Shown: one piece after another, positions 1-58,995 of the stretch
How positions within the stretch are numbered: position 1 is the stretch's first letter
How the letters are laid out: every line of letters starts with the position of its first letter
From: a virus
Length of the DNA: 58,995 nucleotides
Reading direction: 5' to 3' (one strand)
Virus record (IMG/VR): IMGVR_UViG_3300049222_000252
Span: 1-58,995 of that record
Notes under the pieces: model-generated
What the model saw: the letters and a program-made list of their open reading frames with translations, nothing else
Told to the model about the DNA's origin: nothing
Databases searched by the model: none
Translations under genes and position numbers: made by a program

Positions 1-216
1 TTAGAAACTAAACCTACAGTTTCAAGATTAGATATATATTATGAAACATCTACAGCTGGTCTTGTATCAGATTTAAATTTAGCTGTTGTAGAAGAAACAG
101 GCGGCGCTACTGGTGTATTTAATTTTACTTATAACCATTCTGAAGCAGACGCGCCTGAAACAGTTATAGTAAATGAGTTTAGTTTTACAGATATACTAGA
201 TAACATAATAACACCT
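1..216. repeat. Terminal direct repeat, copy 1 (contig overlap)
   Basis: These 216 bases recur at the right end of the window with one difference: T at 89 against G at 58868. The most direct reading is a circular or circularly permuted genome assembled with a short overlap. The mismatch changes one codon of the tail gene running through it (GTA Val here, GGA Gly at the right end), so it is either a real population variant or a read error. Confidence 0.95.
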
Positions 217-1854
217 AGTTCACTTCCAACAATACTTTCTGTGTTTGATAATTCTGGTATAAATCGAAATAATCAATTTGAGTTAGTGCAAGGAAGCACT
301 TCCAATACTTATGATTTAAAAACCAAGGCTGGTCAATATTTTTATTATGGAAGCAACGCTTCTACGCTTGAATCTTACACATTTACTTTTTCAGTAACAG
401 TATCAGGAACTACAACAGAGATAGAAGCAACTGGTGCTTTATCTAATGCAAATCCAACAATTACAAACGATAATAGTTCTACTATAGTTGTACAGCAAGG
501 CGCTACAGATGTACTTTTAAATTTACAAGGTAAAAATGGTTCTAATGATGGCAATCCAGATTCAAATATATATACTCAAGATCTTACGTTTAGTATTGAT
601 CAAGATTTATCTGCGGGTACTGGTGAAAACTGCATTGTTGTTGATAATAACAAAGTACAAAATACAGATCCAAACGCTGCTGGTAATGGAGTTTTTACAC
701 TTCAAATTACAGATGCAGGAGGCGCAACAGCTACTAAAGTGTTTAATGTTACATTTGGTCAACCAACAGTAGGTACTAGGTTTTCTAATTTTAGTGAGTT
801 AAGTTTCATAGACGGAGATGGCGCTGCTGTGTTTTTTGTAGACACAACAACAGGCTTAGATAGTACAAATATAGTTCCAGGTGGTTCAGGTCAAGCTAAT
901 AGACAAGTAGGTTATTCAACGCCAAGTGGAAGAGTAAATTCAGATACAGATCTTTGTAACGTAGGCCCTAATGATGCTCAATATTTTATTCGCATGCCAG
1001 AAAATTCTGGAACAGGAAAACTTACTCAAGGTACTTTTTATGTTATATTTGATATAAATAATGATTTTAAAGAAACACAAACATATCCAGTTTCAAATGT
1101 TAATTGGCAAATAGGTATTGAGTACAGGTCTAGCGATACAGCCCCTTGGTCTGCTGCTTTAGATGTTAATAATACAAGCCTTACAATAGAGGAGATTAAG
1201 GCGACTTGGCGAAGAGGAAGTAATGATGCTACCGCTGAAAATTATATGTATAATTTTGTAAATTCATACAATGGTATGCGCGTAGAGAATCAATATACAA
1301 TTAGTGAATTAACAGCTTTTGGTGGTTACGTATTTGCTTTTAGCGAGCCTGGAGAGTACAGAATAACTTGCGGTAATTTAGCTAGTACGTTTGGAGCTTT
1401 TGGAACTCAAGATTCTTCAAATGGGCAAGGTCTCCGTTGTGATTTATCACAAGATAATAAATCAAATAGTAGATTGAATATAGGTGATTTTAATTATCCA
1501 CCTTCTTCAATAGCACCTGATTTTAACACAAATCCAAATGTATATAGGTATCAAGTTGCTTCAAATATTTCTTGTTATAGTACATTTTCTGTAACTTCAA
1601 CAAGTTACTATGCTGCTGAGCCTTTTGCTAAATATATTACAAAGTTGTATACAGATGTAAATCTTACGCAAGTAGCAACAAGCGTGACTGGCACTCAAAG
1701 ATTTAGACGTATGAAATTTATAAACACTAGTAATTATACTATATATAATCCTGAATATACGGTAAACGGAGCTTACGTAGCTAATTTTACAGACGGAGTT
1801 TTAAACGGTATACCATTCCAATGCACAAGCGAATCAATACCTCAACCTCAGTAA
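1..1854 (+). CDS. Large tail (nozzle-type) structural protein, C-terminal part; begins at 56140
   Basis: Frame 1 is open from the first base, so the GTG at 241 is not the start: this is the last 617 residues of the protein begun at 56140. The stretch is rich in Ser, Thr, Asn and Gly, with repeated beta-type segments such as QQGATDVLLNLQGKNGSNDG, as expected for an extended virion protein. No enzymatic motif is visible. The following gene starts 17 bases later and looks functionally linked. Confidence 0.85.
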   Translation, partial: LETKPTVSRLDIYYETSTAGLVSDLNLAVVEETGGATGVFNFTYNHSEADAPETVIVNEFSFTDILDNIITPSSLPTILSVFDNSGINRNNQFELVQGSTSNTYDLKTKAGQYFYYGSNASTLESYTFTFSVTVSGTTTEIEATGALSNANPTITNDNSSTIVVQQGATDVLLNLQGKNGSNDGNPDSNIYTQDLTFSIDQDLSAGTGENCIVVDNNKVQNTDPNAAGNGVFTLQITDAGGATATKVFNVTFGQPTVGTRFSNFSELSFIDGDGAAVFFVDTTTGLDSTNIVPGGSGQANRQVGYSTPSGRVNSDTDLCNVGPNDAQYFIRMPENSGTGKLTQGTFYVIFDINNDFKETQTYPVSNVNWQIGIEYRSSDTAPWSAALDVNNTSLTIEEIKATWRRGSNDATAENYMYNFVNSYNGMRVENQYTISELTAFGGYVFAFSEPGEYRITCGNLASTFGAFGTQDSSNGQGLRCDLSQDNKSNSRLNIGDFNYPPSSIAPDFNTNPNVYRYQVASNISCYSTFSVTSTSYYAAEPFAKYITKLYTDVNLTQVATSVTGTQRFRRMKFINTSNYTIYNPEYTVNGAYVANFTDGVLNGIPFQCTSESIPQPQ

Positions 1855-1871
1855 TAATTTAGTTAAAAAAA

Positions 1872-3287
1872 ATGGGAGCAATAGTAGAAGTAAAATATTT
1901 TAACTCTTTTTTATTAAAGAAAACACACACTGGAACACCAACGAGCGTTATACCACCAACGTGGGACGGTAGTACTGGTGTGCCAGCAGGCGTGTCAGGT
2001 GCATATCCTGTAACAGCTAGACCCGCGTCTCAAGATGCTCAAGACGCTAGTTGGTTTATTGAAGAAGCTCGTATACGCGGTGGTTTTAATAATACCAATG
2101 TTGATTACGGAGTTAGAGCTTATTTAGTAGATGAAGAGCCTAAAGGTAGTCAAAGAGAAAACGCGCTTATTTATTCTGGTATATTTAACTCTAGAACTGG
2201 AATTAATGACACAAATGTATTTAGCGTTGGTAAAGATATTACTAAATCAGTAGATCCAGCTAATGGTAGTATACAAAAATTACACGCTGAAGATACAAAC
2301 TTAATTGTTTTTCAAGAAAACAAAGTTAATAGAGCGCTTATAGATAAAGATGCTATATATTCAGCTGAAGGTGGAGGTACTGTAACGTCTACAAATCTTG
2401 TTATTGGACAAATAACGCCTTACGCTGGTAGCTTTGGTATTAGTAAAAACCCAGAAAGCTTTGCTGTATACGGATATAGAAAATATTTTACAGATAAAAA
2501 CAGAAACGCTGTAATGCGTTTATCCCAAGACGGTCTTACTGAAATATCTAACTACGGTATGATAGATTATTTTAGAGACGAACTTAGCAATATTGATACG
2601 CCTACTGTTAAAGGTAAAGCTATAGGTGCTTGGGATATATACACAAAGCAATATGTTGTTAGTTTACAAGGTAGCAATGTTACAAATACATATCAAACAT
2701 TGTCTTATGATGAAAGCGTAAGAGGTTGGACAAGTAGGTTTACTTACGAACCAGAACAAGCATTTAGCGTAAAATCTAAATATTATAGCGTTAAAAATGG
2801 TAAGTTGTATGAGCATAATTATAGTACTAATCAAAATAATGATAGATCTATATTTTACGATATATACTCTGATTCAAGTATTACATTTGTTTTTAACCCA
2901 AATGTTAGCTTGTCTAAGAATTTTAAAACAGTTAATTACGAAGGATCTACTGGTTGGGAAGTATCGTCGTTTAATGCTAATAGAGAATTTGATATAGTTG
3001 ATACTTCTAACTTAGTTTATAGCTATGATGAAGGCGCTTACACTCAAAACGGTATACAATACTATGCTGGTTTTTATAACAAAGAAGGTAAATACAAAGC
3101 TAACCTTGTAAATAGCAGCGCAGCTACAAGTAAAGAAGTTATATTTGGCCCAAACATTTCAGGTGTAAAAGGTTACTATGCAACTGTAACTATAACAACA
3201 GATAGTAGTACACAAGTAACAAATGCTGGTGGTAAAACCCGTGAGCTTTTTGCTGTGTCATCTGAGTACGTAGAATCAGCTTATTAA
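1872..3287 (+). CDS. Tail structural protein (stabilization/nozzle-associated)
   Basis: A 471-residue protein, without signal peptide or membrane segment, directly behind the large tail protein. It contains the segment KLHAEDTNLIVFQENKVNRA and a long run of beta-type sequence (SFGISKNPESFAVYGYRKYF, then MRLSQDGLTEISNYG), which resembles the distal part of tail nozzle or stabilization proteins of Bacteroidetes podoviruses. In some relatives this region may be fused to the preceding protein, so the pair could be a split nozzle. That is inference from gene order and sequence style. ATG 1872 follows an A-rich leader. Confidence 0.65.
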   Translation: MGAIVEVKYFNSFLLKKTHTGTPTSVIPPTWDGSTGVPAGVSGAYPVTARPASQDAQDASWFIEEARIRGGFNNTNVDYGVRAYLVDEEPKGSQRENALIYSGIFNSRTGINDTNVFSVGKDITKSVDPANGSIQKLHAEDTNLIVFQENKVNRALIDKDAIYSAEGGGTVTSTNLVIGQITPYAGSFGISKNPESFAVYGYRKYFTDKNRNAVMRLSQDGLTEISNYGMIDYFRDELSNIDTPTVKGKAIGAWDIYTKQYVVSLQGSNVTNTYQTLSYDESVRGWTSRFTYEPEQAFSVKSKYYSVKNGKLYEHNYSTNQNNDRSIFYDIYSDSSITFVFNPNVSLSKNFKTVNYEGSTGWEVSSFNANREFDIVDTSNLVYSYDEGAYTQNGIQYYAGFYNKEGKYKANLVNSSAATSKEVIFGPNISGVKGYYATVTITTDSSTQVTNAGGKTRELFAVSSEYVESAY

Positions 3288-3293
3288 AATTAA

Positions 3294-3704
3294 ATGGAAT
3301 TAAATATACGCCGTCTTCAAGAAGAAGACTGGGAGACGTTATGCTCTTGGTGGGATGCTTGGCCTGAATGGGTCAACCCGCCTAAAGACTTTTTACCTGA
3401 CAACGGCACTGGTGGCCTTATGGTTTACAAACATAATACACCGATTGTTGCGGGGTTTATATATTATACTAACTCTAAAGGAGCTTTGTTAGAGTATATA
3501 GTTTCTAATCCAAACTATAGAGAAGCTGATAGAAAACAAGCTGTAGAACTTTTAATAAACGCAGTTGAAGAAGTTTGTAAAGCAAACGGAGTTAAATATA
3601 TATTTAGTATAGGTAGAACAAAACCTTTGATAGAAACACATCGTAAATTAGGGTGGGGTATTGATGATAAACCATCTAATGAAATAATTAAAGTAATAAA
3701 TTAA
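3294..3704 (+). CDS. GNAT-fold acetyltransferase-like protein
   Basis: This 136-residue protein has the layout of a GNAT domain: an N-terminal IRRLQEEDWETLCSWW helix region, a central strand pair (AGFIYYTNSKGALLEYIVSN), the helix ADRKQAVELLINAVEEVCKA, and a final VKYIFSIGRTKPLIETHRKL segment with the His-Arg-Lys-Leu-Gly-Trp ending common in this fold. The usual acetyl-CoA loop (Q/RxxGxG/A) is not obvious, so activity is uncertain. Phages often carry such proteins among tail genes, where the substrate is unknown. It sits between tail proteins and internal virion proteins. Confidence 0.65.
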   Translation: MELNIRRLQEEDWETLCSWWDAWPEWVNPPKDFLPDNGTGGLMVYKHNTPIVAGFIYYTNSKGALLEYIVSNPNYREADRKQAVELLINAVEEVCKANGVKYIFSIGRTKPLIETHRKLGWGIDDKPSNEIIKVIN

Positions 3705-3705
3705 T

Positions 3706-4440
3706 ATGGCAGCAATAACAACAGCGTTAGCAATAGGAGCGGGAGTATCAGCTATAGGCGGTGCGGTAGCTTCTAACCAAGCAAAACAAGCCGCTAAAGG
3801 AGCGAGAGGTGATAAAGCTAGAGCTGAAGCTAAAATAGAATCTTTAAGAAAATCTAGAAAGCAGGTTATAAACCCTTACGAAACAACAACTGATTTAAGT
3901 GAGTTAGCTCGAGATTTATCAGGTAATTTAACTAATCCATTTCAACAACTTGGCATAGCCACTCAAGCAGCTGAGATACAAATGGAACAAGCTGATATTG
4001 CGCTTGCAAATACGCTTGACACGCTTAGAGCTACAGGCGCTTCTGCTGGTGGCGCAACTGCTCTTGCTCAAGCTGCGCTTCAAAGTAAAAAAGGTATAGC
4101 TGCTAGTATTGAAGCTCAAGAAGTTCAAAATGAAAAACTAAGAGCGCAAGGTGAGGCTAATCTTCAGTCTCAAAAAATAGCAGAACAACAGAGACTTCAA
4201 TCAATTGCCATATCAGAAGGGCAAAGAGTTCAAGCTGCTGAAGCTGCTGGTAAACAATTTCAGTTCCAAACAGAAGAAAACAGAATTAATGCTGATCTTG
4301 ACAGAGCGTCAGGGCAAGAAAGACAAGCCGCTGCTAATCAAGCGTCTGCTAATCAAGCCAGAGCAAGTGCTATATCAGGTGGTTTCGGTGGCGTAACATC
4401 TATGATAGGCGCTGCCGCGGGTGGGGGTGCCTTTGGGTAA
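3706..4440 (+). CDS. Ala/Gln-rich internal virion-type protein, possible frameshifted C-terminus
   Basis: A 244-residue protein that begins with a hydrophobic Ala/Gly stretch (TTALAIGAGVSAIGGAVA), followed by long Ala/Gln/Glu-rich helices likely to form coiled coils. This composition and its place just before two long virion proteins match internal (ejected) proteins of podoviruses, such as the T7 gp14 type. The stop at 4438-4440 follows TTT GGG. The +1 frame is open from there to 4511 and reads like a natural end (GNTAARSQV then STLTPQGYSF), so a +1 shift or a one-base assembly error may hide the true C-terminus. Confidence 0.6.
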   Translation: MAAITTALAIGAGVSAIGGAVASNQAKQAAKGARGDKARAEAKIESLRKSRKQVINPYETTTDLSELARDLSGNLTNPFQQLGIATQAAEIQMEQADIALANTLDTLRATGASAGGATALAQAALQSKKGIAASIEAQEVQNEKLRAQGEANLQSQKIAEQQRLQSIAISEGQRVQAAEAAGKQFQFQTEENRINADLDRASGQERQAAANQASANQARASAISGGFGGVTSMIGAAAGGGAFG

Positions 4441-4513
4441 CACTGCTGCAAGATCTCAAGTAAGTACAGTTAGTACTTTAACACCTCAAGGTTATAGTTT
4501 TTAAAAAATAAAA

Positions 4514-6163
4514 ATGAGTTATAGAAATCCACAAATAATCGTTGACCGCTCAGCAGAAATATACGCTAAGATGGCTACAGCTGGTAGTGATGCTTTTAAT
4601 CAGTATATGAAGTATAGATCTGTAGCTGCTGAAAACGCTAGAAAGCAAGACGAGAGAATATTAAGCGTGCTTAATAAGGCTGAAGAAAGTGCTCAATCTA
4701 GGATAGACAAAGGTATTGAAGAATCTAAAATTACAGATCCTAGTCTAATAGAGCAGACGCAAGGGCTTTTAGGTAAGTATCTAGATGAAGGCAATATTGG
4801 TTTTTTAGAAGGTATGCCAAGTGTGCTTGATATGCAAGTTGCTGTAGAAATAGGTTCTGTTAAAGGTGAAACTCGTCGAGAATATAAAAAAGCAATACAG
4901 CGATACAAAGCTTTTGAAAACAAGACTATAGACACAGCTGGCGCCTACCAAGTACAGCTTGAAGAAGGTAAAAACATAAACTCTTCTACAATACAAGAGG
5001 GTTACACTATAGCAGGTGTTGGTTCTGAAAAGTTTGTAAATCTATCCAGCTATTTAACACTTAACAACCAAGAAGCTGACGGTGTTAATATCACTAGAAA
5101 AGTAGACGATGATGGCAGTATTGTTATAAACGGAACAATAGATACTAACGGTGAAGGTTATAAAAGATACGTAGAGAGTGGACTTATAGATCCTGAAGAC
5201 GGTATATTAACCTATAACGATGAAAATAATACAGCTTCGTTTACATGGAAAAGCTTATCTTCTAACCCAGCTAAAGAACTTATTTTAAAAAGATTAAAAG
5301 GTTTTGATGCTCAAGAAGCTTCTATAAATGCAGGTCTTGAAAATGAAAAAGGAGATTTAAGCAAAAGATTATATACAGGTGAAAGATCTTCAAGAGTTGA
5401 AAGATTTAAAGACGATCCAAGTAGAGAGCAAGATGTAACTAAGCTGTATATAGATCCTAGTGTTATTGAGAAAAATGTAACATTCAGAGGAGATGCTCAA
5501 GCTTTTGCAGAGCAGGTTAGAGTATCACCAGCATATCAAAGAGATGATTATATTTTAAGAACGCATGGTAAAGAAATTTTAGAAGAGTTTAAAAACGCAG
5601 ACTTTGCCAAGCAAGATGATATCATATACAGAGAGTTAATGCTAAGGAACTTAGAGAGACTAACAGGTGTTGGCGAAGGAAGTGGTCTTATAAAAAAAGA
5701 AGGTGATAAGTATTATATAGAAGAATACGGAACTCCTAGAAACGTTACTAAAGAAACTAAAGAAAAGCCTACTGTAGCAGAAAGGAAACAACAAGAAGCT
5801 GATAAAAAATTTGAAGCGTTAGAACCTAAAATAGACGAAATAGATATTAACGTAATGGATGTGCCAGGTGCTGTACCTTCTACAGATATAGTAGATCTTA
5901 GAGAAAAAGTAATAGATTTAGGTTTCGCACCGTTTTCTGAAGAAGAGTTTTCAGGTAAAGATGAGTTTAGTATTAAATCAAAAATGCAATCAGGCAAGAT
6001 GATTATACGAGCTGATGATTCAAAAGAAGTTATAGCTGGTAAGTTAAAAGCTGCATACACAGGTGATCCTAAATACTTAGTAACTGAACAACCAGTACCT
6101 ACACCAGGATTATTTGAAGTTCCTGCTGGACCAGAAGATTTTAGTATCTATAAAGTAAACTAA
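4514..6163 (+). CDS. Internal virion protein (unknown)
   Basis: A 549-residue hydrophilic, largely helical protein beginning MSYRNPQIIVDRSAEIYAKM. The N-terminal third is coiled-coil-like (ENARKQDERILSVLNKAEES), the middle has beta segments (GSIVINGTIDTNGEGYKRYV), and the C-terminal third is charged and low in complexity. No catalytic motif is recognised. Its place between the Ala-rich protein and the giant virion protein is that of the second internal or ejection protein of short-tailed phages. The function is inferred from position only. Confidence 0.55.
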   Translation: MSYRNPQIIVDRSAEIYAKMATAGSDAFNQYMKYRSVAAENARKQDERILSVLNKAEESAQSRIDKGIEESKITDPSLIEQTQGLLGKYLDEGNIGFLEGMPSVLDMQVAVEIGSVKGETRREYKKAIQRYKAFENKTIDTAGAYQVQLEEGKNINSSTIQEGYTIAGVGSEKFVNLSSYLTLNNQEADGVNITRKVDDDGSIVINGTIDTNGEGYKRYVESGLIDPEDGILTYNDENNTASFTWKSLSSNPAKELILKRLKGFDAQEASINAGLENEKGDLSKRLYTGERSSRVERFKDDPSREQDVTKLYIDPSVIEKNVTFRGDAQAFAEQVRVSPAYQRDDYILRTHGKEILEEFKNADFAKQDDIIYRELMLRNLERLTGVGEGSGLIKKEGDKYYIEEYGTPRNVTKETKEKPTVAERKQQEADKKFEALEPKIDEIDINVMDVPGAVPSTDIVDLREKVIDLGFAPFSEEEFSGKDEFSIKSKMQSGKMIIRADDSKEVIAGKLKAAYTGDPKYLVTEQPVPTPGLFEVPAGPEDFSIYKVN

Positions 6164-6178
6164 TAATAAAATATAATT

Positions 6179-9100
6179 ATGGCTAAATATAAGATTGGTA
6201 CGGATCTATATGATTTACCTGAAGAAAAAATAGAATCTTTTCTGTCTACATACCCTGACGCTGTAGAAGTTACAGACGAAATACAAGAACCTGTAACTGA
6301 GGGAAAGACAGACGATGTTGCAACAGTGGGTGCAGATGTAACATCGGAACCGGACACAGCATCCGAGACGCAAGGAACTCCAGAAATTACGGGATTCAAG
6401 TCGGCAGATACTTCTTTGGGTTCTCGATTTATAGATAGTGGTATAGAACTAGAAGGTTTTCAATTTGCTGATGGTATAGGTTTAGCTGGTGTTCAACTCC
6501 CTGAAGTTGTAGTCACTGCTAATCAATATAAAAATTTAGAACAGCAAATACAAAATGAAGGCGCAAAAAATATTACTGAACAACAAGAAGCTAGACAACA
6601 ACTTTTAGAAGAGCAAGTAGCTGAACTACCTAAAGCAGAACCTAGCGATACACCATTTACAAAACTTGTAAATTATTTATCTAAAAAAGGTAAAGAAGAT
6701 GTTGAAGAAACTGAAGATATAATAGCTGCTCAAAGTATTTATGGTAGCACTGTTAATTCATTAGTACAACTAAGCGGTGTTGATGATAGGGCGGATTATC
6801 TTTTAGCATCATTAATACAGCAAATACCTGATGATGTTTTTTTAAATGTATTAGGTGAAAACGCTGGTAAGAAAGCTATAAAATCTACCCAAGAAAACTT
6901 TTCAAGAGTAAATAAGCAAATTGATAATTTAAACAATTTAAACCTTCCAACTTTAGGATTTACTGACGTAGGACAAAAAGAAGGTTTTGATAAAGTAACC
7001 ACTGGTTTAGCTGCTACGTTTAATGGTTTAACAGCTTTTGGTACATCAGCGGTAACATCGCTAGCCACAGGCGGAGCTGGTTTAGCTAGCGATATGTTAT
7101 CTATGTCTATTAAAGATTTTAACGATACAAAAGCCGAGTCGTTAGGTATTACTGCAGAAGAATTATTTGCGTCTGGTCAAGGCGAGATATTAACGCCTTC
7201 AGCTATAGGTGCTGTTGGATATTCTTTAGAAAGATTTGGTATCAAAGGTGTTACTAAGTACATAAACAAAATGGGTAACAAGGCTTCTAAAAGTCTTTTT
7301 GCTTTTTTAAATACTGGTAATAGAGAAGGTTCAACTGAATGGGCTCAGTCAGGCTTAGAAGAGTTTAACAAAGCTATAGCTTCTGGGGTTTCAACAGACG
7401 AAGCAGCTAAAAAAGCTTGGAACTATATGACTTCTTCTGATGGTCTTGAAAATTACCTACAAGGATTTGCTGGTGGTTCAGGTTCTGGTGTTTTAGGTAG
7501 AGCAGCAAAGAATATAAGAAACAAAAATGAAAACGAAGCTTTATCTGAATCAATAAATAGATTAAACGAACTTGAAAATAGTAAGTATAGAAAAAATTTA
7601 AGCGCTGAAGATTTAAGCGTTATAAACACTGCTCAAGATGAAATAAGATTTAACTTAAGAGACATCGTTAATAAAAGCAACGAGCTTGTTGGTACTCTTA
7701 CTGATAAACAAATAGCAGATTTAAACGCTAACACAGATTTCATAACATCTAGTAGTGATCGTATAAACGAAATACAAAATTCTGAAGCTTATACAGATCA
7801 AGAAAAACAAGTATTAATAGATGCTGTTGATAAGCAAAGGGAAGCTGCTTCACAAAATATATATAATATAAGAAGTGAAGCTGATAAACTTCAAGCACAG
7901 ATTGAAACTGTAAAAGGTATAAGCGGTCTTGTTAAAGGTTTAAAAGTAGAAGAATCAGACACGGCTGCTGATGCTGAGAAATTTGCTGAAGATAACAATT
8001 TAGATATTAAATCATCTACATCTCAAGGGTATATACTTCAAAACCCTGAAACAGGCGAGCAAACAATTGTTATAAACAAAGAAACAGCATTAGATGAACA
8101 AGCTGTTAATGTTGCTGCTCACGAATTTTTACACGCTGTGTTATTTAATACTGTAAAAGACAGTCCACAAACTGCTATTAATTTAGGCAATGCTTTATTA
8201 TCTGAATTAAACAAAATAGATACAGCGCAGCTTAAAGATAGTAACTTCAAAAAACGCATGGAGCAATACAATGACGAATCGCGTGAAGTTAAAATGGAAG
8301 AAGCTCTTACTCTTTTTTCAGATGCTATAGCTACAGGTGATATTAAGTTTAATGAAAATGTATTTACTAAATTAGGTGATAGAGTTAGAAGAGTTACACG
8401 AAAATTTGGTGTTAATATTAAATTTAATACTGGCCGTGATGTATACAACTTCATAAAAGACTACAACAAAAGCATTGAAAAAGGTGATCTTAGTTTAGCT
8501 CAAGTACAAGCGGCTGCTAAAGGTGTTGAGGGTGAATTAGTAGCTCCAACAGAGCAACAAGCCGATGAATTAATAGTTAAAGAAGCTAAATCAGATGAAG
8601 CTTCGCAGCGTGTTCAAGAAATATACGAGCAGCAAGGCGAAGCAGGTACTTTCGACATTATAGAGCAGTTCAAACCTATTACAAGTAAACTTGTAGAGCG
8701 TAGAAAAGAAGCTCCTGGTTTTAACAGAGAAGATCTTACTTCTGAAATAGAAATAGGTAAGCGTGGTATTATAGATCTTATTAAAGAATATAAGCCAGAA
8801 TCAGGTGTGCCACTAGCGGCTTATATAAATAAGTTTTTACCAGCTCGAGCAATTGAAGCATCGAAAAGAGTTCTTGGTGAAGAGTTTACAGAAGACGTTA
8901 CTGAAGCAAGAGGTGTTGCGGCTGAAGAGGTTGTAACTGAAACCGCTATTAAACCAGAGGCAAAAGCTATTGATCCGTTTAGGATTATGCCTAATGTAAG
9001 AGAAGCCGCGGTAACAGAAGTACAAAAAAGCATTGCAGATAAAGACGTAGACGTTACAGAGGTTACATATAAGGAACTTAAAGACGTTGCGCCATACCAA

Positions 9101-12100
9101 ACAGTGGCAGACTTTTTTAACATACCTGTAAGTAGAATAAAAAATCCTAAAGATAATTTGCGTAAGTCAGATGACGTAGCAAATATACAGCGTTGGATAT
9201 TAAAAAACGAACCTACATTAAAGAATTTATTTACTGAAGCTAACAGAGATGTTATTGAAATAACTGAAGGCAATAGAGTTATACGTCAAGGTGGTGAACC
9301 AACTGCTATACCTAGAAACTTACTTAATAAGTTTTACACTAAAGGTGATCGTGTTGGTAATAACTTTCAATGGAAACTTAAACCTTACGATCGTACAACT
9401 TTCTTAGAAGCTGTAGGTATTAAAGACGGCAAGGTTGATCCTAACTTCACGCCACGCGCTGCTGAAGCTCAGACTATTAAAGGTATACTAGATATGTATA
9501 CTAGAAACTTAGGTAATGTAGCTGCGAGAGATATTATAGAAGGTCGTGAAGATATTGCACCGGCTGAAAAAGCTAGAGCAAAAGCTGAGGTTGCTAAGGG
9601 TAAACCACGTATTATGCTTAGTAAAGCTGCTAAGCAAGCTGCTGTAGACGAGATAAATCAGTTTATAGAAAAACAAGAATTTGTAAAAACTGAAGATGAA
9701 CTTGCTGCGGAAAATAAAGTTTGGAAATTTATAGCTAAGCAATTAGGAGTAAAACCTATTAGTTCTAAAAACCCAGATGATGTTGTAGAGTTTCAACAGT
9801 GGGTTAAAGATGTTCTTGCTCCTAGAATAGATAAATCTTTTTTTACAACTGGAACATTTGCAAACGCAGGTACTAGCGCTGCTAAAAGAAACTTTTATTT
9901 TACATCAGCGCAAGAATTAAATGATCTACTTGAAGGCGTACAGTTTGGACCTGAATCTAAAAACATACAGCAAGCTGTAAATAGAAAAACATATGTTACT
10001 GGTGGCGCTGAAGGTGTTGTTAGTAAAAAGTTTGTAAAAGAATTTAACAGTTCTGAGTTTAAAAAAGAACAACAAGAAAAACTTGACGGTTTAAAAGAAG
10101 TGTTTACGGTGTTTCAAGAATTAATGCAAGAAGATTCTAACAACACTAAATTTGTAATAGCTTTATTAACAAGCACTAGTCAAGGTATGGGGCATTTTGT
10201 TAGAACATCTGCACCTGTAAAGTTTTATTCTAAAAACATAGAAGGCGGTATAGTTGAAGAGCACACTATGCCAGCTAGTTTAGTAGCTAAATATTTATTT
10301 GGTCAAGCCGTGAACGGTACTATTGATCAAGGTTTCAAGCCTATAGAAAATAATTATTTTCAAGGAGCTTTAGGTAAAAATGATGATAAAAAGTTAAAAG
10401 GTAAAAAACCAGATGGTAAACCTTTTAACTACACATCAATGACTCCAGAGGGTTGGACGCTTAACGATAATATATGGGCTAGATATTTTAATGTAAATGT
10501 AGCTACAAATAATTTTGGTATAGATCCTAACAATATAGTTTTGTCTACGGGTAAAACTGTTTTTGAAACTTACGGTGTTAATAATTCTGGTGGTTTAGTA
10601 AGTAATAATTTTAACACTGAACAACAAAAAGCTGCTCAAATAAATAACAATAAAGTTCCTAAAAACTTTAGAGTTATGGCTAGTAAGTCTATGCCTAATA
10701 CACTAGATAAAATGTCTAATTTAGACGCACAAGCTGTGGAAGCTAATAAAGAATATTTTGATAGTGCTGATCTTGATAAAGGATTTAACGACTTACTAGA
10801 ACAAACAACTGGTATTGCATCGGAAAAAAGATACAAGCGTGTTAAAGCAGAAGTGGCAGGAGCTGCGCGTGGTAGAGCTTTAAGAGGTATACCTTATTCA
10901 GCGCAAGATCTTGTAGGTTTATTATATGAAACTCTTGGTAAAGGAAAACTAGGTGATGCGCAAATGGCATGGTGGACAGAAAACTTAATTAAACCTTATT
11001 CAAAAGCCATGAACGAAATCGATGCATCTAGAATTTCTATGATGCAAGATTATAGAGCTTTAAAGAAACAATTAAAAGTTGTTCCAAAAGATCTTCGTAA
11101 AAAAATACCAGGCGAGCCTTTTACTAGAGAGCAAGCTGTACGTGTTTATATATGGAACACGCAAGGTATGAAAGTTCCTGGCATTAGTGAAGCAGACTTA
11201 AAGGAGTTAACTAATTTTGTAAATAAAAACGAAGACTTAAAAACATTTGCAAATCAGCTTATATACATACAAAAAGGTGATCAATACGCTGCGCCAAAAG
11301 AAGGTTGGCCAGCTGGTAGTATAACAACTGATTTACTTGAAAATATAAACACAGTTAAGCGTGCTAAGTATTTAGAACAGTGGAAAGCTAATAAAGATAT
11401 TATATTTTCAGAAGAAAACTTAAACAAGCTTGAAGCTGCATATGGTAAAAAGTATCGTAAAGCTTTAGAAAATATGCTCGGTCGTATGGAAAGCGGTCGT
11501 AACAGAAACTTTTCAGATGATACTTTAACAGCTAGGTTTACAGACTGGTTGCAAGGTAGTATTGGTACTATAATGTTCTTTAACACTAGATCATCTTTAC
11601 TACAGACGTTATCTTCTATAAACTTTATAAACTTTACAGACAACAACCCGCTTGCCGCTGCTAAAGCTTTTGCAAACCAGAAACAATATTGGTCTGACTT
11701 TATGACGCTAATAAACTCTGACTTCCTTAAGGCTAGAAGATCAGGCTTACGTATGAACGTAAACGAAGCTGACATTGCTGACATGGCTAAGAAAGGTGGA
11801 CCCAAAGCTGTTATTGGTAAATTGCTACAGCTTGGTTTTGCACCAACACAAATAGCAGATAGTTTTGCTATTGCATCTGGTGGCGCTACTTTCTATCGCA
11901 ACAGAGTTAATACATACCAAAAACAAGGTATGTCAAAAGCTAAAGCTGAAGAAAAGGCATTTACAGACTTTAGAGAAAACGCTGAAGAGTCTCAGCAGTC
12001 AGCAAGGCCTGATAGAATATCTATGCAGCAAGCCGGTGGTTTAGGACGTCTTATATTAGCTTTCCAAAATACACCAGCTCAGTATGCTAGACTTATAGAT

Positions 12101-12784
12101 AAGTCTGTTAGAGATCTTAAGAATGGCAGAGGAGATGCTAAAACAAATATAAGCAAGATAGTATATTATTCTACAGTGCAAAACTTATTGTTTAACGCAT
12201 TGCAACAAGCTATGTTTGCTTTCGCTTTTGATGATGAAGAGCCTGAAGACAAGGAAAAGAAAGAAAAATATATTGATGTGGCCAACGGTATGATGGACTC
12301 GCTTCTTAGAGGTACTGGTCTTGCTGGTGGTATAGTGTCTGTAGCTAAAAATGCTATCATTAGAATAGTTGAAGAGTCTGAAAAAGATAGACCTAAGTTT
12401 GAAAAAGTTGGTGCTGACTTACTTAAGATAGCTCCACCTGTTTCATCTAAGCTTTCTAAAATAAATCAAGCAGCTAGATCGTATCAGTGGGATAAAAAAG
12501 AAATGCAAGAGAAAGGCTGGAGTTTAGATAACCCAGCTTACTTAGCGGCTGCAAATGTTATAGCAGCTACAACAAACGTACCATTAGATAGAATAGTTAA
12601 AAAAGGTAACAACGTTGCTAATGCAACTGACAGTGATTTAGAAACTTGGGAGAGATTAGCTTTGCTAGGCGGCTGGCAAGACTGGGAAATTGGTATTGAT
12701 GAAGAAAAACCCGCTAACAAACCTCAACCTAGAAAATCTAAATTTAAAAAGAGTGGATTTAAAAAGTCAGGATTTAAAAAGTAA
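6179..12784 (+). CDS. Giant polyvalent virion protein with HExxH motif and sigma-like segment
   Basis: At 2,201 residues this is the largest gene. Residues 648-652 read HEFLH within VNVAAHEFLHAVLFN, a zinc-metallopeptidase-type motif. Around residues 826-900 (FDIIEQFKPITSKLVERRKE to AAYINKFLPARAIEASKRVL) the pattern resembles sigma-70 region 2. The C-terminal third is helical with an apolar segment (LLFNALQQAMFAFAF), and the last residues are short basic repeats (KSKFKKSGFKKSGFKK). Giant multi-domain proteins in this position are usually packaged and ejected into the host with the DNA. Peptidase and transcription roles are inference; virion location follows from gene order. Start ATG 6179 lies 15 bases after the previous stop. 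Confidence 0.65.
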   Translation: MAKYKIGTDLYDLPEEKIESFLSTYPDAVEVTDEIQEPVTEGKTDDVATVGADVTSEPDTASETQGTPEITGFKSADTSLGSRFIDSGIELEGFQFADGIGLAGVQLPEVVVTANQYKNLEQQIQNEGAKNITEQQEARQQLLEEQVAELPKAEPSDTPFTKLVNYLSKKGKEDVEETEDIIAAQSIYGSTVNSLVQLSGVDDRADYLLASLIQQIPDDVFLNVLGENAGKKAIKSTQENFSRVNKQIDNLNNLNLPTLGFTDVGQKEGFDKVTTGLAATFNGLTAFGTSAVTSLATGGAGLASDMLSMSIKDFNDTKAESLGITAEELFASGQGEILTPSAIGAVGYSLERFGIKGVTKYINKMGNKASKSLFAFLNTGNREGSTEWAQSGLEEFNKAIASGVSTDEAAKKAWNYMTSSDGLENYLQGFAGGSGSGVLGRAAKNIRNKNENEALSESINRLNELENSKYRKNLSAEDLSVINTAQDEIRFNLRDIVNKSNELVGTLTDKQIADLNANTDFITSSSDRINEIQNSEAYTDQEKQVLIDAVDKQREAASQNIYNIRSEADKLQAQIETVKGISGLVKGLKVEESDTAADAEKFAEDNNLDIKSSTSQGYILQNPETGEQTIVINKETALDEQAVNVAAHEFLHAVLFNTVKDSPQTAINLGNALLSELNKIDTAQLKDSNFKKRMEQYNDESREVKMEEALTLFSDAIATGDIKFNENVFTKLGDRVRRVTRKFGVNIKFNTGRDVYNFIKDYNKSIEKGDLSLAQVQAAAKGVEGELVAPTEQQADELIVKEAKSDEASQRVQEIYEQQGEAGTFDIIEQFKPITSKLVERRKEAPGFNREDLTSEIEIGKRGIIDLIKEYKPESGVPLAAYINKFLPARAIEASKRVLGEEFTEDVTEARGVAAEEVVTETAIKPEAKAIDPFRIMPNVREAAVTEVQKSIADKDVDVTEVTYKELKDVAPYQTVADFFNIPVSRIKNPKDNLRKSDDVANIQRWILKNEPTLKNLFTEANRDVIEITEGNRVIRQGGEPTAIPRNLLNKFYTKGDRVGNNFQWKLKPYDRTTFLEAVGIKDGKVDPNFTPRAAEAQTIKGILDMYTRNLGNVAARDIIEGREDIAPAEKARAKAEVAKGKPRIMLSKAAKQAAVDEINQFIEKQEFVKTEDELAAENKVWKFIAKQLGVKPISSKNPDDVVEFQQWVKDVLAPRIDKSFFTTGTFANAGTSAAKRNFYFTSAQELNDLLEGVQFGPESKNIQQAVNRKTYVTGGAEGVVSKKFVKEFNSSEFKKEQQEKLDGLKEVFTVFQELMQEDSNNTKFVIALLTSTSQGMGHFVRTSAPVKFYSKNIEGGIVEEHTMPASLVAKYLFGQAVNGTIDQGFKPIENNYFQGALGKNDDKKLKGKKPDGKPFNYTSMTPEGWTLNDNIWARYFNVNVATNNFGIDPNNIVLSTGKTVFETYGVNNSGGLVSNNFNTEQQKAAQINNNKVPKNFRVMASKSMPNTLDKMSNLDAQAVEANKEYFDSADLDKGFNDLLEQTTGIASEKRYKRVKAEVAGAARGRALRGIPYSAQDLVGLLYETLGKGKLGDAQMAWWTENLIKPYSKAMNEIDASRISMMQDYRALKKQLKVVPKDLRKKIPGEPFTREQAVRVYIWNTQGMKVPGISEADLKELTNFVNKNEDLKTFANQLIYIQKGDQYAAPKEGWPAGSITTDLLENINTVKRAKYLEQWKANKDIIFSEENLNKLEAAYGKKYRKALENMLGRMESGRNRNFSDDTLTARFTDWLQGSIGTIMFFNTRSSLLQTLSSINFINFTDNNPLAAAKAFANQKQYWSDFMTLINSDFLKARRSGLRMNVNEADIADMAKKGGPKAVIGKLLQLGFAPTQIADSFAIASGGATFYRNRVNTYQKQGMSKAKAEEKAFTDFRENAEESQQSARPDRISMQQAGGLGRLILAFQNTPAQYARLIDKSVRDLKNGRGDAKTNISKIVYYSTVQNLLFNALQQAMFAFAFDDEEPEDKEKKEKYIDVANGMMDSLLRGTGLAGGIVSVAKNAIIRIVEESEKDRPKFEKVGADLLKIAPPVSSKLSKINQAARSYQWDKKEMQEKGWSLDNPAYLAAANVIAATTNVPLDRIVKKGNNVANATDSDLETWERLALLGGWQDWEIGIDEEKPANKPQPRKSKFKKSGFKKSGFKK

Positions 12785-12829
12785 AAAAACAAGCTAATTA
12801 AGTAACTAATAAATTATAAACAAATAACA

Positions 12830-13003
12830 ATGGATTTACAACAGCTTAGACTATATTTTATAAATGGTAGCACACTAGGCGTAACAACTTTTGCACAATT
12901 AGAAATGAGTCTTAAAATTATACTTTTATTAGTTACTATAGGATATACTGTAACTAAGTGGATAGACCTTAAAAAGAATAAAAATGGCGATAAAAAGAAC
13001 TAA
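12830..13003 (+). CDS. Small single-pass membrane protein
   Basis: A 57-residue frame from ATG 12830 with one hydrophobic segment (SLKIILLLVTIGYTVTKWI) followed by a Lys/Asn-rich tail. The layout (short polar N-terminus, one helix, basic C-terminus) would suit a pinholin- or spanin-like lysis helper or an unassigned virion membrane peptide. Nothing in the sequence decides between these. Its end overlaps the next gene by 20 bases, which supports translation. Confidence 0.6.
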   Translation: MDLQQLRLYFINGSTLGVTTFAQLEMSLKIILLLVTIGYTVTKWIDLKKNKNGDKKN

Positions 13004-13139
13004 GATTAGTCCTGCTTGTAAGACTGCCGCAAAGAAAAAATTTAAAGTATGGCCATCAGCTTACGCTTCAGGCTGGGGTGTGCGTTGTACTAAAGCAGGT
13101 GGGCCTGGTAAAATGGGTAAGAAAAAGAAAAATAAATAG
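12984..13139 (+). CDS. Small basic Cys-containing protein (FKVWPSAYASG type)
   Basis: A 51-residue frame, ATG 12984, rich in Lys and carrying KKKFKVWPSAYASGWGVRCT. This pattern is shared by many tiny proteins of marine phages and some large DNA viruses of algae and protists. It ends in a KMGKKKKNK tail. A nucleic-acid-binding or DNA-condensing role is plausible from charge but unproven. It belongs to a run of seven short genes at the end of the late operon. Confidence 0.65.
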   Translation: MAIKRTKISPACKTAAKKKFKVWPSAYASGWGVRCTKAGGPGKMGKKKKNK

Positions 13140-13141
13140 TT

Positions 13142-13264
13142 ATGGATAAGAATTTAAAATCAGTGGTTGCTGAATTAAAAAAAGCATCACGTATGCATGC
13201 TGCTCAAGCTAAAAAAATTGAAGGGCATATTAAAGCTATGCAGAAAATGAGTAAGAAAAAGTAA
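13142..13264 (+). CDS. Short basic helical protein
   Basis: A 40-residue frame (MDKNLKSVVAELKKASRMHA, ending KAMQKMSKKK) that starts two bases after the preceding stop and whose stop overlaps the next ATG (TAATG at 13262). It should form a single amphipathic basic helix. Its function is unknown. Continuous spacing within the late cluster supports it as a gene. Confidence 0.6.
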   Translation: MDKNLKSVVAELKKASRMHAAQAKKIEGHIKAMQKMSKKK

Positions 13265-13449
13265 TGGCTAAAGCTTATAGAGGTGTTTTAAAAGCTCGTA
13301 TAAATAAATTATATGGAGGTGACGTTACTTGTAGTAAAGTTAAAAAACTAAAAGCCAGACGTGAAGCTACTAGCAGAGATAAGCAACTAGCTAACTGGTT
13401 TATAAACATGCAAGACTGTAATGGCAGATCCAAAAAAAGGAACAGGTAA
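13264..13449 (+). CDS. Small basic protein
   Basis: A 61-residue protein, strongly basic, with two Cys residues (DVTCSKVKKLKARREATSRD and the end MQDCNGRSKKRNR). It overlaps the stop of the preceding gene by one base and the start of the next by 29 bases. There is no recognised domain; charge and cluster membership suggest a nucleic-acid-associated virion peptide. Confidence 0.6.
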   Translation: MAKAYRGVLKARINKLYGGDVTCSKVKKLKARREATSRDKQLANWFINMQDCNGRSKKRNR

Positions 13450-13708
13450 AAAACCTAAAGGCTCAGGGCGTAGATTATATACAGACGAAAATCCTAAAGA
13501 TACAGTTAAAATAAAGTATGCAACTGAAGCAGATGCTAAAGCTACTTGTAGTAAAGTTTTAAATATAAATAAACCATTTGCTCGTAAAATACAGATACTA
13601 ACTGTAATGGAGCAAAGATCTAGATTTGGTAAAAAACCTAAGCAAGCTGCTATAGCTAAAGCTTGTAAAAATAAAGTACGTAAAAAACATGGCAAAAAAA
13701 AGACCTGA
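13421..13708 (+). CDS. Small basic protein (GTGKKPKGSGRRLYTDENP type)
   Basis: A 95-residue basic protein. The opening KKGTGKKPKGSGRRLYTDEN and the middle INKPFARKIQILTVMEQRSR are a combination I recognise from small proteins of uncultured marine viruses; no function is assigned to them. The tail is RKKHGKKKT. It overlaps both neighbours, as is usual in this late cluster. Confidence 0.65.
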   Translation: MADPKKGTGKKPKGSGRRLYTDENPKDTVKIKYATEADAKATCSKVLNINKPFARKIQILTVMEQRSRFGKKPKQAAIAKACKNKVRKKHGKKKT

Positions 13709-13931
13709 GTGGAAAGACTCAAAGTACGCAGACGCGGAAGGAAAATTTAAAGATTTAGGTTGCGAAGCCTTAGCTGATTGGCTTATTAAAAGTCGTAAAG
13801 GAAATAAAAAAGCTATTGTTGGTAGTCTTAATCAACAAATAGTTTTTAATCGTAAGAAAAATCCTACGTATGCTAAAAAAATGAAGTGTGCTAGAAATAA
13901 AGCAATGAAAAAATTAAGTAAAGATGAATAA
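13689..13931 (+). CDS. Small basic protein
   Basis: An 80-residue Lys-rich protein with two Cys residues (DLGCEALADWLIKSRKGNKK and KKMKCARNKAMKKLSK). It overlaps both neighbours. No known domain is evident; the layout of a short acidic or aromatic N-terminus and basic helices is shared with the other members of the cluster. Confidence 0.6.
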   Translation: MAKKRPEWKDSKYADAEGKFKDLGCEALADWLIKSRKGNKKAIVGSLNQQIVFNRKKNPTYAKKMKCARNKAMKKLSKDE

Positions 13932-14328
13932 AAAAAGTCCATTAGCACATTGTTATGCAAGTGTTTTACATAATCCAGAAACAAATAAAATGAGAAAGCG
14001 AGTTGCTCAATACGGTAAAGGCACTGGCAATGATAAGGCTTTAGCAGATGCAGAATCTAAAAGATCACCGCTTGCTAAAAAATCTAAAGTAAAAGGTGGA
14101 GGTACAACTAAAGTATGTTTGCCTGCTTCAAAAGTAAAATCAATGAGCGCTGCGGAAAAGAAAAAAGTAATTGCAGCTAAAAAATCTGCAGCGGCCAAAG
14201 GCAAGTATAAGCGTTCTAGTAAATCAAACGTTAAAGGTGCTCGTAAGAAAGGAGCAACACTTCGTGATTGGTTTGAAAAAGAAAATTGGGTAAACGTTGC
14301 AACGGGAAAACCGTGTGGTGAAGATTAA
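13924..14328 (+). CDS. Basic protein with C-terminal RDWFEKENWVNVATGKPCG motif
   Basis: A 134-residue, Lys/Ala-rich protein. The C-terminal segment LRDWFEKENWVNVATGKPCG is shared by small proteins of large DNA viruses and marine phages that are usually listed as an uncharacterised (DUF5872-like) domain; that name is from memory. The basic middle part (AAKKSAAAKGKYKRSSKSNV) resembles histone-like tails. It is the last plus-strand gene before the converging terminator. Confidence 0.65.
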   Translation: MNKKSPLAHCYASVLHNPETNKMRKRVAQYGKGTGNDKALADAESKRSPLAKKSKVKGGGTTKVCLPASKVKSMSAAEKKKVIAAKKSAAAKGKYKRSSKSNVKGARKKGATLRDWFEKENWVNVATGKPCGED

Positions 14329-14377
14329 GGAACAAAAATAAATAGGCGTACCATACCTAATAGTTCCTGTAACCAAG

Positions 14378-14411
14378 AAGGGGCCCTCAAACGAGGACCC
14401 CTTTTTTTTTT
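14378..14411 (+). terminator. Intrinsic terminator at the convergence of the two arms
   Basis: GGGGCCCTC (14380-14388), an AAAC loop and GAGGACCCC form a nine-position stem with one mismatch, followed by a run of ten or more T residues. This is a textbook rho-independent terminator for the plus-strand late operon. On the minus strand the hairpin is not followed by a T run, so it would stop early transcripts less well. Confidence 0.9.
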
Positions 14412-14412
14412 A

Positions 14413-16176
14413 TTATCCATCACAACTCAAGCAGTCTGAGTCCATAGCGCTTGCCGCTATATCACCTCTTAATACTGATTCAGTACGCATATAGTATAAG
14501 GTTTTAACACCTTTTTTCCATGCATCTAAATGAACTTGGTTAATCCATTTAGGTGTTGCTTCAGAAGGAAACGCTAGGTTTAAACTAACAGACTGATCTA
14601 CATACTGTTGCCGTATACCAGCTTGATTAACTAACTCTAATTGATTTATTTCCTTGAAGGTTTTAAATACATCTTTGACTTTATCAAAGCCTGTAGCTTC
14701 TAAATCATCTTGCTCGGATAACACTACTAACCTCCTATTGACATATCCAAAGTCATCTAATGGTAGATCCTGAATACTACCGCCATCAGCCATTATCTTA
14801 TCCCAAGTTTCTTTAGTATTGATACTAGCTTTTCTTAAGACTTTTTCGAGCTCTTTGTTCTTCCTAATGAACGTACCCTTCGCGCTTTGTTCAGTGAAAA
14901 CATTAGCGGCCCAAGGCTCAATGCCAGGACTAACATTACCGGCAAGCTTACTATTAGACACAGTAGGAGCAATAGCCCTGAGATGAGTGTTGCGCATGCC
15001 AGTGCCAACACACCAAAGAGGTTCGCCATAAAGTTCAGCCAAATCCCTAGAAGCCCTTTCACTTTCAATTTTGATTTGAGAAAATATACGTCTAGTTTCG
15101 AACTGTGCTTGTAATCCTTCGAATGGTATTCCGTTTCTTTGTAGGTATGTGTGCCAGCCCAATACTCCGAGGCCAAGCGCTCTACCTTTTTCCGCTGATC
15201 TAACTGAGTTCGCAAATCCGACTTTGCCTTTTGCTTTTTGTATAAACTCTTCAAGTACACCATCAAGAAACCATATAGCGTCATATATGAGGTTCGTGTT
15301 TTTCCATTCTTCATATTTAGATATATTTAAACTTGATAAGCAACAAACAAAGCTATGACTTTCATCTGTATGTAATGTAATCTCACTACAGATATTTGTC
15401 ATATGTACTTTTAACGCATTGTCTTTGTACGCTTTTGGATTTGCTTTGTTAGTATTTCCTTTAAAGAGTATATACGGTTCTCCAGTTGCTTTTCGTTTTC
15501 TAATAAGTTTACTCCATCGAGACCTAGCGTCTGCATCTCCTTGTTCAAGGCGACGCATAAATTTATCACCAACAACTGCGCACTGATGTAAATTAAGCGA
15601 TTGTCTGTTGACATCTCCTTTAGGTTCTCTAATTTCAAGCCACTCCTCAAAATCGTTGTGCTCAATGTTGATGTTAACTGAGGCTGCCCCTCGTCTAACA
15701 GACCCTTGATTAGTAGCGAGTATTGTTGAATCATAAATTTTGCAAAATGGTACGACTCCGTCTGATGTTCCATTACCTGTAATTTTAGCGCCAGCGGGTC
15801 TAATCTGATTGATACCAATGCCAACTCCACCGCCGTGCTTAGCGAGCAGCATCATCTCTAAATTTTTAGCACCGATATCATGTATACTATCTGCAACATC
15901 GATACCAAAACAACTAATCGGTAAACCTCTATCTGTACCTGTATTAGATAACACAGGGCTTGCTAAGTTCAACCAGCCTTTCCAAATATAATTGAAAAAT
16001 GTTTCAGCTAACTCTGGCCTGTCAAGTCTACGCGCAACTGTTTTGCATACTCGCTGGTATGCATCTCTTGGCGACTCGTCGTAGAGTAAATATCCCCCGG
16101 ATATAGTCTTCTTGTATACGTCTGTTTCTCCCCACTCTGGGTAATCAATTCCTTTTTTCCACTCATTATTCCACAT
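14413..16176 (-). CDS. nrdA: Ribonucleotide reductase class I, catalytic (alpha) subunit
   Basis: This 587-residue protein reduces ribonucleotides to deoxyribonucleotides with the beta subunit encoded just upstream. Visible catalytic features are Cys89 (PISCFG), Asn261-Cys263-Glu265 (NICSE), Cys278/279 before SSLN, the radical-transfer pair Tyr561-Tyr562 (KTLYYMR) and the C-terminal redox pair Cys582/Cys585 (DCLSC). It is much shorter than E. coli NrdA (761 residues), and the catalytic domain starts almost at residue 1, so the N-terminal ATP-cone that senses dATP is absent. Such an enzyme should escape dATP shut-off. It is the last gene of the early arm. Confidence 0.95.
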   Translation of the reverse strand: MWNNEWKKGIDYPEWGETDVYKKTISGGYLLYDESPRDAYQRVCKTVARRLDRPELAETFFNYIWKGWLNLASPVLSNTGTDRGLPISCFGIDVADSIHDIGAKNLEMMLLAKHGGGVGIGINQIRPAGAKITGNGTSDGVVPFCKIYDSTILATNQGSVRRGAASVNINIEHNDFEEWLEIREPKGDVNRQSLNLHQCAVVGDKFMRRLEQGDADARSRWSKLIRKRKATGEPYILFKGNTNKANPKAYKDNALKVHMTNICSEITLHTDESHSFVCCLSSLNISKYEEWKNTNLIYDAIWFLDGVLEEFIQKAKGKVGFANSVRSAEKGRALGLGVLGWHTYLQRNGIPFEGLQAQFETRRIFSQIKIESERASRDLAELYGEPLWCVGTGMRNTHLRAIAPTVSNSKLAGNVSPGIEPWAANVFTEQSAKGTFIRKNKELEKVLRKASINTKETWDKIMADGGSIQDLPLDDFGYVNRRLVVLSEQDDLEATGFDKVKDVFKTFKEINQLELVNQAGIRQQYVDQSVSLNLAFPSEATPKWINQVHLDAWKKGVKTLYYMRTESVLRGDIAASAMDSDCLSCDG

Positions 16177-16178
16177 AT

Positions 16179-16451
16179 TTATTTAAAAAATAATAACGCG
16201 TATGCTATCATCACGTTTAAATTAACTAATACTAAATTCCATTGCTTTGCAACCCAAACTTGTGGTGTACAAAACAAACCTGCTAAAAAATATATTACCA
16301 CGCCTGGTGTTTCAGGAAGTAAATGGGGAGCGGTTATAAAAAAACCAGTCCCCATATACCCTAATCTATTAGCTATCCTCTCTACTGGAGAAAGCTTCCT
16401 CTGTTTCACTAGGCTCTTCAGCCACTTTCTTTTTAAGCTCTTCGATTGCAT
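16179..16451 (-). CDS. Small membrane protein in the nrd operon
   Basis: A 90-residue frame whose C-terminal two thirds contains two or three hydrophobic segments (GYMGTGFFITAPHL, GVVIYFLAGLFC, LVNLNVMIAYALLF). The first 32 residues overlap the next upstream gene in another frame; an internal ATG at 16355 (MGTGFFITAP) would remove that overlap, so the start is uncertain. It ends two bases before nrdA. No function is recognised. Confidence 0.5.
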   Translation of the reverse strand: MQSKSLKRKWLKSLVKQRKLSPVERIANRLGYMGTGFFITAPHLLPETPGVVIYFLAGLFCTPQVWVAKQWNLVLVNLNVMIAYALLFFK

Positions 16452-16605
16452 CTTCGTAACCTTCTAATTGTTTGATTATTTCTTGTTGGCCAAAGACCAT
16501 TGTTTTTAAATTATCTACTTCGTTTATTAAATGCTGCAGTACGTTTGTTACTGCGGCCATACGCTTCTCAAGCGCTTCAGTTCTACTCTGTTTCTGTCCT
16601 TTCAT
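16369..16605 (-). CDS. Small coiled-coil protein
   Basis: A 78-residue charged protein (MKGQKQSRTEALEKRMAAVT) with heptad-like leucine and valine spacing (LQHLINEVDNLKTMVFGQQE) and an acidic C-terminus. It lies between nrdB and the small membrane protein. It resembles the short coiled-coil peptides often paired with small membrane proteins in phages, but no function can be assigned. Confidence 0.55.
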   Translation of the reverse strand: MKGQKQSRTEALEKRMAAVTNVLQHLINEVDNLKTMVFGQQEIIKQLEGYEDAIEELKKKVAEEPSETEEAFSSREDS

Positions 16606-16640
16606 ATAATTCTTTTTCTAGTTCTTGTTCACTAATCAGT

Positions 16641-17609
16641 TTACCAAATGTCTTCGAAGTCTTCGCCTTCGTTAGCCTTTGAATAATCCGTCGGCCGAAC
16701 TGCGAAAAAATCAGTATGAGTGAGCCCCCCGGTAAGATGATAGAACCAATCAAGATTAGCTGCTGCGTTCTCGTCATACGGGAAGTACGAACCAAGATCA
16801 ACGTAACCCAGTTCAACCAGTTTTTCATTTGTTCTTTTCTTTATAAAGTGTTTTAAATCATTTGCTTTAATGCCTTCGATGTCACCCATCTCAAACATTT
16901 TATCTATATACTTAGTCTCAAGCTTAATCATTGTTTCAGCTGCAACTACTATATCATTACGGCATAGGTCTAACAACTGATTGTTCTCATCACACATATC
17001 GCGGAATAACTTACAACCCATTTTACTATGAAGTGATTCATCACGAACACTCCATTTCATTTGCTGTCCGATACCCTTGAGTAAATTGCGTAACTGAAAA
17101 CTATATAAAACAGCAAAAGCTGAATAGAGGCTAACGCCTTCGGCGAAAGCAGAAAACACTGCCAAAGACTTTCCAATACCAACAGCATTTGTACCGTTGT
17201 AAGCGACCAAATTGTCAAACCTTTCCGCTGTAGCGGGCTCATGTAAAAACGCTTCATAATTTTCTAATCCTAATGTTTCATTTAAATAACTATAAGCAAC
17301 TGCATGTATTGTTTCTTGCGATCCAAACATCATTGCCATTTGTTGTATCTCGTGTTTTGGAAACCAACCAACAACCTTTTGTGTCCAGTAATCTGATACT
17401 GCACACTCTGTCTGAGCAAAACCTAGTAGTATATTACCTACTAAGTTCTTCTCTTCTGGTGTTAGCTTTTCTTTCCAGTCTTTGACATCACCTTGCATCG
17501 GTATTTCAGTGTGTAACCAAAATGCCTGTGCTTGTTTCAACCAGCCTTCAGTGTAGTACTCAGGGTACTCAAACGGTTTGTACGCTACGCGCTCATCAAA
17601 CAATCCCAT
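16641..17609 (-). CDS. nrdB: Ribonucleotide reductase class I, small (beta) subunit
   Basis: A 322-residue protein that carries the metal-radical cofactor for NrdA. Expected ligands are visible: Glu68 (QTECAV; Glu where many enzymes have Asp), Glu99 and His102 (SQETIHAVAY), Glu157 (FAEGVSLY), Glu191 and His194 (RDESLH), with Tyr106 at the radical position. The acidic C-terminus (GEDFEDIW) matches the tail that docks into the alpha subunit. It overlaps the upstream small gene at TAATG and is separated from nrdA by two short genes. Confidence 0.95.
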   Translation of the reverse strand: MGLFDERVAYKPFEYPEYYTEGWLKQAQAFWLHTEIPMQGDVKDWKEKLTPEEKNLVGNILLGFAQTECAVSDYWTQKVVGWFPKHEIQQMAMMFGSQETIHAVAYSYLNETLGLENYEAFLHEPATAERFDNLVAYNGTNAVGIGKSLAVFSAFAEGVSLYSAFAVLYSFQLRNLLKGIGQQMKWSVRDESLHSKMGCKLFRDMCDENNQLLDLCRNDIVVAAETMIKLETKYIDKMFEMGDIEGIKANDLKHFIKKRTNEKLVELGYVDLGSYFPYDENAAANLDWFYHLTGGLTHTDFFAVRPTDYSKANEGEDFEDIW

Positions 17610-17773
17610 TACTTATAAATTTCATAAGCAACGTCAATAAAAGGCAAATAAAAAACGTAAGCAGTTTGTTTATCTTCTTCATAAGTTCTCATTCCTAATA
17701 ATATTCCTGGGTAAAACCCAAATGATAGTGACCATGTTGGCTTATCGCCCTTGCCCTCTGTTGCGCTTGACAT
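17609..17773 (-). CDS. Conserved small phage protein (PTWSLSFGFYPGILLGMRTYEE)
   Basis: A 54-residue frame from ATG 17773 with the segment KPTWSLSFGFYPGILLGMRT and a hydrophobic, aromatic C-terminus (YVFYLPFIDVAYEIYK). Its stop overlaps the nrdB start as TAATG, a strong sign of a translated gene. I recall similar short proteins from uncultured marine phages; no function is known. Confidence 0.65.
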   Translation of the reverse strand: MSSATEGKGDKPTWSLSFGFYPGILLGMRTYEEDKQTAYVFYLPFIDVAYEIYK

Positions 17774-17876
17774 AATTTTTACTGTTTTTATTGTTACTAC
17801 TCTTGCTCTTTGCGTGTACGCCCTTACGTCGTACTTTAATTTTCTCTTTGTATGCTGATAAAGTTAACTTAGCCAT
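17742..17876 (-). CDS. Conserved small basic phage protein (GVHAKSKSS-N-NSKNY type)
   Basis: A 44-residue basic frame, ATG 17876, with VRRKGVHAKSKSSNNKNSKN followed by YVKRNRGQGR. This pattern is widespread in small proteins located near nucleotide-metabolism genes of T7-like and marine phages; their role is unknown. It overlaps the genes on both sides by 8 and 32 bases. Confidence 0.65.
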   Translation of the reverse strand: MAKLTLSAYKEKIKVRRKGVHAKSKSSNNKNSKNYVKRNRGQGR

Positions 17877-18045
17877 ATACTTTTATATTAAGTTTATCTT
17901 GTAGTTCAACTAATTCTCTATATAATATTTTACCTCTAGCTTCCCAAGACCACTTAACCCATTTGTCAACTTGACGTTCAGCATACTTCTGCCTCGCTAC
18001 TTGTTTCGCGAGTTGAGGATTAACCTTATTGTTTCGTCGCATTCT
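17869..18045 (-). CDS. Small basic protein
   Basis: A 58-residue frame using ATG 18045 (MRRNNKVNPQLAKQVARQKY). An upstream in-frame ATG at 18096 would lengthen the overlap with the endonuclease gene, so the shorter form is preferred. The sequence is basic and Trp-rich (RQVDKWVKWSWEARGKILYR) and probably helical. Its function is unknown. Confidence 0.5.
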   Translation of the reverse strand, partial: RMRRNNKVNPQLAKQVARQKYAERQVDKWVKWSWEARGKILYRELVELQDKLNIKVYG

Positions 18046-18455
18046 TTTTGATTTTGTGGTTTGTATAAAGTTATACCCGGCATATGCTCTGTACAATACT
18101 TCTTAAACATTTTCCAACGCAGTGGAAATGATTCATTAGCTCTACCTTTAGTTTCAATAATGAACTCATCTCCTATAAAGTCAGGTGTGTATTTAATGTT
18201 AAGTATCTTTTTACTACCTCTGTTTTTGTACTCGCCTTTGCCGTTGGCACAACGTTCATAAGCTTTATTTGTAAAGTTGAAGCCAGAAAAAATTTCATAT
18301 GTTTCACCTTCGTAAGCAGCTTTGATCTTATGCTTTTTAAGTTGCATATACATATACCGCTCAAGGCCAGAGGCAAAGTTGATACCATCATATGATATCT
18401 TCTTCGCCTGCACAGGTCCTTTTTTCTTTTTCTTTCTTGTTTTATTCCTTATCAT
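17997..18455 (-). CDS. T7 endonuclease I-like Holliday junction resolvase
   Basis: Using ATG 18455 the protein has 152 residues, close to T7 gp3 (149). The nuclease core is visible: Glu32 (SGLERYMYMQL), Asp92 in YTPDFI, and Glu101-x-Lys103 (IIETKGRA), matching the PD-(D/E)XK arrangement of T7 endonuclease I. The enzyme resolves branched DNA made during recombination and before packaging. It fits with the ERF, exonuclease and ligase genes of the same arm. The upstream ATG at 18485 is possible but adds an atypical N-terminus. Confidence 0.85.
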   Translation of the reverse strand: MIRNKTRKKKKKGPVQAKKISYDGINFASGLERYMYMQLKKHKIKAAYEGETYEIFSGFNFTNKAYERCANGKGEYKNRGSKKILNIKYTPDFIGDEFIIETKGRANESFPLRWKMFKKYCTEHMPGITLYKPQNQKECDETIRLILNSRNK

Positions 18456-18732
18456 AATGTAAACCGTCGTTACCGTTTTGTGCAATAATGTTTATTCGGT
18501 TTAACATTGCTTCTTCTACTTCATCTTGCAGGCAATACCTAGCAGCTTCAATATAAAGCAATGCATCCATTAGTTCTTCCTGCACATCGATTAAAAACCT
18601 ATCTAAGTCCTTGACTTCGTTATTAATCTCACCCATCATTGTAGCTCCGTACTTTTCTTGACCAACAAGACTACGCTCGTCCATCTTAGCTAGTACTCTA
18701 CGTACAACTTCATCTTTAGTTTTAATCTGCAT
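18442..18732 (-). CDS. All-alpha NTP pyrophosphohydrolase-like (MazG-type) protein
   Basis: A 96-residue helical protein (start MQIKTKDEVV). The segment FLIDVQEELMDALLYIEAAR contains the EExxDA pattern of all-alpha NTP pyrophosphatases, but only one acidic motif is clear, so it may be a divergent dNTP pyrophosphatase or a non-catalytic relative. It overlaps the larger MazG-fusion gene upstream and the endonuclease downstream, inside a nucleotide-pool gene block. Confidence 0.55.
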   Translation of the reverse strand: MQIKTKDEVVRRVLAKMDERSLVGQEKYGATMMGEINNEVKDLDRFLIDVQEELMDALLYIEAARYCLQDEVEEAMLNRINIIAQNGNDGLHYDKE

Positions 18733-19513
18733 CTTTAACAAATGTACCGTTAACCATTTTACCAGTGCGTTTGGCTATAACATTATACGCTGAATCAATA
18801 CAGTCTTCAATAAGCATATCTTCGAACTTAGCAATGCTCGTAAGCACTACAACCATATCGCCGATAGCATCTTTGATCTCTGCTTTATTTTTCTTAAGTA
18901 AGGCTTCTGCAAGCTCGCCTGCTTCTTCGATGAGCTTAAGGTATTGAATGCCGCTACTACCGCTATCATATATACCTTTTTCTTTAGCCCACTCTCTAAT
19001 TAATTCAAACTGATCGTGGTGCGAGTATAGTCTTTCTGTTTTATGTGGTAGCGCTGGCTCAGCTATGAAAGCTTCGTAGTACGCTTTGTTGTATATGTAG
19101 CTACGTCCTTCGTTGTACATAGACATTTTAGCATTAGCCATTATCCATGGTATCGTTTGCTCGTTAATTTCGAACTGGCCGTGACCAAAGCCACTTATAT
19201 TTACCCGCCATTGTAAACCTATGTTATCCATTAAATGACCTTTCAGTTTGTTTAAAGGTACCGGGAATGTTGAGGTTTGTTCTGTTGCGTTTATCTTCAT
19301 TTTATTAAATAAATTTTTATACAATTTTCTATCTGTCTTATAGCCATAAGACTTTTGAAGTTCTATTTCGCGGTCTGATATATAATCTATATCGTCTGAC
19401 TGCTCAAGAACTTCATACTCACTCTCCTTATATCCTTGTATAAGGGTTACACGGGTATTAAGATCACGCGTGACGCCTATCTTTTTACCCGGTATGTGAT
19501 ACAAATAATACAT
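18722..19513 (-). CDS. GIY-YIG-like domain fused to MazG-type NTP pyrophosphohydrolase
   Basis: This 263-residue protein joins two domains. Residues 1-60 (YYLYHIPGKKIGVTRDLNTR) follow the GIY-YIG nuclease pattern. Residues 190-230 (YLKLIEEAGELAEALLKKNK, then AIGDMVVVLTSIAK) carry the EExxE (196-200) and DxxxD (215-219) metal-binding motifs of MazG. The segment between them (about 85-160) matches no domain I know. MazG enzymes hydrolyse NTPs or lower ppGpp. Why a nuclease-like module should be attached is unclear; its catalytic Arg and Glu cannot be placed with certainty, so it may only bind. Confidence 0.75.
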   Translation of the reverse strand: MYYLYHIPGKKIGVTRDLNTRVTLIQGYKESEYEVLEQSDDIDYISDREIELQKSYGYKTDRKLYKNLFNKMKINATEQTSTFPVPLNKLKGHLMDNIGLQWRVNISGFGHGQFEINEQTIPWIMANAKMSMYNEGRSYIYNKAYYEAFIAEPALPHKTERLYSHHDQFELIREWAKEKGIYDSGSSGIQYLKLIEEAGELAEALLKKNKAEIKDAIGDMVVVLTSIAKFEDMLIEDCIDSAYNVIAKRTGKMVNGTFVKDAD

Positions 19514-20167
19514 CTATTTTAATTTATCGTTATACAAATGTAAGTTGTGGGCGTGGTGGTAATACCAGCCAGTTGGTATAGACAATCTATCTGCAACCAT
19601 TTCCTGCAATGATGCAAACTGATACTGATCATTACAGAAGCCGTACCAGAGATCATTAGATCGCATATAGACAGACATACAAAGCTTACCATCTACAATG
19701 CTAAACTGAACTGCATATGTACAAGGTGTGTCGTTGTCATATTTGTGCATCTCTTTAGCGTCATATATACTAATAGCTGCTTGTCTTGTATTTGGTATTT
19801 CACGTAATAAATTAACTACGTTATCTAATTGATCACAACGTTTCCATTGATAACCATAGTTAGAGTTTACCTCACCGTTTTCATCAGCCATACGTTCCCA
19901 TATAGGAGGTATACTACCATATAACTCACCTAACTTACTTACATGTGGATCACCAGATAGATACCAAGCCCACTCGGCTGCAGCATATTTCTGATTCCAC
20001 TTTCTATATCCTGCTTTTATCTGTTTATCAGAAGGGTTGTGAATATAAAACCCAACATTAAACAAAGCTTTAGTATTATCAAACTCTACACCTTTGTCTT
20101 TGATCTTGATGTAGAAATAATCGAAAGCCTCGCTTGCTGTTTTAAAATTACTTTTTGTACTTATCAT
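19514..20167 (-). CDS. Thymidylate synthase-family enzyme, possibly a dCMP hydroxymethylase
   Basis: A 217-residue protein with the ThyA core: nucleophile Cys149 (DTPCTYAVQF), RSND at 169-172, and the HLY near the C-terminus. It lacks the N-terminal DRTGTG motif and the long C-terminal arm of cellular ThyA (264 residues in E. coli). Aligning RSND-LWYGFCND with the E. coli RSCD-VFLGLPFN places Asp180 at the Asn177 position. Asn177 selects dUMP, and Asp there is typical of phage dCMP hydroxymethylases such as T4 gp42. The product may therefore be 5-hydroxymethyl-dCMP rather than dTMP. Family membership is clear; the specificity is inference. Confidence 0.8.
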   Translation of the reverse strand: MISTKSNFKTASEAFDYFYIKIKDKGVEFDNTKALFNVGFYIHNPSDKQIKAGYRKWNQKYAAAEWAWYLSGDPHVSKLGELYGSIPPIWERMADENGEVNSNYGYQWKRCDQLDNVVNLLREIPNTRQAAISIYDAKEMHKYDNDTPCTYAVQFSIVDGKLCMSVYMRSNDLWYGFCNDQYQFASLQEMVADRLSIPTGWYYHHAHNLHLYNDKLK

Positions 20168-20402
20168 AATAATATTTATAAAACTTATAAATGTTCTCCC
20201 ATATCATATCTTTAATATATATGTTAGGGGATCTGTTTATTTTACCGTTTAGTATTATATCTATATACCATTCAGCTGGGCCTTTAGCAAAAGGTGATAT
20301 GTATATTTTATTTCGTATACACCATAACCTAGCTTCAACTTCTTCTTCAGTAGCTTGATAGCTACCCATATCCCACTCTTTACTTTTCTTATGCCAAGCC
20401 AT
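20148..20402 (-). CDS. Hypothetical protein next to the primase-helicase
   Basis: An 84-residue protein (MAWHKKSKEWDMGSYQATEE) with many aromatic residues and a Tyr/Lys-rich end (YKFYKYYYDKYKK). It begins directly after the primase-helicase stop and overlaps the thymidylate synthase-like gene by 20 bases. I do not recognise the family. Confidence 0.6.
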   Translation of the reverse strand: MAWHKKSKEWDMGSYQATEEEVEARLWCIRNKIYISPFAKGPAEWYIDIILNGKINRSPNIYIKDMIWENIYKFYKYYYDKYKK

Positions 20403-22115
20403 TTATTCCCATGGCATTTTTTCTTCATTGCCTATAGCATGTTGCACGTGCGGCGCAAACCGGCCTGATGCTGGCTGCCATTTGAAATGGGCTTCAGCTC
20501 CGTTCTCACCTAGGTTTTGAAACTTTACTTTAAGTATCTTTGCCTTAACGGTTTTCTCTTCGTAGTTCCTGTGAACTAATATACCGTGGTAACTAGCATC
20601 GTACCATTCACCACCACCTTTTATATTGTACATAGTCGGTTCTTCAATCTTACCGTCTTTGTCTTTGTACATCTTAGTTGGGTGTGCTACAATAAATACT
20701 AGTACATCATACTTTTTAGCAAACATTTCTATCTTCTGAAGATAGTCCATAGTATATCTATTAACATCTTCAGTTTTAGAATCAACGTCTCTTATTTTGT
20801 TAAATGGATCGATAACAAGGCATTTAATACCTTTACGCTTTACTAGCTCAGCGCCTTTACGTAGTACTGATTCCAACGTATACTTTTCCATATCAATAAA
20901 AAAGAAGTTATCATTAACATGCTCAGCAGTTTGTTTCCATTTGTCTGTACCAATATCTGCTTTTGTTGGCATGTCACCCCAAACTTTACGCATTAACTTG
21001 TGCGCGTGTAAATAAGTCGGTGCATTCTCAGGTGAAGCAAACGCCGTTTTCCAACCATAATTTGCGTTATACCCGACAACCATTTGATCGACAAAGTCTG
21101 ATTTCCCAGAACTCGGTATGCCAGTAACAGTAATGAATTGACCAGTATAAGTTGAAAATATGTCATCGAAATTTTGAAGACCGATTTGATACCCTGGCTT
21201 GAAGCCGTTCGTAACAAAGTCGGTAATTTCATTTTCAATATCTTTGAACGTTGTAACGTTCTCCAACGGTACAGGTCTTGCTCTGCTAACACGCTCTGCC
21301 AGTTTTTGTTTTCCATATTTAACTAAGTATTCATTAGCATCTTTACACTCTTCGAAGTCTGCTAAAAAACAAACTTCAGCACCAAGTCTTCTAACTAACT
21401 CTTGTTGTAAAGCCTGACCAGCATCATCAGAATCAACTGCTAGTATTACTTTTTCTTTATCATCAAAGTAATCTATACAGTTATCTAAATAATCTAGGTT
21501 GTTGTTACCAAGCGTAGCGCCATTAGGAACTGATACTACATTTTTAATACCAGCTTCGTGAAAAGCTAGCACATCCATTTCGCCTTCAGTAATTACACAA
21601 TACTCATAACCAATGACACTGTTAATATTGTAGAATATTTTTTCAGCACCTTTGTATAGCTTAAAGTTTTTGCGACCATCTCTGTATTTAACATTGATAA
21701 CTTGATCGCCCATCATGTAATTAAACTGAATCGTATTCTCGGTTTTTCCGGTCTGTGGCATCCACTCAAGACCTTGACTAACATTTAAGTCGTCAAGAGT
21801 CTTTTGTGATATACCTCGTGATTCAAACCATTCAGTTACTTTGTCTTTAACAGGTTCGAGTACTATATTGTCAGGTCTTACATAGACCTTTTCACTAGCA
21901 CCTTTACGCTGATAAGTATGTAACTGAAAAGTTGTATTACAATTATGACAAGTACCGAGACCACGTTCCCAATCATAAGAAGCACATTCTGCTTTTTGAT
22001 TCTTGGGTTGTCTATCGTGAGAGCATAGCGGGCATATGCCTTGTGCTTTGCCTTCTTTAAGACTGTATTGATTGAACTCGTCAATCAAATATCCATTGAT
22101 CTCTGTTGTCTGCAT
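20403..22115 (-). CDS. Replicative primase-helicase (T7 gp4-like)
   Basis: A 570-residue protein combining primase and helicase. The zinc-binding domain has Cys28, Cys31, Cys56 and Cys59 (CPLC and CHNC). The TOPRIM core shows Glu178 (ITEGEMDVLA) and the DSDDAG motif at 228-233. The RecA-like helicase has Walker A GIPSSGKS (332-339) and Walker B CLVIDPFN. It would unwind the fork and lay primers. The length is close to T7 gp4 (566). It is the main replication gene here; unusually, no DNA polymerase accompanies it. Confidence 0.93.
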   Translation of the reverse strand: MQTTEINGYLIDEFNQYSLKEGKAQGICPLCSHDRQPKNQKAECASYDWERGLGTCHNCNTTFQLHTYQRKGASEKVYVRPDNIVLEPVKDKVTEWFESRGISQKTLDDLNVSQGLEWMPQTGKTENTIQFNYMMGDQVINVKYRDGRKNFKLYKGAEKIFYNINSVIGYEYCVITEGEMDVLAFHEAGIKNVVSVPNGATLGNNNLDYLDNCIDYFDDKEKVILAVDSDDAGQALQQELVRRLGAEVCFLADFEECKDANEYLVKYGKQKLAERVSRARPVPLENVTTFKDIENEITDFVTNGFKPGYQIGLQNFDDIFSTYTGQFITVTGIPSSGKSDFVDQMVVGYNANYGWKTAFASPENAPTYLHAHKLMRKVWGDMPTKADIGTDKWKQTAEHVNDNFFFIDMEKYTLESVLRKGAELVKRKGIKCLVIDPFNKIRDVDSKTEDVNRYTMDYLQKIEMFAKKYDVLVFIVAHPTKMYKDKDGKIEEPTMYNIKGGGEWYDASYHGILVHRNYEEKTVKAKILKVKFQNLGENGAEAHFKWQPASGRFAPHVQHAIGNEEKMPWE

Positions 22116-22124
22116 TTAATTTAA

Positions 22125-22196
22125 TTAATCTTCTATTAGTGTTACATTACCATCATTATCCGTCTGGATATTGATGTAGTCATTCTCATCTACCAT
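22125..22196 (-). CDS. Possible very small acidic protein
   Basis: A 23-codon frame (MVDENDYINIQTDNDGNVTL) fills the gap between the zinc-ribbon gene and the primase-helicase and overlaps the former by seven bases. Spacing fits the local pattern, but the size makes this a weak call. Confidence 0.3.
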   Translation of the reverse strand: MVDENDYINIQTDNDGNVTLIED

Positions 22197-22306
22197 TCTT
22201 CATTGTCTCTACATTCTGGGCATATATCGCAGAAGTCATATTCTTCTTGCGACATACCAGCGTGACACATTTGACACGCGAGTTCGCCATTGTTTCTATA
22301 GTGCAT
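22190..22306 (-). CDS. Tiny zinc-ribbon protein
   Basis: A 38-residue frame from ATG 22306 with paired Cys motifs CQMCH and CDICPEC, an evident four-cysteine zinc ribbon. The start overlaps the SSB stop as TAATG. Small zinc ribbons near phage replication genes often bind nucleic acid or act as adaptors; the specific role here is unknown. Confidence 0.6.
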   Translation of the reverse strand: MHYRNNGELACQMCHAGMSQEEYDFCDICPECRDNEEW

Positions 22307-22626
22307 TAAAACGGTAGGTCATCTACAGGCGCTGCGGCTGTTTGACCAACTGGAGCAGCTTGCTGTGGTTGATCTTGTCTAGGCGCTGTACCTACGTTAT
22401 CACCATTTGTCCACACAACTTGCACGTTACCAAGATATGTTTTACCTTGTTTAGCATCACGTTCTTCTTTGGTTTGTGCTACAACGATAGGACCTTGATT
22501 TCCAAATTGATCCGGCTCGTCGTTTAATGTAATTGTAATAGGTAAATACTTACCTTTTTTACCATCAATAATTTTATCTTTTGGTACTTCAGATAAATTG
22601 ATACTTGCTTTAATTATACTTGCCAT
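22306..22626 (-). CDS. ssb: Single-stranded DNA-binding protein
   Basis: A 106-residue protein with an N-terminal beta-rich part (ASIIKASINLSEVPKDKIID, then YLPITITLNDEPDQFG), a Gln/Ala/Pro-rich linker and the acidic tip DDLPF, which is the protein-docking tail of bacterial SSBs. The OB core is shorter than cellular SSB (about 110 residues before the tail). It should coat replication and recombination intermediates. The conserved tip suggests that it recruits host replication proteins, in keeping with the missing phage polymerase. Confidence 0.8.
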   Translation of the reverse strand: MASIIKASINLSEVPKDKIIDGKKGKYLPITITLNDEPDQFGNQGPIVVAQTKEERDAKQGKTYLGNVQVVWTNGDNVGTAPRQDQPQQAAPVGQTAAAPVDDLPF

Positions 22627-22805
22627 TATGCGTAGTTATTAATTTGGTTAAACATGCGCTGCAACTGATCTTTCGTTGCATTAGTATTACGACGTAAGTT
22701 ATCTACAGCTTTAATGTGGTTTTGATTTGTGTAAAAATTATCTACACTTGTTTCAATACCTGTTACTGTACATACTTTAGTCTGTGGTTTTCTATTTCTA
22801 GCCAT
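22626..22805 (-). CDS. Small basic protein between exonuclease and SSB
   Basis: A 59-residue protein starting MARNRKPQTKVCTVTGIETS at 22805; the longer frame upstream overlaps the exonuclease and is not preferred. It contains VTGIETSVDNFYTNQNHIKA, which recalls short treble-clef or HNH-edge segments, but the metal ligands are incomplete. It ends with a polar helix. Its function is unknown. Confidence 0.55.
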   Translation of the reverse strand: MARNRKPQTKVCTVTGIETSVDNFYTNQNHIKAVDNLRRNTNATKDQLQRMFNQINNYA

Positions 22806-22815
22806 AATAATGGTT

Positions 22816-23544
22816 TTAAAGGGTTTCGTTAATAAAAAATTGTGAAGGATCAAAACCTTCTTGTCTATAAAATAATTGGTATTGATCAACTGCTTTCTTA
22901 ACTTTATCAGCACCGCGCTGTAAAAATTCAGGTGAGCAATCAAATATACCGATTTGATGTGTTGTTTTATCTATTGCGATAAACACCATATCGTAACCAA
23001 ACAACTGTTGGTATATGTAAGCTTGACTGTCGTAGTTATACTTAGATGCTGACCATCTAAACTTTTCGATATCGGCTGTTGTCTTTAAATCAATGATAAG
23101 TTTCTCATCGTGATTTAATATATCAGCTTTACCTTTCCACAACTCATTTTCAAGCTCACCGATACCAGGTGTTTCATAGTCGCAGTTGCCTTTGATAAGA
23201 CCTCTACATATATCGTTTGCTAAAATCTTTTCAGTCATAAGCTCGATCATATCGACTTCAGACTTTAACAAACATAATTCACCACCTGATATTTCCTTAT
23301 ATGCTTTAGTATTCCTGTTAGACGATTCTATAACCTTAAAGTTTTTAAGCTTTTCAGGTTCTAGTATTGCCGTGTGGAAATACCCACCAATTAAAAAGGC
23401 GGGTATTTGCTTTGACGGTTTACCTAAAGATAAAGGATCTTTTAAAAGCGTAGATATGTCTGAGTTACTAAGGTATTGTTTACCAAACTCTCCGTAGTAA
23501 TGCTCATCATCTCTTAGCTTATCTATTATCTCATTTTTGCTCAT
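22816..23544 (-). CDS. PD-(D/E)XK exonuclease (RecE/lambda-exo class)
   Basis: A 242-residue protein. The segment LWKGKADILNHDEKLIIDLK followed by TT carries the nuclease core (D in KADI, then IDLKT), and the downstream YNYDSQAYIYQQLF is the helix seen in RecE- and Cas4-like exonucleases. It probably resects DNA ends to give single strands for the ERF annealing protein encoded immediately upstream, with which it overlaps by 14 bases. Confidence 0.8.
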   Translation of the reverse strand: MSKNEIIDKLRDDEHYYGEFGKQYLSNSDISTLLKDPLSLGKPSKQIPAFLIGGYFHTAILEPEKLKNFKVIESSNRNTKAYKEISGGELCLLKSEVDMIELMTEKILANDICRGLIKGNCDYETPGIGELENELWKGKADILNHDEKLIIDLKTTADIEKFRWSASKYNYDSQAYIYQQLFGYDMVFIAIDKTTHQIGIFDCSPEFLQRGADKVKKAVDQYQLFYRQEGFDPSQFFINETL

Positions 23545-24085
23545 GTTTCTTGAGTTCAGCTTTTGCTGTTATAGAAACGTTGTACTTAGCATTGATAGCT
23601 TGTATAGAGCCACCTGCTTTGATATAATCTTTAGCTTTTGTAAAAGCTTCAGTGTTTATATCCAACGTTGGTTTAGACTTACCTGCGGTTTTTCCGTGGG
23701 TATTTGACGCATCTGAGTCTTGCGTGTCATCTATTAGGAATAAATTACCTAACGCGTACTTCTTACCATAACTTGAAGCAGAACCAAACTGTTGAGGTAC
23801 TTGCATACCTTTCTGGCCAAGGTCAACACCAACCACAGCTGTAGCTGATATTTCAGTTTCGCCATCAGATAATGTAGCAGTCGACTCAATCATAGGTACG
23901 TTATCAAATAGAACACGTACTTCTTCATTTATCGTTACTGATACTCCTAACTCAAGTAGAAAGGGTTTTGTTGCTTCAAGAATGTCTTCGGCTGATCTGA
24001 AGTAATATTTGCCGAATGAATTAAACCTACTTTTTTTCGATTTAAATTTAGTCTGGATAGTAGCCAGCTTTTCGTTTAATGTCAT
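23531..24085 (-). CDS. ERF-family single-strand annealing protein
   Basis: A 184-residue protein with the ERF signature: KLATIQTKFKSKKSRFNSFG, YYFRSAEDILEATKPFLLEL, and the conserved GSASSYGKKYALGNLFLIDD segment. ERF proteins anneal complementary single strands. Together with the adjoining exonuclease it forms a two-gene recombination pair. The C-terminal part (after residue 140) resembles a small DNA-binding tail. The 5' leader contains an A/T-rich stretch that may be a promoter. Confidence 0.88.
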   Translation of the reverse strand: MTLNEKLATIQTKFKSKKSRFNSFGKYYFRSAEDILEATKPFLLELGVSVTINEEVRVLFDNVPMIESTATLSDGETEISATAVVGVDLGQKGMQVPQQFGSASSYGKKYALGNLFLIDDTQDSDASNTHGKTAGKSKPTLDINTEAFTKAKDYIKAGGSIQAINAKYNVSITAKAELKKHEQK

Positions 24086-24148
24086 TGGTATATTGGTTTT
24101 TACTTATTAATATAATTACACATAAAAATACAGTTTTACACGAGTAAA

Positions 24149-24907
24149 CTACAGATAATCAATCACTTGAGAGTGATCTACGTTATCGATAAGCTTTTGT
24201 ACAGCAGCCCGTTTAAGCTCGCTTACGCGTACATAATTGCTTGTACCTTCAATATTTAATTTAGCCGCGATATCTTTAGCTGAATACTTATCGCAGTCAA
24301 GTCCATAGCTTAAACGTAACACTTCATATTCTTTTTCATCTAAGTGTTTTTGTAATAAACTTTTCAGATAACTATTAAGCAAAGCTATATTATATGGCTC
24401 AGACTTATCTTGTATCTGGTGTATCATACTCTCGCCTTCGTCGTTTGAAGGTTGAGCATCTATTGATAAAAATATAGAGTTGAAAAACATTTCAACCATC
24501 TTTTTGTCTTTAGGATTTTTACGTATCTCGTTCATCTTATGCTCAGGTATACGTATATCGCCTCTGTGCATATCGATTCTACGACGTATTGCGCCTTTAA
24601 TACGTTTGCTGAAGAAACTTTTTAAAGTCTTTTCTATATCATCAGACTCTTCAAGAGTTTTCCACTCAAGCTTATCAACAGCTTTTACCAAAGCATAACC
24701 GCCTTCTTGTATTAGATCGTTAATACTAAGCACACCTGATGCTTGCTGCGTAGTTGAAAACTTACGTGCTAAATTTTCTACAAGAGGTAGAAACTTAACA
24801 ACAAGCTCATTACGCGTGTAATCTTTAAAATCCCAATTACCTTCAGGCATAGACCGTTTAAGATCTTCTTTGTATCTTATGTAGTTTTGTACATTGTACT
24901 TTTTCAT
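24149..24907 (-). CDS. Sigma-70-family RNA polymerase sigma factor
   Basis: A 252-residue protein with sigma region 2 (VVKFLPLVENLARKFS, INDLIQEGGYALVKAVDKLE, FFSKRIKGAIRRRID, GDIRIPEHKMNEIRK) and region 4 with a helix-turn-helix (LRLSYGLDCDKYSAKDIAAK to VRVSELKRAAVQKLIDN). It should guide host RNA polymerase to phage promoters, most likely the late plus arm. It follows an HTH regulator with an ATGA overlap, so the two are co-expressed. No phage RNA polymerase gene is visible, which makes this factor the best candidate for the late switch. Confidence 0.88.
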   Translation of the reverse strand: MKKYNVQNYIRYKEDLKRSMPEGNWDFKDYTRNELVVKFLPLVENLARKFSTTQQASGVLSINDLIQEGGYALVKAVDKLEWKTLEESDDIEKTLKSFFSKRIKGAIRRRIDMHRGDIRIPEHKMNEIRKNPKDKKMVEMFFNSIFLSIDAQPSNDEGESMIHQIQDKSEPYNIALLNSYLKSLLQKHLDEKEYEVLRLSYGLDCDKYSAKDIAAKLNIEGTSNYVRVSELKRAAVQKLIDNVDHSQVIDYL

Positions 24908-25521
24908 AGTTGTTGATTAAGTAATTCTTTTTCTTTTTTAAGTTCGTTACTCATATTTCTGTATATAGTTCTTGTTGAACAATCTAACAAACCTGCTATT
25001 CTGCCTATGGTAATCTTCTTACCAAAGTGATTTAAATCTAACATGCATTGATAGATATCATCTTCACCTACGCGAGATGATCTACCTATTATACTACCTA
25101 CAATCTTTAGTTTTTCAGATGGTGTAAGCATGCATGTGTCTTTAAAAATAATCTTACGTAGTTTGTTACGTGGAGGTTCTTCTAAATCATACATGCTAAC
25201 TTCATATATAATGTTCTTTAATAGCTGATCTGATACATTAAAAGTTACAAAGCCATTTACTTTATCGCAAAGGTTTGTAGCTACATATTCAAACTCATCT
25301 TGATCCATAGCAGGGTTTAAATACCACATAACTAGTAGATGCCATTTCAATGAACGATACGTAGTAATCTTAGCTTTTGTTCTAAACAAGTCGTAACACT
25401 CATGCGTACCGTCATAATATACAAAGCCCCACTCATGTACTTCGTCTGGTTTATCATTTATAGGATCTCTACGATATATAATATGGTTTTGATCTAAAAA
25501 CTTGGTATTTCGGTGTGACAT
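24904..25521 (-). CDS. HTH transcriptional regulator (candidate switch protein)
   Basis: A 205-residue protein whose C-terminus contains a clear helix-turn-helix, KKITIGRIAGLLDCSTRTIY followed by RNMSNELKKE. The N-terminal 150 residues are Tyr- and Trp-rich and unassigned. Its ATG (25521) lies inside an imperfect dyad, TGTGACA...TGTCACA (25514-25559), found again in the late control region at 33529-33575. Autoregulation and control of the early-late switch follow as a hypothesis. It forms an operon with the sigma factor gene. Confidence 0.7.
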   Translation of the reverse strand: MSHRNTKFLDQNHIIYRRDPINDKPDEVHEWGFVYYDGTHECYDLFRTKAKITTYRSLKWHLLVMWYLNPAMDQDEFEYVATNLCDKVNGFVTFNVSDQLLKNIIYEVSMYDLEEPPRNKLRKIIFKDTCMLTPSEKLKIVGSIIGRSSRVGEDDIYQCMLDLNHFGKKITIGRIAGLLDCSTRTIYRNMSNELKKEKELLNQQL

Positions 25522-25559
25522 TAGGCCCTTACTCTTTATTATTAGGGGCTGTTGTCACA
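25514..25559 (-). promoter_or_regulatory. Dyad operator-like element, copy 2, over the regulator start codon
   Basis: Read on the minus strand the element is TGTGACA, 32 bases, then TGTCACA, with inner partial symmetry (AG.CCCT against AAGGG.CT). Its 3' half, AGAGTAAGGGCCTA plus A-TGTCACA, nearly matches the plus-strand copy at 33529-33575. It covers the end of a small upstream gene and the first codons of the HTH gene. Confidence 0.55.
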
Positions 25560-25654
25560 GTCCCCTCTGGTTTCAATGTGCATATAATAATATGCTCTTT
25601 TAAAAATTCGTCTTCTTCACGTAATCTCATAAATAAATCTTTTGTTCTACCCAT
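25529..25654 (-). CDS. Small protein upstream of the HTH regulator
   Basis: A 41-residue frame (MGRTKDLFMRLREEDEFLKE, then HIIICTLKPEG) ending eight bases before the regulator start. Its 3' end lies within the dyad element. It is charged and probably helical; no family is recognised. Confidence 0.5.
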   Translation of the reverse strand: MGRTKDLFMRLREEDEFLKEHIIICTLKPEGTVTTAPNNKE

Positions 25655-25845
25655 TATTTTAAAAATGTTATTAACTTTAATCTTTTCTGATATTTGTGAA
25701 ACAAATTTATCTTTTGCTCATTTATTTGATAGCTAAGTGCATCGTTAAGTATACTATATTTTAGATCCCACAAGGTTGTCTTCAGATACTTTACGTGGCT
25801 TAGCTTTCTTTTGTAGTTTTTTAATCTTATTTGTAATATTGCCAT
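25654..25845 (-). CDS. Doubtful small basic protein
   Basis: A 63-residue frame, Lys/Leu/Tyr-rich, whose stop overlaps the next ATG (TAATG). It overlaps the better candidate at 25754-25885 by 92 bases in another frame, so at most one of the two is likely to be fully used. The junction supports it; composition does not help. Confidence 0.25.
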   Translation of the reverse strand: MAILQIRLKNYKRKLSHVKYLKTTLWDLKYSILNDALSYQINEQKINLFHKYQKRLKLITFLK

Positions 25846-25885
25846 AATTAGTTGATTTAATGTGATCGTATATTTTCTTACTCAT
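25754..25885 (-). CDS. Small basic protein
   Basis: A 43-residue frame (MSKKIYDHIKSTNYGNITNK, ending VSEDNLVGSKI) whose ATG overlaps the stop of the 28-residue gene before it (ATGAGTAA). It has a basic middle region. Its composition looks more protein-like than the overlapping alternative frame. Unknown function. Confidence 0.45.
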   Translation of the reverse strand: MSKKIYDHIKSTNYGNITNKIKKLQKKAKPRKVSEDNLVGSKI

Positions 25886-25964
25886 AGTGTTTATCTAATA
25901 AAATGTTAGCAACTTCTTCGCTTATTAAGTTTTCGTTGTATAATTTCCATATTAATTTACTCAT
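25878..25964 (-). CDS. Very small helical protein after ligase
   Basis: A 28-residue frame, MSKLIWKLYNENLISEEVAN then ILLDKHYE, starting inside the last codons of ligase and ending over the next ATG. The translational coupling on both sides supports it. It may be a short helix-turn-helix-like fragment; nothing more can be said. Confidence 0.4.
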   Translation of the reverse strand: MSKLIWKLYNENLISEEVANILLDKHYE

Positions 25965-26787
25965 AATCTCTAATTGTTTTGTATAGTGGATGTCTGTAGC
26001 TACCAGCTTTTGTGCGTTCGAAGTACGTAAATGTAGCAACTTTACCGATATAGTCGTGAATATTTTCTAGTATATAACGACGATCAGAGTAGTTGTAACC
26101 TTTACCGATTGGACAACCGAACTCGTTACCATCATCATCTAACATCAAAAACTTGCCAATGAGACCTGTGAACTTACCTTTACCGGCTTCATAGCCAATA
26201 ATAGTAGCTTCGGTATCACTGAAGTCTTTGAATTTTTGTAAGTTGTAGCTACGTTTTTGCTCATAAGGACCATTTAGTCTTAGTATAGAGCCTTCGTAGC
26301 CTTTATTTAAAAATACTTTATGTACAACTTCAGCGCCGTTGTAACCGTGAACTTCGAGAGTATCAACAGATATAACAGAGTCTGACCACAAGTTTTTACT
26401 TGATAATAGCCAGTTAAGTCTGTCTTCATAACTAGGACCTTCGGCTATCATATCGTATACATGGTATTGTATTAGTTTATGTGCGTTTAGACGATCCTCG
26501 TCAGTTGGTTTTTGTTTTCTGACTAATGATATTATTTGTTCGAAATCGTCTCTTAGATCGTGATTATACAGCTCACCATCAAGTACAGCGTTAGGCTGAT
26601 CTTCAAAGAACTTTTCAAGATCTATCTTGATATGTTGTAAGTTGTGAAACTCTTTGCCGGTACGTGAGTACGCACCGTCTTTTGTAAATATACAGCGCAC
26701 GCCATCGAGCTTAGGTTGTATAAAAACCTTCTCTGAGAAATCAATTTTGTTCTCATTTACTTTGTGCGCTAGCATTGGTTTAATCAT
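25957..26787 (-). CDS. ATP-dependent DNA ligase
   Basis: A 276-residue compact ligase. The adenylation motif KLDG is at residues 26-29 (IQPKLDGVRC), followed by AVLDGELY (motif III), LNKGYEGSILR (motif IV) and SYNLQKFKDF (motif V), then a short OB domain ending near GSYRHPLYKTIRD. It seals nicks during phage replication and recombination. The size fits minimal phage ligases that lack an extra DNA-binding domain. The gene overlaps its upstream neighbour by four bases. Confidence 0.93.
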   Translation of the reverse strand: MIKPMLAHKVNENKIDFSEKVFIQPKLDGVRCIFTKDGAYSRTGKEFHNLQHIKIDLEKFFEDQPNAVLDGELYNHDLRDDFEQIISLVRKQKPTDEDRLNAHKLIQYHVYDMIAEGPSYEDRLNWLLSSKNLWSDSVISVDTLEVHGYNGAEVVHKVFLNKGYEGSILRLNGPYEQKRSYNLQKFKDFSDTEATIIGYEAGKGKFTGLIGKFLMLDDDGNEFGCPIGKGYNYSDRRYILENIHDYIGKVATFTYFERTKAGSYRHPLYKTIRDYE

Positions 26788-27113
26788 AAGTTTTTTAATT
26801 TATTTTCTATATGTTTTATTTTTCCGTTAATTATAGCAGCTTTTTCATACTGCTCTTTCTCTTCGTAAGATGACAATAGGGTCATAAGTCTAGCTAGTTC
26901 TGACAAAAGTACTTCTTCATCTGAAGCATTTTGTTGCATACCAAAGTAAGGTTGTAGACTTACATCAACATCAGCACCTGACTGTTTTACCTGCTCGATA
27001 AACTGCTCATCAAGTTCTTTCTGTCTTTCCATTATTAGTTTGAATACTTTTTCTGCTAATATATCAGCAAAGTCATTCATTTCTTCTTGTGTCATACTAT
27101 TGTTCTTTATCAT
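26784..27113 (-). CDS. Coiled-coil protein of unknown function
   Basis: A 109-residue protein starting MIKNNSMTQEEMNDFADILA at 27113. It is acidic and helical throughout, and its C-terminal EEKEQYEKAAIINGKIKHIE resembles the short UVR-type helical hairpin seen in UvrB and UvrC. It overlaps both neighbours. The function is unknown. Confidence 0.6.
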   Translation of the reverse strand: MIKNNSMTQEEMNDFADILAEKVFKLIMERQKELDEQFIEQVKQSGADVDVSLQPYFGMQQNASDEEVLLSELARLMTLLSSYEEKEQYEKAAIINGKIKHIENKLKNL

Positions 27114-27552
27114 ATTTTTTAAGCGCAGCACCTGGTTTACCTACAAAGATAACTTTTTCTTCACGCGTATCGTATATAGTCATATAAGTCTCGTGACCTT
27201 CTTTAGGTAGTAAAGTGTATATGTAATCAACCCAACCTTCATCGTTATCGATTGGGTGTAAATACAAACCGCCAGGGCGATCTTTAAAGTGTTTTATAAA
27301 CTGAGCCGCGAAACAACCAGGCCCATTTGCATATCTATTAAGCTCTGGATCTCCGATGTATTTTTGAAAAGCTAAACCGTTTCCTATGCTAATACCTTCT
27401 AGCCATTTAGCATATTCTACTGCCATATACGAAGGATAACCATCATATTGCTGATAAATATTCACAAGCGCAAGCTCTGCTCTTTTATGTGCTACATCAT
27501 ACGCCAAACCTTCTTGACGCGGTATAATTCGCGTTAGTGATCTTGTTCCCAT
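27097..27552 (-). CDS. Conserved phage protein (MGTRSLTRII type)
   Basis: A 151-residue protein with start MGTRSLTRIIPRQEG at 27552, a start conserved in a large phage protein family (MGTRSLT..., then YQQYDGYPSYMAVEYAKWLE). The upstream in-frame ATGs lie within another small gene and are less likely. Conserved aromatic and Gly positions suggest an enzyme or ligand-binding fold, but no function is established. It contains VDYIYTLLPKEG and TYMTIYDTREEKVIFVG strands. Confidence 0.7.
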   Translation of the reverse strand: MGTRSLTRIIPRQEGLAYDVAHKRAELALVNIYQQYDGYPSYMAVEYAKWLEGISIGNGLAFQKYIGDPELNRYANGPGCFAAQFIKHFKDRPGGLYLHPIDNDEGWVDYIYTLLPKEGHETYMTIYDTREEKVIFVGKPGAALKKYDKEQ

Positions 27553-27553
27553 A

Positions 27554-27688
27554 TTATTTAAATTTAGCTGCAACTTCACGTATTTCTTCTTTGTCATCGC
27601 TGTCAAGCCCAGGTGTTTGCTGAGCATACATACGTAGTACATAGTGAACAAATGTGCAATCGCTATCTGTTAGTTCAATTGTTTTCAT
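27554..27688 (-). CDS. Small protein upstream of the MGTRSLT gene
   Basis: A 44-residue frame (MKTIELTDSDCTFVHYVLRM) ending two bases before the next start. Its ATGA overlaps the preceding gene. Composition is balanced and helical. Similar short proteins accompany this neighbour in other phages as far as I recall. Unknown function. Confidence 0.55.
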   Translation of the reverse strand: MKTIELTDSDCTFVHYVLRMYAQQTPGLDSDDKEEIREVAAKFK

Positions 27689-27900
27689 AATCCTGATTTT
27701 TTAAGGAAGTAATTGTATACTTCTGGTATGTGTTTTTTGTAGTAAGGTTGCTCTGATGCAACCCAGCTTTTTAACGCTTTTTTATTTGGAAAACTCCAGT
27801 TTTTAGCATTACCGCTGTTTACCATATCAAACGTAGGTTCTATATCGTCAATGAAGTCACCGACTGTCCAACCTTCCCATATGTGTTTATCTCTATTCAT
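27685..27900 (-). CDS. Hypothetical protein
   Basis: A 71-residue protein (MNRDKHIWEGWTVGDFIDDI) with acidic N-terminal and basic C-terminal halves. The middle segment MVNSGNAKNWSFPNKKALKS followed by WVASEQPYYKKHIPEVYNYF is found in assorted phage hypothetical proteins. It overlaps the gene on each side by one to four bases. Confidence 0.6.
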   Translation of the reverse strand: MNRDKHIWEGWTVGDFIDDIEPTFDMVNSGNAKNWSFPNKKALKSWVASEQPYYKKHIPEVYNYFLKKSGL

Positions 27901-28505
27901 TAGTGAAATATTAATCCTATTTTTTTGTTTTTACTAAACCATTTTGTTGCCATCAAATCAATGTTAGAAGCATCCACATAACCGTTAGATAACAGATCGC
28001 TATTAGTAGAAAATATTTTGGTGTGTCTATGTTTTCTTTCATTTATCATATGTTTTTGTTTGCCAGAATCACTAAATATAATATCGTAATTATCTGGTAA
28101 TGAAGTATTTAACATCATATCAACCATATTAGTATATGAATAAAACTTAACACTAGGATTTTGTTTAGCAATTGTTATCCACTTTTGTAGATATGCTTTG
28201 CTGTAGTAATCGCCAGAATCATGTACACGTACATAGTCTGGTTTCTTACGTTTTATTTCAGTGTTCATTGCGTCTACAAATTCGTCTGTCTTGCTTAGCT
28301 CATAGCGCTTTTCGAAAGCAGGTTTTACATTGCTCCAGATATATGCGCCTTTTTTAGCATAACAAAACTTTACACAGTCTTTAGCCATTGGGCATGTTAG
28401 TTTACCACTGGCTGATTTGTACGCAGGTATACCAAAGTTAAAAACTCTAACACCAAGTTCTTTACTTGTTTTCTTTAATTTAGTATTTTGTGTTAGTAAA
28501 TTCAC
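27900..28505 (-). CDS. Phage gp88-like protein
   Basis: A 201-residue protein with the Cys cluster LTCPMAKDCVKFCYAKKG near residue 40, followed by VRVHDSGDYYSKAYLQKWIT and SDSGKQKHMINERKHRH. This order matches the family named after mycobacteriophage gene product 88, whose function is unknown. The Cys spacing resembles metal-cluster sites but is not the CxxxCxxC of radical-SAM enzymes. It is widespread in phages of unrelated hosts. Confidence 0.75.
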   Translation of the reverse strand: MNLLTQNTKLKKTSKELGVRVFNFGIPAYKSASGKLTCPMAKDCVKFCYAKKGAYIWSNVKPAFEKRYELSKTDEFVDAMNTEIKRKKPDYVRVHDSGDYYSKAYLQKWITIAKQNPSVKFYSYTNMVDMMLNTSLPDNYDIIFSDSGKQKHMINERKHRHTKIFSTNSDLLSNGYVDASNIDLMATKWFSKNKKIGLIFH

Positions 28506-28699
28506 AAGTTATTATCTAGTATATTAGTAATTTTATCTTCCATATCTACTATATCTTTAGCAAGCTCAAGTATAGTATCGAGACCTCTTAACTCTTCTTT
28601 GCTAAGGTCTACGTCTACATTTGTGTCGAATAGTGTATCGACTACATCTTGCATATCAATCGAGGTATTTTGATACCTGCAATAGCTCATATTTGGCAT
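28502..28699 (-). CDS. Small acidic phage protein (MSYCRYQNT type)
   Basis: A 65-residue acidic protein with the conserved opening MSYCRYQNTSIDMQDVVDTL. Close relatives of this short protein are common in phage early regions. An internal ATG (MSYCRY) three codons on could be the true start. Acidic helices suggest protein binding; the role is unknown. Confidence 0.65.
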   Translation of the reverse strand: MPNMSYCRYQNTSIDMQDVVDTLFDTNVDVDLSKEELRGLDTILELAKDIVDMEDKITNILDNNL

Positions 28700-28720
28700 A
28701 ATTTATAATTTAAAGTTAGA

Positions 28721-28810
28721 AGGCGTGGCAGGAATCGAACCTGCCTAACATAGTGTAGGTTGCTCTTATTTGCATTTATCCTCAAACACACTACTGACCA
28801 TTTCACGCCT
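28721..28810 (-). ncRNA. tRNA-like element 1 (T arm and acceptor, no canonical D stem or anticodon arm)
   Basis: On the minus strand, AGGCGTG pairs with CACGCCT to make a 7-bp acceptor stem. GCAGG-TTCGATT-CCTGC is a perfect T arm. Between acceptor and the next helix lies AAATGGTCAG, a D-loop-like stretch with GG but no D stem. TAGTGT pairs with ACACTA (28751-28756 with 28788-28793) around a 31-nt loop in place of a 7-nt anticodon loop. No CCA is encoded. The plan resembles the tRNA-like domain of tmRNA without the message part. It fills the gap between two small genes. Confidence 0.7.
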
Positions 28811-28818
28811 GGTCCACA

Positions 28819-29085
28819 CTAATCTAATAGTGTCATGTAAGCTGACGGGTTTGCTACTCGAAACCAGTCTAAACCTTTGCGGTGATCGTTCATAATCTTT
28901 TGAGATCTGTAACCTGTGCTCTCTAGTATCATGGTTGCACCCATAATAAAGTCATACATACTAAGCTCATTTGCATTTAACTCTGCAGGTTCGCCTGTAA
29001 ATATGTTTTCTACTGTACCACCTTCTGGATATACATCTCCATTAAACCATTTCGGTAGTGGCTTCATCTGCGTTTTCGTACTCAT
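28819..29085 (-). CDS. Conserved small phage protein
   Basis: An 88-residue protein, MSTKTQMKPLPKWFNGDVYP then EGGTVENIFTGEPAELNANE, ending LDWFRVANPSAYMTLLD. This pattern recurs in many marine phage genomes, usually annotated as hypothetical. It is the first gene upstream of tRNA-like element 1 and overlaps the preceding gene by 44 bases. Confidence 0.7.
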   Translation of the reverse strand: MSTKTQMKPLPKWFNGDVYPEGGTVENIFTGEPAELNANELSMYDFIMGATMILESTGYRSQKIMNDHRKGLDWFRVANPSAYMTLLD

Positions 29086-29506
29086 ATCCTTGTTCTATTA
29101 GTTCGTTTTCTATTTTTTCTTTAATATCGTTTACCATATTTCTATAGGACTCTTCAACAGCGTCTATAAATGGGTGCCAATCTAAGTCGTCGATATACAT
29201 ATTGTAGCCTTCTTGTATTGCTTCTGCAATTTCATCTGACAAATCATTTTCATAGTAGTGTATATCTTCACCAACACAAATGCTGTCAGTGTTGTTAGTA
29301 GCAATAAACACTTCATAACCGTCTGCAGTTGTTTCAGAGTAGCAATAAAAATCAAAGTGTTTGTTAGTCCATTGGTCTGAAACTTCGCAGTCATAATGCT
29401 TTTCAAGCAAGTTCCAAGCTTTAGTTTCGTCCATATCGTGGTACTCTAAGTACCCTTTAGCCTCTAACTTATCAGTTATCAGCTTATCTGTTATTATTTT
29501 TGCCAT
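29042..29506 (-). CDS. Acidic hypothetical protein
   Basis: A 154-residue, strongly acidic protein (MAKIITDKLITDKLEAKGYL; later DIHYYENDLSDEIAEAIQEG). It has no Cys-based motif or membrane segment. The acidity could suit DNA mimicry or host protein binding, but that is only a guess from charge. Confidence 0.6.
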   Translation of the reverse strand: MAKIITDKLITDKLEAKGYLEYHDMDETKAWNLLEKHYDCEVSDQWTNKHFDFYCYSETTADGYEVFIATNNTDSICVGEDIHYYENDLSDEIAEAIQEGYNMYIDDLDWHPFIDAVEESYRNMVNDIKEKIENELIEQGYEYENADEATTEMV

Positions 29507-29841
29507 TGTTTATTGTAGTAGTTTTTAAGTATATAATTGAATATAAAGTCAATACGGTTTTTTTCACCATATATCATCATACGTTTTCTGTTTGTCCAAG
29601 ATTTAAGCTCACCATACGTGCTTACAAACTTGTAAGGTACTTCGTAAGTTGGATTTATTTGATATCTTGCGTGGCAGTTTCTGTCAATCCTTACATAACC
29701 TGATTGATAAGAGGCTATTGTCACCTGCTTACCTCTTACCCTGTAAGGTAAAGCAAACTCTCTAGTGCCATTATTTCGCTGTTTAGGCGTCGTAATTTCC
29801 TCTACTCCCAAGTATTTCATCAGCGTAGTCGTATTTTCCAT
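29494..29841 (-). CDS. Basic hypothetical protein
   Basis: A 115-residue basic protein with a beta-rich middle (EFALPYRVRGKQVTIASYQS, then GYVRIDRNCHARYQINP). The start could also be the internal ATG at 29820 (MKYLGVEEI), which would shorten the overlap with the upstream gene. Not recognised. Confidence 0.55.
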   Translation of the reverse strand: MENTTTLMKYLGVEEITTPKQRNNGTREFALPYRVRGKQVTIASYQSGYVRIDRNCHARYQINPTYEVPYKFVSTYGELKSWTNRKRMMIYGEKNRIDFIFNYILKNYYNKQWQK

Positions 29842-30046
29842 AGTCTAATTCTATTAGTTTAAATATATAATTCCAAGTTTCTAGCTCACGCTTTGATGCG
29901 TCGAGACATAATTCTAGCTCATGAAGCGTTACAGCGCCTGTATTTTTGCGCTCAATATCATATTCTAACTTTCTAATCTCAATTTGTTTTGCATTGATTT
30001 TAGAAAAAGCTTTATCATGTGCTTTTAATTTAATTACTTCCTTCAT
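29783..30046 (-). CDS. Helical hypothetical protein
   Basis: An 87-residue protein starting MKEVIKLKAHDKAFSKINAK at 30046, a long charged helix (QIEIRKLEYDIERK) followed by a short acidic tail. The longer in-frame start at 30067 lies deeper in the upstream gene. No family is recognised. Confidence 0.5.
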   Translation of the reverse strand: MKEVIKLKAHDKAFSKINAKQIEIRKLEYDIERKNTGAVTLHELELCLDASKRELETWNYIFKLIELDYGKYDYADEILGSRGNYDA

Positions 30047-30284
30047 AGTTGTCAAAGATTTCGTCACCCCAAATGATTGAGATAGCTGATTGGTCTACAT
30101 AGCTCGTGTCAGAGAACATATGAACTCTTCTCATATCATCGATAGTTAGATCACCAATGAAGTATGTACTTTCAAGTTTGGCAATTACTTGCCTAACAGA
30201 TGAGCTGTATTTGCCTTCGTTTTCTTTGAGCTTAGCTCTAACTCTAGGCTTTAGCCTATTGTAAAGTGTAGGTATTTTAGTCAT
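30030..30284 (-). CDS. Small hypothetical protein downstream of tRNA-like element 2
   Basis: An 84-residue protein (MTKIPTLYNRLKPRVRAKLK) with a basic N-terminus and an acidic C-terminus. The segment VRQVIAKLESTYFIGDLTID followed by DMRRVHMFSD is unassigned. Translation starts 18 bases downstream of the tRNA-like element, so RNA processing there could expose this start. Confidence 0.6.
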   Translation of the reverse strand: MTKIPTLYNRLKPRVRAKLKENEGKYSSSVRQVIAKLESTYFIGDLTIDDMRRVHMFSDTSYVDQSAISIIWGDEIFDNYEGSN

Positions 30285-30301
30285 ATTTATTTAATTTTAG
30301 T

Positions 30302-30387
30302 GGACGTGGCAGGAATCGAACCTGCGTTTGAAGCATTTGGACTCGGTAACCCGTTATTTATTCGCTTCATCTAACCATTTCACGCCC
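30302..30387 (-). ncRNA. tRNA-like element 2
   Basis: Minus-strand GGGCGTG pairs with CACGTCC (seven pairs, one G-U). GCAGG-TTCGATT-CCTGC is a perfect T arm. AAATGGTTAGA replaces the D arm. TGAAGC pairs with GCTTCA (30329-30334 with 30364-30369) around a 29-nt loop holding a small CGG/CCG hairpin. The design equals element 1 although most loop bases differ, which speaks for selection on structure. No anticodon can be placed with confidence. Confidence 0.7.
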
Positions 30388-30390
30388 ATA

Positions 30391-30554
30391 AGGCAGCAGT
30401 TGCGGACTGGTAGTTAACTAGTATTGTCATTTATCCGCTCTTTCTGTTTTATTGAAGGTATGACTGAGACGCTCTAAGGAATACTCGTTCGATGAGTCTT
30501 ACACTCCGTTTCGTCTTAACCCTTTCAACTAACGTGACCAGTATGCCGCCGCCT
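30391..30554 (-). ncRNA. Folded non-coding RNA directly upstream of tRNA-like element 2
   Basis: The 160 bases between two genes fold on the minus strand into nested helices. An outer helix pairs AGGCGGCGG (30554-30546) with CTGCTGCCT (30399-30391), including two G-U pairs. TTGAA-A-GG pairs with CCTTCAA, AGACG with CGTCT, GGAGT with ATTCC and ACTC with GAGT. A second branch pairs GCGGA with TCCGC. G-U pairs occur mostly in the minus-strand sense, as expected for transcription in that direction. No frame of useful length is present. Function unknown; hand-folded only. Confidence 0.55.
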
Positions 30555-30741
30555 ATTTACGTCGCCAAGACCTGTGTACACTTGCAGACACTTCTTGGCT
30601 GACGATTTGAATTGTATTGCCTGTTTTGTGCTCAATGATAGGTATATAGCTGTAAGTTTTAGCTGTTGAACAATCAACACAAGTGTTATATCCTAGTTTT
30701 TGTCGCACTGGGTGCACATCATTTCCGCATCTACAATACAT
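30553..30741 (-). CDS. Small zinc-ribbon protein
   Basis: A 62-residue protein with MYCRCGNDVHPVRQKLGYNT and CVDCSTAKTYSY: two Cys pairs (CRC and CVDC) that could bind zinc. The C-terminus is basic (HRSWRRK). An early promoter-like motif ends 12 bases before its start, so the transcript may be almost leaderless. It precedes the folded RNA. Confidence 0.6.
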   Translation of the reverse strand: MYCRCGNDVHPVRQKLGYNTCVDCSTAKTYSYIPIIEHKTGNTIQIVSQEVSASVHRSWRRK

Positions 30742-30753
30742 AATTTGTTTATT

Positions 30754-30793
30754 TTATATTATTATCCAACGGTGTTCGTATTTTGTTTGTAAA
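30754..30793 (-). promoter_or_regulatory. Early promoter-like motif, copy a
   Basis: On the minus strand: TTTACAAACAAAATAC, nine variable bases, TGGATAATAATATAA. It is one of five copies with identical spacing. It begins inside the last codons of the upstream gene and ends 12 bases before the start at 30741. Confidence 0.7.
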
Positions 30794-30965
30794 GGATTTC
30801 AATAGTTTTACTAACCACTGCTTCCAATGCATCATAATAATCATCACCACTTAATTTATCTAGCGATGTACCATCAATAGCCCACTCTGCGTTTTGCATT
30901 AGTGTTTCTTTAGCTGTTGTAGCCATAAAATCTGCTACTTGCTCTATTTCTTTCATCTTACCCAT
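30762..30965 (-). CDS. Small helical protein
   Basis: A 67-residue acidic helical protein, start MGKMKEIEQVADFMATTAKE at 30965. The longer frame overlaps the neighbour. Its last codons (LYKQNTNTVG) are encoded by promoter motif a, a double use of the DNA. Function unknown. Confidence 0.55.
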   Translation of the reverse strand: MGKMKEIEQVADFMATTAKETLMQNAEWAIDGTSLDKLSGDDYYDALEAVVSKTIEILYKQNTNTVG

Positions 30966-30966
30966 A

Positions 30967-31158
30967 TTAAAAGTAGTATATTTCGTTATCAGCATGAGAC
31001 ATCCAGTTCACTTCGTCTAGTCTATAACCTTCAGAGGTAATAAACTCTTCAAAGTCTTCAGTTTGAAATGAAGATAACTGCTCATCGTTGAAGTGATCTT
31101 GCAAGTCATACTGGTCGACAGTGCCATTAGCGTAGTCTAGTATTGTTAAATAGTGCAT
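30967..31158 (-). CDS. Small acidic protein
   Basis: A 63-residue acidic protein starting MHYLTILDYANGTVDQYDLQ at 31158 after an A-rich leader; the longer form from 31212 would overlap the upstream gene by 67 bases. The mix of Asp, Glu and aromatic residues is typical of host-directed early phage peptides, but the role is unknown. Confidence 0.55.
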   Translation of the reverse strand: MHYLTILDYANGTVDQYDLQDHFNDEQLSSFQTEDFEEFITSEGYRLDEVNWMSHADNEIYYF

Positions 31159-31388
31159 TTTTTTATTTGTTTTAGTTGTTCGACTGAATATTGTTTGCTC
31201 GTCTCGCGCCACATACGGTGGTGAGTGAACTTACGAGCTTTAGCAAAACTCGATTTCTGACTGTGTTTAATACGAGTGTATTCTTTGTCAGTTAGTCCAC
31301 TGCACCTGCCTTCGTGGGCAAACTTGCGTCTATGCTCCGCAGCTCGCTGTTTTCTCATGAACGAAGAGTATTCGCATAGCTCTTTCAT
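31146..31388 (-). CDS. Small basic protein
   Basis: An 80-residue basic protein beginning MKELCEYSSFMRKQRAAEHR at 31388. It is Arg/Lys/His-rich (RKFAHEGRCSGLTDKEYTRI, then KHSQKSSFAKARKFTHHRMW). It could bind nucleic acid; no fold is recognised. An upstream ATG at 31403 is possible. Confidence 0.55.
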   Translation of the reverse strand: MKELCEYSSFMRKQRAAEHRRKFAHEGRCSGLTDKEYTRIKHSQKSSFAKARKFTHHRMWRETSKQYSVEQLKQIKKCTI

Positions 31389-31393
31389 AGTTG

Positions 31394-31597
31394 TTACGCC
31401 CATGGGTTGTCTGATTTAGGTACATAGGTTAGACCTTTGTAGTTGAACCATTGATATATACCTTCTTGGATATCGCCATTACCGGTTAGTCTTTGTTTAA
31501 AGCCAAATGATGGAGGTAGATTACCTACACTGTAAGGTTTATAAATTTCGCCGTTAAGCTTGATTGTCTTATCAGATAAGAATTTGATTGATTGCAT
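31394..31597 (-). CDS. Small hypothetical protein behind promoter motif b
   Basis: A 67-residue protein (MQSIKFLSDKTIKLNGEIYK) with beta-type sequence. Its ATG lies 13 bases after promoter motif b. Like three other genes in this region it begins with ATGCAA (Met-Gln) after AACT. Function unknown. Confidence 0.6.
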   Translation of the reverse strand: MQSIKFLSDKTIKLNGEIYKPYSVGNLPPSFGFKQRLTGNGDIQEGIYQWFNYKGLTYVPKSDNPWA

Positions 31598-31610
31598 AGT
31601 TTGTAATTGT

Positions 31611-31649
31611 TTATTATATTATCCAGTAAGTGTCGTATTTTATTTGTAA
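31611..31649 (-). promoter_or_regulatory. Early promoter-like motif, copy b
   Basis: Minus strand: TTACAAATAAAATAC, nine bases, TGGATAATATAATAA. It overlaps the final codons (YYK-stop) of the gene at 31640-31783 and ends 13 bases before the start at 31597. Confidence 0.7.
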
Positions 31650-31783
31650 TAATTTTGCTGCCATTGTGGAATACCTGAGTTATAGCGCTCATAATACTCA
31701 CGCTCAAACGCTTCTATTTGAGCTCTAGTTAGCTTTGCAAAAGTTAATCTAGTTCGTCTTCTTGTAGATTTGCTTCTATCCAT
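31640..31783 (-). CDS. Small basic protein
   Basis: A 47-residue frame from ATG 31783 (MDRSKSTRRRTRLTFAKLTR), with an Arg-rich start and a helical, aromatic end (FEREYYERYNSGIPQWQQNY). It overlaps the upstream gene by 40 bases in another frame and its stop lies inside promoter motif b, as for the genes at motifs a and c. Confidence 0.5.
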   Translation of the reverse strand: MDRSKSTRRRTRLTFAKLTRAQIEAFEREYYERYNSGIPQWQQNYYK

Positions 31784-31983
31784 TCGTTTTCTTCTTTTAG
31801 TACTTTATATTCTATTTTAACTATCAAGTCATTAAATAAATCTTGAGTAGTTTCACCGTCTTCTAAGTCACATTCATGAGTTACAAAGCTTAGTACTCTC
31901 TGTGATACGTGAGCCCAACCGTTTAAGTCGTATAGCTCAGCGAAGTAGTCTATTGTTTCTTCGTTCCAAGTAAATTCTTTCAT
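31744..31983 (-). CDS. Acidic hypothetical protein
   Basis: A 79-residue acidic protein starting MKEFTWNEETIDYFAELYDL at 31983, with an ATGA overlap to the gene before it. It contains NGWAHVSQRVLSFVTHECDL and an acidic C-terminus. Not recognised. Confidence 0.6.
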   Translation of the reverse strand: MKEFTWNEETIDYFAELYDLNGWAHVSQRVLSFVTHECDLEDGETTQDLFNDLIVKIEYKVLKEENEWIEANLQEDELD

Positions 31984-32177
31984 ATTGTTTCTTTGTTTAT
32001 AGCTTCGAGCATTTGCTCTAACACCCATTTAATTTCTTTTATACTATTACCGCCTACTGTAGCTCCTTTAGATGTATATCCATTGATTTTACCATCTTCA
32101 CTGTAATATACTTCGTGTATTTGATAGAAATCATCTTCACCATCTTTAGTTTTAATTACTCTGTAGTTCCAACTCAT
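31980..32177 (-). CDS. Conserved small phage protein (MSWNYRVIK type)
   Basis: A 65-residue protein starting MSWNYRVIKTKDGEDDFYQI at 32177, followed by HEVYYSEDGKINGYTS. This beta-hairpin-rich start is common among short proteins of phages and bacteria with unknown role. The stop of the preceding gene is two bases upstream. Confidence 0.65.
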   Translation of the reverse strand: MSWNYRVIKTKDGEDDFYQIHEVYYSEDGKINGYTSKGATVGGNSIKEIKWVLEQMLEAINKETI

Positions 32178-32178
32178 A

Positions 32179-32436
32179 TTAGTCGCCTTGATATCTAGTT
32201 GTGTCTGCATAATAAGCAGCAGCACTTGCAGTAGATAGCTCGCGACGGTATTCGTATAGCGCTCGGTTATCTAAGTAGTCATCGATTCTATGAATCATAT
32301 CTTGTTCTAGTTCTGTAGAGAACGATTGAATATGGTATGGGTGGAAGTTAAAATACTCGCATGAGTAACCACTTGCTTTGTTACCTTTATAGGTAGTCCA
32401 CTCGTGATATTCGTAAGGTATATTCCTGTGTTGCAT
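32179..32436 (-). CDS. Small hypothetical protein behind promoter motif c
   Basis: An 85-residue Tyr/His-rich protein (MQHRNIPYEYHEWTTYKGNK, then FNFHPYHIQSFSTELEQDMI). It starts 13 bases after promoter motif c, again with ATGCAA. Not recognised. Confidence 0.6.
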   Translation of the reverse strand: MQHRNIPYEYHEWTTYKGNKASGYSCEYFNFHPYHIQSFSTELEQDMIHRIDDYLDNRALYEYRRELSTASAAAYYADTTRYQGD

Positions 32437-32449
32437 AGTATTATTATTT

Positions 32450-32488
32450 TATATTATTATCCAGTTAGTTTCGTATTTTATTTGTAAA
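32450..32488 (-). promoter_or_regulatory. Early promoter-like motif, copy c
   Basis: Minus strand: TTTACAAATAAAATAC, nine bases, TGGATAATAATATAA. It overlaps the stop of the small membrane protein gene upstream and ends 13 bases before the start at 32436. Confidence 0.7.
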
Positions 32489-32624
32489 TACCAAAGTCTG
32501 CATCGAGCTTTCCGGTAATAAGACCGAAGATTAAGAAACCAATTCCTGATATTACCATTGTAGTTAAACCAATTGCAGTTGCATAAGTGATAGCCATGAT
32601 AGCTTTGTGAGTAAACTTTCTCAT
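32478..32624 (-). CDS. Small two-helix membrane protein
   Basis: A 48-residue frame (MRKFTHKAIMAITYATAIGL) with hydrophobic stretches IMAITYATAIGLTTMVISGI and GFLIFGLITG, then a short polar tail. Its ATG overlaps the stop of the preceding gene (ATGA). An early membrane peptide of this kind could alter the host envelope or exclude other phages; that is only a possibility. Confidence 0.6.
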   Translation of the reverse strand: MRKFTHKAIMAITYATAIGLTTMVISGIGFLIFGLITGKLDADFGIYK

Positions 32625-32755
32625 TTGTTAGTTGATTTATAGTAGTTAATTCTTTCTAATATTTCTTGTCTTTCTATAAGACCTTCCATTTGTTGTAGTA
32701 TGTCGCTTGACATATCTATCTGTTTCCCGTTAGGGCAAGTTAGTATATATTGCAT
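32621..32755 (-). CDS. Small protein after tRNA-like element 3
   Basis: A 44-residue protein, MQYILTCPNGKQIDMSSDIL then QQMEGLIERQEILERINYYK. The upstream in-frame ATG would lie within tRNA-like element 3, so 32755 is preferred; it shows the local AACTATGCAA context. A beta-hairpin with one Cys is followed by a helix. Unknown. Confidence 0.55.
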   Translation of the reverse strand: MQYILTCPNGKQIDMSSDILQQMEGLIERQEILERINYYKSTNK

Positions 32756-32770
32756 AGTTATTATTTTAGA

Positions 32771-32810
32771 AGTCACGGTGAGAATCGAACTCACATTAAC
32801 CATTGTGACT
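32771..32810 (-). ncRNA. Minimal tRNA-like element 3 (acceptor and T arm only)
   Basis: Minus strand: AGTCAC, then AATGGTTAAT, then GTGAG-TTCGATT-CTCAC, then C-GTGACT. AGTCAC and GTGACT form a perfect 6-bp acceptor-like stem next to a perfect T arm, joined by a D-loop-like linker that keeps GG. No anticodon arm or second helix exists; the element is 40-41 nt. It recalls the elbow half of a tRNA. It lies 16 bases before a small gene, and a TGTC/GACA plus GCTA/TAGC hairpin precedes it at about 32829-32871. Confidence 0.6.
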
Positions 32811-32901
32811 AGTTTACCGCTTGCTCGTTTTATTTTATGTCGCTAAGGCGATAGCTCAACTACGACATTAGTTATACTGAATTTAAGCAGTTTGTTTCAA
32901 G

Positions 32902-33132
32902 TTATAGTACTTCAGCATTTTGTAGTACTTTTGGAACAGAAGTTGATGAAGTGTACGAGTTGTACTTTAACCAACATGATAAGTGTTCAAGATTTTCAGA
33001 CATTAGCTCATAAGCTTTATCATGATTGTATTTGAAAGTTTTGCCATTTTTGAATGTAACTTCGATGATAGCATTTTGATTGATTAGAGATTTACGAATG
33101 ACGAATCTTTTTGATTGAATTGAATTTTGCAT
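32902..33132 (-). CDS. First early gene: small basic protein
   Basis: A 76-residue protein (MQNSIQSKRFVIRKSLINQN, then AIIEVTFKNGKTFKYNHDKA) with a beta-hairpin-type middle and a single Cys. It is the first minus-strand gene after the control region, 28 bases behind promoter motif d. Position suggests very early expression. Not recognised. Confidence 0.6.
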   Translation of the reverse strand: MQNSIQSKRFVIRKSLINQNAIIEVTFKNGKTFKYNHDKAYELMSENLEHLSCWLKYNSYTSSTSVPKVLQNAEVL

Positions 33133-33160
33133 AGTTATGAATTTAAGTATTTATATTTGT

Positions 33161-33200
33161 TTATTATATTATCCAGTTGTTACTGTATTTTGTTTGTAAA
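33161..33200 (-). promoter_or_regulatory. Early promoter-like motif, copy d
   Basis: Minus strand: TTTACAAACAAAATAC, nine bases, TGGATAATATAATAA. This copy is intergenic and closest to the first early gene, which starts 28 bases downstream. Confidence 0.7.
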
Positions 33201-33288
33201 GAGTGTAGTTTTATTTATTACTAGTTTTTGTTAGGTAGTTATTACACTACACCTCTTTGTGTATAACTAATTAGTATTTGTTAGTTAC

Positions 33289-33327
33289 ATTATTATTATC
33301 CAAATGGTGTTGTATTATGTCTGTAAA
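33289..33327 (-). promoter_or_regulatory. Early promoter-like motif, copy e
   Basis: Minus strand: TTTACAGACATAATAC, nine bases, TGGATAATAATAATG. It is the most divergent copy, about 90 bases upstream of copy d with no gene between them; a GTGTAGT/ACTACAC inverted repeat lies in the interval, so it could start a short leader RNA. Confidence 0.6.
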
Positions 33328-33528
33328 GTATAATAATTAGCTTAGTAACATGTGTAGAAAAAGTCAAAACATTCTACGTAAATGGCTGAAAATCTGATAT
33401 ATATACGTAAAATTGTGGAAAAGTTGGGGGGCCCGGAAAAATTAAAAACGTTTTTGTAAATTGTTGATAATCAATAACATAGGGGGTAACACAAAACCCC
33501 TATATTTCTAACGTAATTTTTTCAGAAC

Positions 33529-33575
33529 TGTGACATTAGGGTTATAAGTATATAGAGTAAGGGGCTATTGTCACA
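33529..33575 (+). promoter_or_regulatory. Dyad operator-like element, copy 1, in the late control region
   Basis: TGTGACA, 33 bases, TGTCACA, containing AGAGTAAGGGGCTAT before the right arm. The same element in opposite orientation covers the start codon of the HTH regulator (25514-25559). The first TAAGTATATA motif lies between its arms, so a protein bound here could control late initiation. Confidence 0.55.
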
Positions 33576-33608
33576 CTTTTAACCATTTGTAAACAATCAC
33601 TTTCCTAT

Positions 33609-33628
33609 GTAAGTATATAGAATATAAA
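33609..33628 (+). promoter_or_regulatory. Late promoter-like motif
   Basis: GTAAGTATATAGAATATAAA lies about 15 bases before the first late gene. Related copies are at 33543-33560 (within the dyad) and 35455-35472. The shared core is TAAGTATATA followed by an A/G-rich tail. It is a candidate site for the phage sigma factor. Confidence 0.45.
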
Positions 33629-33642
33629 AGAATTTAGAAAAT

Positions 33643-34101
33643 ATGGCAATAATTTATTCATACCCTGCTATTGACAATGTATCATCAGGTGATTTAATAC
33701 TAATATCAGACTCTAGCAAGTCAAACGCAACAAAATCAGCCACAGTTAACCAACTGTCAGCTTACATTGTACCTGGTATTAATGTTTATGACTCTTATAC
33801 AGCGTTGTTAACACAAACGAGTACCAATGCTCCTGTAGCTACAGTACTGTCAAATAACCTAACAGCTACGCTCACTTGGGCACGCACAGGCGTGGGGGTT
33901 TATACGTTGACAGCTAGCGCAGCTACTTTTACAGCTAATAAAACGATAGTATTTTTAAATGCAGGTTCAGGCATACCACTTATTTCTGCAGAAAGAACAA
34001 GTGACACTGTTTTAACAGTAAAAACATTTGTACCTAGTAGTGGCGCCGCTGTTGACGCTTCTATAACAAACGGAGCTTTTGAAGTAAGAATCTACTCTTA
34101 A
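33643..34101 (+). CDS. Tail fibre-type protein with MAIIYSYP anchor
   Basis: A 152-residue protein. Residues 1-35 (MAIIYSYPAIDNVSSGDLIL) resemble the N-terminus of the next gene, suggesting a shared virion-attachment module. The remainder is Thr/Ala-rich beta sequence (LTASAATFTANKTIVFLNAG), typical of a small fibre or fibre-tip domain. It is the first gene of the late arm. Receptor binding is inferred. Confidence 0.6.
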   Translation: MAIIYSYPAIDNVSSGDLILISDSSKSNATKSATVNQLSAYIVPGINVYDSYTALLTQTSTNAPVATVLSNNLTATLTWARTGVGVYTLTASAATFTANKTIVFLNAGSGIPLISAERTSDTVLTVKTFVPSSGAAVDASITNGAFEVRIYS

Positions 34102-34111
34102 CAAATAACAC

Positions 34112-35185
34112 ATGGCAATAATTTATTCATACCCTTTAGTAACGAGTTTATCTGACTCAGATCTTATGCTTATAACATCTAGAGATAACGATAATGAGCT
34201 ATTTACTGGTAGCGTTAAGTATGAAACGCTAAAAGACAGTATATTATCTAGCTTTAACGGTACAGATAATTACATACCTAAGTTTTCTCAAGGAGCTCTT
34301 GTTAACTCTAATATATATCAAAGCGGAACAAACATCGGTATTGGAACTAATAGCCCTAATAACTTATTAGAAATAGAAACAGAAGATGGATCAGGCGTTA
34401 CGGGCAATGATGGCATATTTGTAAAAACTCCACAACCTGGCGTAGCGCCTATTATAGGTTATAAACAACCATTTATATCGATAGGTACGTCTGACGAAAC
34501 CGGAGCAACTTCCACGATTTATTTAGGCGAGGACGCCACGGCGACAGGCCAAGAAACTAAAATTGAATACGATCGAGATAGTGATACTTTAGGTATATTT
34601 GCTAAAGGGCAAGGAACATACAGAGAGCACGTGAGATTTGGAAATCCAAGTAGTACTTCCCCAAGAACTTATTTTTCTGGTGACGTAGGTATTGGAACAA
34701 ACGCTCCTTCTCAAAAATTAGATGTAGTTGGATCTATCGAGGTTAGCGATGGTATTTATATTGGCGGCACTGCTGCTGCTAACAAATTAGACGATTATGA
34801 AAAAGGTGAGTTTACACCTCAACTTACTACAAGCGGTACAGAACCAAGTATAACTACTAAACAAGGAAGATATACTAAAATAGGTGATACTGTATTTGTT
34901 GAAATTAGAATAAGGGACTTTGTTTCTGAAAACGAATCAAACGCTGTAACAGGTTGCACTAACTTACCTTTCACTGTTTTAGATACACTCTCAAGCACGT
35001 TTGTTACTGGTAGTGCTTTTGGTAGTAATTACTCAAGTAACTCAACTTATGCGGGTAGGCAATATGTTTATGCGCTTGATAATACAACAACTCTAACATT
35101 TAGAAATGGAGAATTACTTGGGATAGGCTTTGAGTCGGATAACACTTCAGAAGTTTCAGCGTCTATAATTTACAAAACAGCATAA
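34112..35185 (+). CDS. Tail fibre protein
   Basis: A 357-residue protein opening MAIIYSYPLVTSLSDSDLML, the same anchor as its neighbour. It contains the phage fibre repeat pair NIGIGTNSPNNLLEIE and VGIGTNAPSQKLDVVGSIEV, then a C-terminal beta domain (GEFTPQLTTSGTEPSITTKQ) like those of receptor-binding tips. It should form part of the adsorption apparatus. There is no chaperone-type C-terminus. Confidence 0.75.
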   Translation: MAIIYSYPLVTSLSDSDLMLITSRDNDNELFTGSVKYETLKDSILSSFNGTDNYIPKFSQGALVNSNIYQSGTNIGIGTNSPNNLLEIETEDGSGVTGNDGIFVKTPQPGVAPIIGYKQPFISIGTSDETGATSTIYLGEDATATGQETKIEYDRDSDTLGIFAKGQGTYREHVRFGNPSSTSPRTYFSGDVGIGTNAPSQKLDVVGSIEVSDGIYIGGTAAANKLDDYEKGEFTPQLTTSGTEPSITTKQGRYTKIGDTVFVEIRIRDFVSENESNAVTGCTNLPFTVLDTLSSTFVTGSAFGSNYSSNSTYAGRQYVYALDNTTTLTFRNGELLGIGFESDNTSEVSASIIYKTA

Positions 35186-35195
35186 ATAAATAAAA

Positions 35196-35438
35196 ATGGC
35201 ATTAGCAAAAACAAGAACATTAAATAAAATAGAAATTGTAGGAAGTCTTAAACACCTACAAGCGCGTTACGAAATTAAAGTAACAGACGGAGAAGAAGTA
35301 GTAGCAACATCTTACGAAAGAGAAAGCTACGCACCAAACACGTCGATAGCAAGTTTACCAACAGAGCTACAACCATATGCTACAACAGCATGGACAAGCG
35401 ATGTTGTATCTGCTTACAACGATCATATAGCAGAGTAA
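35196..35438 (+). CDS. Small tail-associated protein
   Basis: An 80-residue protein (MALAKTRTLNKIEIVGSLKH) of beta then helical sequence, ten bases after the fibre gene. Short proteins with this ALAKTRTLNKIEIV-type opening often follow fibre genes in marine phages; their role is unknown. Confidence 0.6.
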   Translation: MALAKTRTLNKIEIVGSLKHLQARYEIKVTDGEEVVATSYERESYAPNTSIASLPTELQPYATTAWTSDVVSAYNDHIAE

Positions 35439-35454
35439 AAATTACTTAAATCAA

Positions 35455-35472
35455 GTAAGTATATAAAATATA
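35455..35472 (+). promoter_or_regulatory. Late promoter-like motif upstream of the chaperonin block
   Basis: GTAAGTATATAAAATATA shares its core with the motif before the first late gene. It lies 52 bases before the next small gene and about 370 before groEL, so it could give the chaperonins a start of their own. The leader that follows is rich in A and C. Confidence 0.4.
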
Positions 35473-35523
35473 CCCGGCCAGGGAAATGGCAACCAAATAA
35501 ACTAATATAAAAACCAAAACCAA

Positions 35524-35811
35524 ATGACACTATATTATAGGACTCAATCGTGGTCTAGTCAACCACAACCATCTGATAAAACCGTAGAATACTGGAAGCA
35601 CGCCGCTGAAAAGAAAAACTGGCGTATTGTACAATTGCCAAACGGATTTTATCAAACCGAATGCCAAGATCCTAATAAAGAAACTTGGATCGACGTAACA
35701 AGACGCGAAACCATAGAAGGAGCTGAAGCTGCAATAGATGCATCGATAGAGCATTACGAAAAAAAGCTAGGCTTTTTACGCGGACCGCAAGTTGTTAAAA
35801 CGTTTGAATAA
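35524..35811 (+). CDS. Hypothetical protein upstream of groEL
   Basis: A 95-residue protein (MTLYYRTQSWSSQPQPSDKT) with Trp-rich N-terminus and a C-terminal helix (IEGAEAAIDASIEHYEKKLG). It begins after an A/C-rich leader. It is likely co-transcribed with groEL 27 bases downstream. Not recognised. Confidence 0.6.
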   Translation: MTLYYRTQSWSSQPQPSDKTVEYWKHAAEKKNWRIVQLPNGFYQTECQDPNKETWIDVTRRETIEGAEAAIDASIEHYEKKLGFLRGPQVVKTFE

Positions 35812-35838
35812 ACAATCAATATAATTTAATTAAATCTA

Positions 35839-37392
35839 ATGTCAGACGCAATAGTAAAAAACCTTAACTTCGGTGAGCAAGCCCGAGCTGAAGTATTTGA
35901 AGGTATTGAAAAGTTAACACAAGCCGTTAGCTCTACACTCGGGGCTAGCGGTAAGTGTGTAATGCTTGAAGATGGGCAAGGTAAACCTGTTATTACAAAA
36001 GACGGTGTTACAGTAGCAGATAGTATTATTCTTTTAGATCCTGTAGAAAACATGGGTGCTACGCTTTTAAAAGAAGCCGCGCGAAAAACCGTAAAAGAAG
36101 CAGGCGACGGAACTACTACAGCTACAGTGTTAGCACATGCTATATTACAGCACGCTAACAACAGAGATGATGTTAATACACGTGATATGAAAAACGGTAT
36201 TGATTTAGCTGTAAAGAAAGTTGTAACGTATCTAGAAAACGCTTCTGTAGAAGTTACAGATGATATGTTAGATCATGTAGCAACGATTAGTTGCAATAAC
36301 GACGTTGAGCTTGGTAAGATCATAGGCGATGCGTTTAGATCTGTAGACAGAACAGGTGTTGTAATGATGGAAGCAACTGAAGACAATGAAACATCAGTTG
36401 AAATAGTAGAAGGAATTGAGTACGACAAAGGACTTGTTAATTCACATTTTATTACAAGTAAAACCAAACGTGCTGCCGAACTAGAAAACCCTCTAGTATT
36501 AATTGTAGAATCACCAGTTGAGAATATACGTAAAATACAAAGTGTACTCGAGTTTGTGATTAAAAACAACAAAGCGCTTTTAATTATTGCCGACTGTGAG
36601 CAAGCTGTCACATCAGCTCTTGCGATGAATAAAGTAAAAGGCAATATTAAAGTAAATGTAATCAATGCGCCTACATATGGCGTAAGTAAAAAAGATACGC
36701 TTTCAGATTTAGCATTGCTAACCGGAGCTACTGTAATCAATGAAGATCTTGGTGATGATATGGATTTAATCCAACCAGAATACTTAGGTCAAGCAGTTAA
36801 AAGTGTAACAACAGACACTGAAACAATAATTCAAGTTGATACAGATAACCCTAAAATCGACGAGCTTATATCTAGTTTAAAAGAACAATTAGTTAAAACA
36901 AAAAATCCTAATAAAGTTACTAAACTAGAAAAAAGACTTGCTCGCGTCTCTGGTAAAGTTGCTATTGTAAAAGTTGGGGCAAATTCTGAAATTGAATTAA
37001 AAGAAAAACAAGATAGAGTCGAAGACGCTATTTGTGCTACTAAAGCCGCTGTTAAAGAAGGTATTGTATCTGGTGGTGGTATTGCTCTTTTGAATGCTTC
37101 ACAAAATATAGAAGCAAGTAGTAAAGCCGAGCAGGTGTTACTTGATTCTATTCAAGCACCGTTCAAAACTATACTGAGCAATGCTGGTATTGAATCTTAC
37201 AAGATGCCTGATGCTGTGGGTGAAGGTTTAAATGTGGTTACAGGAAATATGGTAAATATGATACAGTCCGGTATCATAGACCCACTGCTCGTAACTAAGA
37301 GCGCTCTTCGGAACGCGGCTTCTGTAGCTACAACAATATTATCTACCGATTGTGTAATTAATAATCTTAGAATTAATGAAGGCAATAGGTAG
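35839..37392 (+). CDS. groEL: Chaperonin GroEL (HSP60), phage-encoded
   Basis: A 517-residue chaperonin with all domains. The equatorial ATP site shows ITKDGVTVA (Asp55) and GDGTTTATVLA (89-99); the apical domain (GIEYDKGLVNSHFITSKTKR) is complete; the C-terminal equatorial part has RVEDAICATKAAVKEGIVSG. It lacks the GGM-rich tail of bacterial GroEL (548 residues in E. coli) and ends NNLRINEGNR. It should form the folding barrel with GroES encoded immediately downstream; likely clients are the abundant capsid or tail proteins. Full-length chaperonins are rare in phages of this size. Confidence 0.96.
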   Translation: MSDAIVKNLNFGEQARAEVFEGIEKLTQAVSSTLGASGKCVMLEDGQGKPVITKDGVTVADSIILLDPVENMGATLLKEAARKTVKEAGDGTTTATVLAHAILQHANNRDDVNTRDMKNGIDLAVKKVVTYLENASVEVTDDMLDHVATISCNNDVELGKIIGDAFRSVDRTGVVMMEATEDNETSVEIVEGIEYDKGLVNSHFITSKTKRAAELENPLVLIVESPVENIRKIQSVLEFVIKNNKALLIIADCEQAVTSALAMNKVKGNIKVNVINAPTYGVSKKDTLSDLALLTGATVINEDLGDDMDLIQPEYLGQAVKSVTTDTETIIQVDTDNPKIDELISSLKEQLVKTKNPNKVTKLEKRLARVSGKVAIVKVGANSEIELKEKQDRVEDAICATKAAVKEGIVSGGGIALLNASQNIEASSKAEQVLLDSIQAPFKTILSNAGIESYKMPDAVGEGLNVVTGNMVNMIQSGIIDPLLVTKSALRNAASVATTILSTDCVINNLRINEGNR

Positions 37393-37636
37393 AAACTTAA
37401 TAGTAAACAAACATAAGGTAGGGGCTGCTAAAACAAAAGGCGGCCTTATCTTGGCTGAAAAACAAAGAGATGACATTAGGTATATAACTGCTGATGTAGT
37501 CTCTGTTGGTGATGAAGTCGCAGGCATAAACAAAGGCGATAAAATATATTACGACAAACACGCTGGTCACGGTATAGAGTTTGAAGATGAAAAATATATT
37601 GTTATTAAAATACAAGACGTTGTTGTAGTTCTATGA
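37376..37636 (+). CDS. groES: Co-chaperonin GroES, phage-encoded
   Basis: An 86-residue GroES: IGRNLIVNKHKVGAAKTKGG has the mobile-loop position (KTKGGLILAEKQ), followed by ADVVSVGDEVAGINKGDKIY and a final KYIVIKIQDVVVVL, matching the beta-barrel of about 95 residues. It overlaps the groEL end by 17 bases, the reverse of the usual groES-groEL order in bacteria. It should cap the GroEL ring. Confidence 0.92.
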   Translation: MKAIGRNLIVNKHKVGAAKTKGGLILAEKQRDDIRYITADVVSVGDEVAGINKGDKIYYDKHAGHGIEFEDEKYIVIKIQDVVVVL

Positions 37637-38079
37637 AAAGGCTAGAGGCAAGGGATATCAAAGATATGAACTTGTTAAAACACTATCGAATAATAAGACG
37701 GTGGGCTTGTAGAAACAACAACCTTTTAGATGCAGATCTAGAAGTGTTAATATATCTTGATTGTTTTGGTCTTTTTAATAAACAAGATTTTAAGCTAGGT
37801 ATATATTCTTATAGCTGGGACAATAGGCGTTTTAATAGATTACTTAAAGAAGGTTGGATTACTGTTTGGAGAGAAAGAAACAGGACCACGCAAAAGTATA
37901 ATATATATAAAACATCTTTTAAATGTCAACAGCTTATACAACGTATATACCGTATGATGCTAGGCGAAGAAGATATACCAACAAGCACAAGAAGAAACAG
38001 TATAATGAAAGGTGGTAGTTACTCTGATAAAGTTTTAATTACTGCTATTAAAAATGTTAACAACGATAAAAATAGATAA
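37633..38079 (+). CDS. Winged-helix-like protein, possible late regulator
   Basis: A 148-residue basic protein, MKRLEARDIKDMNLLKHYRI then IRRWACRNNNLLDADLEVLI. The central YSYSWDNRRFNRLLKEGWIT followed by VWRERNRTTQKYNIYKTS has the shape of a MarR-type winged helix (recognition helix then beta wing). Similar proteins occur in Bacteroidetes phages; DNA binding is inferred. It overlaps groES by four bases. Confidence 0.55.
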   Translation: MKRLEARDIKDMNLLKHYRIIRRWACRNNNLLDADLEVLIYLDCFGLFNKQDFKLGIYSYSWDNRRFNRLLKEGWITVWRERNRTTQKYNIYKTSFKCQQLIQRIYRMMLGEEDIPTSTRRNSIMKGGSYSDKVLITAIKNVNNDKNR

Positions 38080-38081
38080 TT

Positions 38082-38486
38082 ATGCCTAAAAAAGGAATGC
38101 AGTACGATTACAAAGAAGCGTACAATAAAAATTTAAAACCGTCTGCGAGACTACACTATTTAGAAAATGCTAGGCATGATAAAGACTCTGCAGCTAAACT
38201 TGTAGATCCAATGATGGCTTCTGTAGGTATTGAACCTCAAATGACTTTTCAACCTCCCATGCCTGCTAACCAAATGGGTACAGCTAAACCTTTATTTAAT
38301 CCTAAAACGCAAGCATCAGCTGAGACTATATATGGAACGCCTGAGCAAAGACAAATGTCAGTTAACTCTGCGTTTATGATGGAATCACCTTTAGAAGGAA
38401 ACGCTTTTATTGGCGCTAAAATGGCTGCGGAAAAAGCTGGTGAATCTACTTTTGAAGTTGATGGAAAAACATTTAAAGTAAAATAA
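38082..38486 (+). CDS. Hypothetical virion-region protein
   Basis: A 134-residue protein (MPKKGMQYDYKEAYNKNLKP) with an extended Pro/Met/Gln-rich middle (MTFQPPMPANQMGTAKPLFN) and a short beta end (STFEVDGKTFKVK). It is likely unstructured in part. No family can be named. Confidence 0.55.
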   Translation: MPKKGMQYDYKEAYNKNLKPSARLHYLENARHDKDSAAKLVDPMMASVGIEPQMTFQPPMPANQMGTAKPLFNPKTQASAETIYGTPEQRQMSVNSAFMMESPLEGNAFIGAKMAAEKAGESTFEVDGKTFKVK

Positions 38487-38492
38487 ATAATT

Positions 38493-38702
38493 ATGAAACA
38501 CTCAATAGATAAAATAATTAAAACACCTGTACTTGAAGGGCAAGTAGGAGAAAATGCTTTATGGGAAGGACCTTTAGATACTGCAGGTTTCCCAATGGGT
38601 AAAGGCAGTAGCTCGGGCAAGAGTGGTATGCAAGTTAAAAAATATCCTTGCAAGTCTTATGACTTACAACCACCTATTACGCAGCGCGCGAAAATGGGTT
38701 AA
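38493..38702 (+). CDS. Small hypothetical protein
   Basis: A 69-residue Gly/Ser/Lys-containing protein (ALWEGPLDTAGFPMGKGSSS) ending QPPITQRAKMG. It lies next to the endolysin gene, with the stop overlapping its ATG. Unknown. Confidence 0.55.
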   Translation: MKHSIDKIIKTPVLEGQVGENALWEGPLDTAGFPMGKGSSSGKSGMQVKKYPCKSYDLQPPITQRAKMG

Positions 38703-39055
38703 TGAAGTATTTTAATTATGAAGAATTTGACTCGCCTGATGTACAGGGCTCAGGTCAAATGATGAGTAAAAAACTACTTGACATATTAGACAAAGTAAGA
38801 AAAAGTTTTGGTAAACCTATTGTTATAAACTCTGGGTATCGAACGCTTGCGCATAACGAATCTGTAGGCGGGACTGAAAATTCTTCTCATTTAAAAGGGT
38901 TAGCGGTTGATATTGCGTGTAATAATAGTATTGATAGATATACACTAACAAAGCTTTTAATGTTTCACGGTGTTAATAGGTTTGGTATAGCTAAAACATT
39001 TATACATGTTGATATGGATCCTGATAAATCACCTAATGTAATCTGGACGTACTAA
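38702..39055 (+). CDS. Endolysin: M15-family peptidase
   Basis: A 117-residue zinc peptidase of the M15 type. The signature is complete: SGYRT (Arg47), SSHLKGLAVDI (His63, Asp70) and the last ligand in FIHVDMD (His102). M15 phage enzymes cut the L-Ala-D-Glu or D-Ala cross-link region of peptidoglycan. There is no signal peptide or cell-wall-binding domain, so release would depend on the holin encoded 1.4 kb downstream. Confidence 0.9.
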   Translation: MKYFNYEEFDSPDVQGSGQMMSKKLLDILDKVRKSFGKPIVINSGYRTLAHNESVGGTENSSHLKGLAVDIACNNSIDRYTLTKLLMFHGVNRFGIAKTFIHVDMDPDKSPNVIWTY

Positions 39056-39324
39056 TGGCTGTAGATAAAAAAACACTTAAGTGTAATAAGCCTCGGCGTA
39101 CGCCAGGCCATAAAACAAAATCTCACATCGTAAAGGCTTGCGAAAGTGGCATAGAAAAAATTATACGCTTTGGTCAGCAAGGCGTTAAAACAGCTGGTAA
39201 ACCTAAAGAAGGTGAGTCAGCAAAGCAAAAAGCAAGACGTGCAAGTTTTAAAGCACGCCATGCTAAAAATATTAAAAAAGGTAAAATGTCTGCCGCATAT
39301 TGGGCTGACAAAGTAAAATGGTAA
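39055..39324 (+). CDS. Small basic phage protein (RFGQQG...RRASFKARHA type)
   Basis: An 89-residue Lys-rich protein. IIRFGQQGVKTAGKPKEGES followed by KARRASFKARHAKNIKKGKM and SAAYWADKVKW is a pattern seen in small proteins of many phages, usually near structural genes. The role is unknown; basic charge and a conserved C-terminal Trp suggest nucleic-acid or capsid contact. Its start overlaps the endolysin stop. Confidence 0.7.
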   Translation: MAVDKKTLKCNKPRRTPGHKTKSHIVKACESGIEKIIRFGQQGVKTAGKPKEGESAKQKARRASFKARHAKNIKKGKMSAAYWADKVKW

Positions 39325-39388
39325 ACAGATTAGGACTGTACAAACCTAGCCTAACACAAACACTAACACTAACATAAACACAAACACA

Positions 39389-39682
39389 ATGGCAAAATTT
39401 ATTGAGATTAAATCAAGCGGATCAGGTCTTGCAGGAGGTAATATTCTTATCAACGCAGACGAAGTTCTTTTAGTCGCAGCTGCTTCAGCTACTACAACTA
39501 CACTTACAATGTCTAGCGCTTCCACTGGTGGCGATGTAATTACAGTTACACACGCTAGCGTTGGAACTACTCCTTCAGTTCGTGATGCTATCAATGCTGC
39601 ACTTACTGCTAACCCAGGAGGCGTAAAAGCTAAAGTACAATTACCAACTGGAATCACTGTTTCAGGTATTGCAATTGCATAA
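39389..39682 (+). CDS. Small beta-rich protein with A/C-rich leader
   Basis: A 97-residue Thr/Ala/Ser-rich protein (AKFIEIKSSGSGLAGGNILI, later TGGDVITVTHASVGTTPSVR) with the look of a small virion decoration or fibre component. It is preceded by about 40 bases made almost only of A and C (39350-39388), an unstructured leader often seen before strongly translated genes. Function inferred weakly. Confidence 0.55.
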   Translation: MAKFIEIKSSGSGLAGGNILINADEVLLVAAASATTTTLTMSSASTGGDVITVTHASVGTTPSVRDAINAALTANPGGVKAKVQLPTGITVSGIAIA

Positions 39683-39684
39683 TT

Positions 39685-39840
39685 ATGAAATCTAGAGGTT
39701 TAGGAGACGACATAGAAAAGTTTTTTAAGCGCACTGGAGTTAAAACAGTAGTAGATCAAGTCAGCGAGGGATTAAACATCCCTTGCGGCTGTTCTGCTAG
39801 AAAAGAGTGGTTTAATAAAAAATTTCCACATAGAGAATAA
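39685..39840 (+). CDS. Small conserved phage protein (GLGDDIEKFFKRTGVKTVVD)
   Basis: A 51-residue protein: MKSRGLGDDIEKFFKRTGVK, then IPCGCSARKEWFNKKFPH. The combination of a GLGD-IxK-TGIK helix and a CGC-x-R-W-N end is one I associate with many Bacteroidetes phages, usually unannotated. The two Cys could bind metal. Its stop overlaps the next ATG. Confidence 0.65.
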   Translation: MKSRGLGDDIEKFFKRTGVKTVVDQVSEGLNIPCGCSARKEWFNKKFPHRE

Positions 39841-40148
39841 TGGCTTTTAAAATAACACCACCTTATAAACTGGAAAACACTCCTATATACCATGTAGACA
39901 TGGAAGATGGTGTTCTTGGTAAAGCTAATAATAACGGGACGATTATCATAAATAAAGACGTTCCGCCAAGTAGATTAAAAGAAGTGATTGATCACGAAAT
40001 GGTGCACATCGATCAAATGCGTCGTGGTGATTTAGACTACAATGCAACTCACGTCTTTTGGAAAGGTAAATACTACCCGAGATCAGAAATGAAAGAGGGT
40101 AGCAAAACTTTACCTTGGGAAAAAGAAGCTTATAATAAAACAACTTAA
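39840..40148 (+). CDS. Small HExxH protein (putative metallopeptidase fold)
   Basis: A 102-residue protein with IDHEMVHIDQMRRGDLDYNA; His52, Glu53 and His56 form the zinc motif HEMVH. The size is below that of known zinc peptidases, though similar minimal proteins are common in marine phages. It could cut a virion or host protein, or bind metal without catalysis. Activity is not established. Confidence 0.6.
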   Translation: MAFKITPPYKLENTPIYHVDMEDGVLGKANNNGTIIINKDVPPSRLKEVIDHEMVHIDQMRRGDLDYNATHVFWKGKYYPRSEMKEGSKTLPWEKEAYNKTT

Positions 40149-40158
40149 AAACAAAACA

Positions 40159-40431
40159 ATGCCTTATAATAATTCACCAATGAAAAAATCTTCATGCATT
40201 AAGATGTATGATAAAAAAGGAAAACCATCTGGACTTATGATGGAAGGATCTGTAGCTCACATGGAGTCTACGTCTCAAGAAAAGAAAAACTTAATGAAAG
40301 ACATGCCTGTTGATTCTAAAGCTTCAGCGATGGAAATGTCTCCATACAAAATGGAGCATGGATCTGCAGCTAAAATGAATCATGGATCTGCAGCTAAAAT
40401 GTCTCCATACAAGATGAATTATAAAAAATAA
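40159..40431 (+). CDS. Met/Lys-rich repeat protein
   Basis: A 90-residue protein with internal repeats: MSPYKMEHGSAAKMNHGSAA followed by KMSPYKMNYKK, a unit used forward twice. It is basic and lacks aromatic core residues, so it is probably disordered. It sits between the HExxH protein and the holin. Unknown. Confidence 0.55.
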   Translation: MPYNNSPMKKSSCIKMYDKKGKPSGLMMEGSVAHMESTSQEKKNLMKDMPVDSKASAMEMSPYKMEHGSAAKMNHGSAAKMSPYKMNYKK

Positions 40432-40827
40432 ATGAAAAAACTAATTCAATTAATAACTGGAGGTCTCATTAAAGATGTTGGTAAAGTTATAGATGACTTA
40501 ACAACTACAGATGAAGAAAGACTTGCAGCTAAACAAAAAATTGAAGAGTTATTAGAGCAAGCTGATAAAGATGCTCAAGATCAAGTAACAGAACGTTGGA
40601 AACTTGATATGGTATCTGACTCTTTTCTATCTAAAAATATTCGACCGCTCGTGCTTATATACTTAACAGTTGTATTTACAGTGTTATCTTTTTTTGATGG
40701 TAATATCGCAGGTTTTAAAGTAGATGAAGCTTACGTGCCAATATTTCAATCATTATTAATAACAGTATATGGTGCTTACTTTGTAGGACGTACGTGGGAA
40801 AAAAATAAAAAATCAAATAACAAATAA
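40432..40827 (+). CDS. Holin (GTA-type, PF11351-like)
   Basis: A 131-residue protein with a charged N-terminal helix (VGKVIDDLTTTDEERLAAKQ), then SKNIRPLVLIYLTVVFTVLS and VPIFQSLLITVYGAYFVGRT as hydrophobic segments and a polar end. This layout with NIRPLVLIYLT and YGAYFVGRTWEK matches the holins of gene-transfer agents and many marine phages. It would open the inner membrane for the endolysin. Confidence 0.88.
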   Translation: MKKLIQLITGGLIKDVGKVIDDLTTTDEERLAAKQKIEELLEQADKDAQDQVTERWKLDMVSDSFLSKNIRPLVLIYLTVVFTVLSFFDGNIAGFKVDEAYVPIFQSLLITVYGAYFVGRTWEKNKKSNNK

Positions 40828-40829
40828 TT

Positions 40830-41081
40830 ATGGGACAATACGGAAATCAACCTGACTTTGCAACTGAAGCGCAATCAGTTTCGCCTGGCGTTACAGGTTT
40901 AAAATCAGCAGCACTTTATATAGGAACAAGTGGAGACTTAGAAGTTCAACCAGTTGGTAACACTGCTGGCTCTACTGTTGTATTTAGAAACATTCCTAGC
41001 GGTAGCTTTTTACCTGTTATTGTAACTGGTATTATATCAGGCGGAAACTCTACAGCTCAAGATATCATAGCTTATTATTAA
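40830..41081 (+). CDS. Small structural-type protein
   Basis: An 83-residue protein (MGQYGNQPDFATEAQSVSPG, later TAGSTVVFRNIPSGSFLPVI), Gly/Ser-rich and beta-type. Short proteins with this MG-YGNQPDFAT opening are common next to structural genes of marine phages and may be minor virion components. Function not proven. Confidence 0.65.
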   Translation: MGQYGNQPDFATEAQSVSPGVTGLKSAALYIGTSGDLEVQPVGNTAGSTVVFRNIPSGSFLPVIVTGIISGGNSTAQDIIAYY

Positions 41082-41087
41082 TATATT

Positions 41088-42908
41088 ATGCCACTAACTA
41101 CCAAAGAAGTAGGTGTTAGCTCTTTTACTGAAGAAATAAGTTCTTTAGATAGAAGAAGTACGTATGTAGAAAACAGGGCATACGCAAACGTATTAGAAAA
41201 TAACTTCACTACTCCATATACGTTAAATAATAAATCTAGTATTATAAACGTACCTGCTGGGTATAGTGACGGCGCTTTAGCTAGCTTAAGACCTTCTTCA
41301 GGCGCTAATCTAAATGTAAGTTTTGCTAATCAAAACGGATGGAGTTGGGATGGTTCTGTTTTGTCTGCAAGTCCTGCAAGTGGTCAAGCACCTTTTAATG
41401 ATGATAGATTTTTGAGACAAAAAACCTATCTTATTACATTTAAGGTGTTATCCTACACAAGTGGTAGTTTAGGTTACAGATTTGGTGGTGGTAATGTTGA
41501 AAATGGTTATTTTAACAACGATTTAATAGAGGGTAACATAATAAGTTTTCAAGTTAAGTCAGATGCTATCGTAAATAATTTTCAGTTTACAACAAATGAT
41601 TTTAATGGGAGTTTATCTGAAATATCTTTTACTGAATTAGACACAGCTGACTTTGACTTTACAAGAGCATCTGTTGCTACAAGAGTAAACGAGCAAGGAC
41701 TTATAGAACAAGTTGCGATTGATATTCCAAGAATAGATTACACAGATGGTACAGGTAGTTGGTTGTTCGAGCCACAGAGTACTAATATAGTTACCGACAG
41801 TGAAGCATTAACTTATTTTAATTCAATATCAAATGCTACAACTTCGTCTGTCAGTATTACAAACCCAAAAGGCGAAAGCGCTGCGATTAAGTATATTCCC
41901 AATAGTGGAACAGGTGGAAACAGAAGTATTGGAAGATCTGTTTCAGGGTTAAGCGAATTACACACATTTTCTGTATTTGCTAAAAAAGATGAGTTAAGGT
42001 ATTTGTTTTTAAGAATGAGAAACTCACCTTCAGATATGGCTGTTTTTGATTTACAAGATGGTGTTGTGTCTGACACAAAACAAACAACTCAATTAGTTGC
42101 TAATAGTCCTAAAATAGAAAACTATGGTAATGGTTGGTATAGGTGTAGTGCTACATTCGACCCAAGTGGTTCTGATACAGTAGGTACATTATTTTTTAGT
42201 TTTAGTGCAGACAATACAGGTTCTCAAACAAGTAGCTTTAACGGAGATGGTGTTTCTGGTTTATTTTTATGGGGTGCGCAAATAGAAGCAGAAAGCTACG
42301 CTACTTCGTACATTATAACAAGCGGCGCAACCGTAACACGCTCGGCTGATGTAGCAAACAATAGCGGTAATGCTGACTTGTTTAATGATAGTGAGGGTGT
42401 GCTATATGCAGAGATTGCAGCTTTAGCTGATGATGGTACTTTAAGACGATTAAGTATATCAGATGGAACTAATAACAATAGGGTTTTTATTGGATATTCT
42501 TCTTCAAATAGATTTCAATTTGTTGTTGCTGATGGCGGTAGTGTGGTGGTAAATAAATTAGTTACAGTTAGTGATATTGCCTTACAAAATAAAGTGGCTT
42601 TTAAATATAAGCTAAACGACTGTGCAATTTGGATAAATGGATATGAAGTTGATACCGATACAGTAGCTACAATGCCAAGTGGATTGGACACACTTAATTT
42701 TGACCAAGGTAATGGAGGAAATGATTTATACGGAAAAGCAAAAGAACTTGCAGTATTTAAACAAGCATTAACAGATGCAGAGCTTGCTCAAATAACCTCA
42801 ACTACACAACAAGAAGTTTTTTACGCTATGCGTGATCGTATGAATATGAAAAACTATGATTACTACGAGTTTGATGATTATACAACAAGACTTAAAAAAT
42901 TATTTTAA
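41088..42908 (+). CDS. Lectin-like (LamG/ConA-type) tail protein A
   Basis: A 606-residue beta-rich protein. The middle block DFTRASVATRVNEQGLIEQV to WLFEPQSTNIV marks carbohydrate-binding adhesins in phages; the C-terminal part with GVLYAEIAALADDGTLRRLS, VFIGYSSSNRFQFVV and AFKYKLNDCAIWINGY is a jelly-roll LamG-type domain. Its paralogue follows immediately. Both should contact cell-surface glycans. Residues 1-170 have no match and may hold the attachment part. Confidence 0.7.
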   Translation: MPLTTKEVGVSSFTEEISSLDRRSTYVENRAYANVLENNFTTPYTLNNKSSIINVPAGYSDGALASLRPSSGANLNVSFANQNGWSWDGSVLSASPASGQAPFNDDRFLRQKTYLITFKVLSYTSGSLGYRFGGGNVENGYFNNDLIEGNIISFQVKSDAIVNNFQFTTNDFNGSLSEISFTELDTADFDFTRASVATRVNEQGLIEQVAIDIPRIDYTDGTGSWLFEPQSTNIVTDSEALTYFNSISNATTSSVSITNPKGESAAIKYIPNSGTGGNRSIGRSVSGLSELHTFSVFAKKDELRYLFLRMRNSPSDMAVFDLQDGVVSDTKQTTQLVANSPKIENYGNGWYRCSATFDPSGSDTVGTLFFSFSADNTGSQTSSFNGDGVSGLFLWGAQIEAESYATSYIITSGATVTRSADVANNSGNADLFNDSEGVLYAEIAALADDGTLRRLSISDGTNNNRVFIGYSSSNRFQFVVADGGSVVVNKLVTVSDIALQNKVAFKYKLNDCAIWINGYEVDTDTVATMPSGLDTLNFDQGNGGNDLYGKAKELAVFKQALTDAELAQITSTTQQEVFYAMRDRMNMKNYDYYEFDDYTTRLKKLF

Positions 42909-44185
42909 TGGCAAATTTATATAATAAAGCAGGACTTGTAAACATACCAATCGGGTATAGCGATGGTTTTTTATATAATATAAAACCTGTAGATGATACT
43001 TTAGCATTTAGATTTAATAGAGATTCTTCAGCTACTAGGGTAAATGAACAAGGTTTAATCGAAACAGTAGCGATAGACAAACCGCGTATTGACTATACAG
43101 ATTCACTTACATCTCCTAGTTTTTTGTTAGAGCCACAGAGTACTAATTTGTTTCAAAGGTCAGAAGAATTTGACAATTCTTATTGGACTAAAAACAATCT
43201 ATCTGTTACGCCAAATCAATTAGCCTCTCCTAACGGAAGCACTAATGCAGACAAGGTTATATTAGATAGTGGAACTAACAACATAAATGGTGGATTGTAT
43301 CGTGAAATTAGCACAACAGCATCTACTCAATACGCATTTTCAATTTTTGCTAAAAAAGGCGAATATAGATACGGTACAATAGGTTTTGGTTCAAATGCTT
43401 CTAATGGTTTTAATTTTGATTTAGAACAAGGTATAATTTTAAGTGAATTTAACGCTTCATCTCAATACACAAACGTTTCTAAAGAAATGATTGATTACGG
43501 GAATGGTTGGTACAAATTGATTGTTGTAACGACAGATGATATTGGTTCAAATAGATTTATAGGAATACGACCACACAACACAGTACCTACTGCAACTAAC
43601 AACAACTACCCTTCAACAGGAGATGGAACAAGTGGTATTTACGTATGGGGTGCGCAATTAGAACAAAAATCCTTTGCCACTTCATACATACCCACATTAG
43701 GAAGTGCTGTAACAAGGAGTGCGGAAACTTGTAATAATGCAGGTAACTCAACTGTGTTTAACGATACCGAGGGTGTGTTATATGCAGAGATTGCTGCACT
43801 TGCTGATGACTTAACAAACAGAGTTATTTCAATAAGTGATAGCTCAAATGATAATGCAGTTACGCTTCGTTTTAAAAACAATACAAACCAATTAAATTTT
43901 CAGGTAAGGGCAAATGATGCAAATGAAATATTTAGGAATATTACAGTAAGCGACATTACTGAATTTGCCAAAGTTGCTTTTAAATACAAGTCAGGAGAAA
44001 GTTCTGTTTTTGTAAATGGAACTAAAGTTCTTTCAATAAGTGAAACCTTTACATTTACTAATACGTTAAACCAACTTCGTTTTGAAGCCGCATCAACTGC
44101 AGACGACTTTTACGGTAAAACAAAAAGCGTTTACGTTTTTAACGAAACTCTTACAGACGACGAACTTCAACAACTAACAAGTTGA
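42908..44185 (+). CDS. Lectin-like (LamG/ConA-type) tail protein B
   Basis: A 425-residue paralogue of the preceding protein: FRFNRDSSATRVNEQGLIET, FLLEPQSTNLFQRSEEF, YVWGAQLEQKSFATSYIPTL and GVLYAEIAALADDLTNRVIS match in order, but it lacks the N-terminal extension. Its start overlaps the previous stop (TAATG). The differing C-terminal halves suggest divergence for receptor range. Confidence 0.7.
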   Translation: MANLYNKAGLVNIPIGYSDGFLYNIKPVDDTLAFRFNRDSSATRVNEQGLIETVAIDKPRIDYTDSLTSPSFLLEPQSTNLFQRSEEFDNSYWTKNNLSVTPNQLASPNGSTNADKVILDSGTNNINGGLYREISTTASTQYAFSIFAKKGEYRYGTIGFGSNASNGFNFDLEQGIILSEFNASSQYTNVSKEMIDYGNGWYKLIVVTTDDIGSNRFIGIRPHNTVPTATNNNYPSTGDGTSGIYVWGAQLEQKSFATSYIPTLGSAVTRSAETCNNAGNSTVFNDTEGVLYAEIAALADDLTNRVISISDSSNDNAVTLRFKNNTNQLNFQVRANDANEIFRNITVSDITEFAKVAFKYKSGESSVFVNGTKVLSISETFTFTNTLNQLRFEAASTADDFYGKTKSVYVFNETLTDDELQQLTS

Positions 44186-44207
44186 TAAAAACAATAATAA
44201 AATAATA

Positions 44208-44591
44208 ATGAACAAAGTAGGTAAATATGAATTTGCTTCAAATCAAGAAGCACTTGAAGCTATAAGATCGCTAGGCGTTTCAACTGATGAAGAAACGAAT
44301 CAAGAATATCCAACGCATGAACACAGCGTAGTAGATCTTGGTAACATTGTTTTAACACAAGGTGAATACGACGAAGAAGGAAATGAATTAATAGCACCCG
44401 TGCTTTCAGAAAATTATCACGTAGATGTAATGTGGAAAAACTTAGTTGCAGACGAAGAAACAGGGGAATACTCAGAGCCAGATAATTGGAAATCTAAAAG
44501 AGCGTTATTAGAGCCCGGATCAGAAGGTATACACGGTTTTTTTGGCGTTAGCTATATATCACAAGGATTTGGTCAAGCTGTAAGTGAGTAA
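44208..44591 (+). CDS. Acidic hypothetical protein
   Basis: A 127-residue acidic protein (MNKVGKYEFASNQEALEAIR; later HVDVMWKNLVADEETGEYSE). It follows the lectin-like pair and ends with GIHGFFGVSYISQGFGQAVS. It may be a small tail-fibre attachment or assembly protein; sequence alone does not decide. A perfect 8-bp hairpin (44596-44615) follows without a T run. Confidence 0.5.
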   Translation: MNKVGKYEFASNQEALEAIRSLGVSTDEETNQEYPTHEHSVVDLGNIVLTQGEYDEEGNELIAPVLSENYHVDVMWKNLVADEETGEYSEPDNWKSKRALLEPGSEGIHGFFGVSYISQGFGQAVSE

Positions 44592-44637
44592 AAAAATATG
44601 TAACTATTTACATATCAATTAAATTAAATTAAATCAA

Positions 44638-44877
44638 ATGGCAAAAATTACAAAAGAACAATTAGACGCAGTTGTAAAACAACAGCAAGAGCTTAACAAG
44701 TTAGTAAATGAAATAGGTGTTTTAGAAACACGCAAGCACGCATCGCTACATAAAATAGCAAGCGTAAATGAAGATATTGAAGCTACTAAAGTTGAGCTTG
44801 AAAAAGAATATGGTAATATAAGTATTGACCTTGAAACAGGCGAATATACTACCATAGAAAAAGAAACAAAAGAATAA
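44638..44877 (+). CDS. Small coiled-coil protein
   Basis: A 79-residue helical protein (MAKITKEQLDAVVKQQQELN, then GVLETRKHASLHKIASVNED) with heptad-like spacing. Its place upstream of the terminase fits a small assembly factor or a terminase-associated protein. Not assigned. Confidence 0.55.
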   Translation: MAKITKEQLDAVVKQQQELNKLVNEIGVLETRKHASLHKIASVNEDIEATKVELEKEYGNISIDLETGEYTTIEKETKE

Positions 44878-45104
44878 TGGAAACTGTTATAAGAAAAATC
44901 AGTATTGGTTCTGATTATAAAAATGACGCGATGCATTATTCTGTAGGCCAAGAGGTTTATGGCGGTCATAAGATTGCATACATTTTATTTAACAATACTG
45001 ATAATTCTTATAATATTCATATAAAGAAAAACAATGAGGTATTGCCTTGGAAAAAGTTTAATTCTAACATGGCAATATCTATTGAATATGATTTAGAATA
45101 TTAA
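44877..45104 (+). CDS. Small hypothetical protein
   Basis: A 75-residue mixed alpha-beta protein (METVIRKISIGSDYKNDAMH). Both ends overlap neighbouring genes by single bases (TAATG). No family is recognised; context is pre-terminase. Confidence 0.55.
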   Translation: METVIRKISIGSDYKNDAMHYSVGQEVYGGHKIAYILFNNTDNSYNIHIKKNNEVLPWKKFNSNMAISIEYDLEY

Positions 45105-45709
45105 TGAGAAGTGTATATGATTTTATAATCAAACCACTTGGCGAGAGGTACGACAACAAGCTTAAAGTTGGAGATAAGAAGTTAATACTTAACTCTAAAA
45201 TAGAAAGCCATAAGTTTGTGAACAATAAAGCTATTGTAGTGTCTACCCCTTTAGCGATTACAACACCTATTGAAGTAGGTGATACAGTTATAGTGCATCA
45301 TAATATATTTAGAAGATATTACAACCATCAAGGTAAAGAAGTTAATAGTAGTAAATATTTTAAAGATGACATGTATTTCTGTCAACTAGACCAAATATAT
45401 CTATACAAACGCATAGAGCAATGGCGCCCGTTTAATAATAGGTGCTTTGTAGCTCCTATAGTTAATAAGGACGATCTAGATTTATCTAAAGAAAAAAAGC
45501 ATCTTGGGATATTAAAGCACGGAAATAAATCGCTAGAGAGTAAAAATATAAAACCCGGTGATATAGTTGGGTTCACGCCTAATAGTGAGTTTGAGTTTGT
45601 TGTAGACAATGAGCTGCTGTATTGCATGCGAACAAAAGATATTGTAATTAAATATGAACACAAAACAAGCGAAACTCAATATAATCCAAGCTGGGCAAAA
45701 AGCAGTTAA
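45104..45709 (+). CDS. Tandem GroES-like protein (candidate second co-chaperonin)
   Basis: A 201-residue beta-rich protein. Two segments repeat a GroES-like order: first FVNNKAIVVSTPLAI, IEVGDTVIVHHN, DQIYLYK; then LGILKHGNKSL, IKPGDIVGFTPNS, FVVDNELLYCMRTKDIVIKY. The VGD/PGD turns and the final acidic strand resemble co-chaperonin barrels such as T4 gp31, which replaces GroES for capsid folding. The similarity is by pattern only; no mobile loop is clear. Lying next to the terminase in a phage with GroEL and GroES, it could act on the capsid protein. Confidence 0.45.
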   Translation: MRSVYDFIIKPLGERYDNKLKVGDKKLILNSKIESHKFVNNKAIVVSTPLAITTPIEVGDTVIVHHNIFRRYYNHQGKEVNSSKYFKDDMYFCQLDQIYLYKRIEQWRPFNNRCFVAPIVNKDDLDLSKEKKHLGILKHGNKSLESKNIKPGDIVGFTPNSEFEFVVDNELLYCMRTKDIVIKYEHKTSETQYNPSWAKSS

Positions 45710-45929
45710 TGAGCTTATTAAAGTAGCAGAAGAACAGATTATTACTAACACTGAAGATGATGTTTCTGCAGATCGTTTAAAAAATGCTGCTGCTACTAAA
45801 AAGCTAGCTATATTCGATGCGTTTGAAATACTTACGCGAATCGAAGAAGAAAAAGCTATGCTTGAAGAAACAAATAAAGAGACTAAGCAAAAAAGCTTTA
45901 AGGGTTTTGCTGAAGGAAGATCTAAGTAA
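45654..45929 (+). CDS. Probable terminase small subunit
   Basis: A 91-residue helical protein (MNTKQAKLNIIQAGQKAVNE, then NTEDDVSADRLKNAAATKKL) ending one base into the large terminase gene. Size, helicity and the place directly before the large subunit suggest the DNA-recognition subunit, though no clear HTH is seen. It overlaps the preceding gene by 56 bases. Confidence 0.55.
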   Translation: MNTKQAKLNIIQAGQKAVNELIKVAEEQIITNTEDDVSADRLKNAAATKKLAIFDAFEILTRIEEEKAMLEETNKETKQKSFKGFAEGRSK

Positions 45930-48142
45930 TGTACGAGCAAACTTTAGTTAAAACGCTTACAGACCACATTAAACCGTCTATTATAAAGAAAAATAATAGA
46001 TATAAAAAATGGAAGTATGGTTACGATGTAGAACATGATGTAGTTATTATAAGTAAAGACGGTACAATAGGTGAAATAATTGAAATACAAAATTTAATTA
46101 TAGCACTTCCATCTGCGCCTGATAATATTTATAAAAACGAAAGTAATAAGTGGAGTAAGCTTAAATACCCTAAAGAGCTTGAAAAAATTAAAAGTGTTTT
46201 TGATTGGGATAAATATCCTGTAAATTTTAAAGAAAAGTATTACGATTATATAGATGAAGAGTTTAAAAGACGCGATGAAGGATTTTGGTTCTATAATAAA
46301 AGTTTGGCTACTTACATCACTGGTTCTCACTATATGTTCTTGCAGTGGAGTAAAATTGATGTTGGGGCAGCAGATTATAGGGAGTCAAACAGATTATTCT
46401 TTATATTCTGGGAAGCTTGCAAAGCCGACCAAAGATGTTATGGAATGTGCTACCTCAAAAACCGACGCTCTGGTTTTTCCTTTATGGCATCTTCAGAGCT
46501 CGTTAATCAAGCAACAATAAGTTCTGATTCAAGATTTGGTATATTATCAAAATCTGGTGGTGATGCAAAGAAAATGTTTACTGATAAGGTTGTACCGATA
46601 TCTGTTAACTATCCTTTCTTTTTTAAACCAATACAAGACGGTATGGACCGTCCAAAAACAGAGCTCGCGTATAGAGTACCTGCTTCAAAGCTAACGCGTA
46701 GAAAGTTAGACGCAGGTGAGGCAGTAGAAGAGCTCGAAGGACTTGATACAACTATTGACTGGAAAAATACAGGTGATAATAGTTATGACGGTGAAAAATT
46801 AAAGCTGCTAGCACACGATGAGAGCGGTAAGTGGGAAAGACCTGATAATATTTTAAATAACTGGAGAGTTACTAAAACCACGCTTCGTTTAGGTAAAAAA
46901 GTTGTTGGTAAGTGTATGATGGGTAGTACATCAAACTCTCTTGATAAAGGTGGTGATAACTTTAAAAAATTATACTATGCGTCAGACGTTACGCAAAGAA
47001 ACCGCAATGGACAGACTAGCTCAGGATTATATTCTTTGTTCATACCTATGGAGTGGAATTACGAAGGATTCATTGACTCTTATGGAATACCTGTATTCGA
47101 CAACCCAGAAAAACCAATTAAAGATCCGCAAGGTGATTTAATTTACACAGGCGTTATTGAGCACTGGGAAAACGAAGTAGAGGGATTAAAAGACGATCAA
47201 GATAGTTTAAACGAATATTATCGTCAGTTTCCTAGAACTGAAAAACATGCTTTCAGAGACGAAGCTAAATTATCTTTATTTAATCTAACTAAAATATATG
47301 AGCAAATAGATTTTAATGAAGGTGTAAAAAATAAATCATTAATTACGCGTGGTAGTTTTCAGTGGGAAGGTGACGTACAAGATACAAGAGTTAGATTTGT
47401 TCCTAACAACAATGGTAGATTTTTAGTATCATGGGTACCACCTTTAAATCTACAAAATCGTGTAATAATAAAAAATGGAGTGAAGCACCCGGGTAACGAG
47501 CACGTAGGTGCTTTTGGTTGTGACTCATACGATATATCTGGTACTGTTGATAAGCGCGGATCAAAAGCTGCTTTTCACGGGCTTACTAAATTTAGTATGG
47601 AAGAAGCTCCAGCTAATATGTTTTTTTTAGAATATATAGCAAGACCTCAAACAGCTGATTTGTTTTTTGAAGATATACTCATGGCATTACATTTTTATAG
47701 TATGCCGTTACTTGCAGAAAACAATAAGCCAAGGCTTTTATATTATTTAAAACGTAGAGGTTACAGGCAGTTTTCAATAAACAGACCTGATAAAATATAC
47801 AGCAAGCTTTCAGTTGCTGAAAAAGAAATAGGTGGTATACCTAACTCGTCTGAAGACATAAAGCAAGCGCATGCGGCTGCTGTTGAATCGTATATAGAAG
47901 ATTATGTTGGAGCTGCAAAAAACGGTTATGGTCAAATGTATTTTCAACGTACGCTCGAGGACTGGGCTAAATTTAATATAAACAATAGAACAAAGCACGA
48001 TGCTACTATTAGCTCTGGCTTAGCTATTATGGCTTGCAATAAAAATAAATACACACCGGTTTATAAACAACAAAAACAAGCTGTTCAGTTATCATTTAAA
48101 AAATATAATAACGACGGTAATATTTCAAAAATAATAAAATAG
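45929..48142 (+). CDS. Terminase large subunit
   Basis: A 737-residue packaging motor. The ATPase has a degenerate Walker A KNRRSGFS (177-184), Walker B LLAHDE (293-298) and coupling motif GSTSN. A C-terminal nuclease domain begins near GAFGCDSYDISG. The motor pumps DNA into the prohead through the portal. The Walker A with Arg-Arg and no GK[S/T] is found in terminases of several Bacteroidetes and marine phages. It is followed directly by the portal gene. Confidence 0.88.
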   Translation: MYEQTLVKTLTDHIKPSIIKKNNRYKKWKYGYDVEHDVVIISKDGTIGEIIEIQNLIIALPSAPDNIYKNESNKWSKLKYPKELEKIKSVFDWDKYPVNFKEKYYDYIDEEFKRRDEGFWFYNKSLATYITGSHYMFLQWSKIDVGAADYRESNRLFFIFWEACKADQRCYGMCYLKNRRSGFSFMASSELVNQATISSDSRFGILSKSGGDAKKMFTDKVVPISVNYPFFFKPIQDGMDRPKTELAYRVPASKLTRRKLDAGEAVEELEGLDTTIDWKNTGDNSYDGEKLKLLAHDESGKWERPDNILNNWRVTKTTLRLGKKVVGKCMMGSTSNSLDKGGDNFKKLYYASDVTQRNRNGQTSSGLYSLFIPMEWNYEGFIDSYGIPVFDNPEKPIKDPQGDLIYTGVIEHWENEVEGLKDDQDSLNEYYRQFPRTEKHAFRDEAKLSLFNLTKIYEQIDFNEGVKNKSLITRGSFQWEGDVQDTRVRFVPNNNGRFLVSWVPPLNLQNRVIIKNGVKHPGNEHVGAFGCDSYDISGTVDKRGSKAAFHGLTKFSMEEAPANMFFLEYIARPQTADLFFEDILMALHFYSMPLLAENNKPRLLYYLKRRGYRQFSINRPDKIYSKLSVAEKEIGGIPNSSEDIKQAHAAAVESYIEDYVGAAKNGYGQMYFQRTLEDWAKFNINNRTKHDATISSGLAIMACNKNKYTPVYKQQKQAVQLSFKKYNNDGNISKIIK

Positions 48143-50563
48143 ATGGTATATACTAATGTTAATAGTTCTTTCCCAAGTCAGGTAGTACCTGATGCAGAAA
48201 AGTCTACAATGGAATATGGTTATGCCGTAGGTAGAGCTATTGAAAACGAATGGTTTAGAGGCGATCGCGGACTCGGTGTTGGTGGTCGTTTTGGAAATAA
48301 CTGGCAGTACTTTCATCAATTACGCTTATATGCTAGAGGTGAGCAGTCAGTTCAAAAATATAAAGATGAACTATCTATTAACGGTGATTTGTCTTATTTA
48401 AATTTAGATTGGAAACCTGTAGCTACGCTATCTAAGTTTGTTGATATTGTAGTAAACGGTATGACTGATAAAGGTTATAAAATAAAATCTTACGCTACGG
48501 ATCCATTTGCTATAGCTGAAAGAACTAATCACGCTAATGCAGTTGCTAAAGATGCTTTTGCAAAAGATTTAATTCAAAACGCAAAGCAAAATTTAGGTAT
48601 AGATTTAAGCAGCACTAGCATACCAGAAGATCAACTGCCTAAAAGTAAAGAAGAGTTAGAGCTTCACATGCAATTATCTTACAAACAAGCTATAGAAATA
48701 GCAGAAGAAGAGCTAATTGAAAATGTTTTTGATTATAACAAATACGAAGAAATTAAAAAACGTGTAGCTTATGATCTAACTGTTTTAGGCATTGGCGCTA
48801 CTAAAACTGATTTCAACTTAGCTAACGGTATTACAACTCATTACGTAGATCCAACAAATCTTGTTTATTCATATACTGAAGATCCAAACTTTGAAGATAT
48901 ATACTACGTTGGAGAAGTTAAATCAATGAGTTTGCAAGAAGTTAAAAAATTATTTCCTTATTTAACTGATGCAGATCTTTCAGAGATAGAAAAATACCCA
49001 GGTGATGTAAACTATACTAGAGGTTATTACGGTATAGATGATGATTACAATAACGTTCAAGTTTTATTTTTTGAATACAAAACATACAACAATCAGGTGT
49101 TTAAAATAAAACAAACAGATCAAGGTCTTGAAAAAGCCCTTGAAAAACCTGACACGTTTAATCCACCTGAAAACGATAACTTTGAAAAAGCTCATAGAGC
49201 TATAGAGGTTTTATACAGCGGGGCTAAAATACTTGGATTTGAAAAAATGCTTAAATGGGAGCTTGCTGAAAACATGACTCGTCCTTATAGCGATCAAACT
49301 AAAGTAGAAATGAATTATACTATTTCTGCTCCTAGAATGTATAAGGGTCGTATAGAAAGTGTTGTAAGCAAGTGTATTGGATTTGCTGATATGATTCAGT
49401 TAACACATTTAAAAATACAACAAGTACTAGCTCGTATGGTACCAGATGGTGTGTTTGTTGACGTTGATGGTTTAGCGGAAGTTGATCTTGGAAATGGAAC
49501 TACATACAATGCTCAAGAAGCTTTAAATATGTATTTCCAAACTGGTAGCATAGTTGGTAGAAGTTTAACTCAAGATGGTGATCCTAACAGAGGTAAAGTA
49601 CCTATTCAAGAGTTGCAAACGTCTTCTGGTATGGCTAAAATACAAGCGCTTGTACAAACATATCAGTATTATCTACAGATGATACGTGACGTGACCGGGC
49701 TTAACGAAGCTAGAGACGGTAGTCAACCGTCAAATGATTCACTTGTAGGTTTACAAAAACTAGCAGCCGCAGCATCTAACACAGCTACTAAACATATACT
49801 ACAGTCACTAATGTATATAACAGTTAGAACCGCTGAGAACATTAGTCTTCGCGCTGCTGACGCTTTGAGTTTTCCATTGCTTAAAAATGCACTTATGAAT
49901 AGCATAAGTACGTTTAACGTTGATACGTTAGAGCAGATAGAAAACTTGAACATGCACGAGTTTGGTATATTCTTAGAGTTAGAGCCTGAGGAAGAAGATA
50001 AGCAAGTGCTAGAGCGCAACATACAAATAGCTTTGCAAAACGGAGGTATTGATCTTGAAGATGTAATAGATATTAGAGAAATATCTAATATTAAACTTGC
50101 CAATCAAATGCTTAAAATAAAACGTAAGCATAAGCAAGAACGCGATCAACAAATTGCTCAAGCTAATATACAGGCTCAAGCGCAAGCAAACGCACAAGCA
50201 GCTGAAAAAGCAGCTTTAGCAGAAATGCAAAAGCAACAAGCTCTCACTGAAACTAAATTGCAGTTAGAACAAGGTAAGTCTCAGTTTGAAATACAACGCA
50301 TGCAAACAGAAGCTGAAATTAAAAAACAGTTAATGGCTGAAGAGTTTAATTATAATATTCAACTCGCACAAGCTAGAGCTAAAGTAGAAAAAGAAAAAGA
50401 AAAAGAAATAGAAGATCGCAAAGACGAGCGAGCTAGAATTATAGGCACGCAGCAATCAGAAATGATTTCACAGCGTCAAAACGATGAGCTACCTAAAAAC
50501 TTTGAGTCATCAGGATTTGACTCGCTAGGAGGATTTGGACTTGAACAGTTTGAACCTCGTTAA
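48143..50563 (+). CDS. Portal protein
   Basis: An 806-residue protein starting at the base after the terminase stop. It has a mixed core (LSYLNLDWKPVATLSKFVDI; GATKTDFNLANGITTHYVDP), a long stem-helix region (LQKLAAAASNTATKHILQSL) and a C-terminal Gln/Ala/Lys-rich coiled coil (AQANIQAQAQANAQAAEKAA) that may project into the capsid as a barrel. Length and place between terminase and scaffold support a portal of podovirus type. Confidence 0.85.
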   Translation: MVYTNVNSSFPSQVVPDAEKSTMEYGYAVGRAIENEWFRGDRGLGVGGRFGNNWQYFHQLRLYARGEQSVQKYKDELSINGDLSYLNLDWKPVATLSKFVDIVVNGMTDKGYKIKSYATDPFAIAERTNHANAVAKDAFAKDLIQNAKQNLGIDLSSTSIPEDQLPKSKEELELHMQLSYKQAIEIAEEELIENVFDYNKYEEIKKRVAYDLTVLGIGATKTDFNLANGITTHYVDPTNLVYSYTEDPNFEDIYYVGEVKSMSLQEVKKLFPYLTDADLSEIEKYPGDVNYTRGYYGIDDDYNNVQVLFFEYKTYNNQVFKIKQTDQGLEKALEKPDTFNPPENDNFEKAHRAIEVLYSGAKILGFEKMLKWELAENMTRPYSDQTKVEMNYTISAPRMYKGRIESVVSKCIGFADMIQLTHLKIQQVLARMVPDGVFVDVDGLAEVDLGNGTTYNAQEALNMYFQTGSIVGRSLTQDGDPNRGKVPIQELQTSSGMAKIQALVQTYQYYLQMIRDVTGLNEARDGSQPSNDSLVGLQKLAAAASNTATKHILQSLMYITVRTAENISLRAADALSFPLLKNALMNSISTFNVDTLEQIENLNMHEFGIFLELEPEEEDKQVLERNIQIALQNGGIDLEDVIDIREISNIKLANQMLKIKRKHKQERDQQIAQANIQAQAQANAQAAEKAALAEMQKQQALTETKLQLEQGKSQFEIQRMQTEAEIKKQLMAEEFNYNIQLAQARAKVEKEKEKEIEDRKDERARIIGTQQSEMISQRQNDELPKNFESSGFDSLGGFGLEQFEPR

Positions 50564-50596
50564 AAATAAATTTTATTAATTTTATATTATTATATT

Positions 50597-51799
50597 ATGG
50601 CTGAAGAAACAGTAAAACAAGAGGGAGAGTTTTCATTAAAAAACAAGAAAACAAAACCAAAACAATTAGGTAAATCTTCTGATGAACCTATTAAAGTTAA
50701 CATGAAAGAACCTTTAGTAGAATTACCAGAACAGGAAATAACTAAAGTAATAATTAAAGAAGAAGATGCCACTAAAGAGCAAAGCACAGATGAAGTACTT
50801 GTTCGCGACGAATCCAAAGTTAGCGAAAAAGTTTCTGAAGAAAACATCGAAACAACAGCTGAAGAACCTACCACAGAAGGTGAGTCCCCTATCACTATTG
50901 TACAAGATAATGAAGAAGAAGTAAAAACAAGTGAAACACCTGTAACTACAGAAGTAGAGCAAGCTGTACAAGAGCAAAAGGTTCTACCAGAAAATATTGA
51001 AAAACTTGTTTCTTTTATGGAAGAAACTGGTGGTAGCGTTGAAGACTATGTTAGGCTTAACGCTGATTATACCAACGTAGATAACAACACGCTTATACGT
51101 GAGTACTACAAACAAACTAAACCACATCTTGATTCTGAAGATATAAGTCTTTTGTTAGAAGATTTTGATTATGATGAAGACATAGATGAACCAAAAGATA
51201 TACGCAAAAAGAAAATTGCGTTTAAAGAGGAAGTTTCTAAGGCCAAAAACTTTTTAGAAGGCTTAAAGAGTAAATACTACGACGAGATCAAGTTGAGACC
51301 GGGCGTAACTCAAGAGCAACAAAAAGCAATGGACTTTTTTAACAGATACAATGAAGAACAAAAAGCAGTAGCTAATCAACACAAAGGTTTTGTAGAACGT
51401 ACTAATAATTTACTAAACGATAATTTTAAAGGTTTTGATTTTAAAGTTGGTGAAAATAAATTTAGATACGGTATTAAAAATCCTAAACAAACAGCTGAAG
51501 CACAATCAGATATAACTAACTTCATTAAGACGTTCTTAAATGACAAAGGTGAAATATCAGATATGCAAGGCTATCACAAAGCATTATATGCTGCTAGAAA
51601 CGCTGATACAATAGCGCAACACTTTTATGAGCAAGGCAAAGCTGATGCTGTTAAAGATGTTATGGTTAAGTCAAAAAATATTTCAACTGAACCTAGAAAA
51701 ACTACTTCAGGTGATGTATTTATTGGTGGCTTAAAAGTTAAAACTATTAGCGGGCTTGATTCTTCAAAATTAAAAATCAAAACTAAAAAATTTAACTAA
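50597..51799 (+). CDS. Scaffolding protein
   Basis: A 400-residue protein with an acidic, disordered N-terminus rich in Glu, Thr and Val, a helical middle (FKEEVSKAKNFLEGLKSKYY) and a basic C-terminal end (GLDSSKLKIKTKKF), the usual plan of scaffold proteins that bind capsid subunits through a basic tail. It lies between portal and major capsid genes, the standard position. Confidence 0.75.
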   Translation: MAEETVKQEGEFSLKNKKTKPKQLGKSSDEPIKVNMKEPLVELPEQEITKVIIKEEDATKEQSTDEVLVRDESKVSEKVSEENIETTAEEPTTEGESPITIVQDNEEEVKTSETPVTTEVEQAVQEQKVLPENIEKLVSFMEETGGSVEDYVRLNADYTNVDNNTLIREYYKQTKPHLDSEDISLLLEDFDYDEDIDEPKDIRKKKIAFKEEVSKAKNFLEGLKSKYYDEIKLRPGVTQEQQKAMDFFNRYNEEQKAVANQHKGFVERTNNLLNDNFKGFDFKVGENKFRYGIKNPKQTAEAQSDITNFIKTFLNDKGEISDMQGYHKALYAARNADTIAQHFYEQGKADAVKDVMVKSKNISTEPRKTTSGDVFIGGLKVKTISGLDSSKLKIKTKKFN

Positions 51800-51813
51800 T
51801 AAAACTATTTAAA

Positions 51814-53265
51814 ATGGCTTTATCTCCACAATTTGGATCAATTACTCCATCACAAAGACAAGAAATTTTAGCGGACAACTTTTTGACGTTCGACGCTTCT
51901 ACTGGTGGTGGAACTTTCGCCGCGCAATATTTGCCGGAAATTTATGAACAAGAAGTAGAGCGTTATGGAAACAGAACGCTATCAGGCTTCTTACGTATGG
52001 TAGGCGCTGAAATGCCTATGACATCTGATCAGGTTATCTGGTCTGAGCAAAACCGTTTACACATCGCTTATAATAGCGTAACTGTTGTTGACGCTTCTGC
52101 TAACACTATTGATATTAACCCAGGTGGTTCTGGTGATACTTTTAAAGAAAACGTTATTTCTGTAAATGACACAATAGTAATTCTTGACGCTAACGGTAAC
52201 GAAGCAAAATGTTTAGTAACTGCATCTAACAATTCTTCAGGTGCTATCACTGCTGAGCCTTTTACTGCTGCTGGTCTTGATGACTTAGGATTTACAGATT
52301 CTCAAACAGGTGCTAAGGTATTTGTTTACGGTTCTTCTTATCAAAAAGGATCTACTCTTCCTAACGCTACTGGTACTCCTGGTGCTCAAACTGGTTACAT
52401 TAGTGTTCAGCCTTCTTTCACTCAATTCTCTAATACGCCTGTTATTATCCGAAGCAAATATGTTGTTTCTGGTTCTGACACCGCGCAAATTGGTTGGGTA
52501 GAAGTTGCTACTGAAGACGGTACTTCTGGTTACTTATGGTACTTAAAAGCTGAGTCTGAAACTCGTTTACGTTTTGAAGATTATTTAGAAATGTCAGTTG
52601 TTGAAGGTGAAAAGAAAGCTGCAACTTCTGTAATTTCTGAAAGCTTTCCAGGTACTGAAGGTTTATTCGCTGCTATTGAATCTCGTGGTAACGTAAACAC
52701 TGGGTTTACTGCAGCTGCTGGACTTGATGCTTTCGATGAAATCCTTAAGAACTTAGATACTCAAGGTGCTATTGAAGAAAACATGTTGTTCTTGCAACGT
52801 CAAACATCTCTTGATTTTGACGATATGCTAGCGGCTACTTCTAGCGGTGCACAAGGTGGTACTGGTTATGGATTATTCGAAAACTCTGAAGAAATGGCAT
52901 TGAACTTAGGTTTCTCAGGATTCCGCAGAGGTTCTTATGATTTCTACAAAACAGATTGGAAATACTTAAACGATGCTTCTACTCGTGGAGCTATCGATGG
53001 TGTTAACTCAATCGAAGGTGTATTAATCCCAGCTGGTACTTCAACTGTATACGATCAAATCCTTGGTACTAACATCCGTCGTCCATTCTTGCACGTACGA
53101 TATAGAGCATCACAAACTGATGATCGTCGTATGAAGCAATGGTTGACTGGTTCTGTTGGTGGTGCGTTCACTAGTGATCTTGACGCTATGGAAGTAAACT
53201 TCCTATCTGAAAGATGTCTATGTGTACAAGGTGCTAACAACTTTGTATTATTCAAAGGAGTGTAA
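51814..53265 (+). CDS. Major capsid protein
   Basis: A 483-residue protein of HK97-like type by position and composition (MALSPQFGSITPSQRQEILA, ARFMRYR-free; central SFPGTEGLFAAIESRGNV; C-terminal TDDRRMKQWLTGSVGGAFTS). Codon choice here is noticeably enriched in C-ending codons (GGTTTC, TACGAT, AACATC) compared with other late genes, which suggests selection for high expression. A strong hairpin terminator follows within 20 bases. It is the most likely client of the phage chaperonin. Confidence 0.85.
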   Translation: MALSPQFGSITPSQRQEILADNFLTFDASTGGGTFAAQYLPEIYEQEVERYGNRTLSGFLRMVGAEMPMTSDQVIWSEQNRLHIAYNSVTVVDASANTIDINPGGSGDTFKENVISVNDTIVILDANGNEAKCLVTASNNSSGAITAEPFTAAGLDDLGFTDSQTGAKVFVYGSSYQKGSTLPNATGTPGAQTGYISVQPSFTQFSNTPVIIRSKYVVSGSDTAQIGWVEVATEDGTSGYLWYLKAESETRLRFEDYLEMSVVEGEKKAATSVISESFPGTEGLFAAIESRGNVNTGFTAAAGLDAFDEILKNLDTQGAIEENMLFLQRQTSLDFDDMLAATSSGAQGGTGYGLFENSEEMALNLGFSGFRRGSYDFYKTDWKYLNDASTRGAIDGVNSIEGVLIPAGTSTVYDQILGTNIRRPFLHVRYRASQTDDRRMKQWLTGSVGGAFTSDLDAMEVNFLSERCLCVQGANNFVLFKGV

Positions 53266-53280
53266 TCAAACAGGTAATGC

Positions 53281-53315
53281 TTACCCCTGATACAACGTCA
53301 GGGGTAACATTTACC
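53281..53315 (+). terminator. Hairpin terminator after the major capsid gene
   Basis: TTACCCCTGA and TCAGGGGTAA form a perfect 10-bp stem around TACAACG, followed by an A/T-rich stretch with scattered T residues. It probably lowers transcription past the capsid gene and stabilises the 3' end of its message. The weak T tract would allow partial read-through to the downstream connector genes. Confidence 0.85.
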
Positions 53316-53343
53316 TTTATTATTTATTTAATTTTATTATATC

Positions 53344-54108
53344 ATGACAAAAACAAAACAAGCTCCAGTTAATACCTGGGAAATAAAAGATAGGGTATAT
53401 GTTCTTAGAAACAATAAATCACCATTAACATTTACAATACCCTCAAAACACACGCGTAAACATTCACTATTATATTTTGATATAGAGCAAAATAAACAAC
53501 GTGAATTAAGATATGCAACTAACCAACCCACGCCGTTTGTAGATGAGCAGAAAGGTGAAGCTACAATGGGTCATATTATTTTTAAAGATGGTACATTAGT
53601 TGTAGACAAATCAAATCAAGCACTTCAAAAACTTTTATCTTTATATCACCCTTTAAAAAATAAAGTGTATAATGAATTTGATAAAGTAGAAATAGCAGAA
53701 GACGAGCTTGATACATTAAACTTACAAATAGATGCTTTAAATGCAGCTAAGCAAATGGATGTAGATCACGCTGAAGCTGTATTAAGAACTGAGCTTGGCT
53801 CTAAAGTATCTAACATGAGTTCTAAAGAATTAAAAAGAGATTTGATGCTATTTGCTAAATCAAATCCAAAGTTATTTTTAGATCTTGCAAACGATGAAAA
53901 TGTTCAACTTAGAAACTTTGCTGTAAGAGCAGCTGAGTTAAACATCGTTAAATTATCAGATGATCAACGTTACTTTAAATGGGGAAGTAATGGTAGAAAG
54001 TTAATGGAAGTTCCTTTCGATGAAAACCCATATTCAGCCTTTGCTGCTTTCTTAAAAACAGATGAAGGTGTAGAAGTTTTCAAGTCTATTGAGAAAAAAC
54101 TTCAATAA
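53344..54108 (+). CDS. Virion protein downstream of the capsid gene (unknown)
   Basis: A 254-residue protein with a beta-rich N-terminus (VNTWEIKDRVYVLRNNKSPL) and a helical C-terminal half (KNKVYNEFDKVEIAEDELDT; LMLFAKSNPKLFLDLANDEN). In related marine podoviruses a protein of this kind follows the major capsid gene and is listed as structural. It may be a head-completion or decoration protein. It is flanked by two terminators. Confidence 0.55.
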   Translation: MTKTKQAPVNTWEIKDRVYVLRNNKSPLTFTIPSKHTRKHSLLYFDIEQNKQRELRYATNQPTPFVDEQKGEATMGHIIFKDGTLVVDKSNQALQKLLSLYHPLKNKVYNEFDKVEIAEDELDTLNLQIDALNAAKQMDVDHAEAVLRTELGSKVSNMSSKELKRDLMLFAKSNPKLFLDLANDENVQLRNFAVRAAELNIVKLSDDQRYFKWGSNGRKLMEVPFDENPYSAFAAFLKTDEGVEVFKSIEKKLQ

Positions 54109-54124
54109 TATGTAACAATAATAT

Positions 54125-54148
54125 AAGGCGGTTTAGGCCGCCTTTTTA
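54125..54148 (+). terminator. Intrinsic terminator
   Basis: GGCGG (54127-54131), TTTAGG loop, CCGCC (54138-54142) then TTTTTATT. A short but G/C-rich stem in A/T-rich surroundings with a T run, which is convincing. It separates the head genes from the tail genes. Confidence 0.9.
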
Positions 54149-54165
54149 TTTAAACAAAAATATAA

Positions 54166-54927
54166 ATGGCAATAAACGTAAATCAAGTATATCAAACCGT
54201 TTTGCTAATACTCAATAAAGAACAAAGAGGTTATATAACACCTGATGAGTTTAACAAAACAGCCACACAAGTTCAATTAGATATATTTGAACAATACTTT
54301 GATGACTTAAATCAACAGCTACGTGTGCCGCAAGCGGATATTGATTATGCTGATAGGCAAATGAATATCGATGAAAAAATAGCTACATTTAAAGCTATTG
54401 GTGATTGTAGTTATACAAGTAGTTATTTCAGTCTTCCTACTACAGACGATATAACTCAAAACACTGTTGTTTATAACGACAATCCGGGGACAAATCAATT
54501 TTCTTTTTATAGGTTAGGCGCTGTTACTTATGAGCCTAACAATACAGATCCAGTTGAACTTCAAAGACTTCAAAGGTTTAACTTTTACAATATTGAAAAA
54601 TCAAAACTAACAAAAGCTACAACTAATTTTCCTACATATTTATATGAAGCAGGTAGATTATACGTAAGACCTACTAGTATACAGTCTGATGTTAAGGCTT
54701 CTTTTATTAGAAAACCTTTAAATGTAAACTGGACTTTTACTCAAGGAAATTTAGGTCAATATGTATATGATGAAGTTAATTCTCAAAACTTTGAATTGTT
54801 ACCTTCTGAACAAATTGAAGTTGTACTTAGAATACTTCAATACTCTGGTATAATTATAAGAGATCCACAAATAGTTCAAGCCGCTGCTAGTGAAATACAA
54901 CAAAACGAAATTAATCAAAAAAGTTAA
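54166..54927 (+). CDS. Head-to-tail connector candidate
   Basis: A 253-residue protein (MAINVNQVYQTVLLILNKEQ, then YITPDEFNKTATQVQLDIFE) with an N-terminal helical half and a beta C-terminal half (LYEAGRLYVRPTSIQSDVKA). The opening resembles the adaptor-like proteins preceding tail genes in Bacteroidetes podoviruses. It starts after a terminator and an A-rich leader. The role is inferred from position. Confidence 0.55.
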   Translation: MAINVNQVYQTVLLILNKEQRGYITPDEFNKTATQVQLDIFEQYFDDLNQQLRVPQADIDYADRQMNIDEKIATFKAIGDCSYTSSYFSLPTTDDITQNTVVYNDNPGTNQFSFYRLGAVTYEPNNTDPVELQRLQRFNFYNIEKSKLTKATTNFPTYLYEAGRLYVRPTSIQSDVKASFIRKPLNVNWTFTQGNLGQYVYDEVNSQNFELLPSEQIEVVLRILQYSGIIIRDPQIVQAAASEIQQNEINQKS

Positions 54928-54930
54928 TAG

Positions 54931-56133
54931 ATGGCGCTACTTACAGAAAACAACAGGCAGTATTACGAAGGCGCGCAAGGCTTTCGAGGTAACGGCACGA
55001 ATACTTCGTTTACAACTACTTTTAACACCGCTTTAATATACGATGCTAATAACACTAGTTTAAATAACTTTAAGCTATATGAAAGCAACACAGGAACGCC
55101 TGGTACTTGGTCAGAAGTTACTAGCGGATTTACTGTGAGCAATAGCGTTATTACATATTCTGTAGCACCAGCTGATGGTAAGTATATAGTTGTACAGCTT
55201 AATAAATTAGATGGTGGTAATTATGGGTCTGAAAATGAAAAAGCATATGGCACAACTGTAGAAAAAAATTATGGCAACTATGCTTATATAAGTCTTAACG
55301 ATGTAATTAATAACTTTATTGTAGCTTACGTAGGTGATGGTAAACTTATACCTAGCGCAAAACGTACAGATGTAATATTTCACGCTAAACGCGGGCTTCA
55401 AGAATTTAGTTATGACACGCTTAAAAGCATTAAGTCTCAAGAACTTACCGTACCTACAAGTTTAAGTATACCGCTTCCACAAGATTATGTAAATTATACA
55501 AGTGTTTATAGAATAGATGAATCTGGCGCTATGCACATTATAATGCCAGCTAACAATATAACTACGTCTCCATATACTTTACCTGTGCAGGATGCTAAAG
55601 GCGTACCTACACAAGACTCTAACAACAACGACATACAAGCTTCAAACTCTATAACAGAAGATCGTTGGAAAAATAATGATTTAAAAAATAGATTATCTAG
55701 TGATCTTATAGACGATACGATACTAGCGTCGTTTTATTATAATTATGATTTTCCTAACTTAGGCTATGGTGAGCTGTACGGTCTTGAACCTCAATATGCT
55801 AATGTTAATGGCTATTGGTTTATAAACGAGCGTGAAAATAAAATGTCTTTTTCAAATGATCTTGTAGATAAAGTTATTGTATTTGAGTATATATCTGATG
55901 GTCTTGCTATTGATCTAGACACGCGTGTTCCTAAAATGGCTGAAGAAGCTTTGTACGCGCATATATCGCATGCTATTATTGCATCGAGAATAAATCAACC
56001 AGAGTATATTGTAAATCGTTTAAAACGTGAGCGCAGTGCTAAGCTTAGAAATGCTAAGATAAGATTATCTAATATAAAACTAAACGAATTTGTTCAGGTT
56101 ACTAGAGGTAAATCTAAATGGATAAAACACTAA
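54931..56133 (+). CDS. Tail adaptor (tail tubular A-like) protein
   Basis: A 400-residue protein. Residues 1-100 form a beta domain (YYEGAQGFRGNGTNTSFTTT). The later half (SLNDVINNFIVAYVGDGKLI, DVIFHAKRGLQEFSYDTLKS, TSLSIPLPQDYVNYTSVYRI) and the helical end (RVPKMAEEALYAHISHAIIA) match the plan of head-tail adaptors of the P22 gp4/T7 gp11 class in marine phages. It precedes the nozzle-type protein, as gp11 precedes gp12 in T7. Confidence 0.65.
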   Translation: MALLTENNRQYYEGAQGFRGNGTNTSFTTTFNTALIYDANNTSLNNFKLYESNTGTPGTWSEVTSGFTVSNSVITYSVAPADGKYIVVQLNKLDGGNYGSENEKAYGTTVEKNYGNYAYISLNDVINNFIVAYVGDGKLIPSAKRTDVIFHAKRGLQEFSYDTLKSIKSQELTVPTSLSIPLPQDYVNYTSVYRIDESGAMHIIMPANNITTSPYTLPVQDAKGVPTQDSNNNDIQASNSITEDRWKNNDLKNRLSSDLIDDTILASFYYNYDFPNLGYGELYGLEPQYANVNGYWFINERENKMSFSNDLVDKVIVFEYISDGLAIDLDTRVPKMAEEALYAHISHAIIASRINQPEYIVNRLKRERSAKLRNAKIRLSNIKLNEFVQVTRGKSKWIKH

Positions 56134-56139
56134 AATTAA

Positions 56140-58995
56140 ATGGCTGAAGTAAAAAATGCGTTCATCAAATCTAAGATGAACAAAGACCTTGATGCTAGAC
56201 TTATACCACAGGGTGAATATCGAGATGCTGTAAATATACAAGTTAGCAAATCAGAAGGTGATGACGTAGGTGCTTTGGAAAACATTTTAGGTAACTCAGA
56301 AGTTGTAAACGGTGATTTTGCTGATGACTCCGGAGTTACAGATCTTGAATGTATAGGTTATTTTGCTGACGAATCTAATAATACAGTTTATTTGTTTTTT
56401 ACAAACTATACAGACCTATACAACGGTAACACTCAATCCTATAGTGCTTCTGCTGATAATTTTATATACTCATATAATACTTTAAGTAATGAAAGAGTTA
56501 AATTAGTAGAAGGTGCTTTTCTTAATTTTTCAACTAACCGCCCTATAATAGGCGTTAATATATTAGAAGAATTTTTATTTTTTACTGATAATAGAAATCA
56601 ACCTAGAAAAATAAATGTTAATTTAGCCAACCCTAATAATTTAATTACACCTACATATTACACAACAGAAGATAATATATCTGTTGCAAAGTATTATCCT
56701 TATCAAGCTGTAAATGTTTTTAAAACAAGTGGTTATAATACTAATACTTCAGGTGCTGAAGTTGCTACAGCAGATGTTAACGGAGCTGTTACTAATTCTA
56801 AAACAATTGTAGTTGATAATGTTGTTGGAACAATAGATGAAGGTTTAGGTATATTGTTAGCTACAGGTGATAAAGATATATTTGCTTATGTTACAAATGT
56901 AAATGGAAATACTATAACATTAAATAGGGAAGTAACACTTGCAGATGATACAGCTTTAAAATTTAATGGATTAGAAACATCTATGTACGATGCTTTTAGC
57001 GTTAATTTACCTGATGGTTCTACATCTAATCCTTACGCATATCCGCAAGACACTTTTCCAGGTGATCCACAATTTTTAGAAGATAAATTCGTAAGATTTA
57101 GTTATAGATTTAAATTTACAGATGGTGAATATTCTCTTATAGCTCCATTTACACAACCTTGTTTTATACCTAAGCAAGATGGTTATTTTTTAGAAGGTGA
57201 TGAAAAACAAACTTTTTTTTCTACTGTGGTTGAATTTATGGAAAACAAAGTAAACAAAATTGATTTACAAATTCCACTACCATCAAAAATAAGCGAATTA
57301 GAAACTAATTTTCATATATCAGAAATAGATATTATATACAAAGAATCTGATGCTTTAGCTATGCAAGTTGTAGAAACTATACCATATAGTTCTATTGAAA
57401 AACAATTAACACAAGGCGATATAGATGATTATCCTTTTTATGAATATATTTATTTATCTCAAAAACCATATAAAACATTACCTTCAGATGAAATCACAAG
57501 GGTGTATGATAAAGTTCCAGTTAAAGCTTTAGGACAAGAAATTATATCTAACCGTGTTGTTTATGCAAATTTTCAAAATAAACATACAGCACCATTGCTT
57601 TTAGATTATCAAGTTTCTGCTAGTGAAAAATATGAAACAAACAACACTCAGGCTTTTCCAGCTTTATCGAGAGTTGAATATCCAAACCATTCTTTAAAAG
57701 AAAATAGAAACTACCAGGTAGGTATTGTGCTCGCTGATAGATATGGCAGACAATCTACTACTATATTATCAAACAACATAGATGATAGAGTAGGCGGATT
57801 TGGCGCAGATACAGTTTATTTACCATATAGAACAATTGATGATTCTATAGATTTTGCTGGTGATTCTTTAAAAGTATTATTCAATCAAGTAATTAGTAGT
57901 ACTAAAAATGAAAATACTTTTACGCCTGGGTTGTATAATAATAACATTTCTTCTGGCAAAGCAAAAGCCTTAAGTATAACCGCTCTTGGCAATAGCTATC
58001 AAAATGACACTTATTCCACGACTAATGTAATTGGTAGTGGTTCTGGTCTTACAGTTGCAATAACTCAAACAGGAGGTTTTATAAATAGTGCAACTATTGT
58101 AGCTCCTGGTGATGGCTACAAAATAGGAGATTTAGTAAATGTTGTAGCTAGTGGAGGACAAACAGGCCTTCAAGGAACCTTAACAATAACTGATATTACT
58201 ATACCATATAATCCAACTGGTTGGTATAGCTACAAAATAGTAGTAAAGCAAGTAGAGCAAGATTATTATAACGTATACACGGGAGGTGCTATAAAAGGAA
58301 GTCCATACTATAGCACTACTACAAATCCTACTGTTCCTCTTTCAGATCCAAACGCTACGTTTATAACATTGTTAAATGACAATATAAATAAAGTACCTAG
58401 AGATTTAACAGAAGTTGGAGCTCAAGACAAGCAATTTAGAAGTTCAGTTCAGCTTTTTGGTAGAGTTGTAAATACAGATAGAGCTTTTAGTAATATAGGT
58501 AACGAACAATATTTTCCAGGAAGAAAATCTTTTACTGTAAATCAAATTGAAGATTTGTTTGACGCTTTCGACGTGTTACAACTTAAAAACAACAGTGGAG
58601 ATATAATACCAATTACTAGTCCTAAAAGTCCTTATTACGCTTTTTTTAGATCTGAATCAAATCCTTTTATAGCAGAATTTGTTACTTCACAAACAACAGC
58701 AGATCAATTTGGTATTGTTAATTTAGAGTATCAAAACAATGGTAATACAGATTATTTAAAATTTGAAAACTTAAATGTTTTAGAAACTAAACCTACAGTT
58801 TCAAGATTAGATATATATTATGAAACATCTACAGCTGGTCTTGTATCAGATTTAAATTTAGCTGTTGGAGAAGAAACAGGCGGCGCTACTGGTGTATTTA
58901 ATTTTACTTATAACCATTCTGAAGCAGACGCGCCTGAAACAGTTATAGTAAATGAGTTTAGTTTTACAGATATACTAGATAACATAATAACACCT
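56140..58995 (+). CDS. Large tail (nozzle-type) structural protein, N-terminal part; continues at position 1
   Basis: The frame is open from ATG 56140 to the window end and continues in phase from base 1 to the stop at 1854, giving about 1,497 residues on the circle. The N-terminus (MAEVKNAFIKSKMNKDLDAR, then LIPQGEYRDAVNIQVSKSEG) and the later segments FTDNRNQPRKINV and FKFTDGEYSLIAPFTQ are typical of the large beta-rich tail proteins of uncultured marine podoviruses, often compared with T7 gp12 nozzle proteins. The gene follows two head-to-tail connector candidates and precedes a second tail protein. The role in the tail tube is inferred from position and remembered family features. It is transcribed with the late operon; the start is six bases after the upstream stop. 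Confidence 0.8.
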   Translation, partial: MAEVKNAFIKSKMNKDLDARLIPQGEYRDAVNIQVSKSEGDDVGALENILGNSEVVNGDFADDSGVTDLECIGYFADESNNTVYLFFTNYTDLYNGNTQSYSASADNFIYSYNTLSNERVKLVEGAFLNFSTNRPIIGVNILEEFLFFTDNRNQPRKINVNLANPNNLITPTYYTTEDNISVAKYYPYQAVNVFKTSGYNTNTSGAEVATADVNGAVTNSKTIVVDNVVGTIDEGLGILLATGDKDIFAYVTNVNGNTITLNREVTLADDTALKFNGLETSMYDAFSVNLPDGSTSNPYAYPQDTFPGDPQFLEDKFVRFSYRFKFTDGEYSLIAPFTQPCFIPKQDGYFLEGDEKQTFFSTVVEFMENKVNKIDLQIPLPSKISELETNFHISEIDIIYKESDALAMQVVETIPYSSIEKQLTQGDIDDYPFYEYIYLSQKPYKTLPSDEITRVYDKVPVKALGQEIISNRVVYANFQNKHTAPLLLDYQVSASEKYETNNTQAFPALSRVEYPNHSLKENRNYQVGIVLADRYGRQSTTILSNNIDDRVGGFGADTVYLPYRTIDDSIDFAGDSLKVLFNQVISSTKNENTFTPGLYNNNISSGKAKALSITALGNSYQNDTYSTTNVIGSGSGLTVAITQTGGFINSATIVAPGDGYKIGDLVNVVASGGQTGLQGTLTITDITIPYNPTGWYSYKIVVKQVEQDYYNVYTGGAIKGSPYYSTTTNPTVPLSDPNATFITLLNDNINKVPRDLTEVGAQDKQFRSSVQLFGRVVNTDRAFSNIGNEQYFPGRKSFTVNQIEDLFDAFDVLQLKNNSGDIIPITSPKSPYYAFFRSESNPFIAEFVTSQTTADQFGIVNLEYQNNGNTDYLKFENLNVLETKPTVSRLDIYYETSTAGLVSDLNLAVGEETGGATGVFNFTYNHSEADAPETVIVNEFSFTDILDNIITP
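58780..58995. repeat. Terminal direct repeat, copy 2 (contig overlap)
   Basis: Second copy of the 216-base overlap. Joining the copies gives a circle of 58,779 bp and restores a single open frame across the junction, which supports closure. A true terminal repeat of a linear virion DNA is possible but less likely, because the boundary lies in the middle of a coding region with no packaging-type features. Confidence 0.95.

What the first reader, a model, noticed from the sequence alone, without database searches (positions are those of the whole stretch)
28721..32810. Three tRNA-like elements without normal anticodon arms in the early arm
At 28721-28810, 30302-30387 and 32771-32810 (minus strand) perfect T arms with TTCGATT loops are joined to acceptor stems of 6-7 pairs. 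Each keeps an AATGGTCA/AATGGTTA linker that mimics the D loop (with GG for the elbow contact) but has no D stem. Elements 1 and 2 carry one 6-bp helix with a 29-31-nt loop where the anticodon arm should be; element 3 has none. Stems differ in sequence but keep pairing, including a G-U. This is the plan of the tmRNA tRNA-like domain or of D-armless tRNA, shrunk further. They lie only between genes of one transcription unit, so they may act as RNase P/RNase Z processing sites, as stable 3' ends, or as decoys for host tRNA factors.
Basis: partly seen in the sequence, partly recalled or inferred. Interest (0 to 1): 0.85.

Follow-up and report, generated by a model that had tools for sequence, protein, structure and literature searches.

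The report
Armless tRNA-like RNAs carrying exchangeable modules
Phages related to viruses of marine Flavobacteria carry tiny tRNA-shaped RNAs between their early genes; these keep the end of a tRNA that cell enzymes recognise, but replace the decoding arm with one of many swappable RNA modules or with nothing, which suggests a natural RNA scaffold or a decoy for host tRNA machinery.

Summary
Three minus-strand elements (E1 28810-28721, E2 30387-30302, E3 32810-32771) have a 6-7 bp acceptor stem, a perfect T arm, an A(A)UGGU linker, no D stem and no anticodon arm. They are not isolated. E2 occurs in more than 36 phage contigs with a nearly invariant chassis: its 3' half diverges 5%, against 55% at fourfold sites of the adjacent gene. 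The middle is a slot holding at least 35 different interiors, each closed by its own helix (6.1 bp, against 3.5 when partners are swapped). Several interiors recur outside E2 with other stems, including in nested noncoding arrays just upstream (30552-30388 in the window). At one orthologous intergenic site the occupant is E1, a 41-nt armless form, an E2, a 78-nt mini-tmRNA that passes Rfam's tmRNA cut-off, a canonical tRNA-Met, or nothing. Trailers match those of the phages' real tRNAs (N73-CUAA). E2 and the mini-tmRNA keep G3-U70 and A73, the alanine signals of tmRNA. Best reading: tmRNA-TLD-like scaffolds cut out of early mRNA by RNase P and RNase Z, carrying exchangeable RNA modules. Main rival: decoys that titrate SmpB, as proposed for the TLD-only tmRNA of phage DS6A. 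Transcription, processing and charging are untested.

The parts
28721..28810 (-). E1: 90-nt tRNA-like element. Acceptor AGGCGUG 28810-28804 with CACGCCU 28727-28721; D-loop-like linker AAAUGGUCAG 28803-28794; T arm 28744-28728; U73 at 28720, then CUAA
   Evidence: orthologous site compared
28751..28793 (-). E1 slot: 6-bp helix UAGUGU (28793-28788) with ACACUA (28756-28751) around 31 nt; absent in the 41-nt forms at the orthologous site of L134, L135 and L153
30302..30387 (-). E2: 86-nt tmRNA-TLD-like element. Acceptor GGGCGUG 30387-30381 with CACGUCC 30308-30302 (G3-U70); linker AAAUGGUUAG 30380-30371; T arm 30325-30309; A73 at 30301, then CUAAA
30329..30369 (-). E2 slot/cargo module: closing helix UGAAGC/GCUUCA with the conserved interior GCGAAUAAAUAAC..GGUUACCGAGUCCAAAUGC, found outside E2 with another stem in L068, and in part in L085 and L087
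30388..30552 (-). Nested noncoding module array directly upstream of E2: outer module (GGCGGCAUACUGGUCACGUUA .. AACUACCAGUCCGCAACUGCUGCC) with further modules in its internal slot, including GUGUAAGACUC..GAGUAUUCCUUAGAG at 30504-30472
   Evidence: folding energy alone is not significant
32771..32810 (-). E3: 40-nt armless element ('empty' slot). Acceptor AGUCAC/GUGACU, linker AAUGGUUAAU, T arm 32794-32778; U73 at 32770, then CUAA
   Evidence: L089 has a 69-nt version with a 6-bp hairpin (GUUUAG/CUAAAC) in the slot
28502..28699 (-). Gene (65 aa, MPNMSYC...) whose ATG lies 21 nt after the E1 acceptor stem; its upstream site was compared in 80 loci
30030..30284 (-). Gene (84 aa, no PHROGs match) starting 17 nt after the E2 acceptor stem; in relatives E2 precedes different genes, a promoter-like stretch or a tRNA
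32621..32755 (-). Gene (44 aa) starting 15 nt after the E3 acceptor stem; in relatives E3 precedes other genes

Best explanation
The elements are tmRNA-TLD-like tRNA scaffolds embedded in polycistronic phage early mRNA. SHOWN by sequence: a conserved chassis (acceptor stem, T arm, D-loop-like linker with GG, no D stem), a slot in the anticodon-arm position that is empty or holds one of many modules with covarying closing stem (several with a conserved interior that recurs elsewhere), the same 3' trailer as the phages' canonical tRNAs, and replacement by a real tRNA at the same intergenic site. INFERRED: the elbow and acceptor stem are the parts recognised by host RNase P (5' cut) and RNase Z or CCA enzyme (3' cut and repair at N73-CUAA). 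The element is then released as a stable small RNA, the upstream message gets a defined 3' end, and the next gene is left with a 15-21-nt A-rich leader. Forms with G3-U70 and A73 (E2, mini-tmRNA) would be charged with alanine. The module in the slot is the functional cargo; its target is unknown. Armless forms such as E3 are the same chassis without cargo and could act only as a processing signal or decoy.
For: E2 chassis 3' half diverges 5.3%, against 55% at fourfold sites of the neighbouring gene (253 pairs). Across 35 distinct interiors the closing helix averages 6.14 bp, against 3.48 when 5' and 3' halves are swapped, maximum 4.31 in 2000 permutations (loci were found from chassis sequence only, so pairing of the interior was not selected). 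Modules recur outside E2 with different stems and are nested. In M2 the inner hairpin covaries (ACUAU/AUAGU, GCCAU/AUGGU, ACUCU/AGGGU) around a constant GACGA loop. All 8 loci (7 contigs) found by an M4 module pattern also carry an E2-type element. Site exchange: of 80 loci with the gene after E1, 16 have a tRNA-shaped element before the ATG, against 0.08 per shuffled set; occupants are tRNA-Met, tRNA-Gln, mini-tmRNA, E2 type, 93-nt E1 types, 41-nt armless forms and one other. The gene MNRRK... is preceded by tRNA-Met in L050, L061 and L070 and by E2 in L065 and L075. Trailer N73-C(C)-UAA and about 12-20 nt spacing to an ATG are shared with most of 17 canonical phage tRNAs; ACUA follows 33 of 35 E2 interiors. 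The base before E2 is U or A.
Against: No transcript, 5'/3'-end or charging data. 64 of 80 sites before the E1 gene have no element, so it is not an essential processing site. In some relatives E2 is followed by a promoter-like stretch rather than a gene. Most modules of the upstream array sit outside any tRNA-like chassis, so the chassis is not needed for every module. Many interiors were found only once, so not every interior is shown to be a module. E1 and E3 lack the G3-U70 alanine signal. The chassis covariation (12 of 12 pairs, 95.6% paired) is inflated because the scanner that found several rows demanded pairing. Loci are related, so counts are not independent.
Confidence: 0.5

Rival explanations
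1. Stand-alone tmRNA tRNA-like domains that titrate SmpB (or AlaRS, EF-Tu) and so dampen host trans-translation; the arm is free to vary because only the acceptor/elbow body is bound.
For: E2 hits RF00023 over its whole length once the tmRNA interior is skipped. Mini-tmRNAs in six related contigs keep the tmRNA acceptor and D-loop; the two scored, L148 and L154, pass the cut-off with 53.1 and 64.7 bits. G3-U70 is present in every E2 found by its 5' half. The TLD-only tmRNA of mycobacteriophage DS6A is the precedent: a similar molecule strongly inhibits tmRNA whether or not it can be alanylated, perhaps by titrating SmpB (PMC4131195; PMC11915505).
Against: Does not explain why interiors are conserved modules that recur and nest elsewhere, nor why a canonical tRNA-Met can hold the same site. 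E1 and E3 have no tmRNA family hit. Relatives phi38:1 and Calle_2 carry a full tmRNA instead.
Confidence: 0.27
2. Pure punctuation: tRNA-shaped cleavage signals that separate early messages; arms and modules are irrelevant filler.
For: Armless 40-41-nt forms suffice at some sites. Elements and true tRNAs interchange at the same site, with the same trailer and spacing to the next ATG. Elements precede unrelated genes.
Against: Interiors of up to 31 nt are identical between copies with different stems, even within one genome (L053), which filler would not be. Most orthologous junctions lack any element.
Confidence: 0.13
3. Decayed tRNA or tmRNA genes, or attP-type tRNA/tmRNA fragments left by integration.
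For: Phage attP sites often carry tRNA or tmRNA 3' ends (general knowledge). Phages of this relationship carry many tRNAs and a tmRNA.
Against: Chassis are nearly invariant while neighbouring synonymous sites are near saturation. Stems keep pairing through compensatory change. Each element has both 5' and 3' halves, and there are three per genome. No integrase among the 30 window proteins scanned (not every ORF was scanned).
Confidence: 0.04

Closest known systems
TLD-only (CDS-less) tmRNA of mycobacteriophage DS6A, and CDS-less mitochondrial/plastid tmRNAs
   Same: Phage-encoded tmRNA reduced to little more than the tRNA-like domain, without tag reading frame (PMC4131195, PMC11915505). E2 and the 78-nt mini-tmRNA fit this plan.
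   Different: Here there are several elements per genome, sited between early genes, with a slot holding many alternative RNA modules and forms shrunk to 40 nt without any arm or alanine signal; exchange with tRNA genes at one site is not described for DS6A in the passages read. The DS6A sequence itself was not compared.
Bacterial tmRNA (ssrA, RF00023), including the phage-encoded tmRNA of phi38:1 and Calle_2
   Same: Acceptor with G3-U70 and A73, AUGGU D-loop without D stem, UUCGAUU T loop; the same ACUAA trailer as the phi38:1/Calle_2 tmRNA.
   Different: No mRNA-like domain, tag frame or pseudoknots; E2 is below Rfam's gathering score (35.5 against 47 bits).
Armless and D-armless tRNAs of animal mitochondria
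   Same: Loss of the D arm while the acceptor stem persists, with linker replacement (general knowledge).
   Different: No anticodon at all, so these cannot decode; bacterial phage context; E3 lacks the anticodon arm, which mitochondrial armless tRNAs keep.
mascRNA-type tRNA-like elements and the engineered 'tRNA scaffold'
   Same: tRNA-like acceptor/T-arm body used for RNase P and RNase Z excision and stability; in the engineered scaffold a cargo RNA replaces the anticodon arm (general knowledge; aptamer-tagged tRNAs in PMC7590224, abstract only).
   Different: Those are eukaryotic or artificial; here natural, in phages, with a shared repertoire of interchangeable modules.
GOLLD / ROOL ornate phage-associated RNAs
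   Same: Large structured noncoding RNAs associated with phages (PMC12286853, abstract only; general knowledge).
   Different: No Rfam match to either in the window or in nine related loci scanned; modules here are small, nested and exchangeable.

Membership tests
Canonical tRNA | Cloverleaf with D stem and a 7-nt anticodon loop, found by covariance search | tested here: not met
   ARAGORN 0 genes; no RF00005 hit
tmRNA (RF00023) | Covariance score above the gathering cut-off | tested here: not met
   E2 35.5 bits against 47; E1 and E3 no hit. Related mini-tmRNAs L148/L154 do pass, 53.1 and 64.7 bits
tmRNA (RF00023) | mRNA-like domain with tag reading frame and pseudoknots | tested here: not met
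   E2 interiors are about 30-107 nt with no content shared by all; window E2 is 86 nt in all
tmRNA (RF00023) | Alanine identity: G3-U70 and A73 | tested here: met
   E2, in all copies found by the 5' half; not met by E1 (G3-C70, U73) or E3 (U3-A70, U73)
tmRNA (RF00023) | D-loop AUGGU next to the acceptor stem without a D stem | tested here: met
   AAAUGGU in E1 and E2, AAUGGU in E3
TLD-only phage tmRNA (DS6A type) | Little more than the tRNA-like domain | tested here: met
   E2 and the 78-nt mini-tmRNAs; the DS6A sequence itself was not compared
TLD-only phage tmRNA (DS6A type) | Inhibits endogenous tmRNA / binds SmpB | not testable with these tools
   needs expression and a trans-translation assay
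RNase P / RNase Z substrate | Same 3' trailer and position as true tRNAs of the same phages | tested here: met
   N73-C(C)-UAA shared, mostly 12-20 nt before an ATG; ACUA in 33 of 35 E2
RNase P / RNase Z substrate | Cleavage at the predicted ends | not testable with these tools
   no RNA data
attP-type tRNA fragment | Adjacent integrase; only the 3' part of a host tRNA/tmRNA gene | tested here: inconclusive
   Both halves present; no integrase among the 30 proteins scanned; no host genome available for comparison

The most novel reading that the evidence does not exclude
A natural RNA-display system: phages use a tmRNA-derived tRNA chassis as an excisable scaffold that presents exchangeable, nestable RNA modules, drawn from a shared repertoire that is also used in a hypervariable noncoding array. 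The modules act in host takeover or counter-defence (for example as RNA decoys), and swapping them follows the arms race.
Probability: 0.4. Interest if true: 0.92.

Novelty: new variant of a known kind. Interest (0 to 1): 0.8.

Why it matters
If right, it shows how far a tRNA body can be stripped (40 nt, acceptor plus T arm plus a GG linker) and still be kept by selection, and it gives a natural counterpart of the synthetic tRNA scaffold. It would link TLD-only phage tmRNAs, represented in the literature read here by DS6A, to a broader class in phages of marine Flavobacteria. The conserved module interiors are a catalogue of unknown RNA motifs that can be tested one by one for host targets. 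The phage tRNAs and tRNA-like elements at the same site give a direct test of whether phage tRNA genes can be kept for mRNA processing rather than for decoding.

Tried and rejected
Rfam scans of nine related loci for known families in the module arrays: only tmRNA, true tRNAs and a chance plastid hit. Megablast of the early arm against cultured phages: no match; E2 by blastn: only T-arm-sized matches; mini-tmRNA by blastn: only 21-23-nt matches. Genome-collection scan for E2: one hit, a stray phage contig inside an Aliivibrio MAG, so no host genome could be named or compared. R1 hits in the 309-kb contig G008 lie in a region with several tRNAs and were set aside without inspecting each. R1 hits in cultured relatives are mostly canonical tRNAs. 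Folding energy of the module array is not better than shuffles (z -0.8), so its structure claim rests on comparison, not on energy. The M2 17-mer also matches unrelated coding sequences in other viruses, so single short motifs are not proof of a module. A Panino 'tmRNA*' call by ARAGORN was not examined. Literature searches found no report of armless or arm-swapped tRNA-like elements in phages; only open-licence PubMed Central papers are held.
Full report
CHECK OF THE OBSERVATION. The three elements are present as described, on the minus strand at 28810-28721 (E1), 30387-30302 (E2) and 32810-32771 (E3). Each has a 6-7 bp acceptor stem joined to a perfect 5-bp T arm with a UUCGAUU loop, an A(A)AUGGU linker and no D stem. 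E1 and E2 have one extra 6-bp helix, E3 none. ARAGORN finds nothing in the window. Rfam finds only E2, as tmRNA with 35.5 bits (E 1.2e-10), below the gathering score of 47. In dinucleotide shuffles the acceptor/T-arm/AATGGT combination appears 0.03 times per shuffle.

E2 IS A CONSERVED CHASSIS WITH A SLOT. A pattern scan of IMG/VR returned 12 stretches, 11 of them with E2 (the other lies in a 309-kb contig with several tRNAs); a scan with only the 17-nt 5' part returned 36 stretches. Acceptor, linker and T arm are nearly invariant (alignment A1). The interior is not: there are 35 distinct interiors of 33-107 nt, counted to the T stem. In nearly all of them the two ends pair. The mean best helix is 6.14 bp, against 3.48 bp when 5' and 3' halves are swapped between elements, and the best of 2000 swaps reached 4.31. 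The loci were chosen by chassis sequence, not by this pairing. The 3' half of E2 differs by 5.3% between loci, while fourfold-degenerate sites of the adjacent upstream gene differ by 55%. All E2 copies keep G3-U70 and A73, the alanine determinants of tmRNA and tRNA-Ala (established knowledge).

THE INTERIORS INCLUDE SHARED MODULES. Several interiors recur outside E2 with long identical stretches (16-75 nt) and different closing stems; others were seen only once. The window's own E2 interior (GCGAAUAAAUAAC..GUUACCGAGUCCAAAUGC) recurs in L068 upstream of that phage's E2, and in part in L085 and L087. In L053 a 31-nt M2 stretch occurs twice in one genome with different stems. Modules contain slots that hold other modules: M4 inside M5 in L007, M15 inside M12 inside M8 in L081, M3 inside M6 in L067. 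The per-module stem tests are weak for modules with few copies; M2, M3, M4 and M6 give 2-13 of 500 permutations at or above the observed value, and M11, M12, M13 and M19 are not significant. In M2 an inner hairpin covaries around a constant loop. In the window the 165 nt between the upstream gene and E2 (30552-30388) is such an array; its folding energy alone is not significant.

OTHER CHASSIS. E3-type 40-nt elements occur in L048, L058, L059, L060, L068 and L074, before several different genes, with the outer pair changed on both sides in L058 (A-U to U-A). In L089 an E3 carries a 6-bp hairpin in the slot. Other chassis include GGGUAAC..UUAUCC, UCUAGU..ACUAGA (43 nt) and AACUAG..CUAGUU. On 21 chassis all 12 pairs show compensatory changes and 95.6% of cells pair, but the scanner that found several of them required pairing, so this table leans towards the structure.

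SITE EXCHANGE. The gene after E1 (65 aa) was used to collect 80 loci. Sixteen have a tRNA-shaped element ending within 60 nt of the ATG, against 0.08 per shuffled set and none on the reverse strand. Occupants are five tRNA-Met, two tRNA-Gln (before a promoter-like stretch), two mini-tmRNAs, one E2 type, two 93-nt E1 types, three 41-nt armless forms and one other. Several share an identical trailer and leader (CUAACUUUAAAAUUAAUUAUU-AUG in L134, L158, L167 and L196), so the element was replaced in place. The other 64 loci have none, so no element is essential there. The MNRRK gene is likewise preceded by tRNA-Met in some contigs and by E2 in others.

LINK TO tmRNA. The mini-tmRNA (GGGGGUGAUAUGGUUUUGACG..CACCUCC-ACUAA, 78 nt) in L148 and L154 passes the Rfam tmRNA cut-off with 53.1 and 64.7 bits. 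A scan found five contigs with it, one being the L154 contig, so six contigs in all; in the five scanned it follows module or tRNA-like sequence and precedes different genes or a tRNA, as E2 does. Cultured relatives phi38:1 and Calle_2 encode a full tmRNA with the same ACUAA trailer. TLD-only tmRNA is known from mycobacteriophage DS6A, and a similar molecule inhibits tmRNA whether or not chargeable, perhaps by titrating SmpB (PMC4131195; PMC11915505).

WHOSE PHAGE. Terminase, portal and a structural protein place the window near a podovirus genome from Manatee Spring (61% TerL identity), Flavobacterium elemo phages (44%), Cellulophaga phi18:3 and phi38:1 and Maribacter phage Panino. The window encodes an Erf-like annealing protein and an exonuclease VIII-like protein, which could support module exchange by recombination (inference).

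HOW IT MOST LIKELY WORKS. What is kept in every form is the tRNA elbow and acceptor stem, the parts that RNase P, RNase Z and CCA-adding enzyme read (established knowledge). What varies is everything below. The 3' trailer (N73-C-UAA) and the short A-rich leader to the next ATG are those of the phages' true tRNAs. I therefore read the elements as excisable scaffolds for RNA modules, with E3 as the bare chassis. Excision, charging and the action of the modules are inferred. The SmpB-decoy reading is the strongest rival and may be true of E2 and the mini-tmRNAs at the same time.

NOVELTY. The E2 core is a new variant of a known kind (TLD-only phage tmRNA). The exchangeable, nested modules, the armless 40-nt forms and the swap with true tRNAs were not found in the literature available here; that library holds only open-licence papers.

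Noticed in passing
NC_021796.1 26803-27164 (W07) and MT732433.1 42950-43311 (W08): Cellulophaga phages phi38:1 and Calle_2 encode a full tmRNA (tag AQIEANMEAVNAILNLEVAVGV). In the phi38:1 record the place carries no tmRNA annotation.
   Followed up: partly
L217 979-1117 (-) and L115 around 1501-1576: phi38:1 and Calle_2 carry a tRNA-like RNA with a long extra arm; its inner stem shows a C-G to U-A compensatory change between the two phages.
   Followed up: partly
L220 4941-5031 and L107 1470-1590: Maribacter phage Panino has a 91-nt tRNA-like element with a UCUAA trailer about 22 nt before an ATG. Tenacibaculum phage Gundel_1 has an element with two T-arm-like hairpins within one acceptor stem.
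   Followed up: no
30552-30388 in the window; upstream of E2 in L051, L053, L054, L069, L081: Hypervariable nested module arrays in phages, with conserved loops and covarying stems and no Rfam match where scanned; function unknown and worth a study of their own.
   Followed up: partly
L238 and L241: A stand-alone M2 module followed by a terminator-like hairpin, outside any E2 context in the held sequence.
   Followed up: no
window 14279-14416 (-): Weak Rfam match to MicX sRNA, 27.7 bits against a cut-off of 75, probably chance.
   Followed up: no
window 35839-37392 (+) and 24149-24907 (-): Phage-encoded GroEL-like chaperonin and an RNA polymerase sigma factor.
   Followed up: no
window near 30750-30800, 31610-31650, 32440-32490, 33160-33200 (-): Recurrent AT-rich stretches (TTTACAAA.. 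..GATAATATAA) before early genes look like a shared phage promoter; the sigma-70 scan does not stand out (32 found, 26 expected).
   Followed up: no
L089 (JAAGZR010000458.1): A contig filed under an Aliivibrio MAG is a stray contig of this phage group with E2-, E3- and 41-nt E1-site elements.
   Followed up: yes

What the first reader, a model, noticed from the sequence alone, without database searches (positions are those of the whole stretch)
30391..30554. Folded 160-nt RNA directly upstream of tRNA-like element 2
The gene-free stretch can be closed by a 9-bp helix joining its two ends, with a nested multi-part stem (TTGAA/TTCAA, AGACG/CGTCT, GGAGT/ATTCC, ACTC/GAGT) and a second branch (GCGGA/TCCGC). 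The ends touch a gene stop and the tRNA-like element, so the RNA and the element appear to form one unit. I know of no matching named family of this size; ROOL and GOLLD RNAs also sit beside tRNAs in phages but are far larger.
Basis: partly seen in the sequence, partly recalled or inferred. Interest (0 to 1): 0.7.

Follow-up and report, generated by a model that had tools for sequence, protein, structure and literature searches.

The report
Phage pseudoknot RNA capping tRNA-like elements
The gene-free stretch is a real, previously uncatalogued RNA fold (a pseudoknot kept by compensatory mutations in 30 related phage sequences) that sits directly in front of a tRNA or a stripped-down tmRNA 'tRNA-like' element and carries swappable smaller RNA modules inside one of its loops.

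Summary
The RNA is real, on the minus strand (30554-30391). Its folding energy is no better than shuffled sequence, but 30 distinct homologues from marine phages keep three helices by compensatory change (93% of cells paired, 47 doubly changed cells, 0/500 shuffles). P2 and P3 cross, so it is a pseudoknot, which energy folding cannot see. I call it alpha. In 34 of 36 copies it ends 2-5 nt before a tRNA or a tRNA-like element.

The neighbouring 'tRNA-like element 2' is not a tRNA. It matches the tRNA-like domain of tmRNA (E 6e-13), with G3-U70 and no D stem; the whole mRNA-like domain is replaced by a short variable hairpin.

Alpha's hairpin holds interchangeable modules. In the window, modules lambda and gamma lie nested inside alpha; relatives carry other modules there, and the same modules recur in other hosts.

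No Rfam family matches alpha, and none of 395 genomes of a Bacteroidota-related class carries it.

Most likely mechanism (inferred): RNase P cuts at the element's 5' end and alpha caps the new mRNA 3' end, as in MALAT1/mascRNA. A trans-acting decoy and a leader switch or ribozyme remain open.

The parts
30391..30554 (-). alpha RNA: pseudoknotted leader RNA (the finding); its 5' end overlaps the TAG stop of the upstream gene
   Evidence: 36 homologous copies, alignment A1 of 30 distinct cores, covariation
30546..30554 (-). P1, 5' strand of the closing helix (pairs with 30391-30399)
   Evidence: helix 1, 91.5% of cells paired, 4 pairs with double changes (GC/AU, CG/UA)
30391..30399 (-). P1, 3' strand
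30537..30542 (-). P2, 5' strand ACTGGT
   Evidence: 100% paired; central pair UA 14 / AU 13 / UG 3
30406..30411 (-). P2, 3' strand ACCAGT
30435..30439 (-). P3, 5' strand (contains GCGG); crosses P2
   Evidence: 4 of 5 pairs with double changes; divergent copies L131/L245 found without using the 3' strand have TTGGG/CCCAA
30401..30405 (-). P3, 3' strand (contains CCGC)
30450..30529 (-). variable insert hairpin between conserved strands CACGTTA and AAACAGAAA; 13 to 98 nt in relatives
   Evidence: 25 distinct inserts, closing-stem test above all 1000 shuffles; 17 different spacings
30452..30528 (-). nested module lambda (TTGAA ... TTCAA; AGACG/CGTCT inside)
   Evidence: recurs in the alpha of L007, L074, L080, L102
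30472..30507 (-). nested module gamma (GGAGTGTAAGACTC ... GAGTATTCCTTAGAG)
   Evidence: the same module sits in a different host module (beta) in L012 and L091
30302..30387 (-). tRNA-like element 2 (TLE2): tmRNA tRNA-like domain without mRNA-like domain; acceptor GGGCGTG/CACGTCC with G3-U70, D loop without stem, variable helix GAAGC/GCTTC (30368-30364 with 30334-30330), T arm 30325-30309, discriminator A 30301
   Evidence: Rfam RF00023 35.5 bits, E 5.9e-13, best of its clan; over 90 homologues
28721..28810 (-). tRNA-like element 1 (TLE1), same architecture, acceptor AGGCGTG/CACGCCT (G3-C70); no alpha in front
30553..30741 (-). upstream gene, 62-aa Cys-rich (Zn-ribbon-like) protein conserved in relatives; no Pfam or PHROG match
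30030..30284 (-). downstream gene (84 aa), starts 17 nt after the TLE2 discriminator base

Best explanation
Shown by sequence: alpha is a phage-specific structured RNA. It has a closing helix (P1), an H-type pseudoknot (P2 crossing P3) with nearly invariant unpaired bases, and one hairpin that accepts interchangeable nested modules. It lies on the coding strand of an operon and ends 2-5 nt before the 5' end of a tRNA or of a tmRNA-type tRNA-like domain that has lost its mRNA-like domain. Inferred: host RNase P cleaves at the 5' end of the tRNA or tRNA-like element, and tRNA 3' processing plus CCA addition completes that element. The upstream phage mRNA is left ending in alpha, whose compact pseudoknot blocks 3'-5' exonucleases and so stabilises and delimits the upstream transcript. 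The element thus acts as a cleavage site and alpha as the 3' cap, the logic of MALAT1-mascRNA. The nested modules are tolerated, and perhaps selected, because they sit in a solvent-exposed hairpin.
For: Covariation with crossing helices: 93.1% of cells paired, 9 pairs and 47 cells doubly changed, 0/500 shuffles for cells and score, all slid registers far lower. Fixed abutment: the next element starts 17-22 nt after P2 (2-5 nt after P1) in 34 of 36 alphas. Its type varies freely: TLE-A, TLE-F (GGGAGTG), tRNA-Met. Collected without reference to alpha, 12 further TLE-F elements all have a helix-closed RNA unit directly upstream: compact alpha in 6, another module (theta) in 5, another unit in 1. 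TLEs are tRNA-like in ways that matter for processing. Their best Rfam family is tmRNA. G3-U70 is kept in 107 of 123 against 3 of 43 ordinary tRNAs in the same loci, while pair 4-69 takes all four Watson-Crick states. They share the N73-CTA trailer with tRNAs of the same phages (107 of 123 against 28 of 43). MALAT1 precedent: RNase P cleavage at mascRNA creates an RNA 3' end protected by a structured element (PMC12609000).
Against: No transcript data exist: cleavage, 3' ends and stability are untested. Some TLEs have no upstream unit (TLE1 in the window; L005, L015) and some relatives lack the whole cassette (L039, L053, L054), so it is accessory. The strongly conserved unpaired bases suggest specific recognition or catalysis, more than a mere roadblock needs. 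Two alphas have the tRNA 110 and 348 nt downstream.
Confidence: 0.38

Rival explanations
1. Trans-acting RNA. Alpha and/or the TLE is a stable free ncRNA acting as a decoy, for example soaking up host tmRNA partners (AlaRS, SmpB, EF-Tu) or a tRNA-targeting or other defence factor. Module turnover then reflects an arms race.
For: The TLE keeps tmRNA/Ala identity features without an mRNA-like domain, as a competitor would. Module content is hypervariable between close relatives. The cassette is accessory. A related cultured phage encodes a whole tmRNA.
Against: Alpha precedes ordinary tRNAs as readily as TLEs and its core is strongly conserved rather than fast-evolving. No target has been identified.
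Confidence: 0.25
2. Alpha is a cis leader that controls or performs maturation of the adjacent tRNA/TLE: a self-cleaving ribozyme, or a ligand- or protein-binding switch.
For: Long, nearly invariant unpaired stretches (CACGTTA, AAACAGAAA, GATAAATGACAATACTAG) around a pseudoknot, as in ribozymes and aptamers; fixed position before the tRNA/TLE.
Against: No similarity to any Rfam ribozyme or riboswitch. Five of 12 newly collected TLE-F elements use the unrelated theta unit in the same place. Part of the apparent conservation reflects the search pattern.
Confidence: 0.2
3. Selfish hairpin mosaic. The modules are tiny mobile hairpin-forming elements that insert into loops of one another and of tRNA-like RNAs, with no function for the phage.
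For: The same modules occur in different hosts: H in A, T, P and free; B in A and in TLE-B; G in A and B; E in P, T and free. Bipartite modules occur with up to 17 different spacings. Mobile hairpin elements that invade structured genes are known in mitochondria (PMC2800124).
Against: The alpha core is under purifying selection with compensatory changes and has a fixed position relative to tRNAs/TLEs, which a random inserter would not show. Homologous recombination could equally shuffle modules.
Confidence: 0.14
4. Chance fold in an AT-rich spacer.
For: Energy z-scores near 0 on both strands.
Against: Compensatory changes in 30 distinct homologues, including crossing helices; fixed spacing.
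Confidence: 0.01

Closest known systems
tmRNA (Rfam RF00023), tRNA-like domain
   Same: TLE2: acceptor with G3-U70 and A73, D loop without stem, T arm; CM match E 5.9e-13 over the two ends of the model.
   Different: The mRNA-like domain and the pseudoknots of tmRNA are absent; a variable hairpin replaces them. Alpha lies outside, upstream of the 5' acceptor strand.
MALAT1-mascRNA (vertebrate lncRNA 3' end)
   Same: Structured RNA directly upstream of a tRNA-like element; proposed RNase P cut and 3' cap (PMC12609000).
   Different: No U-rich/A-rich triple helix; the phage uses a pseudoknot. Cleavage not shown here.
GOLLD and ROOL RNAs
   Same: Structured phage RNAs of unknown function encoded near tRNAs (PMC12286853).
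   Different: Several-fold larger; no Rfam match; alpha has a fixed 2-5 nt abutment and carries exchangeable modules.
Mitochondrial repetitive/double hairpin elements
   Same: Short hairpin-forming units recurring in different structural contexts (PMC2800124).
   Different: The phage modules have conserved two-strand cores, are nested up to three deep, and alpha is a covarying pseudoknot.
Full phage tmRNA of Callevirus (Cellulophaga phage phi40:1)
   Same: Related phage lineage; complete tmRNA with G3-U70; a tmRNA in Calle phages was reported before (PMC8776804).
   Different: Has an mRNA-like domain and tag.

Membership tests
tmRNA (TLE2) | tRNA-like domain with G3-U70 acceptor, stemless D loop, T arm | tested here: met
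tmRNA (TLE2) | mRNA-like domain with resume codon and tag, flanked by pseudoknots | tested here: not met
   About 326 model positions deleted; only 43 nt between the two ends; ARAGORN finds no tmRNA; score below the gathering cut-off (35.5 against 47)
tmRNA (TLE2) | alanylation, SmpB binding, trans-translation | not testable with these tools
   needs biochemistry
tRNA (TLE2) | cloverleaf with D stem and 7-nt anticodon loop | tested here: not met
   ARAGORN 0 genes; helix GAAGC/GCTTC closes a 29-nt loop; the tmRNA model outscores tRNA
GOLLD / ROOL (alpha) | match to the Rfam covariance model | tested here: not met
   no match at gathering or E<=10
Known self-cleaving ribozymes and riboswitches (alpha) | match to a Rfam model | tested here: not met
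   only a chance-level snoRNA hit (E 6.6). Rfam models do not score pseudoknots, so distant kin could be missed
Known self-cleaving ribozymes (alpha) | self-cleavage | not testable with these tools
   needs an in vitro assay
MALAT1-type 3' end | tRNA-like element directly downstream of a structured RNA | tested here: met
   34 of 36 copies within 2-5 nt
MALAT1-type 3' end | U-A-U triple helix from U-rich loop and A-rich tract | tested here: not met
   no U-rich/A-rich tract pair in the conserved core (by inspection)
MALAT1-type 3' end | RNase P cleavage generating the 3' end | not testable with these tools
   no transcript data

The most novel reading that the evidence does not exclude
Marine Bacteroidota phages run a combinatorial RNA system. 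Scaffolds (pseudoknot leaders such as alpha and theta, and tmRNA-derived tRNA-like domains stripped of their message) carry interchangeable RNA modules nested inside one another and diversified between close relatives, forming a repertoire of stable RNAs that act on host translation or defence.
Probability: 0.3. Interest if true: 0.92.

Novelty: categorically new. Interest (0 to 1): 0.75.

Why it matters
Alpha appears to be a new RNA family with covariation support for a pseudoknot, and it anchors an undescribed arrangement: nested, swappable RNA modules built around tmRNA-type tRNA-like domains that have lost their message. It opens testable questions: how phages define mRNA 3' ends in tRNA-bearing operons, whether viruses use message-less tmRNAs to interfere with ribosome rescue, and how RNA modules are exchanged and nested. 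Energy-based screens and tRNA/tmRNA finders miss all of it.

Tried and rejected
Energy folding as a test: uninformative, because a pseudoknot and an unrelated insert defeat it. tRNA with intron (ARAGORN with introns allowed): only low-threshold noise. Rfam at the gathering threshold: nothing in the window. Nearest cultured phages by DNA: only short T-arm matches. A fourth alpha helix (TCA/TGA) was considered and dropped because the compact alphas do not keep it. Cellular origin: alpha and TLE patterns are absent from 395 genomes of the class of the MAG behind L225. In the wider genome scan most hits are ordinary tRNAs or tmRNAs; those with the phage TLE form lie in MAG contigs that may be phage sequence (L197, L211, L212, L225). 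Flavobacterium elemo phages: the region upstream of their tRNA-Met is nearly invariant among records, so covariation could not be tested. Full-text searches found no description, but only open-licence papers are covered.

Full report
Observation. Window 30391-30554 lies between a 62-aa gene ending in TAG (30555-30553) and a tRNA-like element; the genes here run on the minus strand, so the RNA is read on the minus strand. Energy folding is uninformative: z 0.33 (+) and 0.01 (-), with about half of the shuffles as good or better. Rfam 15 gives nothing at gathering scores and only a chance-level hit to this RNA at E<=10. ARAGORN finds no tRNA or tmRNA in the window.

Relatives. Pattern and protein scans of IMG/VR returned many homologous loci on phage contigs, typically 20-70 kb. 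The window is a virus record. Its terminase is 61% identical to an unclassified podovirus from Manatee Spring, 44% to Flavobacterium Elemovirus, and less to Cellulophaga and Tenacibaculum phages, so the host is probably a member of the Flavobacteriia or a relative (inference).

The alpha core. 36 copies were extracted. With the insert removed, 30 distinct cores align nearly without gaps apart from a compact form that lacks the insert hairpin (A1). Three helices were tested: P1 (columns 3-11 with 78-86), P2 (15-20 with 66-71) and P3 (38-42 with 72-76). P2 and P3 cross: this is an H-type pseudoknot with the 3' strands of P2 and P3 contiguous. 93.1% of cells pair (shuffles 86.3 +/- 0.6). There are 47 doubly changed cells (shuffles 14.3 +/- 2.5) and a covariation score of 0.264 (0.142 +/- 0.009); 0/500 shuffles reach these values, and slid registers fall to 29-52% paired. 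One measure goes the other way: the number of further pair types (16) is below the shuffled mean (18.7), as expected when changes are coordinated. Examples: the central P2 pair is UA in 14, AU in 13, UG in 3; P3 pair 40/74 is UA in 17 and CG in 10. Caveats: the copies are related, so cells are not independent events; the search pattern fixed part of the 3' strand, including three P2 bases. A later scan with the 5' strand only removed that bias and found divergent copies L131 and L245, whose P3 is TTGGG/CCCAA, again compensatory.

The insert. Between CACGTTA and AAACAGAAA lies a hairpin of 13-98 nt. Its ends pair better than re-dealt ends (15 groups: mean run 4.6 against 2.4, maximum of 1000 shuffles 3.7). 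In the window it holds module lambda, and inside that module gamma. Gamma sits instead inside module beta in L012/L091; beta itself occurs in alpha and in another tRNA-like family; module eta occurs in alpha, theta, P, TLEs and free-standing. K-mer pair statistics found the two-strand modules without prior choice: alpha, 32 segments with 17 spacings; theta, 29 with 16; eta, 22 with 6.

The neighbour. TLE2 (30387-30302) is best described as a tmRNA tRNA-like domain: RF00023, E 5.9e-13, best of the tRNA/tmRNA clan, with about 326 model positions deleted. Eight further elements give the same answer at E<=3e-10, and a full tmRNA in L110 served as positive control. RF00023 also rings in archaeal control genomes, so I rely on the clan competition and on the anatomy. 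G3-U70 is kept in 107 of 123 elements against 3 of 43 ordinary tRNAs in the same loci. Family A was collected with U70 in the pattern, but families found otherwise also keep it, while pair 4-69 is CG, AU, GC and UA in different families. Exceptions: family B (C3-G70), family D and window TLE1 (G3-C70). The trailing N73-CTA is shared with tRNAs of the same phages.

Unit. In 34 of 36 alphas a tRNA or TLE starts 17-22 nt after P2, i.e. 2-5 nt after P1 (the four 'None' rows are tRNA-Met genes at the same offset, read directly from the sequence). Among 12 TLE-F elements collected without reference to alpha, all have a helix-closed RNA unit directly upstream: compact alpha in 6, theta in 5, another in 1.

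Distribution. No alpha or TLE pattern in 395 genomes of the class of the MAG behind L225. The cassette is accessory: several relatives with the same upstream gene lack it. A related cultured phage, Cellulophaga phi40:1, has a full tmRNA.

Mechanism (inferred). The fixed abutment, indifference to which tRNA-like element follows, shared tRNA trailers and a compact pseudoknot fit an RNase P cut site plus 3' cap, the logic of MALAT1-mascRNA (PMC12609000). Conserved unpaired bases leave room for a ribozyme or switch; module turnover and message-less tmRNA domains leave room for trans-acting decoys. None of these steps has been observed.

Novelty. Full-text searches found no description, within an open-licence library. 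Alpha has no known family; the TLE is a new variant of the tmRNA tRNA-like domain; the nested-module architecture has no counterpart that I know of. The rating 'categorically new' applies to alpha and the architecture, not to the TLE.

Noticed in passing
window 28721-28810 (-): Second tRNA-like element (TLE1), same stemless D loop and variable helix but G3-C70 and no alpha upstream.
   Followed up: partly
L236 (Cellulophaga phage phi40:1, record 26803-27164, -): Complete tmRNA not annotated as such in the record (an ORF, gp041, is called over it); its predicted 22-aa tag ends in ..EVAVGV, not in the usual LAA-type degradation signal.
   Followed up: partly
L005, L011, L012, L023, L027, L030, L091: Another tRNA-like family (AACTAGG ... 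CTAGTT, with conserved CTACYGACGRGTA before the T arm), also carrying nested modules, with C3-G70 instead of G3-U70.
   Followed up: partly
L003 3639, L007 2255, L014 7597 (+): A further tRNA-like family GGGTAACTACATGGACAGTAG ... CTTATCC whose long insert contains a conserved internal core.
   Followed up: no
L056, L057, L058, L059: GTGAGTGTCTGGAT ... CACTCAC elements close downstream of the GP88 gene in more distant phages, with a conserved ACTGCTTTNATTTGGTTNNGCAG-like stretch before the T arm.
   Followed up: no
L254, L255, L258, L259, L260: Module theta (CTAGACGAGTAGCTTAATTAGG ... CATAAGTGAATTGCTAGC) takes the place of alpha directly upstream of the tRNA-like element; probably a second leader RNA family.
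   Followed up: partly
L231 9582-9675 (-): About 90-nt gene-poor stretch with hairpins directly upstream of tRNA-Met in the cultured Flavobacterium elemo phages; a possible tractable counterpart, but nearly invariant among records.
   Followed up: partly
L211, L212, L225, L197: MAG contigs binned as Aliivibrio, Bacteroidetes and Ilumatobacteraceae carry the phage tRNA-like elements and are probably mis-binned phage sequence.
   Followed up: no
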